NCBI GenBank assembly: GCA_949316235.1
Contig: OX438749.1
Span: 17,438,414-17,502,413, forward strand
DNA length: 64,000 nt
Origin: Oegoconia quadripuncta
Taxonomy: Eukaryota > Arthropoda > Insecta > Lepidoptera > Autostichidae
Direction of reading: 5' to 3'
A model generated the notes under the pieces. That model was not told the origin of the DNA, did no database searches, and saw only the letters and a program-made list of their open reading frames with translations. The translations under genes and the position numbers were made by a program. Positions 1 through 64,000 of the stretch are shown here, in pieces. Position 1 is the first letter of the stretch. Each line of letters starts with the position of its first letter.

Positions 1-429
1 GAGTATTCTGTACCGTTCCTGACGATAAATCCCAAACCAATTTTTTAATACATGCCAAACAATTCTTTTATCAGTCGAAATAATTCCTACTTTGGAGTCG
101 TGTATCAAAAAAATTGGTCTACAATTCTGTCCGCAGACTGTTTAAAACAGTAACGAGTGTCTCCCTCTATATACCACCAAGTCTCTTTTAATTAATAAAA
201 TAACCTAAGCCGTTAATAATTTGTAAAGTTTGTAGTCCGAAACAATATCTTAGGTACAAAATATAATTAAGTTTATTTATATTTATGGCCGAATGGGGTG
301 TGATGTAAATGAATATTTGTAAATTGATATCACATTGTGTAAGATATAAAAGGTATGTTAGGTATGTGAGTAATTTATTGAATCAAAATATAACACCATT
401 AAAACTGACTGCGTTTGTTTTTCTTTCAT

Positions 430-548
430 CAACACCATATCACATAAATCCTTCGTGCCGTGTGGTTTCAACACCCAAAAAGAATGGAACCAACCCGTTT
501 CTTCCCGTGGGTGTCGTCAAAGACGATTATAGGACTTTCCACCATACA
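430..548 (+). repeat. Dispersed repeat fragment, CCCGTGGGTGTCGT core
   Basis: The core around 506..525 (cttcccgtgggtgtcgt followed by a degenerate gcgactaagggat) recurs at 16030..16215 on this strand and at 33575..33765 and 21255..21320 on the other. The surrounding words (tgtggtttc, gaaccaac, tttccacca) are also shared. No coding frame is visible. It probably comes from the non-coding part of a retrotransposon, but the parent element is not in the window. Confidence 0.6.
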
Positions 549-632
549 CATAGCGCCACTAAGCACTAAGCTTGTATTATGGATACCAGATAGTTGATAA
601 ATCACACTAAAAATACATTTTGTAAATATATC
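549..632 (-). repeat. SINE family B, 3' fragment
   Basis: The minus strand carries the family B 3' body (tggtatccataatacaagc, then ttagtg and ggcgct) seen in full at 53763..54034. The tRNA-like head is missing, so this is a 5'-truncated or eroded copy. Confidence 0.65.
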
Positions 633-734
633 TAGGGGTTTTCTACCCCTAAGAATACAAGCGAATAAAATAAAACGGCTAAATCGATTTTGATAAACCA
701 TATCTAAGAACAATCGTTAGAAAACCTGCTTTCA

Positions 735-855
735 AATAAAAAAACCGCATCCAAATCGGTTCACCCGTTTAAGAGCTACGGTGCCACAGACAGACATGTA
801 CACACTTAGCGGTCAAACCTATCCTCTTTTTGCATTGAAGGTTAAAAAACCGGAA
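735..855 (+). repeat. Dispersed repeat family E fragment
   Basis: The phrase aaatcggttcacccgttt followed by a cagacagacatg stretch and a terminal ggttaaaaa is shared with 37861..38035 and 38840..39068. The family is non-coding in every copy here. It may be the 3' part of a retrotransposon, but the class is not established. Confidence 0.55.
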
Positions 856-869
856 TACAACAATTCCAT

Positions 870-1034
870 CAATTTTGCTTCGCGACAGACTGAGATAAGA
901 TAGTGGTACTAACTAGACGGACACATAAATACCTACTACCAACCAAACGGAACATCTACTAAAATATGCACCCCGCCGGGAATCGAAACCGCGACCGCCT
1001 TTTTGTTAACCGTATGTTGCTTACATGAGAAACT
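870..1034 (-). repeat. SINE family A, head and partial body
   Basis: The minus strand shows a degenerate tRNA-like head (B box as ggtttcgattccc at about 977..989) and then the family A body (ccgtttggttggtagtaggt). The 3' half with the gcacaacggg end is absent. It is older and more diverged than the copies at 13456..13784 and 62597..62915. Confidence 0.6.
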
Positions 1035-1462
1035 TTAATGTTTTTATTGCCAAAACCGAATCGAATGCACACAAAAGTGCGGCCACGTTAATAATTTTAA
1101 ATGTCGCCAAATTATCCGCCAAATGCTTACCACCCCGTAGAGAATCGGGCGCCGACTTTGACACCCGATAGCCGTGTAATGGGGCAGCTTGGGCAGGCGC
1201 ACGGCACTCGGCGCGTCGTGTGACATAGCACTCATTCGACCAAGAACGATTTTGTAATGAGTGGAAGTAATGTAATGTATAGTATTTTAAAACAAATGTA
1301 CCGGTTGGGAATTCTTACCACCAACTAGCTTCGTCATAAAATTGCAGTTAATTCAAGTATAAACGATCTAAAAAAAATTCGAACACCTATGGATTTCTAA
1401 AGAAAGCTTATTACAAAATATCAGACTATTTATATAATAATCGTCCCTGGACATAATCAGCT

Positions 1463-1795
1463 CGTTCGTGTGCCAGGCTATTTCACAATTTTATTAATGA
1501 ATTATAAAAACCTTCTTGTAATACAAAAACCTGTTCTTAAAAGAGTGACCCCTCGAGTTTTGCTTGTTCTTCTCAGGGGTAAACTGCATTTTGAAAAAGC
1601 AGCAGCTTAAAAAATATAAAATTGACTATTTTAAGTTTTAAGACTACAAAGTCGAAGGTGGAAGCGTACTGACCCGGAAACCCCAACACATTTGGAGGAC
1701 TGGCTATCTTATCTCTGACAACCCTGTGTACCCTAAGTGTACCCTGTGTACCTACAAAATAAAGCATTTTTGACTTTGACAACTGAAAATTGCAA
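1463..1795 (+). mobile_element. 5'-truncated non-LTR retrotransposon end (NLTR-1) with a SINE piece inside
   Basis: The 3' untranslated region and tail match the copies at 8243..8448 (+) and 3409..4166 (-): tgccaggctatttcacaat, cctgttcttaaaagag, and a polyadenylation-type end tacaaaataaag followed by tttttgacttt. There is no coding sequence left. The body is interrupted by a 72-bp piece of SINE family A (1651..1722) that the 8.3-kb copy lacks. Confidence 0.75.
1651..1722 (-). repeat. Internal SINE family A fragment nested in NLTR-1
   Basis: The bases gtcgaaggtggaagcgtact to ctctgacaacc match the middle of SINE family A (for example 62660..62735). Both the tRNA head and the 3' end are missing, so this is an internal fragment only. 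The comparison copy of NLTR-1 at 8243..8448 is uninterrupted here, so the fragment arrived secondarily. Confidence 0.75.
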
Positions 1796-1878
1796 ATTGA
1801 CAACTCACGAGTGCTTCAACGAGTTCTGTTTGACTTACAAAGCTTTATTATGAAAAGTATTGTATAAACGTCAAAGCA

Positions 1879-1955
1879 CCCCGCCATGCCAAAGTAGAAT
1901 TGAACCTGACAATTCTCAGGGTGCTGACACAATCTTAACCACTGTGCTACGGGGG
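1879..1955 (-). pseudogene. tRNA-like sequence (tRNA pseudogene or SINE head)
   Basis: Read on the minus strand this is 77 nt with an A box TAGCACAGTGG, a B box GGTTCAATTC, and ends CCCCG / CGGGG that could pair as a short acceptor stem. The T-arm does not pair well and no convincing anticodon arm is visible, so a working tRNA is unlikely. The spacing of the two boxes would suit an RNA polymerase III promoter. No SINE body recognised elsewhere in the window follows it. Confidence 0.4.
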
Positions 1956-2268
1956 TTTATTTAATATACCCTGGACAAGCTTCGCAGCCTTAAGTTACGG
2001 ATAATCATCATTAGTTATTTCGCTCTTACACTCCATTTATTTTATATAATTATTAGGGCAGTAATAGCAGTGGTTAGTGAACTCACGTTTCATTTTGTAA
2101 AGTGATGTTAAAGCGCGATTATAATGAAATAGTACGGAATTTAAACCCTAGTAAGTGACTACAGACGTTTTCGACAGTTGTTTTATATTACAGAGGGCGG
2201 AGTGTGAGTTTTGTTTCGACTTAACCCTTAGGTACGCCACTAAGCATCATGGCCTTTAGTATTTTTAA

Positions 2269-2395
2269 CTTTACCATCGCGTTTGCGTTTACGAAAAAAG
2301 TCCCTATGAAAAAAATCGCTTTGCAAACTATCAGCTAGAGGCGCTGCACATTTCTCCATACAAATCGTCACGTAAACGTGAACGCGGTAGTAAAG
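2269..2395. mobile_element. 127-bp MITE, TTAA type
   Basis: Inverted ends CTTTACCATCGCG.. and ..CGCGGTAGTAAAG pair over about 25 bp. The flanks are TTAA (2265..2268) and TTAC (2396..2399), consistent with a TTAA target site with one change. An equal-length copy lies at 23545..23671. It is non-coding and would need a transposase supplied elsewhere, possibly piggyBac-like given the TTAA site. Confidence 0.75.
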
Positions 2396-2617
2396 TTACA
2401 AAACCGTTTTTGTAGTTTTTACACAGGTAGTGAAAGCACGACGTTTCAGTTTGACAAGTGCGAATGTTTAAATCAAAAGATATAAAGCCGGGCATTTGCG
2501 CTAATATGAAGGTACCGCCACTGGCGATGCTAGAATGCTCACAACGGAATTCAGCTGTTTTGATTTTTTTTAATTGTGATCAAATAGTGCCTCGAGGAAA
2601 AACTTGTGCCACTATAT

Positions 2618-2742
2618 TTACAAAAGAAAAAATGTATTTATGTAGTATATCAACCATCTGGTATCCACAACACAAGCCTACAGTTGCTTAGTGTGGAACT
2701 AGATGACGCTATGTGTATGTCTAAGGATATTTATTTATTTAT
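2618..2742 (+). repeat. SINE family B, 3' half
   Basis: It contains aaaaaatgtatttatgtag, tatcaaccatctggtatcca, and gcttagtgtggaactagatg, followed by a short atttatttatttatt tail. The tRNA-like head is absent. It matches the 3' half of 40786..41003. Confidence 0.75.
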
Positions 2743-2783
2743 TATGGTTTAAGAGTTGTAAATAAATATCATAATCATGCTAA

Positions 2784-2963
2784 TGACAGATTGGTGTAAT
2801 GGGTAGTGACTCTGCCTTCGAAGCGGATTCCAATCCAGTTAGAGGCATATGTTTGTATGATGAATACGGATGTGTACCCGAGTTATGGATGTTTTTCATT
2901 TATATGTGTATTTATTTATAAAAAAAATATATTTGCGTAGTATATCATTTGGTATCCAATTCT
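2784..2963 (+). repeat. SINE family B, head plus partial body
   Basis: The head (gattggtgtaatgggtagtg) is followed by a decayed B box (gattccaatccag) and the body words gcatatgtttgtatgatgaa and gagttatggatgtttttcat. The sequence stops after tttggtatccaatt, so the 3' end is missing. It lies head-to-tail just after the 3' half at 2618..2742, as two separate insertions or one rearranged copy. Confidence 0.75.
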
Positions 2964-3408
2964 AATTCCATAATATCCAATAGAAGACTAAAAATTGTAA
3001 TATGTAGGCGTAGTAGACATCAGCCTCCTTGGCATAATATAGCAGGCGAGATAAAGGTTTATGTCGCGCGACATATTAGGTATTTGTCTTGCTCCTACAA
3101 ACTATCACACTTATACTCCTACGTCGCGCGTGACAAACGCTGTCGTGACAAACGCTGTCATGCTACGCAGGGTGACTTTGTATGATACACGTGGGCTGAT
3201 GATGCAGTCGGGACCTATCTCCGGAACTGCATTAAAGTCTGATGTTTCGTCACTCCTTGCGGTTCAATTATAAATTTAATCTACATATCTTATAATTAAA
3301 TAGAGTGCACTGGGGCCAGTTTTTCAACCATATGGTATATATCTCGTAAACAGATGGTTGAATTAGCCAGTTAGTTGCGAATCTTTATTGTACCTACATT
3401 AAAAAACG

Positions 3409-4166
3409 TCAAATCAAATCAAATCAAAAATACTTTATTTTGTAGGTGCACAGGGTACACTTCAAATAGTCAGATTTTATATTTTCAACGCTACTGCTTG
3501 TTCAAAAGGCAATTTTCCCTTGAGAAGAACAAGCAAGAAACTCGAGAGGTTGCTCTTTTAAAAAAAAGGTTTTTACATTACAAAATTATTAATTATTATT
3601 TTATATTATACTATAATATTTCATTATTAATTGTGAAATAGTCTGGTTATGCGAACGGGCTGGTTATGTCCATGAATGTTTATCATCTAAATAATCTGAT
3701 ATTTTATAATATGCTTTCTTAATAAGCTTCTGTTTTATAGTATCTTTAAATTTATTGAAAGGAAGATTTTGTATATATCAACAGGAAGCTTATTGAAAAA
3801 GCGTATACATAGTCCTTTGAATGAATTACTGACTTTGCGGAGGCGACTTATGTGACCTGCAAGTTTATCTTTATTTCTTGTATTGACATCATGTTTATCA
3901 CAATTTTTCCTAAATGATGCTATATATTTTTTGACATATAGTATTAGATTTTCAAACATGTGCTGTGACGAAAAGGTTAGAATATTATACTCTTTAAATC
4001 TGTCTCTAAGTGACACTGCAGGTCTCAATTGATAAATTGCGCGAACGGCTCGTTTTTGCAAAACAAAGATTGTATTTATGTCCGCGGCATTTCCCCACAG
4101 CAAGATGCCGTAAGACATCAGGCTATGGAAATAACTAAAATATACTAATCTAGAGGAACTTAACAT
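3409..4166 (-). mobile_element. 5'-truncated non-LTR retrotransposon (NLTR-1)
   Basis: On the minus strand the element ends in AATAAAGTATTTTTG and a pentamer-type tail (four TTTGA units, 3409..3428). Upstream are its 3'UTR and the C-terminal part of ORF2 (3735..4166). The 3'UTR is shared with 1463..1795 and 8243..8448. The 5' part, including endonuclease and the reverse-transcriptase palm, is missing, which is the usual result of incomplete target-primed reverse transcription. Confidence 0.85.
3735..4166 (-). pseudogene. Non-LTR ORF2, C-terminal domain remnant (143 aa)
   Basis: The open frame gives 143 residues. It has the post-catalytic thumb-like segment typical of Jockey/CR1-type ORF2 proteins: SYGILLWGNAADINTIFVLQ then KRAVRAIYQL near residues 18-47, and a tail with RFFNKLPVDI. 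The same block occurs, diverged, in the chimeric protein at 24584..26091 (FWGNATDNEQVFIAQKR). No catalytic reverse-transcriptase motif (A, B or C) is present, so it is not an enzyme. The frame is intact, which suggests a fairly young insertion. Confidence 0.8.
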
Positions 4167-5862
4167 AACCTAACCAATCCGCTCGAAGCAGCACAGTTTT
4201 CTGCGTACAATAAATCCACTGGAGCTCTTGAACTCTTGAACTCATTTTCACTAATTACCACAAGTTTTAGAGCTAGCGGGATTACTCCGAACAATGTAGC
4301 TGAAAGACGTTTAAAAATAATCTGCACCCAAAAACATGTAAATTAAAATCTTAAATATTGCCCGAGCAAATCTACGAATTCTTTAATTTTAACTAACATT
4401 TCATTGTGCGTTTTCGTTCGGAAATCTACATGAATCTAAACAATAACCTATTACACACGGCAACGTATACTTCCCAATCTACCACAAGATAAGGCATAGC
4501 TAATTAACATGTATTTATTAATAATAACTTGTGCAACGAAATCACTGGAGTGAAAACTAAATACAAATCCATCTTAATATTATTTGTAAGTAAATACGTA
4601 ACTGATACCTGTAGAATTTTTAAAGCCAGTGGCCATGACATGTACGCAGGCGAACACAGATCATGATCAGATCGAGTTTCAGTAGAAATAAAATTGTATG
4701 ATCAATATTAGATCGACTCTATCGAAGCACGGCCAAAAACAATCAGACGTAATAGATACATCACGTCTCTATTTATCTGAAATACTACATGTCATATAAA
4801 TAGAGACGTCTACGTATATGTCAACAACTTCTATTTATTTAATATGCCCTATTTCTTTCGTTACAGTAAAAAACTCATCCGGTATATGTATGTGCTTCAT
4901 GTTTCTTCACTCGTCAGAATAACACACCCTAGAATTCTATTGTTTATTGACGAGTAACCCTATAATAAAGTTCTCCTTCATCAGTCGTTTTCATTGCTAG
5001 CCTTAGGCCTTATCTTACAATGCCTTAGGGAAAGTCGAAATAGTGGTTTTTCGAAGATATGGTGTTGTCGAAGTATTGTTCTGCCTGCCTTACTATATTT
5101 TTTCGAAGTAAGCAACATGTCGAAATAATGAACTCGAGTCTAGCCGTAGTCCACCACGCTGGTGAGAGCTTGGCAGACATTTACATTACTTCTCGACTAC
5201 TCTAATTCTTTATTCAATTTTGAATAGACCCACAGACAAACCTCAGTTGCCCGCCGTACGAGGAAGGCATGAATTACAAACTAATTACAGTGTATGCAAA
5301 TGAAGGCATTCATTTTCAAATGATTCAATTCGGCGGGGAGCGAGTTTTCATTTAGTCCGGTTATCGTTTGGCACTTATCTTCCACCTCGGTCGGAGTAAT
5401 AAATATCGTGCACATTGGAAGAGTTATTTCAAAATTTTACGTCTCGTATAAATACTAATTTCTGATGATTACAATAGGACGTGAGTCTATGTAATTAGCT
5501 TATCGCGATGCGGTACTATGGCCAGTTTGTACAAATAAATTAGTTTTATTTTCTTTTTATGAAAAGTACGGAGACGCGTTTGACCTTAACTTGCAGGGCT
5601 TAAACGAACATCTCAGCGCGACTAGACATAGAGTCACGTTCGAGACAGACTACATCTCTCAAAGCCTCAAGTCAAGCGACAGCCAATCAGCGGCAAGAGA
5701 CTGTGACTATGTCGCGCGCGACTCTTTCTCACTCGAATCGCTCTAAGTTGTAGTAGCCTTGCTGATGGAAAGTGATGATGTAGACGAAGAATAACCCCGA
5801 GATTCCTTAAACATAAAGGTCATACTTTAACGATCCGAATTATGAAGGAATCAAAACGGTTA
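4167..5862. other. Non-coding stretch, few recognised repeats
   Basis: No convincing gene is seen. It holds a solo arm of the TIR element described at 51861..52234 (4836..4886: atatgccctatttctttcgt to actcatccggtata) and a CpG-richer patch at 5575..5745 with a CCAATCAGCGGC word. Near 5755..5800 there is a short piece related to the repeat at 39478..39640 (ctgatggaaagtgatgatgt). Confidence 0.6.
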
Positions 5863-5991
5863 GGCCCGTATTCAGATGACCTTAAGTTTACGCTTGAGAA
5901 TCTGTTGCATAGTAAAACAGTAGCAAACAAAATAATATTGGGACTCTCTCTCTCTCCATCTCAATCTCAAGATCGATTTATTAAACGGCAC
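5863..5991. mobile_element. 129-bp MITE with TTA target-site duplication
   Basis: The left end GGCCCGTATT and the right end aagatcgatttattaaacggcac are imperfect inverted repeats. TTA flanks both sides (5860..5862 and 5992..5994). The internal phrase gagaatctgttgcatagtaa recurs in 7290..7432 (inverted) and in 30120..30213. Three-base TTA/TAA duplications are typical of PIF/Harbinger elements, but the assignment rests on that alone. Confidence 0.8.
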
Positions 5992-6102
5992 TTAGTAGAA
6001 ACCTTCCTCGCGCCTAGTAGTCCTAATATGGAAAGGAGTAGTGGAATGACTTCATGCAATTCCAACGCATGCACTCTCCGAAATGTATCGTATAAAACAC
6101 TG

Positions 6103-7050
6103 ATAGGTGTTACCGTACTACAGCGTTCAAGGCTCCGCAATTTAGCAGTTTATTCATGAATTTTCACATTGTTTGTATATAAATGCCGTTTGAACCGGTA
6201 TTTTACACTGAAATTTACATTACACAACAATAAAGAAAAGACTTTTTTTAATTCATTCAACTATAAAAAGTTAGTCATGAAGTAAAGAGTTATCCACTGT
6301 ATCTAAATTATTCGTGTCACTCTAGTCTAATCGAATATTAACACGTGCCGGGATACATTATCTGACACAGAAGTATACAGGGTGAAATTTAATTCGTGTA
6401 TTTCCTGTTTACTGGTGACTCCACTCCTGATTACGAACAACTTTCCCCAAGGAATCATACCCAAATTCAATCAAAAATTTTTGATTACCCATACAAAGCA
6501 AACCACTGTGAAACCACCTTTACTATGGAGGTCCAAAAATTTTCGGCTGCATTCGGCGATGGTTCCCAGTAAAAAGTTGTTCATAATCAGCAGTAGAGTC
6601 ACCAGCTGAAAACTGTTGAACTTTCATACTAAAGGTGGTTTCAGAATGGTTTGCTTTGCATGGGTAACCGAAAATTTTTTCATCGAATTCGACTATGGTT
6701 CCTTGGCGAAAGTTGTTCGTAATCAAGAGTGGCGTCACCAGTTAATGGGAATTACACAAATTCAAATTCACCACTATGCTTCTGTGTCTGATATTGTATT
6801 CCGGCACGTGTTAATATTCGATTAGACTAGAGTGACACGAATAATTAGATACAGTGGATCACTCTTTACTTCAAAACTAACTTTTTATAGTTGAATGAAT
6901 TAAACAAAGTCTTTTCTTTATTGTTGTGTAATGTGAATTTCAGTGTAAAATACCGGTTGAAACGGCATTCATATACAAACAATGTCAAAATTCATGAATA
7001 AACTGCTAAATTGCGGAGCCCTGAACGCTGTAGTAGGGTAACACCTACAT
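6103..7050. repeat. 948-bp imperfect palindrome (foldback structure)
   Basis: The left arm 6103..6549 is closely matched, with scattered mismatches, by the reverse complement of the right arm 6603..7050, leaving a loop of about 53 bp. Landmarks: taggtgttaccgtactacag at 6103 against the reverse complement of ctgtagtagggtaacaccta near 7028; ctctagtctaatcgaatatt at about 6321 against its inverse near 6820. The centre of each arm is one half of the MITE type seen at 45584..45843. The long arms show no open frame beyond short ones. Confidence 0.9.
6378..6774. mobile_element. MITE forming the centre of the palindrome
   Basis: The left end cagggtgaaatttaattcgt follows TA; the right end is aattcaaattcacca. 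The same inverted ends and internal words (cctgtttactggtgactcca, ggtttcagaatggttt, aatcaagagtggcgtcacca) make up the 260-bp MITE at 45584..45843. The copy here is longer because a segment resembling the right arm (gatggttcccagtaaaaagt, 6558..6600) lies again in the loop. Confidence 0.75.
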
Positions 7051-7289
7051 AGTACTCCTAAGTTCTATGATGTGCCCCGGGTAAATTGTATATCTATAGA
7101 TCTCCTCTCAGTCAGTATTTACTGAGAGAAAATAAAGTACACACTTAACTAAGGATCGTATTAATAAAATGAACTCACGATTGAGATAAATTTAAGTCGA
7201 CACTTGGGTTATAATTCAATGTGCAAATTTTTACAAAAAAAATGTATTAAGAGAAGGCTTGATCTCAATCTTGAAATAAGGCTCTAAGA

Positions 7290-7432
7290 CCTGCATTAAT
7301 AAATGGTTCTTGAGATTGAGAGCACGTCTCAGTATCAATACTATTTTTTTTATACTGTTTTAATAAGCAACAGATTCTCATACGTCAACTCAAGGTCGTT
7401 TTAATCTTGAGAACGGTTTATTAATACGGGCC
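7290..7432. mobile_element. 143-bp MITE, inverted relative to the 5863 copy
   Basis: The ends gacctgcattaataaatgg and ccgttctcaag/ggtttattaatacgggcc are inverted repeats. TTA follows the right end (7433..7435) and TAA precedes the left. The reverse complement carries the internal phrase gagaatctgttgcttattaa of the 5863..5991 copy. The two copies lie on either side of the 6103..7050 palindrome in opposite orientation. Confidence 0.75.
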
Positions 7433-7435
7433 TTA

Positions 7436-8242
7436 GTCTATAGATTTTTCTATACTTTATAGCAAGTAACCAAGAAGTAGCGCAATCGGAACCGATCAGG
7501 TTAATTCTAGGTCGGGCTAATTCTACGTCAGGCAGGGTAGGTAATGATCGCCCCGAAACAGTGATACAAATCGCACCGACACGCGTTCTAACGTAATCAC
7601 TTAATTATTAGGCGACATTTTATAGCTCCTAGGGTTGTCTCTTACTAACATACACGATGTATTTAAGAATATACAGTAACTTTGCTGGGTGATTTGGATC
7701 CACTCTGTAATCTTATAAAAATTCAGTGTGCTATGCATATTTTTGTATTACAGTAAAAGCTTTTAAGAGTTTACGATAGCGACCACTTTCCACATAAACT
7801 GTAATCGATCACATGTAAAAAATTAAGCCATATTTTCAGTATTTTAGTAATAAAAGTTGAAGTTGGTAAGGTCTAGTTTGTTCCGTAAGTTTGTATGAGT
7901 GAATTCGGTTTAAATTTGTAAGTTATTGGTGGAATTATTTCGTCGTTTTTACCTTTTTCTGCAAAAAATAAAAATATCGAAACAATTATAATATAAACTG
8001 AATCTTTTACATGTATGTAAAAAATTCAGTTTATACCTTCAAACAAACTGGACCCTTTGTTACTAAAGCCTTTGTTTAACAAACAAAAAATATATTTATA
8101 ATTAATTATAAAAATACAGATATTAGAAAATATCCTTTTCCACACATATGAAAATGAATGAATTTTTGATCGACTACAAAAATCTAGCAGTTTATACTTG
8201 ATTGAATTTTAGATGATAATCATCAGTAGAGATAACCAATTC
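7436..8242. other. AT-rich non-coding stretch
   Basis: No coding frame, RNA gene or recognised repeat is seen. There is a local inverted pair (aaactgaatcttttacatg and catgtaaaaaattcagttt, about 7994..8032) that could fold into a hairpin of some 15 bp. Confidence 0.5.
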
Positions 8243-8448
8243 GTATGCCAGGCTATTTCACAATTAATAATGAAAAAAAATTTGCCTTTTTGTAATGTAA
8301 AAACCTGTTTTTAAAAGAGCAACCCTTCGAGTTTTTCCCTTGAAAATTGCCTTTTGAATAAGCAGTAGCTTAAAAAATGTAAAATCCGACTATTTTAAGT
8401 GTACCCTCTGTACCTACAAAATAAAGTATTTTTGACTTTGTCTTTGAA
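8243..8448 (+). mobile_element. NLTR-1 3' end, 5'-truncated
   Basis: A 206-bp copy of the 3'UTR ends in tacaaaataaagtatttttg and a short ctttgtctttgaa tail. It is the uninterrupted counterpart of 1463..1795 and shows the original sequence around the site where that copy gained a SINE fragment. No coding sequence remains. Confidence 0.8.
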
Positions 8449-8697
8449 TCGAAAATAAATTCGATATTCATAACAAAAGCATATGACAGTGGAAACATAC
8501 TTTGAATTTGAACTATGACACCAACACCATTCTATACAGGGTTAGTTGAAAAAGGGGGTACTAAGCCGAAAGGGGACAAAAATTTTTAACCTTGGGTATG
8601 TGTTTTGCTTATGTTACTTAAGTGAGGTTTAAAATTTTTATTATAAAAAAGTCCCATATGAAAATGACCAATCTGTTGTACAGACAGTCTTCTTCTT

Positions 8698-8899
8698 CAA
8701 TTTAAGAGCTATGCTCTTGTCGGTGGAGTAACGACCATGGCTCTCTACTCTCCGCCCTCGTTTTAACCTCTTGGTACGACACGACATTCAACTTTTCTTT
8801 CACTTGGTCAAAGTAATTACGCCTAGTTCTTCCCCTTCCTCTCTTTCCTTCAATCTTTCCCTCAATTATGTTCTTCAAAAAAATATCGTGTCGTATCAA
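8698..8899 (-). pseudogene. RTE-like reverse transcriptase, C-terminal fragment
   Basis: The minus frame gives about 65 residues: RHDIFLKNIIEGKIEGKRGR, then GRTRRNYFDQVKEKL, then VSYQEVKTRAE, ending in LLHRQEHSS and a stop. This pattern (basic GKRGRGR, an F/Y-x-x-Q-x-K-E-K motif, HRQ before the stop) is familiar from the extreme C-terminus of insect RTE-type ORF2 proteins. The 3' side ends in gaagaagaag. The catalytic domains are missing. A second end of this type lies at 20205..20290. Confidence 0.7.
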
Positions 8900-9975
8900 G
8901 TGACAAACAGTAGTACTGGAAATTTTTTTTTTTTGAAAAAGAATGCCCTTGGTATCGTTTTCCGTTCCCCTTTTCGATTAACATTATATCTTTACCACAA
9001 AACCCTAACACTGAGCAAAAGGCAAACAAAAATAACACAACTAACCGCAGCCCTACATTACTCACACCGCGTCGTCGTCGACCGCACCTACTTTTTATTA
9101 TATCAATTTGTGTCCATTGAAGGCGCAATTTTTGGACTAATTCCTTTATAATTGCGGGATCGACCATTGAGCTCCACTGCCATGTGAAGTTACCCTTATC
9201 TGATCAAGATACCGCGCCCACTGGCCATTACAAATGGTACCAAAGTTCTGCCTAATGACAATTTCGACTGTATCATGGTATTTGGCTGTGAAAGAAAATT
9301 TAATAGGTACACTAATGTTTTCATAGCCATTGAATAGGTGTATGACGGTTTCATAATTGATTATTTTACGCAATAGGTTCGCGTTTAACGTAAGTCGTAC
9401 TAGTACGTAACTTGCTCATTAATCAAGAGCCAAACAATCATAATGTAAAAGATAGAGAGAATCCTGAAGTTACTGAATAGCTCACCCGATTCAAAGCGAG
9501 GATACGATCCAAGGAGAAGCATTACTCGCTCAGAGGTTAGCCAGTACACATCCAATTAAACTAAACACGTAATCATTGTTTTACTGGTAGAATGAGCCAA
9601 TGAAGTATACGTCATGGTCGGTCAAATTCGAAATGTAATAAAATGAAAAAACTTCAATTACAAAATAAAGCGAAGTCTTCTGTTAGAAAATCGAATGATT
9701 ATTTTTGAGAGGTCAGGTTCTTATGGATGCATTTTAGAAGGTCTAAAGCCCGAATCCCCACCCGCTTATTAACTTTAATAGCCCCCTAGTGATATGAGAT
9801 TTGTGTCAGACTTCAGAGGTCAAATTATCAGTAATTTCAATACTGATATTGATAACTGAATACACTCGTATCACTCAATAGATTCCATTAACAAATGGGC
9901 TATTCTGTAAAAATTTTAGTCTATTCTCGTTATGATTGCGATATAATGTCAAAGAACCGTAAAATAACGCCTAGA
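8900..9975. other. Non-coding stretch without recognised repeats
   Basis: Opposing short frames at 8771..9167 overlap one another and show no recognisable domain; they are taken as chance. No RNA gene or repeat family from elsewhere in the window was seen. Confidence 0.5.
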
Positions 9976-10208
9976 ATGCCATTATCATCATCATATTAGC
10001 AGCCCTAGGACGTCCGCTGCTGAAAATAGAACTCGTAGACTTCCAGAACGACCGGTTGAAAGCTGCCTACATTCAATGATTTCGGGTGACAGGTTTACTG
10101 CCCACCTTGAGGGTGGATATCCCACGCTGCGCTTGCCGGTGTATAGTCTTCACTCCAGAACCTTAATGCCCCACCGACCCAGTTTTTCGAGCTGTGCCCT
10201 ACCCAAGT
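9976..10208 (-). pseudogene. RTE-like ORF2 3' end, decayed
   Basis: The plus strand begins attatcatcatcatattagca followed by cctaggacgtccgctgctga. Its reverse complement is a decayed form of the stretch that encodes a W-T-S-F-G-stop C-terminus in the 12440..12565 copy, followed by tgatgatgatg. The reading frame is broken throughout. Confidence 0.6.
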
Positions 10209-10480
10209 TACTAATAATAATAAATATCTTTGCACACACACACACAGCGCCATCTAGTTCCACACTAAGCAACTAGGCTTGTATTATGGATACCAGATGG
10301 TTGATAAAATACACAAATACATTTTTTTTTGTAAATAAATACATAAATAAATGAAAAATATCCATAACTCGGGAACACATGTCTGTATTCATCATACAAA
10401 CATATGCCCCTAGCGGGATTCGAACCCGTGACCTTTTGGTATAGCAATCAGAATTTTTAACCACTACACCAAACAGGTCG
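10209..10480 (-). repeat. SINE family B, near full length
   Basis: On the minus strand the head reads gacctgtttggtgtagtggt, the B box ggtcacgggttcgaatcccg, then gctaggggcatatgtttgta, and the 3' end gtgtggaactagatggcgct with a short tgtg/att tail. The A- and B-box-like words mark a tRNA-derived RNA polymerase III promoter. It is non-coding and mobilised in trans by a LINE. Confidence 0.9.
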
Positions 10481-12029
10481 TCAACACACTGGGCTATGTC
10501 GGTGACTTCTGCGGCGCGCCGCTTTACATACTTAGGGCGTTAGCAGTTTATCGACGAGTATCACCCTCTGTATAGCTCATTGAGCTTTCTTATGAGGGCA
10601 TAGTGAGACACCACGTTTAACGGTGATAAGTCATCACTGATAAATACACTTTCGTCTTTTAGTCGTCGTCGCGAAAACCGGCATCCGAGTTGGATTTGAC
10701 CACATTGGTTTCTTTCCGAACTTGAATTTATCTAATCGCAGCTCTTGTCCAAGGTAGACGTATGCGTCTTCAACTTCGAGAATGGAGTTATCAGCTGATG
10801 TTTCATTCAATAAATGAGATTAAATTGATTCGCTATTGAAATACAGACATTCAACTGAACATCCTTGAAAAGCCAATGGTCTAAAATAACTAGCAGAATA
10901 GCATGATTAAACTATTCTTTCGACGCACTATCTGCACACTATTGACGCTTTCGTTTAGTCCTCTGATGGAACATGTTTACGGCAGTCTTAGATCATAAGG
11001 TGGTCACACTTGACATCGTGAAGTTTGTTTTCAAAAACTTGACGAGTCGCATTTCACGCCATTCGTGCACACAAGAATTCCAATATAGCGTTATAAAAAA
11101 ATGTTGTGCTCTCGGACACAATTTGCTGCCGCCCAGTTAGGAATTCAATTATAAAACAAACAGAATTCTCAACTTAAATACTTAATATGTTAATAACCAA
11201 TAACTGTTATGTTAAAAAAAGTAAATACATACATCTTATAATTAAATAACTTGCTAAAACAATTTCTTAGCAGTCGCGTGAGCACGACGAACACCTTTGA
11301 CGCCCTCGCCGCACGCTAACAACTGTACAAAGTGTAGATTTGGTTGGTTACCTACCACGTAATCAACCAACATTATAAAGTCCTACTGGCTATATTGTCC
11401 ATCTCTTTACCATTCCAACTAAAGTAAGATAAGCGGCATTGGGACTCACTGCTTCGAGATATACATGTGTCGTAGATAACGATAAATTAGTGATAGAATT
11501 CATAATTTAGACAGTTAGATAACTATCATAATACGCGGTTTCTATGGGAACTATACTACCTAACTAACAACTATACTAACTAACTACCAGGTAGTAGCTC
11601 TGGTATCGCCGGCAACAGCGCGGTGACGACGTTAACAGTTATATTAGGCCTGCACATCGAAAATGAAACGGACTTTGCTACCAGCCTTCATAGGAATCGG
11701 AGCTCCACTGAACACATCAACGACTGTGAGTGATTCTGATTACCTACCATCACCGATGCGTGGAAGGATCCGGTGAGTCGTTAGTTAATAAGAAGTTGAT
11801 CATGGGATTTGAGCAAGGAGGAATGGTATACTAGCCAAGCAGAATTCCACAGACTGCACGCGAGGGCCAAGTTGTTGTATGCGTATGCAAATGTTTACTA
11901 TTGTAAACATTTGCACGCCCTTCATGCCATACATAATAAAGCATCTCAGGTTTCATGATCATAATCGAATGTGAATGCGTTATCTATTCGCCTATAGTAG
12001 CATGCAATAATATCGCCATTGCCCGAGCC
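10481..12029. other. Non-coding stretch, low repeat content
   Basis: No gene, RNA or family shared with the rest of the window was found. A local inverted pair (gtatgcaaatgtttac/gtaaacatttgcacgc, 11884..11918) could form a hairpin. Repeated ctaactaac/actatac words occur near 11550..11590. Confidence 0.5.
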
Positions 12030-12439
12030 ACCCTTTACCACACGACTGGCACCGTCCCGGTCCCTCGCAACGCCCACACCCATCTCCGACATATGTATAA
12101 TTTTAGGATTATTTATTATAGTTAAATGTAGTTAACCTAAATCAAACATCCCATGGGTCGTACAAGGCGACTAATGGATAGGAAGAGGGTTTTAGACATC
12201 TTGGTACAGTGATGGGCAACAGCGTTGCTGGCCTAAAGCTCCCAAGGTATGCAATGGCCAACCCGCTTTTTGTAGCGTGGCGATTACGGCAACCTCCCCC
12301 CTATGGACGACAGACGAAGGATAAGGCCCCCAGTCCTTGGCGACCCCACTAATCCTGGCTTTGGTAGCAGCCATATAGTAACGGTGGGGCAGGGGTGCTT
12401 AGAAATCCGTGCTGAGCCGTAGCTACCACCCCCAATGGA
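12030..12439 (+). repeat. GC-richer retrotransposon-associated segment
   Basis: It contains cccatgggtcgtacaaggcg and gactaatggata, a diverged form of the core at 430..548, followed by about 270 bp of GC-richer DNA up to the reverse transcriptase tail at 12440. A 60-residue minus frame here has no recognised domain. The segment likely belongs to the same insertion as the tail that follows, but this is inference from adjacency. Confidence 0.45.
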
Positions 12440-12692
12440 GGACGTCCACTCACAAGGTGGACAGACGACCTGACAAAGGTCGCGGGAAATCGATGGATGC
12501 AGGTCGCTTCCACCGGTGGCTCTGGAATCCTATGGGGGCCTATATGGGCCTATATTCTGCAGTAGACATCCTTTGGCTGATATGATGATGATGTTACTTT
12601 TATGGATTGTTATAAAATATGTTTATCCAGTTGCTTTGGAACTTATGGTATGCGTGTGACTGGAGATACAAAAAACGATTTATCTATCTATA
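12440..12692 (+). mobile_element. RTE-like ORF2 C-terminus plus 3'UTR and ATCT tail
   Basis: The frame 12440..12565 reads GRPLTRWTDDLTKVAGNRWM then QVAST and ends in a stop after 41 residues. The RWTDD..KVAG..WM pattern is characteristic of the C-terminal tail of RTE-type and related non-LTR ORF2 proteins. A 3'UTR follows with gatgatgatg just after the stop, and the element ends in gatttatctatctatac. All upstream domains are missing. Confidence 0.7.
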
Positions 12693-12716
12693 CGAGTACC
12701 TATCATAAACCTAATT

Positions 12717-12905
12717 TTTTTTATGCACAACTGGTTGATACTTGACCTCCATCACACGTTGTTAAGTGAAGATGAGGTCGAAGGGGGAGCGTACTGACCC
12801 GGAAACCCCAACACATTTGGGGGACTGGCTATCTTATCTCTGACAACCGGAACAAAACAATGCTATTATTATTATATTAACATTGCTGTTTGGCGGCAGA
12901 TTTAG
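12717..12905 (-). repeat. SINE family A, head missing
   Basis: Begins (minus-strand 3' end) ttttttttatgcacaactgg and runs through gaggtcgaagggggagcgta to ggcagatttagataagat. The tRNA-like head is absent. A short tattattattata expansion sits in the middle of the body near 12863..12877. Confidence 0.8.
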
Positions 12906-13455
12906 ATAAGATAAATCAATAAAATTCACTTACTTGTAACTTAACCTAAATTTGAGTCAATAAACTTTTTTTATTATTATTTTTATATTTTTAGTATTTG
13001 GAAGCTAACAAGACTTTTTGGGCACGTGACTGGACATATCTGGTAGACAATCATTGGTCGACTCAGCAGTCGGCTATATGGTGATGTCAGTATATCCTAT
13101 ATCAACATATTGGATAGGATTATTCGGCAGTGAAAAATAAAAAAAATTAAGGAAATTTAATCATTTTTTACCGTTTGTGAACAAAGTGTCTGTATGTATA
13201 AGCAAAGTTTAGTCAAGACATTTTCCTAAACGAAAATTCTGTTCGTGAAATCATAAGTGCAGAGAAACAACTGACAATACTATTGTTGAAACTCACTCTC
13301 TTTCTTAAATTCTATATTAAAAAAGTTTGCAGACAAAATACAAATGGCACAACGAGTTCACTGCTACGTGGATTTCGGATAGTTTTAAATACATTTTTGA
13401 AGTCTTTGAACGCTACCGAATGCGAAATTATGAATGAACGCATAGTATTTATACT

Positions 13456-13784
13456 TCTTTTTTATGCACAACGGGTTAGTACTTGACCTCAATCACACCC
13501 GATGTTAAGTGAACATGAGGTCGAAGGTGGAAACGTACTGACGCGGAAACCCCAACATATTTGGGGGACTGGCTATCTTATATGACAACCGGAACACAAC
13601 AATGCTATTAACATTGCTCCTTGGCGGCAGATTTACATAAGATATTGGTAGCTAGCCAAGCGGATATTTAAAATGCCCTACCACCAACCAAACCGAGTAC
13701 TTAAACATGTACCCCGCTGGTGATCGAACCCGCGACCTCAGATTCGTAAACCCAATGTTGTTTACATTGAGCCACGGAAGCGGA
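13456..13784 (-). repeat. SINE family A, full length
   Basis: The minus strand starts with a tRNA-like head (gtggctcaatgtaaacaaca as A-box region, gcgggttcgatcaccagcg as B-box region). The body ggtagggcattttaaat follows, then a second conserved half, and the element ends gttgtgcataaaaaag. Length is about 330 bp. It is non-coding. Full copies also lie at 15078..15412, 50751..51073 and 62597..62915. Confidence 0.9.
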
Positions 13785-15077
13785 GGCCACTTGTACAATG
13801 TAACTAAAGTAATAATTTTGCGGTTCAAAATTCGACGAATGAACATAATTGGTAGCTAAGGTGGACACTCAATAGCGACATGTGGACAACAAAATAACAA
13901 AAGGACTCCATATGGCGAACTTAAAATCCTAATTGCCAAACTTAGAACCTCTGCTTTCTCAGCAGAAGCGGTGACCAATTACTAGATTTTTTTTTAATCT
14001 CACAACTTGCAATGACTGTGGTAATTGGCCAACATATGCAACAAAAGCCACAAAATAAAAATTATTTAGTAGTTGTAAGTTCTAGAAGGACCCAGCCGAC
14101 GTACCAAACACATTTCTTTGCTTTGGATCGCTAAATTTACATCCCACGTAAGCGCCCAATTAAACTTATCCAATTTTCATCAAACACACCTTTTTTCTTT
14201 CTTTTATCCCCTCGTTTAGTCTTTAATATAAAAAAAAGCACTGTTATCCGACCACGAATTACTGTGATACATAACTGACTGGACACACGCACAACGCCGT
14301 CAAACACATAATACCTATAGTTTTTCATCGGGGGTTAAAAATAGAGTCATGGAAGATTAATATTTAAAAATTCATGGTTAAATATAGCCGCCAATTCGTG
14401 TGCGACGACTTAACATCACGATTGTACGAAAATTATGAAGTTTCCGTTAAAAAAGTATAAGGTACAGTTAATTAAACTTCCTGCAGGAAATTAAATGTGT
14501 ACGTGCAGAAAGAGAACATTGTTTCACAGCTGTCGCCTGAAAGAAGGAAATTATTTTTTATTACGTGATGTTATTTCAGAACGTAGCTCAATAGGGTCGA
14601 GACAGTCATATTTACCATCCGTCAAAAGCTTGAAAATAGACGAGATTAATTTCCTTGGAGTTTATTTTCAAACAGTAGATTGCTTAACAAGGGACTAAAA
14701 TAAGCCATTATAACACTAAACTAGATTAGTAAAATTAGTAAGATATAGTTCGAGTGTCATAATGGCAGTTTACGAGTTAACTGCCTTTAGCACTAATTAT
14801 TAGAGAAAAAAAAATTACAATAACAAATACAAAGATATAATTTCACCAATCAGGGCCAAGCCATTTGAGACTTTTTTAAAACAAATCGTATTATTGTTAT
14901 TCTCACTGCAGGATCCTTAAACATAAATAATTACTAACATTACAATAGTTTTTATAGAATTCGTTTCATTTTTTCTTTCTTTTTTCCTTTTACTGTATGT
15001 GTTTTTATAAAACTTGCGTGTAACTGGCTAGTTTGTTCGTTGGTAAACGCTTTATTGTACTGCATATGAAACATACC
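13785..15077. other. Non-coding stretch without recognised repeats
   Basis: No gene is supported. A small hairpin (ggcagtttacgagttaactgcc, 14764..14785, given here as its two arms ggcagtt and aactgcc) is present. Short open frames have no recognisable domain. Confidence 0.5.
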
Positions 15078-15412
15078 TCATCCGTGGCTCAATCTAAACA
15101 AACTTTGGGTTTACGATTCGGAGGACGCGGGTTCGATTCCCAGCGGGGTACATTTTAAGTACTCGGTTTCGTTGGTGGTAGGGCATTTTAAATGTCCGCC
15201 TGGCTAGCTACTACCGTCTTATCTAAATCTGCCGCCAAGCTGCAATGTTAATAGCATTGTTCTGTTCCGGTTGCCAGAGATAAGATAGCCTGTCTCCCAA
15301 ATGTGTTGTGGTTTCCGGGTTAGTACGCTTCCACCTTCGAGTTCATCTTCACTTAACATCAGGTGTGATTGAGGTCAAGTACGAACCCGTCGTGCATAAA
15401 AAAAAAACATAC
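15078..15412 (+). repeat. SINE family A, full length
   Basis: The head has cgtggctcaatctaaacaaa and gcgggttcgattcccagcgg, giving recognisable A and B boxes. The body runs through gtggtagggcattttaaatg and ttccgggttagtacgcttcc and ends cgtcgtgcataaaaaaaaa. It is in the opposite orientation to the copy 1.3 kb upstream. Confidence 0.9.
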
Positions 15413-15502
15413 ATGAATAAATTAATTTAACTTAAAAATAAGTACATAGGCGGATTTATCCCATAGATGGATCTCTTCCAGTCACCTTGGTATATATAAT
15501 AA

Positions 15503-15738
15503 ATAATAAATAAATAAATATTTCGGACACTTACCTACACCAATCATCTAGTCCCAAACTAAGCAAAGCTTGTGCTATGGACATAACAGATAAACATACA
15601 TAAATATTTAGATAAACATCCGTGACTCGGGAATAAATGTTCATATTCATCACACAAACATTTACCCCTCGCGGGATTCGAACCCGCAACCGTTGGTTTC
15701 GCTGATAGGGTCACTATCCACTACACCAATCGGTCGTC
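15503..15738 (-). repeat. SINE family C, full length
   Basis: On the minus strand: accgattggtgtagtggata (A-box region), gttgcgggttcgaatcccgc (B box), then gaggggtaaatgtttgtgtg, and the 3' end ttagtttgggactagatgat with an AT-rich atttatttatt tail. The head resembles that of family B (tggtgtagtgg), and the 3' ends of B and C (gctt-agt-t-gg-actagatg) are also alike. Confidence 0.9.
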
Positions 15739-16029
15739 TAAAGGAATATCAAGTAGCAATACCTACGTCGTACAATATTTGATGTAACATTATAACGGTA
15801 TAGAAACGGGGCTCCCAAAATGGTAATATAAATAAAATAACGCTTTTCTAAATAATATTAGGCTATGTTTCATGGGGAAACGGTCCGAAATGATTAGTGT
15901 AGTGAATTTCCCCGTCTATCGGGAGCGCGATCGCTGCCGGGACTTAACAAGGAGTAATTTTTCACAATTTCTACTCTTTTAGCGCGCGCTAGAGTGGGGT
16001 GACCAACAATTTGGTCTTTACATATAAAT

Positions 16030-16215
16030 AGTAGCGGTGCTGTGTGGTTTCGGCATGCAAATAGAATAGAACCAACTCTCTTCCCGTGGGTGTCGTAAAA
16101 GGCGACTAAGGGATTTTCCACCAAAAACCATCTATAGATTTGCACGTTTCAACGGGGATGGGCTCACCTGTGACATATGCATTTTTGCCTATTTCATAAG
16201 GTGAACCGTGGATGT
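16030..16215 (+). repeat. Dispersed repeat, CCCGTGGGTGTCGT core
   Basis: The core cttcccgtgggtgtcgtaaa with aggcgactaagggattttcc is the clearest copy in the window. It continues through gatttgcacgtttcaacgg to ggtgaaccgtggatgttgtt. The segment 33575..33765 contains the same order of words on the opposite strand, including the last one. Confidence 0.7.
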
Positions 16216-16986
16216 TGTTTCCATCATTAGAATCTTAATGTTTGGAAACATTATTGTTTGGGATATCACCTGACCACGCCATTAGGGACAAAGGTCGTGA
16301 CGTTATGTATGTGCGATATGGTCTGGTAATAATATTTATATGTCTGTGGGTCCTTATTAGAAAGCCAAGATTACTATTAAATGATTACTAATTGGTTATA
16401 TGCATTTATGTTTGTCTTTAAACCTAGGTTTGCTAATTACATGTTCGCTAACTGGCAAATCAGCTATCAATTTAAACAACTTTCGAAAGCGCTGAATAAT
16501 TGCTTATTCACTATGTTTTTTTGCAGTAACTATTAGTTGTAGATGTTTCTGTAATAAGGACCTTTCTTATTAGTTAAATTCTTGACTACAGCGTCGGATT
16601 ACAGTTACGGAGATCGCGAATTCGTTCACCTGCAATCTGCTTAGTACACTCAATGGCAGAGCATTTTGAAATATGAATTCAGATGGCTATCTACCATCTA
16701 ATTAAATCTGCAACTCTGCAACTAACATTGTGTAGATATCGTCTGTATTCCAAGTGGATTCGGAATGTGACTTATTTAGCCTTCAGTGCCTGATCATCAC
16801 TTAACTTTAGGTGGTATGTCAAACCATAACACAGTGCGTGTAATGTTTGTCTACGGAACTGTAATTGTAGATGGTCATTACAACGTGAGTTAGGTGTGCA
16901 ATAGTTTTGAAAGAATTCATATTCTTATCTTTAAAAAACTACATTGGTACAATACACCGCACGGCACCATCTATTTTTGCGTGGCA

Positions 16987-17191
16987 TCAACTAATGTCGT
17001 AAATGCGAAAGTTTGGATGTTTGTTTGTTGCTCAATCACGGTGAAACGGATGAACGGATTTGAAGGAAATTTGGTAGGTATATGGGTAGAATATATCCTG
17101 GATTAAGACAGGATACTTTTATACATGAACAAATTAAACTTATCCGCAATAAAGCTATTCCACGCAGACGAAGCCGCGGGCAGAAAGCTAG
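16987..17191 (+). mobile_element. Non-autonomous Helitron-type element (205 bp)
   Basis: It starts A|TC (16987) followed by aactaatgtcgtaaatgcg and ends gcagaaagCTAG|T. TC at the start, CTAG at the end and insertion between A and T match Helitron rules. The body words gtttggatgtttgtttgttg, ctggattaagacaggatac and gacgaagccgcgggca are shared with 39652..39897. No Rep/helicase frame is present. Confidence 0.8.
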
Positions 17192-17339
17192 TCTACACAT
17201 ATACCAAATAGGTTTCCGTAAGATGGATGTGTACAAGGTTTGTATTTTTTTGTTATAAGTATTTTGATCAATAAATAAAAAAAATATCGTCAAAAAGAAT
17301 TTCCTGATAATTCCAAATCATTTCTTCATTTTAGTCCTA

Positions 17340-17620
17340 TCGAGCCTTATCATCATGGAAGCGGACAGAACCGGCTTCGGTAGGCCCAAAAGAAGTTATA
17401 TGCTGCCTTTTTTTTACACGCTTTTTTTATTATTATTATTAGCTTCACTGTGGTCAGTGTGGAGGGTCTCATGATGGAACCAGGAATGGATGGTGGAACT
17501 CTACAGCGCCTACTAGTTAATAGGTTCATATGATTCATTTTGACTAGTCCAATATATTAAACTGGGTGGGAGGGTCTGATGATGGAGGTAGATGGTGCAA
17601 CTCTAGCGTGTTTTTAGTTC
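17340..17620. repeat. Dispersed repeat family F, two partial units
   Basis: The phrase ttcatatgattcattttgac and tagtccaatatatta is shared with 63835..64000. The words ggtc-t-atgatgga occur twice inside this segment (17466.. and 17575..), so it may be two overlapping partial units. It is non-coding and the class is unknown. Confidence 0.5.
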
Positions 17621-17774
17621 TTTTAAACTACATATTACTTATTATTAATACTTTAAATACACGACACAGGAAGCATCAAGATGATATAGGAAACATAAGG
17701 CTATGTAGCCAAACCTAAACATTAAAAATTAGAAAAAAAATATTAGATTCGGAATCGTTTATTTGACCCATTTA

Positions 17775-17960
17775 TAATAATAATAATAAAGGTATTTATT
17801 CATCACAAAAAAGAAAACACAAGCATACATAGAATCGAAAACCACAGTATTGTGATGAATGGGTAGGGACTCAGCAGTGTTGCTGATTTTCAGTCCCCCC
17901 CCTGCAGAGTAGTTGCTGCCACCAAAGAAAGTACGTGCGACTTTCCAATGGCTAACAAAT
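17775..17960 (-). repeat. Possible NLTR-2-like 3'UTR fragment
   Basis: The words gatgaatgggta-gactcagca and gctgattttcagt resemble aaatgggttagcactcagct and gctggttttcagt inside the NLTR-2 3'UTR at 28540..28590. An AATAAA on the minus strand near 17795 and a run of TTA units at the edge fit a 3' terminus. The similarity is short and weak. Confidence 0.35.
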
Positions 17961-18329
17961 TTATTATTTTGTTTTTATGCTTAGGCGTGGCTCTGGACAA
18001 TGTAGAAAATAAATTAAAATGTAAGAAATAAGAGGCCCCATCTGTTAGCGCCATCTTTCGAACCACGTTGAACTACCTTACTAAGCGACCAGAAAATCGA
18101 TCACTTGAACAAAAAAAATAATAAAGTACAAATAGTTTCAATTTTTCTATGGCCAGAGAGGAATGGGACAAAGTGAACAATACACCTGCTAAAATACTAA
18201 TAATGCTATCCTCTATCGAAAATTAAAACAAGTAAAATATGTGAAAATAACCAATGGATACAGTGTTGGGACCGGATGAGATAAATATACTATACTTTGT
18301 ATGGTTTTCCAGTCACCTTGTCATCCTAG

Positions 18330-18480
18330 CGAACTTAGTAGGCACGTCAGGCGGGTGTGGGGCGGCGGCGCACGGCAGGCGGCGGTCAAGCGCGGCATAA
18401 TGAAGTGATTGCGGCACCTCGCGAATTGAACAATTTTCACTTGCAGCCAGAATTAACTACCCACAAACACGGCCACGGAA
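18330..18480. other. CpG-rich patch, possible regulatory DNA
   Basis: About 150 bp rich in CpG and GC (gtggggcggcggcgcacggc, aggcggcggtcaagcgcggc) stands out from AT-rich surroundings. It carries a gggcgg word (GC-box type) and gaacaat, but no open frame or splice pattern. A regulatory role is only inferred from composition. Confidence 0.3.
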
Positions 18481-19494
18481 ATTGGGTTAAATCAAATTAA
18501 AATAATATTACCTAATTCTCCACAGAATCACATTAGAATGAGCTATGAAGTTTGAGCGCTATGATGACTTGGTGAGTTTTCAACAGAAAACTTAAAAAAA
18601 ATTAAGTATTCGATAAACTTGAGTTATTTGTAAATAAGTAAAAGCGTTATTTGCACGTTGTACCGTATGCACCATTGACCAGCACCATCAATGGTGCAGA
18701 TGAGACTAATTTAATTTCGTTTGCACCAGTAATATTAATTTATAACATATACTGCACCTAATAAATTTAGAACTTTAAGTAGATATACATAATATTGGGT
18801 CTTTATTTGTACCAATTCCTGCGATTTTCAAATCGAATTCGAAAAAAGTAAAAAGTCAAAGATTATTGAAAATATAGAGAGGTGGAGGTTGAACACCTCG
18901 TCACAATTTTACACCTATGAACCGACATATCAAAATCAAATTTAGAATTCGGAATTTTTAAAATTTTGAATCGAATTAGAAAAAAGTAAAAAGCCAAAGA
19001 GTATCGAAAAGATAAAGATAAAATCGCCTATGAACCGACATATCAAAATAAATTTATATATTGTTAACGATTAGAGGCACTTTATATCTTGGCTTATAAT
19101 TCAGTCCGGCGCCATTCCAGTGTGGACAGGTGGCAATTTACTAACATATCAATCTAAATGATTACTAAACTAAAGTGTCGAGATTATAAATGTAACTGGA
19201 ATACACAGCGTTTTAGCGGTGGCGTGGCGGTAAGTGACATCATAATGTAGGTACATACATTACCATAGCATGAAACAATTATTTTATACGGTATTTTATC
19301 TTATTTATGTATAAGAAAACCACTCCCGAAAAAGTTCAAGGGGGGTAAAGTACACTTCAATATAACTTTTACTATAAGATCCAGATCTGAAATCTCCAAA
19401 AATATTTTAGCAATTCTATATAAAATATTCCATTTCCAGGTGAGCAATATATGAACATTTAAGATTTTTTTTAGATTTCCGATTTGATTCTGTA

Positions 19495-19700
19495 ATAAGT
19501 TTTTAAAAGTGTTTTTAATGTAAAACTTATTTTATATTAAACACTAAACGAGGGGACAGTTTCTTAGCCATGTTTGATGAAAATTGGTGAAGTCGTTTCG
19601 AAGGTGTATATCGATGATGGCAAAGTCTTGAGAGGGTATTCTATTTTTTTTTTTTTTTTGCATAAACTCGGATAGGTTCTTAGCCACATTTGATGGACAA
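19495..19700 (+). repeat. Dispersed repeat family E, interrupted copy
   Basis: It contains aacgaggggacagtttctta, gccatgtttgatgaaaattg and gtcgtttcgaaggtgta, as in 38840..39068 and 45940..46050. After a 17-bp T run at 19647 a second partial copy begins (ggataggttcttagccacat). No coding frame is visible. Confidence 0.55.
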
Positions 19701-19795
19701 CGGTTACTTTAAACAAGGTTGGTTGGGAAATTCAAAAATTATAACCCAACAACTACTCATATATTTATTTGATTTTACTTAATGCATTTGAATAA

Positions 19796-19965
19796 CGACC
19801 TGTTTGGTGTAGTGGTTAGAAACTCTGCTGCTATACCAAAAGGTCGCGGGTTCGAATCCCGCTAGGGGCATATGTTTGTATATTGAATATAGACATGTGT
19901 TTCTGAGTTATGGATGTGTATGTGCAAAGAAATTTTTTTTATTATTATTATTATTCTTTTTTAAG
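19796..19965 (+). repeat. SINE family B, 3'-truncated
   Basis: The head cgacctgtttggtgtagtgg and the B box ggtcgcgggttcgaatcccg are both well kept. The body reaches gagttatggatgtgtatgtg and goes directly into an ATT repeat, so the middle third of the usual unit is missing. Confidence 0.85.
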
Positions 19966-20204
19966 AGGCTTAGAATGAATACAAAATTTTGATTTCACAA
20001 TAGCCATTGATTTTTTTAATTCGAATGCGTGACAGCGGCAATTTTTGTTTCATATTCTTAATACCTAGATCTATTGTATTATTATTTTCTAATTTATTAA
20101 TTTCCGTTTCTAGTATCCCTATTACCAAATTTGAGACAAGACATGGTGTAAGTCATCTGAAATTAATAAAAAGAAACTGATGCGCAAAATATGCGACTGG
20201 TTAA

Positions 20205-20290
20205 GATCATTATTTAAGAGCCATGCTGTTGTCGGTGGAGATTTTTTCATATCTTCCATGGTTTCGATCACAGAACAAAAAACAGATCCC
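20205..20290 (-). repeat. RTE-like 3' end, short
   Basis: The plus strand reads atttaagagccatgctgttg followed by tcggtggaga, matching the 3' end of the element at 8698..8899 (atttaagagctatgctcttg, tcggtggag). Only the last few dozen bases of the element are present. Confidence 0.55.
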
Positions 20291-20831
20291 AATACGATAT
20301 CTTGTATATTCAACATCGAGAAAAGCAATATATTTTTCATGCAGTTCTAATAATTTTCACAGCTGATTTTCCTCATGGTAAAAGTTTGCTATACATAATT
20401 CTAATCATGCTTAAATTTCGCCAGTTACTTAAATAAATTGTCTACGTTAAATGTACACTCGGCGCCATATAAATGTCCCACATTATCCACTTCCCGAGGT
20501 GGCTCGATAAAATCGGACATTTCATATAAAGGCGTATACCGCGTAATGACCGCGCCCTCGGCTAATGACAACTATTACATCAGCATTAGACGCAGCGCGT
20601 TGGAATAGATATGAAAGGAAGGATAAGAAGTGTTTTTTAGAAATAGGACAGTAGGTATGGGGAACTCCTCTTTTTTGGAAAACGTATAAAAAGTTGCCTA
20701 TATCCTTCTCTAGGCCCATATGATCGATTCAGTAGTTCACGCCTGCCGAAAAGACAGATAATCTTTCGCATTTATAATATCAGTATAAAAACTGAACTAT
20801 TTATTATAAATATTTAAGCACACAGAACTTG

Positions 20832-21140
20832 TAAGTCATGACCATCAGCCTGTAAACATCCCACTGCAGGGATATAGGCCTTCCCTCGTATATATGCGGG
20901 AGTATAGGCCATAGTCAACCACGCTGGCCCAATGCGGGTTGGGGACCTCACATGTCTTTGAATTTTTATTTCTCAGGCATACAGGTTTCTTTCACCGTTT
21001 AGGAGTAGTAGAATATTGTACATAAGTAATTAAATTAAATTTAAAACTTCATTAGTACATGCCCTGCCTGGGAATGGAACCCGGACCTCCCAAATTGGGA
21101 GACCGCGTCTTAACCGCTAAGCCACCGACGCTCTCAAATT
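20832..21140 (-). repeat. SINE family D, full length
   Basis: On the minus strand the head is gtcggtggcttagcggttaa and the B box ggtccgggttccattcccag. The body runs through ctgagaaataaaaattcaaa and ends at caacccgcattgggcc, tccctgcagtgggatgttta. The same family, split in two by a retrotransposon, lies at 34886..36038. Confidence 0.85.
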
Positions 21141-21254
21141 TATAAGTAATAGGAATCAAATCATTAAAAATTAAATACGCAAAATATCACAAAATAACAG
21201 CTTTACTGATAATTCAGGGATTTTATAACCCTAATCAGAAGCATCCTACTCCGC

Positions 21255-21320
21255 AATGTTCCCTCCCCTTTTAGTCGCCATATTTATGACACCCACAGCA
21301 AGAAATGGGTTGAAACAACT
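21255..21320 (-). repeat. Dispersed repeat fragment, CCCGTGGGTGTCGT core
   Basis: On the minus strand gggtgtcataaatatggcga followed by ctaaaaggg is a decayed copy of the core clearest at 16030..16215, with tttcaacccatttctt before it. Confidence 0.5.
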
Positions 21321-22007
21321 ATCGTGTCTGTTTCTAACCGCTAAATATGTATCGGATCGTAATCGACTATCCCTGCCGTGATTTATTACTACAATGGTGA
21401 TATTTCCCGACACTTGTGAAATGTGGGCGTCCGATTATCCACCATTACGAGCCCATAATCTGGTTCCGCAGCAGTGGCGGTTAATGTCCCGAACTAGCTG
21501 CCTGCCCCGGCTGCGCTTGCGTATTTTCAAAAGCCTCCTTGAGTAATATAAGACAAGATAGATGATTATTTTTTTTTATTATTAATCATGGCTTGGCAGT
21601 AAAACCATCAGTCTAAACACGAAAACATTCTGTCTGTAGTAATTGTTCAGTAAAGTAGCAGAATGCTTTACGGAAAATTTTACAGCTTCTTGTGGGAACC
21701 CGAAAGCTTCGTTACGCACTTTAATTTACACTTCCCTTCACTTGTACACCATCACTGACTTTTGCTGCACATTCTGCCATTCATTATCAAGCTACAAAAC
21801 TCAGAATGCTCACAATTCAAGAAAAAAAAAAATGCAACATCCCATGCTGAGTTCCCGCCAAAAAAGCCCAACATAGATGACTTGTTCAGATACCTAATAG
21901 GGCTGATGTTCAGAGACGAATTCTGAGTTTCATAAACGTCAAATCATATGGTAAATGACAGTTGTGAGTTTGAGGCTTCGTGACACAAAGTAAACAATAT
22001 AGGGTTT

Positions 22008-22232
22008 TAAATGTCCGCCTGGCTAGCTACCCATCATCTTATCTAAGTCTGCCGCCAAACAGCAATGTTAATAGCATTGTTGTGTTCCGCTTGCCACGCA
22101 GATAAGATAGTCAGTCCCCCAAATAATATAGGATTTCTGGGTCAGTACGCTTCCACCTTCTTCTTCCACTATCTTCACTTAACATCAGGTGTGATTGAGG
22201 TCAAGTGCAAACCCGTTGTGCACAAAAAAAAA
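22008..22232 (+). repeat. SINE family A, head missing
   Basis: The copy begins in the body (ttttaaatgtccgcctggct), runs through gccgccaaacagcaatgtta and tttctgggtcagtacgcttc, and ends acccgttgtgcacaaaaaaa. It is truncated at the 5' end, as is common for LINE-mobilised SINEs. Confidence 0.85.
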
Positions 22233-22384
22233 CTCACGCTTAGTTTCTTCTCTGAATGGCAACCTTAGAATAACGTATCTCTCCCTCAATTCTAAACCCA
22301 TAGTCTGACTTCGGCCAGCTTATTCAATTTATGCACTTTTAAAACATTTTATTTGAACTTTATCCTTACAGATTAGATTCTATT

Positions 22385-22480
22385 TTTGAATAACGGGTTA
22401 GCTCTAGATCACATCTAATGTTAAGTGAAGATGAGACCTAAGGTGGAAACGTACTGACAAGGAACTTTATGGCTATCTTA
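22385..22480 (-). repeat. SINE family A, decayed 3' end
   Basis: The words taacgggttagc, aatgttaagtgaagatgaga and aaggtggaaacgtactgac follow the order of the 3' half of family A on the minus strand. It is strongly diverged. Confidence 0.6.
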
Positions 22481-22577
22481 GTTCATATAACTCAAACACA
22501 GTCATATGGATCATTTTCATGTGGCCAAAGTCACTGGTTAATAATTAAGTGTCAGTTTGTATTGATGATGAAGACGC

Positions 22578-22731
22578 ATCCAACTATTCAACTAAGTCCA
22601 ACTAAGTCCAACTAAGTCCAATTAAGTCCAACTAAGTTCAACTATGTCCAACTAAGTCCAACTAAGTCCAACTAAATCCAGCTAAGTTCAACTAACTCCA
22701 ACTAAGGCCAACTATTCTAACAAATTCCAAC
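22578..22731. repeat. 10-bp minisatellite, unit TCCAACTAAG
   Basis: About 15 units keep an exact 10-bp phase from 22578 to 22731, with single substitutions in several (for example ttcaactatg, tccagctaag). It directly abuts a Helitron fragment (22732..). The unit is close to the first bases of intact Helitron copies, which read TCCCAACTAAT at 43653 and TCTAACTAAT at 39652. Confidence 0.95.
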
Positions 22732-22870
22732 GTTTGGATGTTTGTTTTTTGGTCAATCACGGCGAAAGGAATGATAATATTTTTATGAAATTTGATACAC
22801 CGGTACAATGTGCCATGGATTAGGACATAGAGTGCTTATTATCCCGGTAAAATGAGTGGTTCCCGCAGGC
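22732..22870 (+). mobile_element. Helitron-type element, 3'-truncated
   Basis: It carries gtttggatgtttgttttttg, gtcaatcacggcgaaaggaa, ccatggattaggacatagag and tgagtggttcccgcagg, collinear with 39670..39830. The 3' hairpin region and CTAG end are absent, and the 5' end has been replaced by the minisatellite. Confidence 0.75.
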
Positions 22871-23544
22871 TAAGCAAACAACACATACTTATTCACGAAA
22901 TCTAAATAACGAAATATTTCAGTGGTCAGATGGGTGAGGTTAATAAAGGAACAAACGGACAAACATGCGAGATTCTTTTCTGTATGCAAATATTAAATGT
23001 TATTAGAGTACCGCACTGAGCGATGGTTGTTAATATTTATTATTATTTATTACGCGCCGTTTTACCGGCACGAACGCTCAGAAACGCGCCTGAGTGGCCG
23101 GCTATTTGGTAAAGATAAATGCAGGACTTTGAATTGTTATTATTATAGAATATACTTAGAACAATCTTAAGAAACTGCCGGGAAAATACACTAACAAAAG
23201 CTGAACAACATTCATGAAAGAAAGTTTTTCGTCTTAGGATATGTAACATAACACATGAGAAAAGTAATAGACACCTTGAGTGGTATAACGACAATGATGA
23301 GATAACAATAATATTAATAAAATAAATTGAAAATTTAGTAAACCCCCGAGGTACAGTCAGCTGCAGCTAAAAGTATACCCCTAACGCACTAGACATATAT
23401 ATAATAATATCGTGCAAAGCAAAAGAAGCTATGGGTATCAAAATTTCATGTCCTGACAGTACTCATGCAAGCTGCATTACGCACCGGCTTGATTTTCTTC
23501 ATCAACAGCCTTACACGTCTACACTATTGGGGCACTATTTTTAA

Positions 23545-23671
23545 CTTTACCATCGCGTTCGCGTTTACGCAAAAAGTACATATGAAAAAAATTGTTTTGC
23601 AAACTATCCGCTAGAGGCGCTGCACATTTCTTCATACAACTCGTCACGTAAACGTGAACGCGGTAGTAAAG
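23545..23671. mobile_element. 127-bp MITE, TTAA type, intact target duplication
   Basis: The ends CTTTACCATCGCGTTCGCG and CGCGGTAGTAAAG-side inverse pair over about 25 bp. TTAA is present at 23541..23544 and 23672..23675. It has exactly the same length as the copy at 2269..2395, with few differences. It lies 55 bp from the left end of the 3.4-kb element, which also uses TTAA. Confidence 0.85.
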
Positions 23672-24060
23672 TTAAGTCGAAACAAAACTTACACTCCGCC
23701 CTCTGATCGCGCCAGATATTGCTTAAGGCTGCGCCGAGCGAAAGACGCGCGCGCTGTTTAGGTATTTCGCTTGATGCGAATGTGCGTATGGCAGACCGAA
23801 CACCGTCCGAGCGTAAACATATGTAACTCACATTTTCTTTATTGGGGGTTGTATTGGATTTCTTCTCGCAATAATTTTCAGGGCTATTTAGTATCAATTA
23901 TTTTTACTTTGTCTACTCCTTTTTAATATTGACCAAATGTGCTAAAAATTAAAACAAAATCCTTGTTAAATTTAATTTTTATTGATCTTTTAGGAAAGTT
24001 TATCAATAATGTAAAACTATTGGTGATGGTGCAAAATCTACAGATTATAAAACGCAAAAG

Positions 24061-25497
24061 TTCAATTTAATTCAATTTATTAATGTGAAACACAGGTATA
24101 AAAGATGTTAGTAAATATTATGGTATAAGTAACACTGTGATCTACTCCATTTTGATGATTGTGATCCATTTTGGCATACAAAAAAAATGGTTAGTTATTT
24201 ATCTAAGGTAGGTACATAGGCTTATCTAAGATGGTAGGATTTTTTTGCAAAAAAAAAAAAACAAATATATTACAGTAGATACCCATTAGCTTAGTTTCGA
24301 AAATTAATATTATAATTCCATGTCAATTATTAAGGACAATGTTAAAATTGTAAAATACGATTGAAATTGGTAAATAAAAATGTCAAATTGAAATGAAATT
24401 AGATTAAAATTACATAGTCATGGAATATTTAACATGAATTATATTCAGTCATTTATACATTATTCAACATATAGAGTCAATAATAATATAACAAGTCAAA
24501 CAGTAACTCAATGCAAATTAACAACTGCAAATTTAAATTAGGTGCTGTTTTCCCGCTCAGAAACAATCAAGCAGATTTGTCATTCAAGAAATCTTTAATG
24601 GAATAATGTGTTCTATTAAATATTTAAACAACGAACTCTTGAATGTACTTAGATCATGAAATTCTCGAATGAATTTAGGTATCTTATTGTATATTATTGG
24701 TGCCATTGCAAATATGCTATTTCTAAAAAGTGTAGTTTTACAGGATACTAAACGTAACTGATCACGTCGCCGTGCTCGTTTAACATGTTCAAAATGCTCA
24801 GGATTAGACCGAACAAAAATTGCAGTCTTGTAAATATAAATAGAAGGAACCGTGAGTAAATTCAGCTGCTTATAGAAGGGTTTGCAAGAATCTGTGCGTC
24901 GCAAATTACAAATAACTCTTATACATCGCTTCTGGGCTATAAACACTTGTTCATTGTCTGTGGCATTCCCCCAGAAAATTATACTATATCTCAGAGTAGA
25001 AGCTACGTAGCCATGATAGGCCGTAAGTACAGCTCCGCGGTTAACAGTTTTGCTTAAGATATGTAATGCATATGAGAACTTTGTTACTTTTTTGCATACT
25101 TCATTTATTTGTGTCGTCCATTCCATGTTACTGTCAATATTAATACCCAAGAATTGAGTTACTGATGCTTCATCCACCCTTTTACTATTATATTGTACAT
25201 TTGTTGTCATATTTAAATGGTTTCTTTGTTTAAAGTTCATTATTTTCGTTTTGTCTAGGTTAATCTTAAGGTTATTACATTCCAACCAGTCAATGATAGA
25301 TGAAAAACTGCTGTTGATATCCTCTTCATCCTCATATACCACAGTGCTATCATCGGCAAATAACACCATAGGATTATTTGTAGATTTCGGAATGTCATTT
25401 ATATATATTAGAAAAAGGAGTGGGCCTAATACACTGGCCTTGAGGTACACCGTAGTGCATATGTCTAGTTCCAGATGTATAGGATTGTATGTATGTA
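24061..25497 (-). mobile_element. 5'-truncated non-LTR retrotransposon embedded in exon 3
   Basis: The minus strand runs from just upstream of a GVPQG-type motif through the reverse-transcriptase C-terminal half, a stop at 24584, a 3'UTR of about 500 bp, and an AATAAA (24076..24081) followed by TTGAA-type tail units at 24061. The tail resembles the TTTGA tail of NLTR-1. The 5' limit is estimated from where the transposase-like sequence stops. Because both copies of the 3.4-kb element carry it at the same place, the insertion predates their duplication. Confidence 0.7.
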
Positions 25498-26091
25498 TAC
25501 AACCAAGTGTTGAGTTATGACTTGAAATTTCTTGTAGTTGTTGATAAATGTAAGTAAAATTTATAAGTCTGTTTCCGTTTATTGTAATTTCTTCTTGCTT
25601 TTCATTTTCAATATCTATATTTAATTCAAAATCAGACGTTTCTTGCGGAGATTCCTAAAAAAAACAGCATTACTAGTAGTTGTCCAAAATAAATTATTCA
25701 GTCAATTATGAAAACTCTTATCAAATGTCCAATTGAATTAAGTGCGTTCCTTGTGTACGGTGAATGTATCTATGTAACATAACAAAGAACTTACACTATG
25801 GCGACTTTGTCGAAAAAAAAATTCACTCCCCAATCCCCAAACAAATCGGCAATCAGCTGATCGAAATTAGGATGGGAAATAAATTTTTTGTTATTTTTTT
25901 TCAACCATGTCGCCACAGTGAAAGTCGTTTGTTATGTTACATACCTACATTCACCGTACAAATTGGACCTTATATTTGCTACAATTACAAGAACTGACCT
26001 GTTCATTATCAATTTGCGTTGTAGTTTTATTTTTTTTCTTGAATCTCGTCTTGCTTATTAATTTATAATATCTTTTTTTACGGTTTCCCAT
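24584..26091 (-). CDS. Chimeric transposase-like N-terminus / reverse transcriptase C-terminus, copy 1
   Basis: The model is a join of 25999..26091 (31 codons) and 24584..25654 (356 codons plus stop), 387 residues in total. The first coding exon starts MGNRKKRYYKLISKTRFKKK, very basic, and ends at a CAG|GTCAGT donor. Intron 2 ends TTTTTTTAG|GAA. Exon 3 continues in phase 0 through an acidic linker and INGNRLINFTYIYQQLQEIS then SHNSTLGC, which resembles, from memory, the start of insect proteins annotated with a Mutator-like transposase domain. After about residue 80 it becomes reverse transcriptase: SVLGPLLFLIYINDIP, FADD at residues 130-133, then the LKINLDKTKIM and FWGNATDNEQVFIAQKR blocks. 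Motif A, with its first catalytic aspartate, is absent, so polymerase activity is unlikely. The reverse-transcriptase frame is reached because GGC-AGT has become GGCCAGT just after GVPQG. Splice sites are predicted, not shown. Confidence 0.65.
25758..25956. mobile_element. TIR element inside intron 2 of the chimeric gene
   Basis: The ends cggtgaatgtatctatgtaa and its inverse (ttacatacctacattcaccg) pair over about 30 bp with small bulges, followed by a further inverted gtgta/ggcgac region. TA lies on both sides (25756..25757 and 25957..25958). It falls wholly within intron 2, so it leaves the predicted coding sequence untouched. It is also present in copy 2 at 56771..56968. Confidence 0.75.
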
Positions 26092-26615
26092 TTTACTGAA
26101 ACAAATAATAGTTTATTACTGTAATGAATGACGCCATTGCAGTTTTCTTAACTTGGCTCATCTTGTCGAACTCCACCCAACTAGACCAATATATTGTCAA
26201 TCCGAAATTTTATTTCGAAAAAATAATGAATGATTAAATAAGTGAAAGAATACTCTTTATTGCACAAGAAATGAAACAACAGTAATATAGGTACTACAGT
26301 TATGATAAACTACATTGTACAACTTCGGTGACCTCTTCCGGACAACCGGTGGTTAAAAGAAAATTAAAATTAAAAAAAAAAAGAGAGGTTATTAGAAAGG
26401 ACAGCTTTACAAAAAATATATGATAATAACATGACAGACAAAACCAGAATAAAGTTGCTACGCAACTGACCAATGTTTAATGAAAGTACAGAACAATAAC
26501 CTAAATGTAATATGTACATACATCACATATACTTAACTAATGTAACGTCTCTTGGTATTTTTTGTATGCAAGAAAAAGTTAGCAGTCTATTTAAAACTCC
26601 GAAAAATATACTTAC

Positions 26616-26716
26616 ACCGTTTTCGGCCGTCGCCGGTACACGAAATGACGCGATCGGTGTGTATAGTGGTGCTCAACAAAGTGACGTGCGCTCGCTCTGA
26701 ACACTTGTGGGCGACT
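26616..26716 (-). other. Predicted 5'UTR exon of the chimeric gene, copy 1
   Basis: This 101-nt exon would begin at the A of TCAGT (26716) and end before a strong donor GTAAGTAT (26615 downward). Intron 1 would be 520 nt and end TTATTTGTTTCAG at 26096, five bases before the start codon at 26091. All elements are identical in copy 2. The exon is GC-rich (cgcacgtc, gcgacggccg) relative to the rest. Confidence 0.55.
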
Positions 26717-26747
26717 GAATCACAGCGATGCGCGACATTATTTTATA
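26714..26747 (-). promoter_or_regulatory. TATA box and initiator of the chimeric gene, copy 1
   Basis: TATAAAA on the minus strand begins at 26747, and the arthropod initiator TCAGT has its A at 26716, exactly 31 bp downstream. This is the standard RNA polymerase II core promoter spacing. The region upstream is CpG-rich (ggcggccgcgcggc). The copy 2 equivalent is identical. Confidence 0.65.
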
Positions 26748-27559
26748 TCGCCGCGCGGCCGCCATAGTAAAAATGTATGGCGGATTTGAAGCGCATTTTG
26801 ATAAATTCATATCTTAATTGCCTAATACAATTTTTTATATTGGAGACGGTAAATTTGTAGTATAAACACTCCTGTTTCGGTTGAACTAAAAATAAGCGTA
26901 GATTTCTAATGTTATAAACTAAAAAAATACTTAACGCCACCATACGTTTTTTGCATTTTTGTCTAACTTTCCGTAATTTTGTAGAGTAATGTATAAATAA
27001 TTTTAAAATTTTTCCACGGAGTAAATATTAAGACATTCTTCGTCATGGTAAAAGTATTTTTTTTAAATGTGTATATCAAGTATTGTTGAATTTATCAACT
27101 TAACAGTAACTGCTGTTTTAGCACATTTCCCTCGGCGCAGGCTCGAATGCGGATATGCCAGTACGAGTGATTTTCTTTGCAAGATAGATGAGGGTATACT
27201 TTTAGTTGCAGCTGACTGTACTAAAACTTAAAAAAATCATCCAGGTATACAATGCAGTAGCATAATACTTAGCTAAATATCTTCGAAACGTACAACTATT
27301 TAAGTATTTAAAAACCAAAAACCCGACGGCATATATTTGTATTTTGCGGACGCCTTATTAGATTTTTTTACCATAAATGTGTCCTATGACACTCTAGGTT
27401 CCAGGGTGCGAGAGAGACAAGCAAGAAAAATGTATTCGGATTTATTAATTTATTGGTAAAGATACAAGTAAGTTTCATGGCAATCATTTCTTTAAAACTC
27501 TTGTGAAAATGTATTTCGTTCTTTCATAGATTTAAATGACAGGTGAATTAGAAATTTTC

Positions 27560-27768
27560 CGGCACCTAAAAGAGTTGAAACAAACCAACTCTTCCCGTAG
27601 GTGTAATAATACTTTGCCTAAGTTGTAGGTGGCTTTTCAAGCCACTATGGTAGATACTTCACACCTTCCACGTGTGCATTTCGAAAGGTCGCCTGATATC
27701 CATAAGGCAAGCATAGCTGGTTAGTGTGGAACTAGATGGCGTTGTGTGTATGTCCAAGGATATTTATA
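27560..27768 (+). repeat. CCCGTGGGTGTCGT-core fragment followed by SINE family B 3' end
   Basis: A decayed core (cttcccgtaggtgtaataat, 27591..27610) and its upstream gaaacaaaccaact are followed, after about 110 bp, by the last 48 bp of SINE family B (ttagtgtggaactagatggc to aaggatattta, 27721..27768). Confidence 0.5.
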
Positions 27769-28094
27769 ACCACTTAATTGTAGAGGTAGATACCTACACG
27801 CTGTTTAACAAACTCATCCAGTACATCATAAAACTGAATTACCAGAGCATAGTAGCCGTTGCCTTTGATATGCAAAGGAGTTTCAATCTATTATCTAGTA
27901 TCCAACCAAATTGCTTTATTAACTTTACCTATGTAATAAAGCCTCGACCTAATAATGGGATCGTTTGAAACAATTTCAGCCGGGCCGCTTGTATCCAAAT
28001 AATTGTATCTAACGACTACCAAACGTATAATCAAAACCGTATCAGGCGAAATCAATTTTTCATCGCTGAGGTCGATTTAAAAATTATCATACAG

Positions 28095-28340
28095 GCCTGG
28101 CTCGAACACAAAAGGCCAGGGTAATCTGACCTATCGATGCAGCAACCCTAACTTGTAAAATGTCGTTGTTTGTAAGGCGCGAGAGGGTCGAGGGAGGTGT
28201 AATTTGATTGGTCGTTGCGTAATTACTTAACAAGTGTGCGGCGCTAGCCGGGGACCAATAAAATTGATTTAGATTCATGGAGAGCAATCGATGTTAATCA
28301 CTACGTACTGCGCGACAGTGAGCGGAACGAAAGTGATACT
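28095..28340. promoter_or_regulatory. CCAAT- and TATCGAT-containing CpG-rich patch
   Basis: Within 250 bp lie cctatcgatg (28120s) and gcaatcgatg, ttgattggtcg (inverted CCAAT), ggggaccaataaaattg (CCAAT) and gcgcgagagg/gtgcggcgctagccgg. TATCGAT words are the core of DREF sites in flies, and CCAAT is the NF-Y site. There is no open frame. A promoter or enhancer role is inferred from motif density only. Confidence 0.3.
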
Positions 28341-28384
28341 CAATCTGGGATTTGCCTTTATATTGGTAGGTAGCTATTGGTTAT

Positions 28385-29430
28385 AATGTAAGAATAAGAA
28401 TAGTTTATTTTATTATGAACGCCACAACACGATACAAAAACAAAAAAGTAGTAAATTATAGCTAAAATAGAAATACAATTATGAAGAAGATCCCGACAAT
28501 TCTGTCACGTGTTGCGGCGTGCACAAATGGGTTAGCACTCAGCTCATGCTGGGACGAATCACAGCGCTGGTTTTCAGTGCCCCCAAATGTCCAGTGACGC
28601 ACGGACGCCACGTGAGGTACAATAATGAGCAGAATAATAATAAATAATTATAGTCGGGTTAGTGTTTGTATAGTGTAGTGTAAATATACAAAATAATAAT
28701 TACGTAATAGTATTATAAATAAATACGTCAGAATATGGATATAGTGAGACTGTGAATGTATAGACTAGTATAATATAATTGGGCTACTGCTTCAAGCCAG
28801 TCTGCGCCAGTATGTGGTTGTTGCAGGTCATCGGAGACATGTATCTGCAACCGTGGTCAATCTATTGTGATCGTCACTAACCTACAGTTCGTTGCTCAGA
28901 TTTGCCTATTTGAGGAATTGGATTATTTTCCTGGCACCGATAGTTTTTATCTCATCCGGGTGCAGTAGACAAGTGGCCACCCAGGTGGATATAACGTTTA
29001 CGCATCAGCGGGCCACATTCACACAGCAGATGTGCAGATTTTGCAAGGAGGCACAATCTGCAAATCCCTGTTTCTCGGAACACTATGTTGAGTATGTCTT
29101 TGCTCAGACAGCAGTGTCCCGTGTTTTCCCTAGCAAGAAAGTCTAGATTGTTCCTACTAAGTACAAGTGCTTCCGCCTTCTTGTTAAAGGCTTTAATTAG
29201 TTTTTTGGATTGTGTTTAACCTAGCGTGTTCGTCCCGAGTTTGAAGGATGCTTGGGTGCACTGGTTCCCTAGGGTGAAACGAATTAGGTTCCTTTAGCTC
29301 CCAATTTCGGCAGTTTGTCAGTTTTTTCATAGCCTTCGATACTTGCGTGCCCCGGGATCCAACGTTGTTGCCTTTAGTTTCTCTAGCGCATATCAAAACA
29401 GGAATCCAAAAAATAAACACTCGTATACCG
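28385..29430 (-). pseudogene. Decayed non-LTR element (NLTR-2): RNase H and zinc-knuckle remnants plus 3'UTR
   Basis: The minus strand around 29361..29290 reads WIPGHASIEGYEKTDKLPK then LGAKGT. This matches the RNase H signature of I/R1/LOA-type ORF2 (W-x-P-G-H-x-x-I-x-G-N-E-x-A-D), with N to Y and A to T changes. Downstream, 29110..28970 reads GHCCLSKDILNIVFRETGIC, then RLCLLAKSAHLLCECGPLMR, with the CxxC..H..C knuckle typical of the C-terminus of these proteins. Stops and frameshifts separate the pieces. A 3'UTR of about 500 bp ends gttgtggcgttcataataaa. A short copy of this end lies at 39353..39469. Confidence 0.7.
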
Positions 29431-30119
29431 CAGTCGCAATCGATCATTCGATCATTCCTTGGAGCATTTTCATGCGAATGTTTCCGTTCTTCGGAGGGTA
29501 CGTTATTGTTGGTCCTGGTTGTTTTTATTTGATGGCAGTCTTAAGCCAAGTCGGTGGCCTACAGGTGTGGCTTAAAAACACTGACTGTCAGGTAACCACT
29601 AGTCTTGATACAAATCCACTGATCTGCACTTGGCTCGAGTGGTGGATTATGGCCCATACCCTCTACCAGTGGGAACGTGTAAGGCTGTTGATAATGTATA
29701 AATAATTAATCTACGGGATTAGGAATTGATTTTATTAGGTCAAGAAAAGAGAACTACGCAGCACGCTGTATAGGTACAAACAGTGTCAAATTTTCACACG
29801 CGTTACGCACACATAAAAGGAAACCGATGACACACGCGTTTGGTGTACTTCTAGCAGTTCCTAAAATTATGAAATTGTGTTAATTTTTTTTTTGTATAAA
29901 CAGAACAATGATCCTGTGGGTTTCTTGCCGTCGGCTCACAGAGGATTTACTTATCCAAAGTGGTAGTAACTTGGACATACTGACTAACAGATTTCCAATA
30001 GATTTAAATTGACATTCAGCAAATGATATCATATATTACGTTGAAATTAATACTTTTTTCTTAATACTTAAGTTTCAAGTTCGAACACAGTCCCTAACGC
30101 AGTGATGTGATATGAAGTG
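29431..30119. other. Non-coding stretch, possibly upstream remnant of NLTR-2
   Basis: The first 270 bp may still be decayed NLTR-2, since no boundary is visible, but no domain is recognised. The rest shows no gene or repeat shared with other parts of the window. Confidence 0.4.
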
Positions 30120-30213
30120 TGGACAATCTGTTGCATAATAAAACAGTATCAAAAAATAGTATTGAGACTGCGACGCGATCGTAATCTCAAGATCGATTTA
30201 TTAATACCCCATA
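30120..30213 (+). mobile_element. GGCCCGTATT-family MITE, 5'-truncated
   Basis: It contains gacaatctgttgcataataa, aacagtatcaaaaaatagta, ttgagactg and aatctcaagatcgatttatt, in the same order as 5863..5991 and the inverse of 7290..7432. The left terminal repeat is missing and the right end is altered (aataccccat). Confidence 0.65.
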
Positions 30214-30929
30214 AATTTCAATTTAGAATCTCAAGTATAGATACAGTCGATGAAACGACGACCATAGCACTACCACGGTAAAGAACCCTGACCATAGTAA
30301 TCTTACATAATATCTGACTTACCTACACCAACTTCTGGTTTCATCTGAAGCAAGAAGCATTAAATCGACCGAGGTAGACATAAAAGACAAAAGAATTCCC
30401 CGTGAGAACTTACTAACTCGAGTGAGTCAGAATTTTAGAGCTAGTGGAACGGCCTGCCTCTCTGAACTTTTTTACAATCATTAATGTCAAAATAATATTA
30501 CAGAAGGTGCATATGCTGGTTTAGAAAGAAAGTAGCTAGCTTTATCAATTTATAGAAATTCACATTATTATTTCGTATCATTACAATATAATACATACTT
30601 ATAAGGGTGTGAATGATGAGGTAACGGCTGATAGAGGCGATTGGGAGAAAAGTACGTACTGCACCGACCCCAAATCAAATTTGGATTAGGCCACGATGAT
30701 GATAGTGAATATAATACATACTTATCTAATAATAATAATGTCTATCGGTTCAAATTACATCCATACAACAGACGTTATTTCCATGCATATATCCATACTA
30801 ACATATAACCCTAGAATGTACTACAGTGCGCATTATCCAGAAAAAACAGCACGCAAACCAGATAATTTTATAAAAGTTCGAAAAAATCTGAAATCATTGA
30901 ATCACCGCAAAAACTCTTAGAAAAATGTT

Positions 30930-31900
30930 ATAGGTAAAATAAATTTTTTAACAGGTCCTTCGAGCCGGATATCAAACAAACTGTCTCCCAAAACGGCACC
31001 AGTAAAAGAAAATTCAAAGAGGCATTTCAAAAGTGAAATACAAAACGAGCAAGTGACATTATCCACCAGCCACAAACTATCTGCAAGTTGCGTGCTCGCG
31101 AGTGTTGGGGCGGCAATTTGTACGTCGCGTCGTCGGCCGATCGCTCAATTTGCATGTCAGCCCGCCGCGCCCGCGCCGCCCCGCTCCCGCGCCCGCGCCG
31201 CTCCGCGCGCAATTATCAACACATTCTACCACACGACAACTATTGAGCCTCGCTAAATTAGACGCTACTCGTGACTACACAATGTTACAGCTCAATCCGC
31301 GTTCCTCAGACATAACTCGAGTACCCACGCTAACGCAATCACAAATTAATTCACACCAACAACATTACCTAGATGAGACACGATTACGTGAACACACGAG
31401 ATGGTTAAAAAAAAACAAGCAGAAAAACGTTCGCTAACAGATTACAATCCAATTTTCAGCACCAAACCACTGAGTCAACATTCGAAATCAAACCCAATAC
31501 GTGACTTTATAGAAACCAGAACTCGCAACCCGACAATTTGCCCACCATCACATTCAATCACCTCAGCCTAACGACCGACGGTAAAAAATGCACGACAGAC
31601 GCTCTCAGGAAGTCGGACAACAATAAAAAAACAAATAAGTAACCCGAGCAAATTAAGTTATAACCTAAAACACGTATGAAGCCATCATCCCAACGGTGTA
31701 ATCATATTAACGACTACAAAAGGAGCGGCAAAAAACAAAAATTAGAGGATCGGGAAATGTGGGCCAAACAAAAACGTAACGTATCGCCTAATTATAGCTG
31801 TTGCTCGAAAAAACAATTTTATGTGCACCGGGGTCGGAGCACACGGGGCGACTCTAGTTAACTATGTTCGAAAGTTAATAACCGCAAGTGTAACATAGAA
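30930..31900. other. CpG-rich, strand-skewed, low-repeat stretch
   Basis: The interval 31090..31215 is strongly CpG-rich (cccgccgcgcccgcgccgcc), with an octamer-type atttgcat at about 31148. The following 600 bp are poor in G and T on the plus strand and contain many a/c words. No family seen elsewhere occurs. Open frames on both strands (longest 111 residues, 31102..31437) have no recognised domain and look compositional. It could be a promoter with a non-coding first exon, but no splice pattern proves it. Confidence 0.35.
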
Positions 31901-31905
31901 GCATA

Positions 31906-32053
31906 GGCCCGTATTTTAGAATGATACTCAAGCAGAGATCTCCGCTTGAGGATAGTAAAAAGGGACAGATTTATGTAACTTGAATAGCGGCATCTCTTTC
32001 TAATTATCCTCAAGCGGAGATCTATGCTTGAGTAACATTCTGAAATACGGGCC
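31906..32053. mobile_element. 148-bp MITE, GGCCCGTATT ends, ATA duplication
   Basis: The ends GGCCCGTATTTTAGAATG and CATTCTGAAATACGGGCC-side inverse pair. The next block (actcaagcagagatctccgc / gcggagatctatgcttgag) extends the pairing to about 45 bp, so the whole element can fold on itself. ATA flanks both sides (31903..31905 and 32054..32056). The terminal ten bases equal those of 5863..5991, but the interior is unrelated, so it is a distinct subfamily. Confidence 0.85.
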
Positions 32054-32056
32054 ATA

Positions 32057-33230
32057 GTCTTGCCTAAAGGTGAAACCAACACAAATTAACTACCACAGAC
32101 AACAAAGCTTCAACAAAGTTATGTAATTTATTTCGGTGCAATAAAATATTGTTTATTGTTATAAATAACTTCTGCTATTTTAATTATTGATAATGATTAC
32201 AAAAGAAAGAAAGAAACAATAAAATATTGAACATTTTATTACTTTAAAATTTAAGTATCAACATCGTGCCACCCCTTCCTTACATCTTTTGGTTACATCT
32301 TTTATAATATCATCAATGTTATTCATTGTATCTTTAAGGCATTGTTTATTGTACAATTTTGTTTTGATTTGCGAATGAGATAGAAACTTAAAAATAACAA
32401 ATGTAACAATAATCTGTTATTTTTCAAAGAATACGTTACCCTATAAATTAAGCAGATTATTATGTGTTCTTTAATAATCAACAAAACACGCGCCGACGAC
32501 ATCGTAAACATCATGTCCTGATATTTAAATAAATTACAAAAAATACGACACTAATCCACGCCGAGTTGCAACAGAAATCGACCCGTGTTAACTGTGCCCC
32601 GACCGAATCCTTTATTATTTCGACGTGTATAATATTTTTATTTTGTTTCTTCCACGATTATTATTTATGAATTATTATTATTTGAGAATTTATTATTAGC
32701 TCGAAGAGCAAGCGCGTCCTTTTCAATTTGGCAGAAGGTGCGGGAATTTGGGCTCGCAGGTAACTCTTCTACTTCTTTTTTATTAATGCCTTCTTGACAT
32801 TTGTTTTCTTGTGAATCACTAATTAAATTTCTGTTCAATTCACCGTCGACACTAATTGATTTGGACCTTAATTTAATTATCTTTTCCGAGGATATTAAAT
32901 GATTTTGCCGATGGATGTTACTCTGGCCAGCTTCGTTTGATCAGCCTGGTTTCAGACCTAATATGGACGCAATCTCTACTATAAACAAAGATGTTCAGAG
33001 TCAGGTCGCGAAAATTAGAAAAATATAAGTAGGAAAAAATGTGGGCATGTGAAGTCCAATGCGTCCCTCATTTCCTATTTCTACCAAATTACTTCACATT
33101 TTCTTCGTTTATGTCCTTCGTTTAGCAGCGCATAGACACGACTACTATAATTACTTATAGCCTGATGCCAACTCTTTTAAAATGAGGCATATAATGTTAA
33201 TTTTAATTTAAAAGCCTTACGTTATCATTT
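32057..33230. other. Non-coding stretch without recognised repeats
   Basis: No repeat family from the window is present. A possible splice donor (gctcgcag|gtaact, about 32752..32765) follows 60 bp of balanced sequence, but no acceptor or reading frame supports an exon. Otherwise AT-rich DNA. Confidence 0.4.
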
Positions 33231-33479
33231 AATAAGGGTGCGCGGCACCTACCTACCAATTGTTTGAACCTTCTGGAACGGACGGACGGATGGACGGAGC
33301 AGGGTTCCGATAGCCGCTACAGGCGAGGTGTGTATTTGAGAAATTACTCCTCCGATCTTGCACACATTGTTATTGCTCGTTATAAATTGACCAACTTCAC
33401 TGAGCTGATAAACACCCCTCTGAATAATTACGTGCTTACTAGCCATTACTGCACGTCTTTCGAAATGTTTTGGACTCAC

Positions 33480-33560
33480 TATAATTATACATACATTCAT
33501 AACATCATAACCTTTATCCCAAATGGGGTGGTTAGAGATATACCAAAACATAAGCGTTTG
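33480..33560. repeat. Short dispersed repeat, CCCAAATGGGGTGGT word
   Basis: The phrase atcccaaatggggtggttag followed by agatat recurs at 36640..36720 and 44265..44335 with minor changes. It is non-coding. It lies next to the repeat at 33575..33765, as if part of one larger element. Confidence 0.5.
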
Positions 33561-33574
33561 GGTGCTTCTTTGAA

Positions 33575-33765
33575 ATAATATCCACGGTTCACCTTACAAA
33601 TATACCGAAATACACGCGAGACACAGTGAGCCTATTACCGTTGAAATGTGCAAATCTATGGGTGTTTTTGGTGGAAAGCCCCAAAGTCACCTTTAACGAC
33701 ACCTACGGGAAGCGACGGATTGAATCTATTCTTTTCACGTGCCGAATCCACATAGCACTATAATT
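33575..33765 (-). repeat. Dispersed repeat, CCCGTGGGTGTCGT core
   Basis: On the minus strand: cttcccgtaggtgtcgttaa, aggtgactttggggctttcc, caccaaaaacacccatagat and ggtgaaccgtggatattatt, in the same order as 16030..16215. Confidence 0.65.
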
Positions 33766-34523
33766 ATAAATAGTTACAATTCATAAAAATTTATTATTAT
33801 TCCTGCTTTTTATAGACTTGTAGGTATTGTCGGTTTTCATATCAAAAAACGCTGCTAATTAAGTTTGTTCTTTTGTAATATAAGGATTTTCGACGCAATT
33901 TCGAACAATAATACAACACACAGCACATTCTGTCAAAATTCCGTTTTTAGGGGCCCTATTGCAAAACCATGAAGCTGGCTGATGCTGACTTCAGTCGTAA
34001 ACATGATTGATTTTAATAAATCGTATTAAGCCGACAGGGTCTTTTGCTTGGCTTTAGATGAACGAGCAGGTAAGCAGAGAAACTAGAAGAATGAACCGTG
34101 TTACTGTATTCGATTATCAAGTAATGCTTCACAACTTCAGTGACTCTTAGCCCTTCACAAAAATGGATGCATTGGCAGCAAAGACCGACCTTCAGGTAAT
34201 ATGAAAGAGGCTCTGGGAGAGTTTAGGGAATTGGAGCAAGCAGATAATATTTATCTCTATCGACATAAATAACCCGATAACCCTACACTCAATATTTCTA
34301 CCTCGAATATCACAATGTTACAATCTTATCTTCGTGTCTCCTTCATAAATCCTGTGTCAACCATGATATCTATAAAATGCTATTTCAATACTGATCTGAT
34401 GACCTTAACACTTCATTTTATGGAAACTCAGCAATCTGACAATCTCAATGGGTAAAAATCAAAGAGAAAAATTAGTTATTTCACGACTCCTAATATCATC
34501 GACTGTATGCTAAAAGAAATCAG

Positions 34524-34653
34524 TGACTGTATTAATAAAGTGATCTCGAGATTGAGATCGAGTCCCATTCTCATTGAGATTTATATGATACTATTTGAAT
34601 TCAAAAGAATATCTCAAATATCTCAGCCTTAAAATAATTTTATGAATAGGAGT
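34524..34653 (-). mobile_element. GGCCCGTATT-family MITE, decayed
   Basis: The left end gactgtattaataaag and the following ctcgagattgag resemble the left end of 7290..7432. The right end tttatgaataggagtc precedes TTA. The interior keeps gatactatttgaattcaa. Target duplication is not evident on the left, so this is a diverged copy. Confidence 0.5.
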
Positions 34654-34747
34654 CTTAGTGCACAGCTCAAAAAAGGGACATTATTTCATTTCATATTACT
34701 CTGACCATCCATATTTTGTTGGGTTACAATATTTCTACTCCTACTGC

Positions 34748-34800
34748 ATCATCATCATCATATCAGCCGAAAGACTATTGGCTCCGGCAAATCTTGCACG
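34748..34800 (-). repeat. RTE-like 3' end, short
   Basis: catcatcatcatatcagccg and aaagac read, on the minus strand, as the last coding bases and the gatgatgatg stretch seen at 12560..12595. Only this terminal piece is present. Confidence 0.5.
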
Positions 34801-35052
34801 TCATAGAAATTACATCTTCTACGAGTACAAAGCTATTGCCTCTATACTGATTTTAAAATGGCTAATATTAATGTAGATAAAGACATTTTATCATCAGCCC
34901 GCAAACATCCCACTGCAGGGATATAAGCCTATCCTCATATATGAGGGAGTATGGGCCATAGTCCACCACGCTGACCCATTGCGGGTTGCGGACTTCATAT
35001 GCCTTCAAATTTTTATTTCCAAGGCATGCAGGTTTCCTCACGATGTTTTCCT

Positions 35053-35904
35053 TCACCGTTTTTTTTTTTTTATATGAGAGGGCGGCAAACGAGCATGCGG
35101 GTCACCTGTTGGAAAGCAATCACCGCCGCCCATGGACACATGGCCGACAATTCGGACTGCGCGACGTTGACCGCGGTCAAAAGGAAGAAGCTGGTACTGA
35201 GGTGCCCCAGCCCATAGGTGAGAACAATACTCCACGTGCGGCCGAACTTGCGCCTTATAAAGTTGGAGGCGGTGAGCCGGCGTGAAGTAACGAGCCGCTC
35301 TACTGAGGACACCTAACTTTTTGGAGGCCAACTTGGCCTTTTCCTCCAGATGACCGCGGAATTGAACGCTACTGGAGATGTTCACTCCGAGAATCCCAAT
35401 ACTCAGCTTAACGTCAAGGGGAGTGCTCTGAAATTGAAGAGACAGGGGAAATGGAATCTTCTTTGCGGTGAATGCGCAAACTTGTGTCTTTTTAGGGTTA
35501 AACTTAACTAGGTTGAGCATGCCCCAATTAGAGACTAGGTCTAGTGAGGTCTCGATTTCAGACACAAGCTTGTCCCGACACTCATCAACGTGCGCCCGAG
35601 AAAGATTAGCACGGCCGGCATATAAGGCATCACCCGTACTGTCATCCGCATAACAATGGAAGTCACTGGTTTGTAACATATCATTGATATGCAGAAGAAA
35701 CAGGGTGGGGGATAGTACGCAGCCTTGCGGGACTCCAGTGTTCACGGGTTTTAAATCAGAGCAAGAACCGTCGACAACGACTTTAATGCTACGATCCGTG
35801 AGAAAGCTGGCAACCCATTTGCAAAAATTATCGGGCAGCCCAAAGGAAGCAAGCTTCGAGAGAAGCGCTTTGTGCCACACCCGATCAAAGGCTTTCGCTA
35901 TGTC
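35053..35904 (-). pseudogene. NLTR-3 ORF2 reverse transcriptase, palm to C-terminus
   Basis: The open frame of about 283 residues starts at the truncation point with motif A (DIAKAFDRVWHK). It carries motif B (TGVPQGCVLSPTLFLLHIND, about residues 57-76) and motif C (CYADD, about 89-93), followed by a thumb/C-terminal region with PHVEYCSHLWAGAP. The fingers, endonuclease and ORF1 are lost, so it cannot act as a full enzyme. The frame does not stop in the element: it reads through the poly(A) tail as lysines and stops in the host SINE (35053). A YADD box and H-x-E-Y-C-S-x-x-W suggest a Jockey- or R1-like group. Confidence 0.8.
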
Positions 35905-35906
35905 TG
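35061..35906 (-). mobile_element. 5'-truncated non-LTR retrotransposon (NLTR-3) with poly(A) tail
   Basis: The minus strand begins abruptly at a reverse-transcriptase motif A (DIAKAFDRVWHKA, starting at 35904) and ends in about 12 A residues (35061..35072). The SINE resumes at both edges. A 58-bp copy of the same 3' end plus poly(A) lies at 52318..52375. Any target duplication is at most a few bases (gttt). Confidence 0.85.
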
Positions 35907-36234
35907 TTTAAGAACAGTCGGATAAATGCATTTAAGTAATTTAATTAAATTTAAAAACTCATTGGTATATGGACTGCCTGGGAGTCGGACCCGGACCTCC
36001 TAAATTAGGAGCCCGCGTCTTAACCGGTGAGTCACTGCGTACTACCGGTATGCGATCGCTGTAGTACTGCGATCTATGGGGTGAGAAGGTGAAGCTAAAG
36101 AATATAATTTCTGACGACATACCAGTGCCTACAGAGGCTGTAGTTCCTTTCATTATAGCTGATTTTATTACAATGTGTTGATCATGTTGTAGAACCTGTG
36201 CAGGCCCTGGCACGCCTTACAAGTTTCTTCCTCC

Positions 36235-36370
36235 ACTCGACTAGAGCTCCGTGCCGGCCTGCTTGCGCGGGCGCAGTGCTATCGCCGATCGCGCTCACGC
36301 CGACTCTTGCGCCGCCCAGCCATTTGTACACGCCGTGTGTGCTGCGATCCGGCGGGTTCGACGCTAAATG
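36235..36370. other. CpG-rich patch
   Basis: The sequence gtgccggcctgcttgcgcgg, gcgatcgcgctcacgccgac and gatccggcgggttcgacgct is CpG-dense against an AT-rich background. No frame or known repeat is seen. It may be a remnant of GC-rich repeat or regulatory DNA. Confidence 0.25.
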
Positions 36371-36509
36371 ATTTTATTTCTTAACTGGTCTTGCGCTTCC
36401 AGGCATCTCTTATACTCTTGCTCCTTTATACAAAATGAGATTGTATTACCCGGAGGTCGTGGGTTTGATTCTTCATAATATACGTCGTGGTTTTACACAT
36501 ATGTTAACA

Positions 36510-36615
36510 TACATAATATACCGGATGTGTTTTTTTACCGTGAGGAAAAAATAAGGCATATTAGATAAGTGAAATAGAAGGTATTGGCATAGGTAGTTTA
36601 ATTTTTTTTTTTCAA
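36510..36615 (+). repeat. Solo arm of the TACCGGATGAG TIR element
   Basis: tataccggatgtgttttttt, accgtgaggaaaaaataagg, catattagataagtgaaata and ggcataggtagtttaatttt follow the left arm of 51861..52234. The right arm is absent here. Confidence 0.65.
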
Positions 36616-36639
36616 AAACGGCCGGCTGCCTTCTCATAG

Positions 36640-36720
36640 CTTCACAACCGTTATCCAAATGGAGTGGTCAGAGATATCGCAAAGTAACCCAAACATAATA
36701 GTGTTGGGTGTTCCAATTAT
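36640..36720. repeat. Short dispersed repeat, CCAAATGGAGTGGT word
   Basis: gttatccaaatggagtggtc followed by agagatatcgcaaagtaacc matches 33480..33560. It also shares gtgttgggtg downstream. Non-coding. Confidence 0.45.
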
Positions 36721-37084
36721 GCATTAATCTTTTAAATACTTGAAACTACACATTCAAGATACTTTTTAAAAACAAACTGTTAATGCTACGTCGTGAGACC
36801 CTGATTATCACATAATATGATTGTAGTACTTACAAAGTCAAGTAGCATAAGGCCAAACTCGGAAATTTTATCAAATGCCGTTGCTTAGTTCCTGTGCCTA
36901 ACTTCCGATTCCTACATCAGACCCTGGATACCAGCAATCAAGACAAATCGAACGACCCCAAACTCGATGGAATTACATTGTTTTATTACAGAGGTCCTAT
37001 GGCCGGCTCGATCGTCCAACCAGCTCAATTATACCACAATATTGCATTGTAAACTGACTTACATTTTCAGCTCAATTTAATACC

Positions 37085-37200
37085 GGGAAGTAGGTCATAG
37101 GCATCTACTAAGATCGCGTGCTTCATCTTCGACCACATGGTCACTTCCCAACAGGTGAGATTGTGGTCAAACGCTTATCCAGTTAATCATCAAAAAAGGT
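37085..37200 (+). repeat. Dispersed repeat family G
   Basis: aagatcgcgtgcttcatctt, cgaccacatggtcacttccc and caggtgagattgtggtcaaa recur at 61060..61205 and, inverted, at 39478..39640. The 3' edge is an a-rich caaaaaag. Likely the 3' end of a retroposon, with the coding part unknown. Confidence 0.6.
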
Positions 37201-37389
37201 ACTTGTAAAATTTGTTTTGAACAGGCTAAGTTAAATAAAAGCTACCTTGAATAATAAGTTAAAATATATATGTAAGTAGAACATAACTATAAATTGAAAA
37301 TTCAGAAAAATACATACCATCAAGAAGATCAAACCAACTGTGTTAAGAACTAAATATTTTCGAAAAAGCTCGTCTGGCTGTTCATGGCG

Positions 37390-37860
37390 GGGTGCTGGTT
37401 CCAACGCTAATTTACGGGAGTAAATTGTATGAGCAGTGCTGGGTGCTGGGTATGGCAGAAGAAGAATGAAAGTAGAATAAATACAGTGGAAATGAGATCA
37501 CTGAGAGGTATGAGTGGGTTGACTTTGAAAGATAGAATCAAGAATAGGTACCTAATTAGGGAGTTATGCAGTGTGAAAGGAGACGCTGTGACAAAGATTA
37601 AAAGGTATGCTGAGATTGTTTGGAAATGTGAAGTGGAAAGAAATATACGAATGTGGATGGTAGTGGGGATAGGGGAAGACCACGGCGAAAGCATCATGTT
37701 CAAATCGGTGATATCTTAAAGAAAGGACAAGTTTAAAGTACCCTAAACCGATGAGCATGTATATGAACAACATTATGAGAGTAAATGAAACCAAAGAGGT
37801 TTGTTAGGATCGTAGTAAGAGGAAGTCTGTGGTGCCTCTACGGGAAATAGACGTGACTTT
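37390..37860 (+). pseudogene. RTE-like reverse transcriptase C-terminal fragment
   Basis: From about 37395 a frame reads VHGGVLVPTLIYGSKLYEQC W, then, after one break near 37466, VEMRSLRGMSGLTLKDRIKN and IRELCSVKGDAVTKIKRYAE then MWMVVGIGEDHGE. The block order (G-V-L-x-P-x-L-x-Y-G-S, then V-E-M-R-x-L-R, then D-R-I/V-x-N) is that of the region after the catalytic core in RTE-type ORF2. A decayed continuation (NETKEVC) is recognisable near 37780. It has no catalytic motifs and at least one stop, so it is a dead fragment. Confidence 0.7.
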
Positions 37861-38035
37861 ATGTATGTACCTATCTTCAAAACGGCTTAATGGCTTTCCG
37901 TCAAACATGGCTAAAAACCATCAAACACCAGCTTTCGAGAATAAAAACCGTGTTGAAATCGGTCCACCCGTTTAGACTCTACAAAGCCAACAGACAGACA
38001 GGTTTCAGACTTAAAAAGACTTAGCTCTATGATAG
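37861..38035 (+). repeat. Dispersed repeat family E
   Basis: caaacatggctaaaaaccat, cgtgttgaaatcggtccacc and cgtttagactctacaaagcc followed by aacagacagacagg match 735..855 and 38840..39068. Confidence 0.55.
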
Positions 38036-38630
38036 AGCCCCGTCTCACAATCCGCAAGAACACCTAACATTTAACTCGAAAAGAAAACACTTTCTGCACC
38101 TTTATCAGAGGGCTGTGGTTATTATTTTTCATTGTTATTGTTATTACAGGCAGTGCGCGTATTATACCCGCATTACGATGGTTAACAAACTATTAAACGA
38201 ATCCGCTTAACGCTTTATTTTGATAAATTCCACCGATTGGGTGAACAACACAAGAGAGGGTTCTTTCTTTTAAGCGTCGAAGACAATGGTAACTCATGCT
38301 TATTATGATCCACAGGAATACAATGTTAGGACTGACATTCTATTGGGTCTTTACCTATGAAATTGGAGTTTTATCATTTCTTAGATTCGCTGAAACTTTT
38401 ATAAAGCGGTTACTTTGAAAAATTAACGCTGCCTATACTTAACTCAATGTTATCCGATAATACACAGAAAGTTTAGCTAAATTAGGATTTCCGTTCCCAA
38501 AAAAAAACAAAAATGTTTGTATGGAGAAAACAGTCTTAATGAAATTCTTCATACAAAACGCCAATTTCATAGGTATAACCTAATATACAGAGGATAACTC
38601 TTTACTTTACCATCTACTCGTATATACTTT

Positions 38631-38790
38631 TGTTTATGCACAACGGGTTAGCACTTGACCTCAATCACACCTGATGTTAAGTGAAAATGAGCCCGAGGTG
38701 TAACGTAAAATCCGATCCTATTTCCTGCCTATTTTATCTCTGACAACCGGAACACAACATGCTATTAACATTACTGTTTGTCGAGTCTTT
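38631..38790 (-). repeat. SINE family A, diverged, head missing
   Basis: tttatgcacaacgggttagc, cacctgatgttaagtgaaaa and ttttatctctgacaaccgga are family A words, with a small deletion in the middle. The tRNA-like head is absent. Confidence 0.75.
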
Positions 38791-38839
38791 GGAGGGTTTT
38801 CTAAATATTTCAATTTATTTTATATTTAGAATTAAACCC

Positions 38840-39068
38840 AAGTTTAAAAAGTTCCTAGTCCTGTATCATAGAAATCGGTTAAGCCGTTTCGAAGATATTT
38901 AGCCTTTAACATTATCTTTTGGTCTACAAATAAAACGTTTACAAACAAGCAAACTAATAACCATATTCAAATCGGTTCAGCCGTTTTGGCTCAGCAATGC
39001 GACAGACAGACATAGGACATTTAAACTTATATATAACACTCCTCATTTTACGCCAGAGGTTAAAAAAA
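38840..39068 (+). repeat. Dispersed repeat family E, long copy
   Basis: catagaaatcggttaagccg, tttcgaagatatttagcctt, caaatcggttcagccgtttt and gcgacagacagacataggac are followed by cgccagaggttaaaaaaac. Two cggtt..gccgtttt words show internal duplication. Confidence 0.55.
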
Positions 39069-39352
39069 CAAAGATATATTATTAAAATTTATTTAATACA
39101 AGAGTAAAAGTTGAGACAATTGTAGATGAATTCGTAAGAGCCTCTCACAATATCTGAGTATAAAATACTAGTCGTCATTCGGGAAAGGAGTGTTCCATGC
39201 TACTTGTATCCTTTTGATAAAAAAATCTACGCAAACCTGATCACCTTATGTATGTTGTTTCCAATCTACATCTTGTTTCATCTGCACTATGAGGACATCA
39301 GTTTTAAAGTGTTTTTTTTTTTCGAAAAATTGTTACATAATGTTCCTAAAGT

Positions 39353-39469
39353 ATAATACGACGCAACACGTGACAGCATTGGGCGCATTTTATTGTATTT
39401 AACTTACTATTTCTTTGTTTTTTGTATCGTGTTGTGGCGTTCATAATAAATTGTTCTTATTCTCGGTTT
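39353..39469 (+). repeat. NLTR-2 3' end, 5'-truncated
   Basis: acgacgcaacacgtgacagc and ttttgtatcgtgttgtggcg followed by ttcataataaattgttctta match the last part of 28385..29430 (minus strand). Only about 115 bp are present. Confidence 0.7.
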
Positions 39470-39477
39470 TTTTTTTG

Positions 39478-39640
39478 ATTAACTGGATACACGTTTGACC
39501 TCAATCTCCACCTGATGGAAAGTGATGATGTGGACGAAGATGAAGCACGCGATCTCAGTAAATGCCTATTGACTCTGCTCTTGAAGATCCCAAGGTTGTA
39601 GGATTCATGAAAGACTGACGCAGAAAGGGAGTTCCTTGGC
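39478..39640 (-). repeat. Dispersed repeat family G, inverted copy
   Basis: The minus strand reads actgagatcgcgtgcttcat, cttcgtccacatcatcactt and tccatcaggtggagattgag, followed by gtcaaacgtgtatccag and an a-run. It is related to 37085..37200 and 61060..61205. Confidence 0.55.
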
Positions 39641-39651
39641 TGTTTACATTA

Positions 39652-39897
39652 TCTAACTAATATTATAAATGCGAAAGTTTGGATGTTTGTTTGTTTATTT
39701 ATTTGTTTGTTTGTTGCCCAATCACGGCGAAAGGTATGAATGGATTTGGTTGAAATTTGGTATAAAATTAAAATATACCCTGGATTAAGACATAGGATTT
39801 TATCACGATAAAGTGAGTAGTTCCCGCGGTATAATGAAATTAAACATATCCACGATAAAGCTATTCCACGCAGGCGAAGCCGCGGGCGAAAAACTAG
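39652..39897 (+). mobile_element. Non-autonomous Helitron-type element (246 bp)
   Basis: It starts A|TCTAACTAATATTATAAATG and ends aaaaaCTAG|T, the TC..CTAG, A/T-insertion pattern of Helitrons. The interior runs gtttggatgtttgtttgttt, cccaatcacggcgaaaggta, taccctggattaagacatag and cgcaggcgaagccgcgggcg. No coding frame. Confidence 0.85.
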
Positions 39898-40394
39898 TAT
39901 TTTATATATTTGAAATCACTTCGGATCGCGTCGATCGCGCTAGCACTTTACTCGTTCAAATATAGCTCAGCTTTGCATGCCCAGAAATTTAACTTCGCGT
40001 GCTACCATTGCCCTAGAAGAAAATACACACAGTTATACAGTTTGAAAATAAAAGGTGCCAACTCTTATGAAACGATCAATAAACATGTATGAGAGATGTA
40101 AGTATAATATATTGAGTGATGTACATCCTCGTGCATCAAGCATTTTTCATCACCTAATGATTTCCAATCACTTTATATCTCGTGCTTATAATATTTGAAT
40201 TTACACAATAAGATAAATATTGTTTAGTAATAATGAATGAGTGATGTTAACATGTATGTCATTCAATGCTAACTCCACATGTTTGTCCAACGTTGTAAGG
40301 TTGTAATGCATGTAGTTTGATTTAACATCGAAGTAGTGGGTCCACCGTTAGAGTTAAATGTTTGTCAGATGTATACGAAGTTATTCCAGAGTCT
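39898..40394. other. Non-coding stretch without recognised repeats
   Basis: A 60-residue plus frame at 39910 has no recognised domain. No repeat family from the window is seen. Confidence 0.4.
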
Positions 40395-40466
40395 ATATAA
40401 ATAATATTTATGTATGTTTATTTTGTTTGGGACTAGTATGATTGGTGTAAGTGTTTGTAATATTTA
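40395..40466 (+). repeat. SINE family C, 3' end
   Basis: atatttatgtatgtttattt, tgtttgggactagtatgatt and ggtgtaagtgtttgtaatat follow the family C 3' end at 44880..44985. The head and body are missing. Confidence 0.65.
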
Positions 40467-40785
40467 ATTTTATAACAAGAACTTATCATATCAACTAAAG
40501 CCTTATCAACTAAATAGATAAGAAATGATAATCCATAACAATCAATGTAACAATTTAATTACAGCATAAGCTCAGCATGTTTTTGAGATGTATACAGACT
40601 GAAATATAATATTTATAAGATAATTTGACGAAAGCTTAGTATCACACCCAATATTTGTATCTGATCCATACAAAAACTTGAACTTGTGAAAACAGTAGAA
40701 AAATAATGCGAGCGCTATTTATACTGGCAACACACTTAATCTTAATTAGTATATTCAATCCTTCTTTTCTATTTTCTAACGGCCT

Positions 40786-41003
40786 GTTTGGTGTTGCTGT
40801 TTGGTGTTTGTTCGAATTCCGCTGAGGGCATATGTTCGCATGATAATACAGACATACTAGGGATGGTTTTATTTATAATATGTACCGTACGAAATAAAAT
40901 AATATTTGTATATATATCAACCATCTGGTATCCATAATACAAGCCTAGTTGCTTAGTGTGGAACTAGTGTGTATGTCTAAAATAATTTATTTAATTATTA
41001 TTG
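40786..41003 (+). repeat. SINE family B, internally deleted
   Basis: A shortened head (ggcctgtttggtgttgctgt, then gtttgttcgaattccgctga) is followed by gggcatatgttcgcatgat. Most of the middle is retained and the 3' end catctggtatccataataca, ttgcttagtgtggaactag is clear. The A-to-B-box interval is shortened. Confidence 0.75.
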
Positions 41004-42477
41004 TACTCTATTTGGTGAAATCATACCGAGAAAACATTGCAGAGGTTGGTTGACTCCACCAACATACAGCCGACGTGTGGACGCAGCATTATTTCTAAAT
41101 ACGGCCAGTGTAATGGCGTGAAATAATCTCTATAAACAAGATGACGATTACACAATGGCTCCAAGATCGTAATGGCATTATAAACGGTACCCCAATGTTA
41201 TCGGCCCGGCTCATTGTTGCTCTCTTTTTTGCCTTTCTATAGTTAACCGTTTGTTAACAAGGTGGTTTTTTTTCTATTGTCATAACAGTTTTTATATTGT
41301 TGTAAGTAGATAGGTAGGTACTTATTAAGTTAGTAAAAATGTACGAGTCTCATTGCAGTTTCAATTTTGAAAAAAGCTTATTAAGTATATGCCTGGAATT
41401 AGATATTTGTAAAATCTATTTAAAATTTTTAAGCTATCTTTTGTTCTGTGCTTAAATTATTTGGTTCCTCTTCCCGTATTCCTGTCCTGTCTTCTATCGG
41501 TATAGTTGCTTGAAAGAGATAGATCTCTTTGAGTATAAGCTTTTATAAAAAAGCTTACCTTTGTACAGTCAGGTTCAAAAATGCTGTCATAGTCTAAGCT
41601 TAAACGATTAACTTCTTAAAAAGCGTTTGTGTTTAAGGTAAGTAAGGTAAGGTAAGTATACTCTTCTGATGTAGTACGATCTACTGCACAAGAATTACTA
41701 TTTCTTTAGAAATTCAAAAGTGTTTGAAAAAAATTCATCGTTTGAACTTGACCTGTGACTGTCATTTTGAACCTGAGTGTACCTTGAGTGAACTTTAGAT
41801 GTTCTATCAACAAATAGAAATTTGGTATATAATTAGAGTATATAAATATAAATAGAATGAATCATTTATTGCCACATTTTTCACAAAACATGTCACATTA
41901 GCCTAATCTGTTGCACATTTAAGGCACTTTTTCTCCTGAAATTTCAAATAAATGCCGCGGGATAACAAACGATTTAACTATATACAAGTAACAAAAGGAC
42001 TGTTAGAGGCCAATGAATTAACTAAAGACCTAGGTCCAATTGTAACTGATAAGGAGAGAAGAATAATGAGAAACATTAATTCATATGGCATATACACTAT
42101 GGTTTCAGATCAGTAAGGCCGTGATGCCAGTGAGAAGAGAGTTCTTCCCTACTAAGCTAAGTGAATGCATCCTATTGATTTCTGAATAGCAACCCTTTTA
42201 TATTTGTAATTTACCGCAGGGTCTTAATTATTTTTAATTTTCTATAAGACATTGTCCATATTGTGTTATTACTCTATGATATTGTGTTTTAGAGTACCTA
42301 ATTTTAGTATTGCATTGAATCAACATTGAATCAAACTGTGCAGTACCTAATACATTTCAAGATGCGATAGAGAGTCTGAAAATTGCAATTTACTTAATAC
42401 TTACTGTATCCTCTGGTTTAGGTTCCAAGTTGCTCTGCTCTTTAGGGGATAGCTGAAAATCTGTGTTTCGCTCAATG
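41004..42477. other. Non-coding stretch, low repeat content
   Basis: No gene or family shared with the rest of the window is recognised. A short gtaaggtaaggtaag run lies near 41636..41660. The segment 41050..41240 is less AT-rich and non-repetitive, but holds no supported exon. Confidence 0.45.
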
Positions 42478-42663
42478 AGCAATCTAATACACTGGGCTAT
42501 GACCCATTTGTACTGCTGCAGCACACACATGCGTTAGTGTTACAATATTATGTTATTGTTGTTGATGTGTTACCTTATCTGTGTATGAATATGTATAAAC
42601 TAAATGTATGTGTGTGACTGTGGAAACAAATAAAAGCTTTATCTATCTATCTATCTATCATAG
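42478..42663 (+). mobile_element. Non-LTR 3'UTR with ATCT tail
   Basis: gtatgtgtgtgactgtggaa, acaaataaaagctttatcta and four ATCT units form a retrotransposon 3' end (AATAAA followed by a tetramer tail). The element at 12440..12692 ends the same way (gcgtgtgactggagata, tttatctatctat). No coding part. Confidence 0.65.
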
Positions 42664-43199
42664 AGGGGCTGATGACCCCCAGGAAACGGTATTTATGTAT
42701 ATTTCGCAGTGTAATATATTTCACTTTTGATTTGCAGTGTAAATAAATGAAATAATAAATAAATAAAATATATATGTCCTCTTAGGCGAACAATCCGCCT
42801 TGCGGTCTGACTGAATGACGTGATCTTAGAGGTTAGTTTCTTAAAACCTCGCGTGAGAGATATATATAATATAATTATGCTAATTTAGTCTTATACAGTA
42901 ACAACTATATCAATATCAATTAAGTATAGGTCGGTACGTTCCTGTCGAACTAACCAGATAATTGTTATTTATTAACCAATCAGAAAACGTTATTGCTTCG
43001 TAGTTTCAAGGTTACTATCGACTGTTACAATTTATATCAGGAGCTGCAATTATACGTCAATTTCGTTATATTATAACGCTTTGAACGCAGTCATGCCTTT
43101 TGGAGATCCCATTTCTTACAGCCATATCTGCAACATATCTTTGAACTTAAACGAAAATCTATAGATAAATGAGACTTAACATGACACTTGACATGTATC

Positions 43200-43395
43200 T
43201 GTAATGTGTAAGCACGGAGTGGCACAAGCCAGACTCGGCGCGGTGATGGTATCGCGCGGGGTCACACAATAACACTTTACAGCGGCAAATGAAATGCTTT
43301 TATGTAATTGGCCAATGTTGCCGGCACACTGTGCTCTTGCGCGGTTTGCGGTCAAAATTCTCGCGTTCGTAATAAGCTGGTATGATTTGATTGGT
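43200..43395. promoter_or_regulatory. CpG-rich patch with a CCAAT palindrome
   Basis: cactcggcgcggtgatggta-like sequence, tcgcgcggggtcac, taattggccaatgttgccgg (CCAAT in both orientations) and cttgcgcggtttgcggtc lie within 200 bp. No repeat or frame is seen. Regulatory function is only suggested by composition and motifs. Confidence 0.3.
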
Positions 43396-43652
43396 TTTGC
43401 ATGGATTTACAATATAACTCTATTAGATGTTCACGTTTCATAGTGTGGAGCAGGTTCATGTTGAAAATACTGCGATTTCTTTAGGATGGAATTTTAGATA
43501 ATAAGTTGTAGTAGATCATGTTGATCCGAGTTTGTTGATTGGACCAAAATCGTTAAGAAGTTTAACAGTATGTTTAGCTCAGGGTGAATGGAAGAGATCT
43601 TTTAAAGATATAAGTCCACCTTTGTATATGACCTATCGTTTGTACTCTGTTA

Positions 43653-43849
43653 TCCCAACTAATATTATAAATGCGAAAGTTTCTGTGTGTGTACCTATTT
43701 ATGTATGTGTGTATGTCTGTGACCCTTCACGCCTAAACGGCTCGACGGATTTGGATAATTAGGACCTGAATTAACATATAGGTTACTTTTTTTGCTGAAA
43801 CGATCTTGATGAAATGTTCCACGTGAACGACATCGCGTGCAAAAGCTAG
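43653..43849 (+). mobile_element. Non-autonomous Helitron-type element (197 bp)
   Basis: A|TCCCAACTAATATTATAAAT starts the element and gcgtgcaaaagCTAG|T ends it. The first 26 bases match 39652..39897 closely. The interior differs (tgacccttcacgcctaaacg, gctcgacggatttggat), so it is a second subfamily with the same termini. Confidence 0.85.
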
Positions 43850-43974
43850 TATGTAATATACAATATTTTCGTGCAATAAAGAATATAACATCTATCTCAA
43901 GGGAATCCTAAATCCAAACAAAACAATTTAACGATAAACATTTTGACCATAACAAAGCACGTTATAAACACTGT

Positions 43975-44060
43975 GCAGTCAAATGAGGCGGGGCGAGCTG
44001 TTTTTTACGATTGGCATCGAACGTGGCTCGGTCGAGGCGCATTCCCGCGGCCCTCGCACA
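43975..44060. other. Short CpG-rich patch
   Basis: gaggcggggcgagctg, cgtggctcggtcgaggcgca and ttcccgcggccctcgca form an 85-bp GC island in AT-rich DNA. No frame or repeat match. Confidence 0.25.
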
Positions 44061-44264
44061 ATTACTATACGTCATTTTTTATAATAATTAGTATTTTTCT
44101 TATTAATTAAATGTTCACCGGTCGCGGATTTAACCTCCACTTATAATAATGAGCACTCATATCGGGATCGATATAATTTAGCGAGACCTTAATTATCGTA
44201 ATGTGTAAGAGATTGGAAATAACAGTCGATTTCAATTTAGGAGTCCTTGTTCTCCACGTATCTC

Positions 44265-44335
44265 GATATACATACATTAACGTCACAATCGTCATCCCAA
44301 ATGGGGTGGTCCGAGCTATCGCAGGCATAAACGAT
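44265..44335. repeat. Short dispersed repeat, CCCAAATGGGGTGGT word
   Basis: tcgtcatcccaaatggggtg followed by gtccgagctatcgcaggcat corresponds to 33480..33560 and 36640..36720. Confidence 0.5.
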
Positions 44336-44454
44336 TGTCAGTTCTCTCTTTTTTTGTTGTTTTTTTGATGTTTTGTTGATGTGCTGGTTAAGAGGAGTCA
44401 ACTGCGGAAACTCTTGAGGAATGGAGAATTTCCATTTCAAGGAGGTTACACTAG

Positions 44455-44660
44455 TTTAGTGTACTTTAAAGTTTTTATAAGGTCCCACTCTCCATCTCCG
44501 GAGTGCATCATCAGACTTAACCAAATGTATATGGGACCACACTGGTGATAAATCCTATGAAGCAAAAAACAAACAACAAAATCGGAAAACAATTAACGAA
44601 AATATGAGTGAAATACATAAAAAAAATATAGAACCTCCTCCTTTTTGGAGTCGGTTAATA
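44455..44660 (-). repeat. Dispersed repeat with TTAACCGACTCCAAAAAGGA end
   Basis: The minus strand begins ttaaccgactccaaaaagga followed by ggaggttctatattttt. This terminus is familiar from dispersed repeats of Lepidoptera. Only one copy occurs here, so the limits are uncertain. Confidence 0.45.
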
Positions 44661-44770
44661 CATAACTTGTTCATGGTAAAATACTTCCGCACAATTTTGG
44701 TTTTGTGGACCCTTCATCACAAAGATACTTATACATAAAGATCCTATATTATTTTTACGAGTAGTGAACA

Positions 44771-44985
44771 GTGATCCTATAAGCGAAACCAACGGTTACA
44801 GGTTCGAATTCCACGAGGGGTAAATCGTATTTATACAAACATTTCACGATCCATGGATGTTTATATAAATACTTATGTATGTTTATCCGTTATCTAGTAT
44901 GCATAGTACAAGCTTTGCTTAGTTTGGGACTAGATGATTGGTGTAGGCAAGTGTCCGAAATATTTATATACTTAATTAAATATTT
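44771..44985 (+). repeat. SINE family C
   Basis: Part of the head (acagtgatcctataagcgaa), the B box (ggttacaggttcgaattcca), then cgaggggtaaatc and the 3' end cttagtttgggactagatga ttggtgtag are present. The first bases of the head have decayed. Confidence 0.8.
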
Positions 44986-45394
44986 TAGTCGTGCGTAATA
45001 GTATTTTTTATGTGAGAAGAAAAGATCAGTTTCTTCTTTAAAACTTGTAGGTACGTAAATTAGTTAAATCTAATTGGCTTCGTATAAATCCCAGTTATCT
45101 ATAAACGCTTTACTGCAATCGTAATGAGGTTACTCGAATTCAATGTGAAAAATTACCGAGTGTTCCAGGCTTTTAAGTGTACTGTACCGAAATTGGCAAA
45201 TGGAACACTTTAAAATCACCTCGGTGTCTATCCGTCAATCTGTTACAGGCATTTTTATTTTATTTCTGCTTCTAAAAGCAGAAGTAGAAAGTTGAAAGAT
45301 AGCGTTGTAGTAGTAACCCAATTATATGATACTGATATCAGATAATTTCTCTGTCCTTTCTTATTTATATACCCGTATTGCTACTATTTGTGCA

Positions 45395-45565
45395 AACCTC
45401 ACCTACTGGTAGCTTGTATCTTTACCCTAAGGTTTGCCTGGAAGAGATCGCTGTTAGCGATAAGGCCGCCTTTTTGTGCGATTAATGATGTACGCTGTAT
45501 TCTTCATGTAGCTTTTGTTAATTGTGCAATAAAGAGTATTTGATTGATTGATTGATTGATTATAC
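45395..45565 (+). mobile_element. Non-LTR 3' end with GATCGC stem and TTGA tail
   Basis: tgcctggaagagatcgctgt followed by tagcgataaggccgcctttt can form the stem gatcgct/agcgat(a). After about 60 bp come gtgcaataaagagtatttga and five TTGA units. This is a very common Lepidoptera non-LTR 3' terminus, and the stem is probably what the reverse transcriptase recognises. No coding part. Confidence 0.75.
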
Positions 45566-45583
45566 ATTATTCTTATACATATA

Positions 45584-45843
45584 CAGGGTGAAATTTAATT
45601 CATGTAATTCCTGTTTACTGGTGACTCCACTCCTGATTACCAAAAATTTTCCACTGGGAACCATAGCCGTCATACGAAAATTGTTGGGACTTCCATACTA
45701 AAGCTGGTTTCAGAATGGTTTACTTTGTATGAGTAATCAAAAATTTTTTGATCGAATTCGACTATGGTTTCTTGGAGAAAATTGTTCGTAATCAAGAGTG
45801 GCGTCACCAGTTATTGGGAATTACACGAAATCAAATCACCCTG
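45584..45843. mobile_element. 260-bp MITE with CAGGGTGA ends
   Basis: The left end cagggtgaaatttaattcat and the right end acgaaatcaaatcaccctg are inverted, and the pairing continues into cctgtttactggtgactcca / tggcgtcaccagttattggg. TA precedes the left end. It is inserted 18 bp after the tail of a retrotransposon 3' end. The same sequence forms the core of the palindrome at 6103..7050. Confidence 0.8.
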
Positions 45844-45939
45844 TGTAGGGGAAAATTGAGAAGTAAATTTTTTTTTTTTCAATAGCATTGTGATCATCCT
45901 AACCCGCTACGAAAACGACGAGTATTTTTATATAAAGAC

Positions 45940-46050
45940 CATACGATGGGACAGGTTCTTAGCCATGTTTGACGAAGATTGAATATCTTTTAACACAGTA
46001 GGTTTTGTGTATCTAGATGATAATAATTATTTGTTTTCTCGAGGTTTTTC
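45940..46050 (+). repeat. Dispersed repeat family E fragment
   Basis: gggacaggttcttagccatg and tttgacgaagattgaatatc followed by ctcgaggtttttctaaattt match the central part of 19495..19700. Confidence 0.5.
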
Positions 46051-46479
46051 TAAATTTTCAATTCAAAAGTCAGGGCTTCAAAATCAGGCAAAACAACGAA
46101 CACAGGACTGATAAAAATCACTTGGATCTGAATACTATTGAGTAGCTGGCGAGCATATTTTAAACCCCAGGTTTTTTGTTGATACCAAAATAACACAAAA
46201 TGAAAAATCGAAATCTTAATATTCTTAGACCTGCCCTCCGTAAAATAACTATAATTTGTTTCATAACTCTTTTACTTCCAAAATTCTCAAGAAGCTAAGC
46301 TTGACCTACACAGAGATAAATGTTGATCACATACACTATCAATTAAATCTTCTTTTGTTGCTTTAGTTAGTACTTATGTACGTATTTTATTTAATATTAA
46401 ATAGGTATTTATTCTATTATATTTGAAGTTTTATTATTATAGTCTGTTGATTTTAAGTTGATTATGAACACATTTTTCT

Positions 46480-46655
46480 CAGTGCACGTATGTATGTCTA
46501 TCCCATCGAACCTGTTTTTCTTCACATTTGCAGGGTCTTGCTGGAAGAAATCTCTTTTTAGAGATAAGCTAGTGCCTTTTGTACATCCTATATCTAGTAT
46601 GTATTTGACTTTTATGTGTACCTACTCGTGTGCAATAAATTATAAATTATAATTA
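46480..46655 (+). repeat. Non-LTR 3' end, stem type, decayed
   Basis: ttgctggaagaaatctcttt followed by ttagagataagctagtgcct and gtgcaataaattataaatta is the same 3' terminus as 45395..45565. The stem sequence has changed on both sides (aatctct/agagat), keeping the pairing. Confidence 0.65.
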
Positions 46656-46904
46656 TAGTTTTCTTACAACATTTAAAATAAGTGGTAGATTTAAGGAAAA
46701 TTAGATATCAGGTTTGCATTAACTGCGCTAGTTTTTTTTTACATCAAAAAAGATGGCAGACGGCCTTGGATTGCTTTAGTATTTGGAAAGTTAAGCAGAA
46801 TTATCTGCTTTTACAGTTGATTATTATTTTCTTAACCAAAGTTCGATTTTATGTTTAATACGTACGGAATACTCGTACTCATTGTACGCGGGACGATTGA
46901 CATT

Positions 46905-47190
46905 AATAGGTAGATAGATAGATAAGCATTTATTTGCATCCATGTAACAAATTTTACATATGAAAAATACAACTAAAACAATAAAACACAAGTACAGGAA
47001 CAACAAATATTATGTGTGTGCCGCAGTATACAATACAAATTAATTCGCATTTTTGTTTCTAGATCCTGCAATAATGTAGCTAGACCTAAAAGGCTCGCTG
47101 TCCAACAAAAAACCAACAGCAAAACATATTTTATGACAGCATAACATTTCCTTTGGCATAAACGCGAGTTGTCATTACAGACAATGGGAC
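46905..47190 (-). repeat. Probable non-LTR 3' end with ATCT tail
   Basis: On the minus strand the sequence ends aaataaatgcttatctatct atc, an AATAAA plus tetramer tail like 42478..42663. The upstream part has no match in the window, so the 5' limit is a guess. Confidence 0.45.
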
Positions 47191-50059
47191 GTGCGACGCG
47201 GCAACTCACAACATTGTCAGTTTACAAAGTGTAAAAATACGTAGGCAGTCGGCCACGACGGACGGACCAACAGACATATTGTTTGTAATTAAATTACCTT
47301 TTGCCTCGCAACCAACGACTTAATTAACTGAAAGTAGTAATTGAATAGTTAATTTATTGCTAATTACTTCGCGTTCTACGTCAGGTCGTTCTTAATGCGG
47401 TTTCACTCTGTGCTATGCATTTGTGGCCGCGAAAAATATGCAGCTTCTTGTTTTTGTTCTTTTTTATAATTGGCGCGACAAAAATTAACGTCGGACAGAA
47501 TGATTGCATCTTTAACAGTTTATGTACCTACATGTTTTATTATTTTTAAAATAGTGTCCGACAGGGAAACGTTCCTATCTTATGCTTTCAAAAAGCGAGA
47601 AAGTTGTAGAAATGTGTTGTATATGTATCTACATCTACCTATTATGATAAATAACTAGCCAAAGCTCTTTGAACATCGATCAAATATAATTTTAAATATT
47701 TGGTTGCTATCAGAATATTATCTACATTTATAAATTTGGAAATCGAAATTTAAAGAAAGCAGCATCATAAAGTTAACGTGCAATTTCCTTCTCGGTGTCG
47801 GGTTAAACCCATTTTAAAGCCACCGATAAAAACTAGTGTACCTATTAGACCTTCTATAAAAACATGTAAAAGCTCAATTTCATTAAGTTGCAATAACATT
47901 AACAAGATAGTTAATTTCATACCTACTTTAAGAGCTCTACAAAAAGCATAAAACCTAAGAGCTATTCGTTTAATTAGCCAATTATCTTCTCGATTGGCAC
48001 TTTGACAGCCAACTAATTCTATGTTACAATAGTAAATTCAAATTATATACGATATTAGGAGTTCAAATGAATGTTACAGACTCCATAAATTGGCACAAAA
48101 TTGCTATGAACTGAGAGAAACATAAATCGTAGTACTTCGATAGGTATTGTTTTATTTTATAGTGCAATCAGTTGAGATACAATGTTAGTATTTGATCAGG
48201 TATCTTTATTTAATATAGATAATATAGGTACTTACCTACCTACCTAGGTAGAAGAAATTTCATGTTTGATCTACTTAAAGTGATCCATACATTTTGATGT
48301 CAGTGTCAGTTAGTTGATATCAGCATCAATTGAATTCGTAGTCCGTCGTAGAACCAGAATGACAGAAAGTTCATTACATAATGAAGAACATACGCAAATT
48401 GCAGTACGTGAAATAGTATTTCGATATATACATTATACATTTATGCAACCGTATCCAGGTTTCTTTGAGACCTTGGCCTGCACACTACCGTGCGCTTTGA
48501 GTCACTCAGAACAAAATTTGCAATAAGTCTTGATCTTGAGGTTAGCCCGTTGACATTAAAAACTTCCATACTGATATCCACACTAAGCACCTTGTCTACC
48601 GTCGTTATCCTATTAAAACATGAAGATTTGAAAGAATATTTGTTAATAAAAGTTAATAAAATATTAATAATACACAATGCGACGTAATGAATGGTGACAG
48701 TGAGGTGCGCAAGAGTCGATTTGCTTTATTGATTCGGACAATCGTACCGATTAGTCCCATCTTGCTGGCCAAGCCGCGGCTTTGTTGCTCTTTGTGAATA
48801 AACACGCAGTGGAGAAGGCTTGAATTTGAGATCTTTGAGAATTTGATGACATCGTTTATCGTGTGCGACTTAGGGAAAAGAGTGGGATAGTTGTATATTT
48901 CGTCCAAGCGAATGAGCAGGAGAAATATTATCTCACGCGACATAAACGTTTATCGCGCTTATCAAGCTACGGCAGATGTCTTAACTTTAATTAATACACT
49001 ACAAAAACTAAGTAATATCTTATAGAAATATACACGTGAGTAATTTCAGTTCATCTGAAAGGAAATCATTTTCACAATTCCCAGAATGTATAGGTACTTA
49101 ACAATTTCTCTAAGAATTGGAATCTCACGCATCTTATGTGAAACACTCTCAATTCCTATATATAACTTACACTGCTTTTTGTTATTGCTAAACAAAGATA
49201 ATACGAATCATACTATGATACCAATATGAATTGCTAATGAACCTTAAAGGGTGGCATGAAAGAAAATTATTTTCAGAATTCCCAGAAGATTCTTAGCTAT
49301 TCCTCTAATTATTGTAAAATGAAAATAAGCATTTTATGTAAAACAATCGGTTCAAAGCTTGAGTTAATAAACAGATAGACGGAATTATTTACGCAAATAG
49401 TATTAGTAATTTTACATATCAAAAAAGTTACAGAATTACGAGTAACAATTTGGCCACCTTTAGTAGAGGTAAGCTCACGCTCATGGCAGAGAAAATAAAT
49501 TAAAATCAATACACAAACGTGTCGGATGATCTTCCTAAAATAGCCATACAGTACCGCAGCTATTATCTTAATTATTTTCCATTCCAATTTATTAAAACCT
49601 TATAAACAATTTAGATTATCTTCCTACATCGAGGTCTGTTTAACACCTCTCACGACGAGACCCGCCGCGGCAGGCGGCCTCGCTCACAAAGCGGATCGTA
49701 AACCCGACGTAAAAAAATAAAAAAAAATAAAGGCAAGCCCGAGAGCATAATAAAGAGAGTCAATTCGCCCGTCCCGTCTCAAGGTGTGAACCTGTCACGG
49801 ACGAAATGATGACTCCATTATTAACCGGCTAAATAATAATCTCTCCGGGTCCCGTTGTTGTGGGGAGTTGATGTGTTAATAAGTTCAACGCGGCCGCGTT
49901 ATTTTGGCGCGCGAGTATGAGTGGCCGCGAGTGTAATGACTAATGATAGCAATAGGAAGTGGACTCTAACCGTAAGTAAAATAGTATTTTCGCGAAAAAT
50001 GTGAAGCCCCGAATTAAGTTTTGATCTATACAATAGGATTCATTTCTTTTTATTAATTT
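47191..50059. other. Longest low-repeat stretch
   Basis: No SINE, MITE or retrotransposon end seen elsewhere is recognised in nearly 3 kb. No exon is supported: the longest frames (96 residues at 48653..48943, minus) lack any known domain. A CpG-rich segment lies at 49640..49960 (gacccgccgcggcaggcggc, caacgcggccgcgttatttt, ggcgcgcgagtatgagtggc). A local inverted pair at 48235..48252 (cctacctacctaggtag) is trivial. Confidence 0.45.
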
Positions 50060-50145
50060 AAAACTAACTTGTCTTATTTTTAAACCCCGACGACAAGCGA
50101 CCGGTATCATATATTTGACGGCCAGTCCTTTCTTCTTTCATCCAG

Positions 50146-50665
50146 TTAGCCCAGGGAAAATACGGTAAAAAATTAGCTTAGCTAGACATAATTCAGAACC
50201 GATATTAGAGATGTAATTTTGATAATTAAGCCAAAAAAACCAGCGCTTAGTCTAGATTTTTTTAGAAAGTCCTATTTTTAATTTGTATCTTAATAACAAT
50301 AAATACTAATTGATATTTAATTAGGTAGACTTTTGTTAAACACGGGTAACTTATTGATGGATAAGAACTAAGCATGTTATAGTTAGGCATGCATGTGTTT
50401 TAGCTGAAAATGTCGTCGAGCTGCATTGCTTAAGAAATAAAAATGAGAACTAGTATTTTGTGACGATAATTTACCTAAATGTTTTGAATTTAAAGAAACA
50501 CATTTTTCAACTTTAGCTTATTTAGTTACTTACTTAGTACTAGCGTTTCTTGCAAATGCTTAATTTTTAGCAATTGTTACTACATTTACAACACTTTATT
50601 AAATGTTTCAAGAAAATCGCGGTTATCCGTTTTTCCGAGGTCAAACCTTATTTTCCCTGGGCTAA
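50146..50665. mobile_element. 520-bp TIR element with TTAGCCCAGGGAAAATA ends
   Basis: The left end TTAGCCCAGGGAAAATA (50146..50162) has an exact 17-bp inverse at 50649..50665. The interior is AT-rich with no open frame. TTA/TAA at the tips could be part of the target. No second copy is in the window, so the family is unknown. Confidence 0.65.
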
Positions 50666-50750
50666 GTCTAGTCTTTGTCCGGATGTATCTCAATAATTTG
50701 TGATCCGATTTTAATGCGGTTTTTTATATTAACGACTAAACGAGGGGTCA

Positions 50751-51073
50751 TTTTTTTATGCACAACGGGTTGATACTTGACCTCAATCACACTTGATGTT
50801 AATGAAGATGAGGTCGAAGGTGGAAGCGTACTGACCCGGAAACCTCAACACATTTGGGGGACTGGCTATCTTATCTCTGACAACCGGGCCACAACAATGC
50901 TATTAACATTGCTGTTTGGCGGCAGATTTAGATAAGACGGTGGTAGCTAGTCAGGCGGACATTTAAAATGCCCTACCACCAACCAAACCGCGTACTTGTA
51001 CCCCGCTGGGGATCGAACCCGCGACCTCCGAATCGTTAACCCAATGTTGTTTACATTGAGCCACGGAGGCGAA
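50751..51073 (-). repeat. SINE family A, full length
   Basis: The minus strand has gtggctcaatgtaaacaaca, gcgggttcgatccccagcgg, ggtagggcattttaaatgtc and the 3' end cccgttgtgcataaaaaaat. Both polymerase III boxes are intact. It sits inside a family E repeat. Confidence 0.9.
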
Positions 51074-51207
51074 TTAACGGCGGTTAACATCCATGTCTGA
51101 TGAAGATATTTAACTTTTATCAGAGTTGTTTGGTATATTTAAATGATACAGTCATTCAGGGGTTTTCTAATTTTCATTTCTAGTTATTATTTCGGATATA
51201 AGTAGGA

Positions 51208-51389
51208 GTGACCTGCAGCTAAATGTATACTCTGTTATAGCACATTAATATCGTGCAGGCAACACATGATGGATAGTTTTGTAAAGACATAAAATTTTTA
51301 TACCCGTTCCTTGTTTTGCCTTGTTGATATAAAATTAATGCAATAGGGCTAGCTCGCCAGGATATACTTTCTAGCTGCAGTACATGTAC
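51208..51389. mobile_element. Short TIR element related to the 23354 element
   Basis: The left end cctgcagctaaatgtatact and the right end gatatactttctagctgcag are imperfect inverted repeats that match the ends of 23354..27218 (CTGCAGCTAAAAGTATAC). Further words (agcacattaatatcgtgca) also occur near its left end at 23400..23415. A similar word (gcattttagctgcag) at 51814 may mark a larger, disrupted unit. Confidence 0.55.
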
Positions 51390-51467
51390 ACAGTTAAAAA
51401 AAATTGTTGTAGATAACAATACTACAAATAGTACTATAATAGTTTTAAAACCTAATTACCATTTAAG

Positions 51468-51680
51468 TACTCGGTTTGGTTGGTGGTAGGGCATTTTAAA
51501 TGTCCGCCTGGCTAGCTACCACCATCTTATCTAAATCTGCCGCCAAACAGCAATGTTAATAGCATTGTTGTGTTCCGGTTGTCAGAGATAAGATAGCCAG
51601 TCCCCCAAATGTGTTGGGGTTTCCGGGTCAGTACGCTTCCAGCTTCGACCTCATCAGGTGTGATTGAGGTCAAGTACGAA
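51468..51680 (+). repeat. SINE family A, both ends truncated
   Basis: The copy begins in the linker after the head (ttaagtactcggtttggttg), runs gtggtagggcattttaaatg to ttccgggtcagtacgcttcc, and ends gtgtgattgaggtcaagtac. The polymerase III boxes and the terminal gcacaa are absent. Confidence 0.85.
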
Positions 51681-51860
51681 TAATAGAGCTATGGGTATAT
51701 ATGTCATGTTCCTGCGACACTAATATGGTTGGCTATATTGGTATGGCTTGTTACCTTGCATGGCATAATTGAAGAGCGTTGGTAATTGAGCTGGAGCGCT
51801 AGGAAACAACAAGCATTTTAGCTGCAGATGCTTTTACATATTCACAGTTAACATTTTAGA

Positions 51861-52234
51861 TATACCGTATGAGTTCTTTTACAGTAACGAAAAAATAGGG
51901 CATATTAGGTAAGTATATAGAAGATATTGACATAGGTAGTTTAATTAAATTTTTTAAAGGCATCATCGACGCGCCTGCCGGAGATTGATGGGATTCGTAG
52001 GGTTCCTATCGTGCGAAATTTTTTTTGGAAGTCATAATTTTCTCTAAGGTTTTTAATTTATTTCATTTAATGATGTAATTATGTGGAATTGGCTTCAAAC
52101 GAGACCGTCAAATGACAAAGCTTTATTCGATGATGGTTTAATAACAAAACAAAAATTAAACTACCTATGCCAAGACCTTACATACCTAATATGCCCTATT
52201 TTTTTCATTACGGTAAAAGAACTCATCCGGTATA
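51861..52234. mobile_element. 374-bp MITE with ~85-bp inverted repeats
   Basis: The left arm tataccgtatgagttctttt ... ggtagtttaatt (51861..51950) pairs with the right arm aattaaactacctatgccaa ... aactcatccggtata (52150..52234) at high identity with a few indels. TA lies at both tips. The 200-bp interior has no frame. Solo arms occur at 36510..36615 and 4836..4886. Confidence 0.85.
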
Positions 52235-52317
52235 CATATTATATACTGCAATTTAAATAAATTTACGGTACAGTATCTATTAAAAATTGGAAAAAATATG
52301 AAATAACTTGATTGCTT

Positions 52318-52375
52318 TTTTTTTTTTTTTTTTTATATGAGAGAGCGGCAAACGAGCATGCGGGTCACCTGATAT
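52318..52375 (-). repeat. NLTR-3 3' end with poly(A)
   Basis: A run of about 18 T on the plus strand is followed by atatgagagagcggcaaacg and agcatgcgggtcacctga, nearly identical to 35070..35109. This is a strongly 5'-truncated insertion of the same element. Confidence 0.85.
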
Positions 52376-52599
52376 GCTTTCTAACGATATTATTTTTTAG
52401 AACCGAAATATTAAGTACTTAATACCTATTATGGAAATAGTTGTTCAGATATTAGCAGTTCACTTTATACTCTTAATGATGACTAGACGTCTGAATGAAC
52501 TCTTCACTATTCATTACTTTAAGTAAATGGTTATGTTATGTCACTTCTTCATGTATGAATAACGGTACAGTTATCTATCTCTGTCCCTCGTTCATTAGC

Positions 52600-52750
52600 C
52601 GTAGTTAATTACCGACGCATTCAAAAGCGTCGATCATTGTTTTCGGGTGGATTCCGAATGCACGCCCCGTTGGGCGGGAACCGCCAACCAATCAGCGGGC
52701 GGCGTATGCGCAGTGTGGGCGAAGATGCGCATGCAGCTGTTCCGTTAGAT
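52600..52750. promoter_or_regulatory. CpG-rich promoter-like patch
   Basis: In 150 bp lie tgggcgggaacc (GC box / E2F-type GGCGGGAA, about 52671..52682), aaccaatcagcggg (CCAAT, NF-Y type, about 52686), tatgcgcagtgtg and gatgcgcatgc (NRF-1 type palindrome, about 52724..52734), and an E-box cagctg. No repeat of the window and no open frame overlap it. The motif combination is that of a housekeeping-type CpG promoter. The direction of any transcript is unknown. Confidence 0.45.
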
Positions 52751-53049
52751 AGAATAGGTCATGTTTTAATTTAATAAAAATAATGAGAATAACTATTCAG
52801 GTGCAGTGTTACACAAACACAAAATAAGTACTTATTTTCTGAAAAAAAACTAACTGAATTGGAGTAGAGTTGGTAAAATTATAAAAGCTATTATATGCAT
52901 TAAAACGAATAAATGTATAAAGCATATTCGTATAATGTATAAACGTATACTGAGAAACAATAATAATTACTATTGCTATTGAGGTTGTTAAAACAGTAAT
53001 AAAAAAAAATCATGCCTATGTATATCTATACAAGCTGGTAGATATAAAT

Positions 53050-53318
53050 AATAATAAATAAATATCCTTAGACATACACACATCGCCATCTAGTTCCACA
53101 GTAAGCAACTATAGGCTTGTGTTGTGGATACCAGATGGTTGATATACTACATAAATACATTTTTTTTGTAAATAAATACTTATTATAAATGAAAACATCC
53201 ATAACTCGGGTACACATGTCCGTATTCATCACACAAACATATGCCCCTAGTGGGATTCGAACCCGCAACCTTTTGGTATACTGGTCAGAGTTGCTAACCA
53301 CTACATCAAACAGGTCGT
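53050..53318 (-). repeat. SINE family B, full length
   Basis: Minus strand: gacctgtttgatgtagtggt, ggttgcgggttcgaatccca, ctaggggcatatgtttgtgt, and the 3' end gtggaactagatggcgatgt with an atttattattatt tail. Confidence 0.9.
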
Positions 53319-53762
53319 AAAAATATAAAGAAGTAGATTTATCTAGATTTATTAGGTATTCTACCTCTCTGCTCCTCCTCACTCTTATCAATCTCTTCAT
53401 TATTATGACTAGTTCTTATTCATAATTATTAATTAGTAAAAGAGTCTAGAGTTACCTCTATTATCATCATTACTTCAATTATGAATATCATCATTGGTCT
53501 TTGAGATTGGTCTCCTGGGATTCCTGCAAAATACATAAGTATCTGGATACTTAAGTGCCTTATTCTTCTAGCAGCAATTTCAACAACTACCTCGGAGCCT
53601 TTAACCTTAAATTCCCCTAACTTTATCTACTTGTAGGAATTAGTTATTTCGATTCTTTTAACCTTGTCTTCCCCTAAAGATAGTACTTCACCTTTATGAA
53701 CTAATTTCGTCAATTCAGTTGTTCAGTTCAGTTTGTTAAAAATGAAGAACAGGTATCGATAA

Positions 53763-54034
53763 ATAAATAATAATAAATGAATATCTTTGCACATACACAC
53801 AGCGCCATCTAGTTCCACACTAAGCAACTAGGCTTGTATTATAGATACCAGATGGTTGATAAACTATACAAATACATTTTTTTTGTAAATAAATACATAT
53901 ATAAATGAAAAACATCCATAACTCGGGAACAAATGTCTATATTCATCATACAAACATATGCCCCTAGCGGGATTCGAACCCGCGACCTTTTGGTATAGCA
54001 GTCAGAATTTTTAACCACTACACCAAACAGGGCG
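53763..54034 (-). repeat. SINE family B, full length
   Basis: Minus strand: ccctgtttggtgtagtggtt, ggtcgcgggttcgaatcccg, ctaggggcatatgtttgtat, tggtatctataatacaagcc, gtggaactagatggcgctgt. It is the best-preserved family B copy in the window, in the same orientation as the copy 450 bp upstream. Confidence 0.9.
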
Positions 54035-54104
54035 TCGATCCTTTATTTCATTGCAATATTATTCAATTTAAGAATAGGATCCCATGTTAACTTAAAAATT
54101 ATAA

Positions 54105-54290
54105 TTTTTTTGTGAAACGAAAAGAGGAGTGTTGTATGTTTGAAGTCTATCTCTGTTTCTATTGCATGTAGCACGAAAACGTCTGAACCTATTTGAAAAT
54201 GGTTTTTTATAGCTGATTTTTACGAGAGCCTCTTAGCCATTTTTGATGGGTTCGAAGTCGGTTTTCCTATCTGGATGATATAAATTTAAA
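54105..54290 (+). repeat. Dispersed repeat family E fragment
   Basis: ctattgcatgtagcacgaaa, ttttacgagagcctcttagc and catttttgatgggttcgaag resemble the central part of 45940..46050 and 19495..19700. Diverged. Confidence 0.4.
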
Positions 54291-54464
54291 TTTATAGTAA
54301 TATTTATTAAATAAAATGCAGTAAATAGTATTCATTTAGATGAGCTTAGGAATGCAGTTCTAAAAACTCTCTAACAGACTACACTAAAAGTACCGACATA
54401 AGAAAACATTGATAGATACTAAAAATTATTTCATTTACCTAATTCAAGTTGACAGACTGACAGA

Positions 54465-54600
54465 TTGCGTGGCGGCTGCGCGGGCGCAGGGGGATAGCGG
54501 CTCGCTTTGAGCGCGAGGTGCTAATAACGAGGCGCCCCGCCGCGCGCTCCCCGCTGAGAGCGGAATTCTAGGGTACACTGCCCGGTTGTTGGTGCTTGCG
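54465..54600. other. CpG-rich patch next to the 3.4-kb element
   Basis: gcgtggcggctgcgcgggcg, cggctcgctttgagcgcgag and aggcgccccgccgcgcgctc make up a GC island 140 bp upstream of the left end of copy 2. It is outside the transposed unit, because copy 1 lacks it. No frame is seen. Confidence 0.3.
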
Positions 54601-55596
54601 AGACTTCATACAAAATATATTTAAGACCGAATCAACATTCCCCTTTTACCCTATAGGTTATGCCTGTACTAGGAGATACAGAACCTGATAAAACAAAAAT
54701 TATGTAAAAAGGGATATTACAAAATTTCAGACTACCTTAAGGCTGCGCCGAGCGAAAGACGCGCGCGCTGTTTAGGTATTTCGCTTGATGCGAATGTGCG
54801 TATGGCAGACCGAACACCGTCCGAGCGTAAACATATGTAACTCACATTTTCTTTATTGGGGGTTGTATTGGATTTCTTCTCGCAATAATTTTCAGGGCTA
54901 TTTAGTATCAATTATTTTTACTTTGTCTACTCCTTTTTAATATTGACCAAATGTGCTAAAATCTAAACAAAATCCTTGTTAAATTTAATTTTTATTGATC
55001 TTTTAGGAAAGTTTATCAATAATGTAAAACTATTGGTGATGTTGCAAAATCTACAGATTATAAAACGCAAAAGTTCAATTCAATTCAATTTATTAATGTG
55101 AAACACAGGTATAAAAGATGTTAGTAAATATTATGGTATAAGTAACACTGTGATCTACTCCATTTTGATGATTGTGATCCATTTTGGCATACAAAAAAAA
55201 TGGTTAGTTATTTATCTAAGGTAGGTACATAGGCTTATCTAAGATGGTAGGTTTTTTTTGCAAAAAAAAAAAAACAAATATATTACAGTAGATACCCATT
55301 AGCTTAGTTTCGAAAATTAATATTATAATTCCATGTCAATTATTAAGGACAATGTTAAAATTGTAAAATACGATTGAAATTGGTAAATAAAAATGTCAAA
55401 TTGAAATGAAATTAGATTAAAATTACATAGTCATGGAATATTTAACATGAATTATATTCAGTCATTTATACATTATTCAACATATAGAGTCAATAATAAT
55501 ATAACAAGTCAAACAGTAACTCAATGCAAATTAACAACTGCAAATTTAAATTAGGTGCTGTTTTCCCGCTCAGAAACAATCAAGCAGATTTGTCAT

Positions 55597-57103
55597 TCAA
55601 GAAATCTTTAATGGAATAATGTGTTCTATTAAATATTTAAACAACGAACTCTTGAATGTACTTAGATCATGAAATTCTCGAATGAATTTAGGTATCTTAT
55701 TGTATATTATTGGTGCCATTGCAAAGATGCTATTTCTAAAAAGTGTAGTTTTACAGGATACTAAACGTAACTGATCACGTCGCCGTGCTCGTTTAACATG
55801 TTCAAAATGCTCAGGATTAGACCGAACAAAAATTGCAGTCTTGTAAATATAAATAGAAGGAACCGTGAGTAAATTCAGCTGCTTATAGAAGGGTTTGCAA
55901 GAATCTGTGCGTCGCAAATTACAAATAACTCTTATACATCGCTTCTGGGCTATAAACACTTGTTCATTGTCTGTGGCATTCCCCCAGAAAATTATACTAT
56001 ATCTCAGAGTAGAAGCTACGTAGCCATGATAGGCCGTAAGTACAGCTCCGCGGTTAACAGTTTTGCTTAAGATATGTAATGCATATGAGAACTTTGTTAC
56101 TTTTTTGCATACTTCATTTATTTGTGTCGTCCATTCCATGTTACTGTCAATATTAATACCCAAGAATTGAGTTACTGATGCTTCATCCACCCTTTTACTA
56201 TTATATTGTACATTTGTTGTCATATTTAAATGGTTTCTTTGTTTAAAGTTCATTATTTTCGTTTTGTCTAGGTTAATCTTAAGGTTATTACATTCCAACC
56301 AGTCAATGATAGATGAAAGACTGCTGTTGATATCCTCTTCATCCTCATATACCACAGTGCTATCATCGGCAAATAACACCATAGGATTATTTGTAGATTT
56401 CGGAATGTCATTTATATATATTAGAAAAAGGAGTGGGCCTAATACACTGGCCTTGAGGTACACCGTAGTGCACATGTCTAGTTCCAGATGTATAGGATTG
56501 TATGTATGTATACAACCAAGTGTTGAGTTATGACTTGAAATTTCTTGTAGTTGTTGATAAATGTAAGTAAAATTTATAAGTCTGTTTCCGTTTATTGTAA
56601 TTTCTTCTTGCTTTTCATTTTCAATATCTATATTTAATTCAAAATCAGACGTTTCTTGCGGAGATTCCTAAAAAAAACAGCATTACTAGTAGTTGTCCAA
56701 AATAAGTTATTCAGTCAATTATGAAAACTCTTATCAAATGTCCAATTGAATTAAGTGCGTTCCTTGTGTACGGTGAATGTATCTATGTAACATAACAAAG
56801 AACTTACACTATGGCGACTTTGTCGAAAAAAAATTCACTCCCCAATCCCCAAACAAATCGGCAATCAGCTGATCGAAATTAGGATGGGAAATAAATTTTT
56901 TGTTATTTTTTTTCAACCATGTCGCCACAGTGAAAGTCGTTTGTTATGTTACATACCTACATTCACCGTACAAATTGGACCTTATATTTGCTACAATTAC
57001 AAGAACTGACCTGTTCATTATCAATTTGCGTTGTAGTTTTATTATTTTTCTTGAATCTCGCCTTGCTTATTAATTTATAATATCTTTTTTTACGGTTTCC
57101 CAT
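55597..57103 (-). CDS. Chimeric transposase-like N-terminus / reverse transcriptase C-terminus, copy 2
   Basis: The model is a join of 57011..57103 and 55597..56667, 387 residues, same structure as copy 1. The donor (CAG|GTCAGT), the acceptor (TTTTTTTAG|GAA) and the phase are unchanged. Exon 2 differs from copy 1 by T to A and K to N in the basic stretch. Exon 3 differs at a few residues only (I to M before CTTVYLK, F to L in the NSSxSSII segment). The extra C after GVPQG that joins the frames is present. FADD is kept, motif A is absent. Cell role is unknown: the basic N-terminus could bind DNA, and the reverse-transcriptase half cannot polymerise as it stands. It may simply be a dead passenger that has kept its frame because the copies are young. 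Confidence 0.65.
56771..56968. mobile_element. TIR element inside intron 2, copy 2
   Basis: Same ends and TA flanks as 25758..25956, one base shorter because of an A-run. It moved together with the host element. Confidence 0.75.
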
Positions 57104-57628
57104 TTTACTGAAACAAATAATAGTTTATTACTGTAATGAATGACGCCATTGCAGTTTTCTTAACTTAGCTCATCTTGTCGAACTCCACCCAACTAGACCA
57201 ATATATTGTCAATCCGAAATTTTATTTCGAAAAAATAATGAATGATTAAATAAGTGAAAGAATACTCTTTATTGCACAAGAAATGAAACAACAGTAATAT
57301 AGGTACTACAGTTATGATAAACTACATTGTACAACTTCGGTGACCTCTTCCGGACAACCGGTGGTTAAAAGAAAATTAAAATTAAAAAAAAAAAAGAGAG
57401 GTTATTAGAAAGGACAGCTTTACAAAAAATATATGATAATAACATGACAGACAAAACCAGAATAAAGTTGCTACGCAACTGACCAATGTTTAATGAAAGT
57501 ACAGAACAATAACCTAAATGTAATATGTACATACATCACATATACTTAACTAATGTAACGTCTCTTGGTATTTTTTGTATGCAAGAAAAAGTTAGCAGTC
57601 TATTTAAAACTCCGAAAAATATACTTAC

Positions 57629-57729
57629 ACCGTTTTCGGCCGTCGCCGGTACACGAAATGACGCGATCGGTGTGTATAGTGGTGCTCAACAAAGTGACGT
57701 GCGCTCGCTCTGAACACTTGTGGGCGACT
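57629..57729 (-). other. Predicted 5'UTR exon of the chimeric gene, copy 2
   Basis: The exon starts at the initiator A (57729) and ends before GTAAGTAT (57628 downward). Intron 1 ends at TTTGTTTCAG just before 57107. Sequence is the same as in copy 1. Confidence 0.55.
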
Positions 57730-57760
57730 GAATCACAGCGATGCGCGACATTATTTTATA
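57727..57760 (-). promoter_or_regulatory. TATA box and initiator of the chimeric gene, copy 2
   Basis: TATAAAA begins at 57760 and the TCAGT initiator A is at 57729, 31 bp downstream, as in copy 1. The upstream region is within the transposed unit, so each insertion carries its own promoter. Confidence 0.65.
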
Positions 57761-58224
57761 TCGCCGCGCGGCCGCCATAGTAAAAATGTATGGCGGATTT
57801 GAAGCGCATTTTGATAAATTCATATCTTAATTGCCTAATACAATTTTTTATATTGGAGACGGTAAATTTGTAGTATAAACACTCCTGTTTCGGTTGAACT
57901 AAAAATAAGCGTAGATTTCTAATGTTATAAACTAAAAAAATACTTAACGCCACCATACGTTTTTTGCATTTTTGTCTAACTTTCCGTAATTTTGTAGAGT
58001 AATGTATAAATAATTTTAAAATTTTTCCACGGAGTAAATATTAAGACATTCTTCGTCATGGTAAAAGTATTTTTTTTAAATGTGTATATCAAGTATTGTT
58101 GAATTTATCAACTTAACAGTAACTGCTGTTTTAGCACATTTCTCTCGGCGCAGGCTTAATGAAAGTAATCCATGGGATTAAGCGGCTCGTCTACACGATA
58201 TATAAAAATTGTTGTAACCTTTCT

Positions 58225-58405
58225 TACTTGTAAATGATTGATTGAAAAGAGACAAACCCTCTGAGTTTCTCGCTAGCTCTTCTCAGTAGTGGTCGCGTTC
58301 CGAGCTAGTGGTAGTTTAAAAAACAAATGACGTTCATAAGTGCATATTGTATAGCCTACATGAATAAATGATTTTCATTTCGATTTTCATTTCATTTCAT
58401 TTCAG
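58225..58405 (+). mobile_element. Non-LTR 3' end with TTTCA tail
   Basis: aagagacaaaccctctgagt, ttctcgctagctcttctcag and ggtcgcgttccgagctagtg lead to catgaataaatgattttcat and TTTCA units (58377..58404). It is a 5'-truncated retrotransposon end, 70 bp beyond the 3.4-kb element. No coding part. Confidence 0.75.
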
Positions 58406-58635
58406 ATGTCTGTGTAGAACCCTCAGATCTGGGAAAATACGGAAACTTATATTAATACTAATACCGGTATCGAGATCAGCAGATATAAATTTACTGATGC
58501 TTTATTTTATCTAATTTAAATCGTCATAAGTAATAATACCCGCTATCAAAAGTATTTTAAATGAAATTGTGTTTCTTTCATTATTTATTTACACCCTCAA
58601 CGAAATCCCGGATCCGATCTAGTAGTAACATTTGT

Positions 58636-58702
58636 CACCGAAACCAATAATTGCCGGTTCGAATTGCAGATAGGGTTTAAGTTTGTGTGATGAATACGAG
58701 TA
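58636..58702 (+). repeat. SINE family C, central fragment
   Basis: accgaaaccaataattgccg, gttcgaattgcagatagggt and ttgtgtgatgaatacgagta are the B-box region and beginning of the body of family C. Both ends are missing. Confidence 0.65.
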
Positions 58703-59271
58703 GCTACTTACTAAACACTCATGATTCTCGCATATTACATTTATATCTCATTCAAAGTCATGATCTGCGACAAGCACCATTCTATTTATCTAATTTCAAT
58801 GGTCATGACGTTTACCGCCAACGACCAATTGTCAAATTCGATGAATGGCATTGCACATGGCAATGTAGGGCATTAAACTTAAGAAAGTCACCCATAGTTG
58901 ATGACAGCCATTGTTTATCTTTATTCTTTATTGCACAAGAAATACAAACAGATTACAATTAGAAAAACTTAAAATATTGTCGATTGTCTGCTTAACTAAT
59001 GAACCATAAAAGAAAATCAACAGGGCATGTAGACTAAGCGATAGATTTTAGTTAATTTCTTGGACTTAATCGTTGCGCGTTGAAAATCTCCTCTGCTGAA
59101 AATGATCCTCAAAGAGCTAAATAGTCACGAACTAATAGTTATCGTGTATCCTAACAGCTAAGTGCCCGTGGTCACCTCGCTTTCTAAATTAAAATCTATT
59201 TTAAACTATCCCACAACAGTACACCTCACCACGCGCAAGTGAGATATCTGCCCAGGCGTCTCTATTAACTA

Positions 59272-59470
59272 TAATCACGTGATCGCAAGAGCGGCGGCGC
59301 GGGCGTATGTTCCCCAACACTCACTGCGATGGATCGCAGCGGCATGATAAACGACCGGCGAGGGGTAATTGTTGTGACGTAGAGGCACAAGTACATGTAG
59401 TGTGTTAAGTCATTTTCTGATGACTTTAATGCATTTTGAAAATAGTTGTAAATTATAATATGCTTAGTAA
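59272..59470. other. GC-rich module, first of a diverged pair
   Basis: gcggcggcgcgggcg, cactcactgcg, gataaacgac, aggggtaattgttgtgacgt and cattttctgatg occur in this order, and again in 59835..60030. A cacgtg E-box is at about 59277. No open frame is kept in both units. Confidence 0.5.
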
Positions 59471-59834
59471 TATTGATGGAATAGAATATCTAATGTATAT
59501 TTGACATTTTTATGACTACTACCACCACCAATCGTATAGAATACACTGCGGAATATCGTTTATTCGCTCCTTAATCGCCACGGTTGGGTGGTTTTTGGGA
59601 ACTGAACGAATGACTAATGCAATTAAGATTTAAAGGCTTGTCCATGTCCCTAAATCAATATTTTATTGACATTCAAGATTATGTAAGGACGTATACACGT
59701 ACATATAATGCATATTTTAAGCATGTTTAAAGCAAATTATAGAACAGAAGAGATATAACAAATTCGTATGTAATCGTTTAAAAATGCGATTATGATTTTC
59801 CATCAACGACCTACACTGAATCTATCAAATGTTT

Positions 59835-60030
59835 GATGTCAAAGTAGGCGGCGCGAGCGCATCTCTAGCACTCACTCGTGATAAACGAGCAGCAAGGGGT
59901 AATTTTGTTGTAACATAGCGTAAAGTGTTACTACATCTACATAGATGCTTGTTAGGTAATTTTCTGATGTCTTGATGTGTCTTTAATAACCTAAGAAGGG
60001 TAATAAGTAGAGCTGATAGAATAGGCAATG
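59835..60030. other. GC-rich module, second of a diverged pair
   Basis: ggcggcgcgagcg, cactcactcg, gataaacgag, aggggtaattttgttgtaac and aattttctgatg match the first module in order and spacing, at perhaps 60-65% by eye. The copies are about 560 bp apart in the same orientation. Function unknown; an old duplicated regulatory element or an eroded repeat are both possible. Confidence 0.5.
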
Positions 60031-60369
60031 GAAGCTTAGGATTCTGGTGTTACCAATTTGGAAAATCAGCGTTAAGTGTTCCTTACCAAATGACTCAACG
60101 GAACAACATGGTGATTACCATGTTGTCTGTCGATCTCTTCATCAGTGATTTTAGAATTGTTTGGTGTAAACAATTGAATTTTTTGTAAGAATAATAGAAT
60201 TTTGAAATATAAGTTCGTTTTGTTACGAAGCTTATTGCACCATTTCAAAAATATTCATCATTATCGCACTTTATTGGATACCTTTGGAAGCAATAATTCA
60301 TGGGTTGAAGTTTCAACAGAATAAGATGCTCCGGTCCCGTAGAATTACGCGACCTTGTTTTTGCTACCC

Positions 60370-60403
60370 AATAGTTTCCCAGATCTATATCTGGGAAACT
60401 ATT
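60370..60403. other. Perfect 15-bp hairpin
   Basis: AATAGTTTCCCAGAT (60370..60384) and its exact inverse (60389..60403) are separated by CTAT. No poly(U) or coding context is present; the origin is probably a small template-switch or mutation-by-hairpin event. Confidence 0.8.
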
Positions 60404-60844
60404 AGAGCACCAATTTTGATTTTTGGGCACTAATGAGAATAAATTGAATACTTTTAAGCTAGATTTGAGGACCGTCACACCATTCGTATGGCATCGACTG
60501 TAATATTGGTGATCCTGCAAAAAAAGGCGAGACGTTTGAAACGGTTTTTCTCCGCTAGTACGCAAGACTCCAATTCCGATTCATTACATTTTATTACGAC
60601 ACTCGAAGAGACGGCTTGTAACTATTCTACTTTGATTGCGCTTCACACAGCCATCAAAACATCTTAAAACTGACATAGGGATTTTTATATCAAAAAAGAA
60701 ATATCTAACCGCATATTCGCACTAAGTGCGACTCTGCAATAATAATGCGAACAGCCAAGACTTGGAACTCTCATCCGGCGTCAATCTATGCTATACATTT
60801 ATTATGATAACATTTATGAATACTTGTCTATAATGATTTCTTTA

Positions 60845-61045
60845 ATTAGTAGTATCGTGCACCCTACCTGTTTTTCGATCTATAAATTTCCTATAATGGT
60901 GGTGAATAAATACCTTTTATTTATTTATTTATTTATAGCTGTAGGTTGTCCGGAAAGAGATTTTAGTGATAAAATCGCCTAATTGTGTTCTATTGTTATT
61001 ATCAAAAATTATTGTAAATTATTTTGTACAATAAAAAGTGTTGCA
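60845..61045 (+). repeat. Non-LTR 3' end, stem type, decayed
   Basis: aggttgtccggaaagagatt, ttagtgataaaatcgcctaa and gtacaataaaaagtgttgca follow the pattern of 45395..45565, with atttatttatttattt inserted upstream (60918..60938). Confidence 0.6.
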
Positions 61046-61059
61046 TAGGTATTGTATCT

Positions 61060-61205
61060 ATTGTCTTCCCTGAATCCTATGGGATCTTCAAGATCAGGAT
61101 GAATAGCATCAACTAAGATCTCGTGCTTCATCTTCGACAACATCGTCACTTTTCATCAGGTGAGAATGTGGTCAAACGCGAATCCAATCATTCATTAAAA
61201 AAACG
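61060..61205 (+). repeat. Dispersed repeat family G
   Basis: aagatctcgtgcttcatctt, cgacaacatcgtcacttttc, atcaggtgagaatgtggtca and aacgcgaatccaatcattca followed by an a-run match 37085..37200. Confidence 0.6.
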
Positions 61206-61910
61206 AATTCAACGAATTTCTTCGATACTGAGGTCTCGACTTAATTGCATATAATTGAATTAGCCTTGTACTACCAACTACATCCTGTGGCAGTACAATA
61301 AGATTTCGAAATTCTCAAAAAACTTTCATATAATAAATAACGTAGCATTCTACCTGTCAACATAATTGAGATATGACCACTTATTTCTTTCCTACACTCG
61401 GTCCAACAAAACAGCTAAAAGTCAACTCCTCTTCAAGAAGGAATGCAGTATACTCCGCTATGTACAATGTAGCAAATTGTTTCCACACGACACGTCTGTA
61501 ACACCCATGGCCGTTTATCACTGATTGAGACATCGCCAAAGCAATTTCACCTGCTTTACGCACTTCGCCAGGGACAGCTTATGACTTAGGCCTCGCAATA
61601 GACTGACGGTTATTCGATCAGCAATACAATATTCAATGACTTGGCTGTTGCATCAAAATCTCGCTTATATGTCGACGATAACTACAGAGCACCGAGTAAT
61701 AGCGAAGCGTAAACATCTTCGATGTATAAATTCGCATCTACCAATAAGTATCGGTGATATTCGGTCGCCAAGTGATGGAATTCTCAAATAGCTTTCTCGA
61801 CCTTATTAAACTAATAAACTCTTTGTTGGAGTTAACTGTATAAGTTTTTATTATTCTATAGAAAGAAGCAGTTTAGGGTAGTTTTTAAATCATTTCCATA
61901 TATCTTTGAT
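61206..61910. other. Non-coding stretch without recognised repeats
   Basis: No gene or shared repeat is seen. A 60-residue minus frame at 61381..61563 has no recognised domain. Confidence 0.4.
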
Positions 61911-62105
61911 GACCGATTGGTGTAGTAAATAGTGACCCTGTCAGCGAAACCAACGGATGCGGGTTCGAATTCCACGACGGGTAAATGTTTGTGTGATGAA
62001 TACGAACATTTATAAATATTTATGTACCATCCGTTATCTAGTATCCATGGTACAAAATTTGCTTAGTTTGTAGATGGTTGGTGTAAGTCTCTAAAATATT
62101 TATTA
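61911..62105 (+). repeat. SINE family C, full length
   Basis: gaccgattggtgtagtaaat, atgcgggttcgaattccacg, acgggtaaatgtttgtgtga and the 3' end gcttagtttgtagatggttg gtgtaag are present, ending in atatttatta. Both polymerase III boxes are recognisable. Confidence 0.85.
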
Positions 62106-62596
62106 TATATTTTCTCTAGTCTCTAAATATTATAAAACAAAGTCACTATGCGGGTCTGTCAGTTTGTGCGCTTAGTTGTTCTACTATACGCAACGGATTT
62201 TGATACTGTTTTCAGTTTACGTTTAGAGACTTTCTTCCCGTTTATAATGTATAATAAATTTATATCTAAAAACTGAAGCGGGTCGCTAGTATATTATAGA
62301 CCGGAAAATACCCAATTAATACGAAATACATCCCTGTGCTCGCCCAATTTATGCAACATAGGTACACCTTTTAATCTCAATTAGGTTAATGATACATCTC
62401 TTCATCTCATACTGTGTCTTCGATTTTGAAGTAGAATAAAAAATAGTGGGGATATTATCACAACACTTGATGAGTCAACAGATAATACTCGTATAAGTAG
62501 GTAATATTGTAAGTTAAATGCCTTTTATGAAGTATTCTGTGTTCTGCCATAATACTAAGCAGATTTTTTATAATAACATAATTAAAAAACTAATAT

Positions 62597-62915
62597 TGTT
62601 TTTTTTTATGCATGACGTGTTCGTACTTGACCTCAATTACACCTGATGTTAAGTGAAGATGAGGTTGAAGGTGGAAGCGTACTGACCTGGAAACCCCAAC
62701 ACATTTGGGGGACTGGCTATCTTATCTCTGACAACCGGAACACAACAATGCTTTAACATTGCTGCTTGGCGGCAGATTTAGATAAGATGGTGGTACCTAG
62801 CCTAAAATGCCCTACCACCAACCAAACCGAGTATTTAAACATGTACCCCGCTGGGGATCGAACCCGCGACCTCCGAATCGTAAACCCAATGTTGTTTACA
62901 TTGAGCCACGGAAGC
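62597..62915 (-). repeat. SINE family A, full length
   Basis: Minus strand head gtggctcaatgtaaacaaca and gcgggttcgatccccagcgg, body ggtagggcattttaggct with a short deletion near 62800, 3' end cacgtcatgcataaaaaaaa. Confidence 0.9.
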
Positions 62916-63539
62916 AGTTAGATTAATTATTGGTGTATTTTGATGTGTGTGTACAATAAAGTGTTAAAATAAATAAATAAGCAGAAAACTTTAAAAAAAA
63001 TATTGTGGAGCCCATACACCTGTCTTGTTAAGTAATGAAAATCTAATAAAAAACGATACTAACATCATTTTATATAACATTTGAAAAAAGGAAAAGTCTC
63101 GACCAAATTCATCTTTCTGATCGAAAGGTTAGTTTAGATTAACTAGTGATTATATATATATATTTGTAAAAAATTACAATAAAGTCATTACATGCCATTG
63201 CTTTGAACAATCAATAAGAAACTCATTAGATATTAGATTAGATATTAAAAAAATAACTTCATACAAGCAATTCAAAGAAAAATTATCTCAACACGTATTG
63301 GTGAATTACAATATAATACAGATATTACTGTGAAATATTTCCTAAATTTGGATATTCCTCTTTGTGCAGATAGTGCGAAACAGATACTTAGTGATTTTGT
63401 GTAGTGCGAGTGCGAACGATTTAATTTACCTAATTTTTTTAAGTTACCTACTATTATTTAATTATCCTTTTTCTCATGTAAGTGACTGCTGTCTTTATGA
63501 GAAATAAAGAATCTTTGAACTGAACTCATTAACCACCGA
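62916..63539. other. AT-rich non-coding stretch
   Basis: The last part (about 63225..63520) contains acaatataatacagatatta, gtgcgaaacagatacttagt and gagaaataaagaatctttga, which could be a decayed retrotransposon 3' end, but no second copy is present to test this. Confidence 0.35.
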
Positions 63540-63725
63540 CGAAAATCGACGGGTGCTTATGCGTTTGACGGCGTTGTGTATACGTGTCCGCAGTCTTTGT
63601 CCGGACGTATCTCAGATTACTGAGATACGTCCGGAGATGTTTTCTGGTGTTTGAGCTTTTAACTCAGTTTTTTGATGCATTTCAATGATGCAATAGGCTT
63701 TCGAGAGTTTTCTAAATATAATTTT
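63540..63725 (+). repeat. Dispersed repeat family E with an internal perfect hairpin
   Basis: accgacgaaaatcgacgggt, tgcgtttgacggcgttgtgt and cagtctttgtccggacgtat are family E words (compare 50660..50690). The normal continuation is replaced by an exact inverse of the preceding 16 bases (63600..63615 and 63620..63635, loop ATTA). Confidence 0.55.
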
Positions 63726-63834
63726 AACACGCTTTTATCAGCTTCACTTGTAACTAACAATCAAATATTGAAAGTTAATTTAAACTTACTTTTAATTGTC
63801 GTATCGAAATGAAACTTTGTATGTATATGTAATT

Positions 63835-64000
63835 CTGATGGCAATACTATAATTTGATATCTTGGAGCTGATCTGATGATGGAGCCAGAAGGTGGATGGT
63901 AAAACTCTTCAGTGACTATTAGTAAACCTTTCGAGTTTGTGCTCATATGATTCGTTTTGACGAGTCCAATATATTACACTTGGTGTTGACGACCTGATGA
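63835..64000. repeat. Dispersed repeat family F, cut by the window edge
   Basis: tgatctgatgatggagccag, aaggtggatggtaaaactct, ctcatatgattcgttttgac and gagtccaatatatta match 17340..17620. It runs off the right end of the window. Confidence 0.5.

Follow-up and report, generated by a model that had tools for sequence, protein, structure and literature searches.

Two near-identical copies of one mobile unit were found in the window, the whole stretch of 64,000 nucleotides that was analysed. We consider it probable, at roughly 0.8, that this unit goes back to an element encoding a PF20700-type transposase and a YqaJ exonuclease and is now an internally deleted, non-autonomous DNA transposon, most likely a member of the Kolobok superfamily (KolobokE-like), and that it was moved in trans. 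An autonomous element carries an intact transposase gene; here, clear similarity to the transposase family was present at 56667-56512 only. The unit looks like a common type of genomic parasite and not like the representative of a new class. It illustrates how a mobile element with nested insertions and an internal deletion can seem to contain a new fusion gene. For a transposon of the PF20700/YqaJ type, probably a lepidopteran one, it provides candidate ends and a candidate target site.

Boundaries of the two copies

When both copies were compared by BLASTN with about 500 bases of flanking sequence included on each side, a single match of 3423 bp with 99.53% identity was obtained. This match starts 5 bases to the left of the element (cTTAA) and stops 1 base to its right, and the flanks of the two copies are otherwise unrelated. 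The similarity thus extends no more than 5 bases past the element into unrelated surroundings, which implies that the unit moved as a whole. The initial annotation, which had described two near-identical units with the same boundaries and had attributed them to transposition of one unit rather than to segmental duplication, is confirmed on the first point and supported on the second. Inside the element, 13 substitutions and three indels of one base each distinguish copy 1 from copy 2, and there is a further 2-base difference in the right flank tetramer. The features of the element are compiled in Table 1.

The terminal inverted repeats, GGCTGCGCCGAG and GCCTGCGCCGAG, differ by one mismatch in 12 positions. 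Allowing up to 3 mismatches, we found four occurrences of TTAAGSCTGCGCCGAG in the window, one at each of the four element ends, against an expectation of 0.31. In viral contigs, the element-end pattern was found in 13 stretches with one exact match each, which we take as chance. The left terminus is GG and the right terminus is GC-3', alike in both copies. The perfect TTAA target duplications of the initial annotation hold for copy 2, which is flanked by TTAA at either end, but not for copy 1, where TTAA lies to the left and TCGA, which had not been reported, to the right; this leaves only one complete TTAA pair. Hence, TTAA occupies three of the four boundary tetramers, with odds of about 4e-6 at the window TTAA frequency of 0.01, a value for which the independence of the two left ends is arguable, because the TTAA there could belong to the unit itself.

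Table 1. Positions of the element copies and of their features in the window
Feature	Position	Strand	Remark
Element copy 2	54741..58155	-	3415 bp; transposase remnant on minus strand
Element copy 1	23727..27142	-	3416 bp; orientation as copy 2
Left terminal inverted repeat, GGCTGCGCCGAG	54741..54752	+	
Right terminal inverted repeat, inward GCCTGCGCCGAG	58144..58155	-	one mismatch
TTAA, copy 2 left target duplication	54737..54740		
TTAA, copy 2 right target duplication	58156..58159		
TTAA, left flank of copy 1	23723..23726		
TCGA, right flank of copy 1	27143..27146		TTAA expected here; not a TTAA duplication
Putative promoter and first non-coding exon	57629..57760	-	consensus motif matches only
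Putative TATAAA	57760-57755	-	
Putative initiator TCAGT	57731-57727	-	
Donor GTAAGT of first intron	from 57628	-	
First coding exon, MGNRKK...DNEQ, 31 codons	57011..57103	-	ATG at 57103
Foldback MITE in second intron, 206 bp	56767..56972		copy 1: 25754-25960 (206-207 bp)
Further PF20700-type transposase N-terminus, ESPQET...STLGC, 52 codons	56512..56667	-	tblastn of P0169
5'-truncated non-LTR retrotransposon (LINE) fragment	55074..56511	-	start somewhere in 56511-56497
Right-hand transposon remnant	54741..55073	-	AATAAA at 54996-54991

A transposase N-terminus followed by reverse transcriptase sequence

Read across the second intron, the minus strand encodes 83 amino acids that align with P0169 (Amyelois transitella uncharacterized protein LOC132902430, 856 aa) at 58% identity over 55 N-terminal residues and 71.6 bits. 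In contrast to the remnant, P0169 is of full length, and its first approximately 28 residues are unlike those of the element. As a control, 200 shuffled 83-aa queries were compared with the same 120 proteins (the best 120 of 509), and the maximum was 30.8 bits, a score exceeded by 20 of these 120 proteins with the true 83 aa. In a tblastn search, P0169 matched at 59.6% over 52 aa (E 3e-16) at 56667-56512, and this match ends at codon 83, window base 56512. Counted against P0169, about 770 codons are absent from the element. The 120 relatives gave 11 matches at this position and 11 at its counterpart in copy 1 at E <= 1e-3, and nowhere else in the window; taken together, these matches extend to 56422, beyond the end of the P0169 match. 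The P0169 alignment, the shuffle control, and the tblastn matches thus support the earlier description of the N-terminus as transposase-like.

That the N-terminus belongs to PF20700 was at first a presumption. A stretch of family sequence matched PF20700 in Pfam with 4.7e-99, and the bait for the protein search combined this stretch with the element's own N-terminus; at least 7985 candidates were scored, 509 of them had E <= 0.001, and the best 120 were considered. Since the bait contained the N-terminus of the element, the retrieval of P0169 is not independent evidence, and the shuffles test its score, not its choice. Used alone as a protein query, the 83 aa returned four candidates, none with E <= 1. 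The Pfam PF20700 model, which would cover no more than about 26 of these residues, did not match the 83 aa, and Pfam searches with pieces of the element gave only weak unrelated matches. Pattern searches for DNA relatives matched 11 (N-terminus), 3 (P0169), and 23 (alignment A1) stretches in viral contigs and 47 in genome contigs (alignment A1), none of which was confirmed by tblastn.

A gene layout from a putative promoter to a polyadenylation signal is readable on the minus strand, where TATAAA, TCAGT, and the donor GTAAGT are consensus matches to putative promoter and splice motifs. The first coding exon, whose similarity to the transposase family is weak, has an acceptor CAG just upstream and a donor CAG/GTCAGT; it is followed by the GT-AG second intron and by an open frame of 356 codons at 56667-55597 (minus strand), which is present in both copies. 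A spliced reading would be plausible, with the exon joint reading NEQ/ESPQETSD in the element versus DKQ ESLEDTSD in P0169; the P0169 alignment starts only three residues before this joint, so the splice is weakly supported. Transposase similarity was not found by tblastn in the right-hand remnant. Of the complete-looking spliced gene proposed initially, the promoter-to-polyadenylation layout with GT-AG introns can be followed, but the gene is incomplete, because it comprises only 83 transposase codons and a broken reverse transcriptase (RT) piece.

This RT piece is a LINE fragment that begins shortly ahead of the GVPQG motif, runs through the C-terminus of the RT, and continues into a 3' UTR that ends with AATAAATTGAATTGAATTGAA, after which we placed the 3' limit by eye near 55074. 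The 356-aa frame matched RVT_1 with 1.9e-12, at profile positions 123-204 of 205 only. It has 529 homologs, of which the best 120 listed cover 49-95% of the frame, most of them 70-79%. Manduca sexta P0015 is 49% identical over 78% of the frame and Phthorimaea operculella P0062 is 52% identical over 74%, and the named RT relatives among the matches listed are all from Lepidoptera (Manduca, Phthorimaea, and Heliothis). The best named transposase relative, P0169, likewise comes from a moth; this suggests, without proving it, that the host genome is lepidopteran. The proteins with the highest cover, P0017, P0044, P0077, and P0079 (88-95%), were considered as candidates for an already described fusion and rejected; they look like plain RT proteins, and their high cover is thus not evidence of such a fusion.

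Searched by tblastn, seven RT proteins matched in frames 3, 1, and 3 in succession. A short match in frame 3 starts from 56497 in three of the seven proteins and weakly from 56563 in P0015; the main match in frame 1, from approximately 56454 to 55624, was obtained with 7/7 proteins and extends weakly to 56595 in P0044; and a last short match in frame 3 near 55627-55586 was given by four proteins plus one overlapping (E 0.006-0.29). The alignments point to a clear frame change at the GVPQG motif, which the 356-codon frame crosses by chance, and probably to a second one near the C-terminus. Thus, the RT reading frame is incomplete in its start at RVT_1 position 123 and in its succession of frames. 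In contrast to P0015 and P0062, the RT of the element is 5'-truncated and has one clear and one probable change of frame. In three of the seven proteins, the RT matches start 14 bases past the end of the P0169 match; the break between transposase and RT is blurred by the two weak RT extensions to 56563 and 56595 and by the transposase-side matches to 56422. Regarding a target duplication around the LINE fragment, the longest shared word has 5 bases and is unconvincing. The initial annotation had seen in this region a transposase-RT chimera of a make-up not known from any described family. Its transposase-like N-terminus is supported. A new make-up is unsupported as a working design: the best match to the transposase stops at codon 83, and what follows is a piece of a LINE, truncated at its 5' side and with a disrupted frame.

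Probable relationship to Kolobok and alternative explanations

In PMC9587614, the TTAA target is given as common to piggyBac and Kolobok, and therefore the earlier association of TTAA with piggyBac is correct but unspecific. The same source states that Kolobok termini follow the rule 5'-RR and YY-3'; the left GG of our element fits this rule, but the right GC-3' does not in either copy. The features given there for KolobokE are a CCHC finger that follows the first catalytic D, a CxxH motif, and an exonuclease domain downstream, the finger after the first D being also present in KolobokP, KolobokD, and Kolobok5 (PMC9587614). P0169 contains both PF20700 (1.7e-95) and YqaJ (2.2e-11). Among 12 aligned relatives, PF20700 was detected in 12/12 and YqaJ in 10/12, and D, D, CxxH, and E columns are invariant in their alignment; the choice of the catalytic columns among these is our reading. 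By pattern, the first D motif was found in 110/120 relatives (the best 120 of 509), the CCHC finger after it in 105/120, and the second D motif and CxxH in 118/120 each. From the described features we infer that the PF20700 plus YqaJ proteins would correspond to KolobokE. The element itself keeps only 83 aa upstream of the catalytic core and lacks the CCHC region, and the exonuclease domain was not found in it by tblastn with the proteins of its relatives.

Compared by description, the element shares with KolobokE the TTAA target, and its full-length relatives share a transposase followed by an exonuclease, with CCHC finger and CxxH; the element differs in having only 83 N-terminal codons and GC-3' at its right end. 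Its assignment to the Kolobok superfamily, KolobokE-like, is most likely by described features rather than by labelled Kolobok sequences, and we refrain from filing it more firmly because the right end departs from YY-3'. Our literature search retrieved no paper joining Kolobok with PF20700-type names, and KolobokE is thinly covered in the literature searched. A further system for comparison is that of the Kolobok copies of Xenopus, with full-length XKol copies and non-autonomous T2-MITEs (PMC6004289). XKol resembles the element in its TTAA sites and the purine start on the left, but both XKol ends start with AG, in contrast to the GC right end found here (PMC6004289). Compared with the Xenopus copies, our element is also set apart as a long unit, non-autonomous, that retains part of a transposase gene and contains nested insertions. 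One of the ten full-length XKol copies listed has an altered right flank, ATAA (PMC6004289, Table 5), and a changed flank such as the TCGA of copy 1 is thus tolerable, though unexplained.

In our preferred reading, the element retains both ends, a putative promoter region, and the first 83 transposase codons, and it has lost the remaining codons, with the LINE fragment in their place. The loss may have come about by an internal deletion and a LINE insertion, or LINE sequence may have been taken up in gap repair; both fit. The foldback MITE lies in the second intron, and the first may contain further remains of repeats. The transposase would come in trans from an intact relative; it would bind the ends, excise the unit, and paste it into TTAA. 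Given two near-identical, cleanly bounded copies without a complete transposase, mobilisation in trans is the simplest account, and such a partner presumably exists or existed.

Three other explanations were weighed and rejected. The unit might be a non-autonomous piggyBac element whose cargo happens to include part of a PF20700 transposase gene, which the shared TTAA duplication would allow and with which the misfit of the right end to the Kolobok rule would agree. We regard this as unlikely, since the transposase remnant lies where the transposon's own gene would be and has its own putative promoter, and since no piggyBac-type Pfam match was obtained with the long frame (E up to 1) or with the N-terminal piece (E up to 10), in line with the earlier statement that the coding content is not a piggyBac transposase. 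Moreover, piggyBac ends usually begin with CC, whereas the element begins with GG. A still less probable alternative is that segmental duplication or an assembly error produced the two copies. In its favor, only two copies were seen in the one window, in the same orientation and with starts 31 kb apart; however, the similarity is lost at the inverted repeats on either side, the flanks being unrelated, and the 16 internal differences argue against a plain copy error.

Equally improbable in our estimate is a functional two-part gene, in which an N-terminal DNA-binding or regulatory part of the transposase is fused to a working RT and both are carried and selected as a unit. The 356-codon frame kept in both copies, the GT-AG splicing, and the putative promoter and polyadenylation signal could be cited in its favor. 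Against it, the first part of the RT is absent, with RVT_1 matched over its last positions only, and one frame change lies where the RT begins and probably another near its C-terminus. Between the copies, the 356-codon frame shows three substitutions, two of them altering an amino acid, and the first coding exon shows two, each altering one; there is no sign of selection, the substitutions being too few for a test. It is tempting, if far-fetched, to speculate that the gene is nevertheless still transcribed and spliced and that a protein composed of the transposase N-terminus and the RT tail binds the ends and represses an intact relative. Such a repressor would act as a self-limiting regulator that arose by capture of a piece of a LINE.

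Nested and neighboring repeats

The foldback MITE matches its own reverse complement at 72%, and the folding of 56764-56975 yielded z = -11.7, with 0/200 shuffles as stable. Its ends are TGTACGGTGAATGTA, and a TA target duplication is possible but uncertain. The MITE and the LINE fragment are both present in the two copies of our element and are therefore older than its last move. Rfam gave no match at gathering score in the window. A stretch of the first intron, 57225-57560, possibly represents the 3' end of a further retroelement lying in minus orientation (GTGCAATAAAG). Two further non-LTR RT fragments are located elsewhere in the window, both on the minus strand: one at 35053-35907, with an open frame of 284 aa and an RVT_1 match of 3.3e-19, and a C-terminal fragment at 3673-4175, with 32-37% identity to the best-matching RT proteins.
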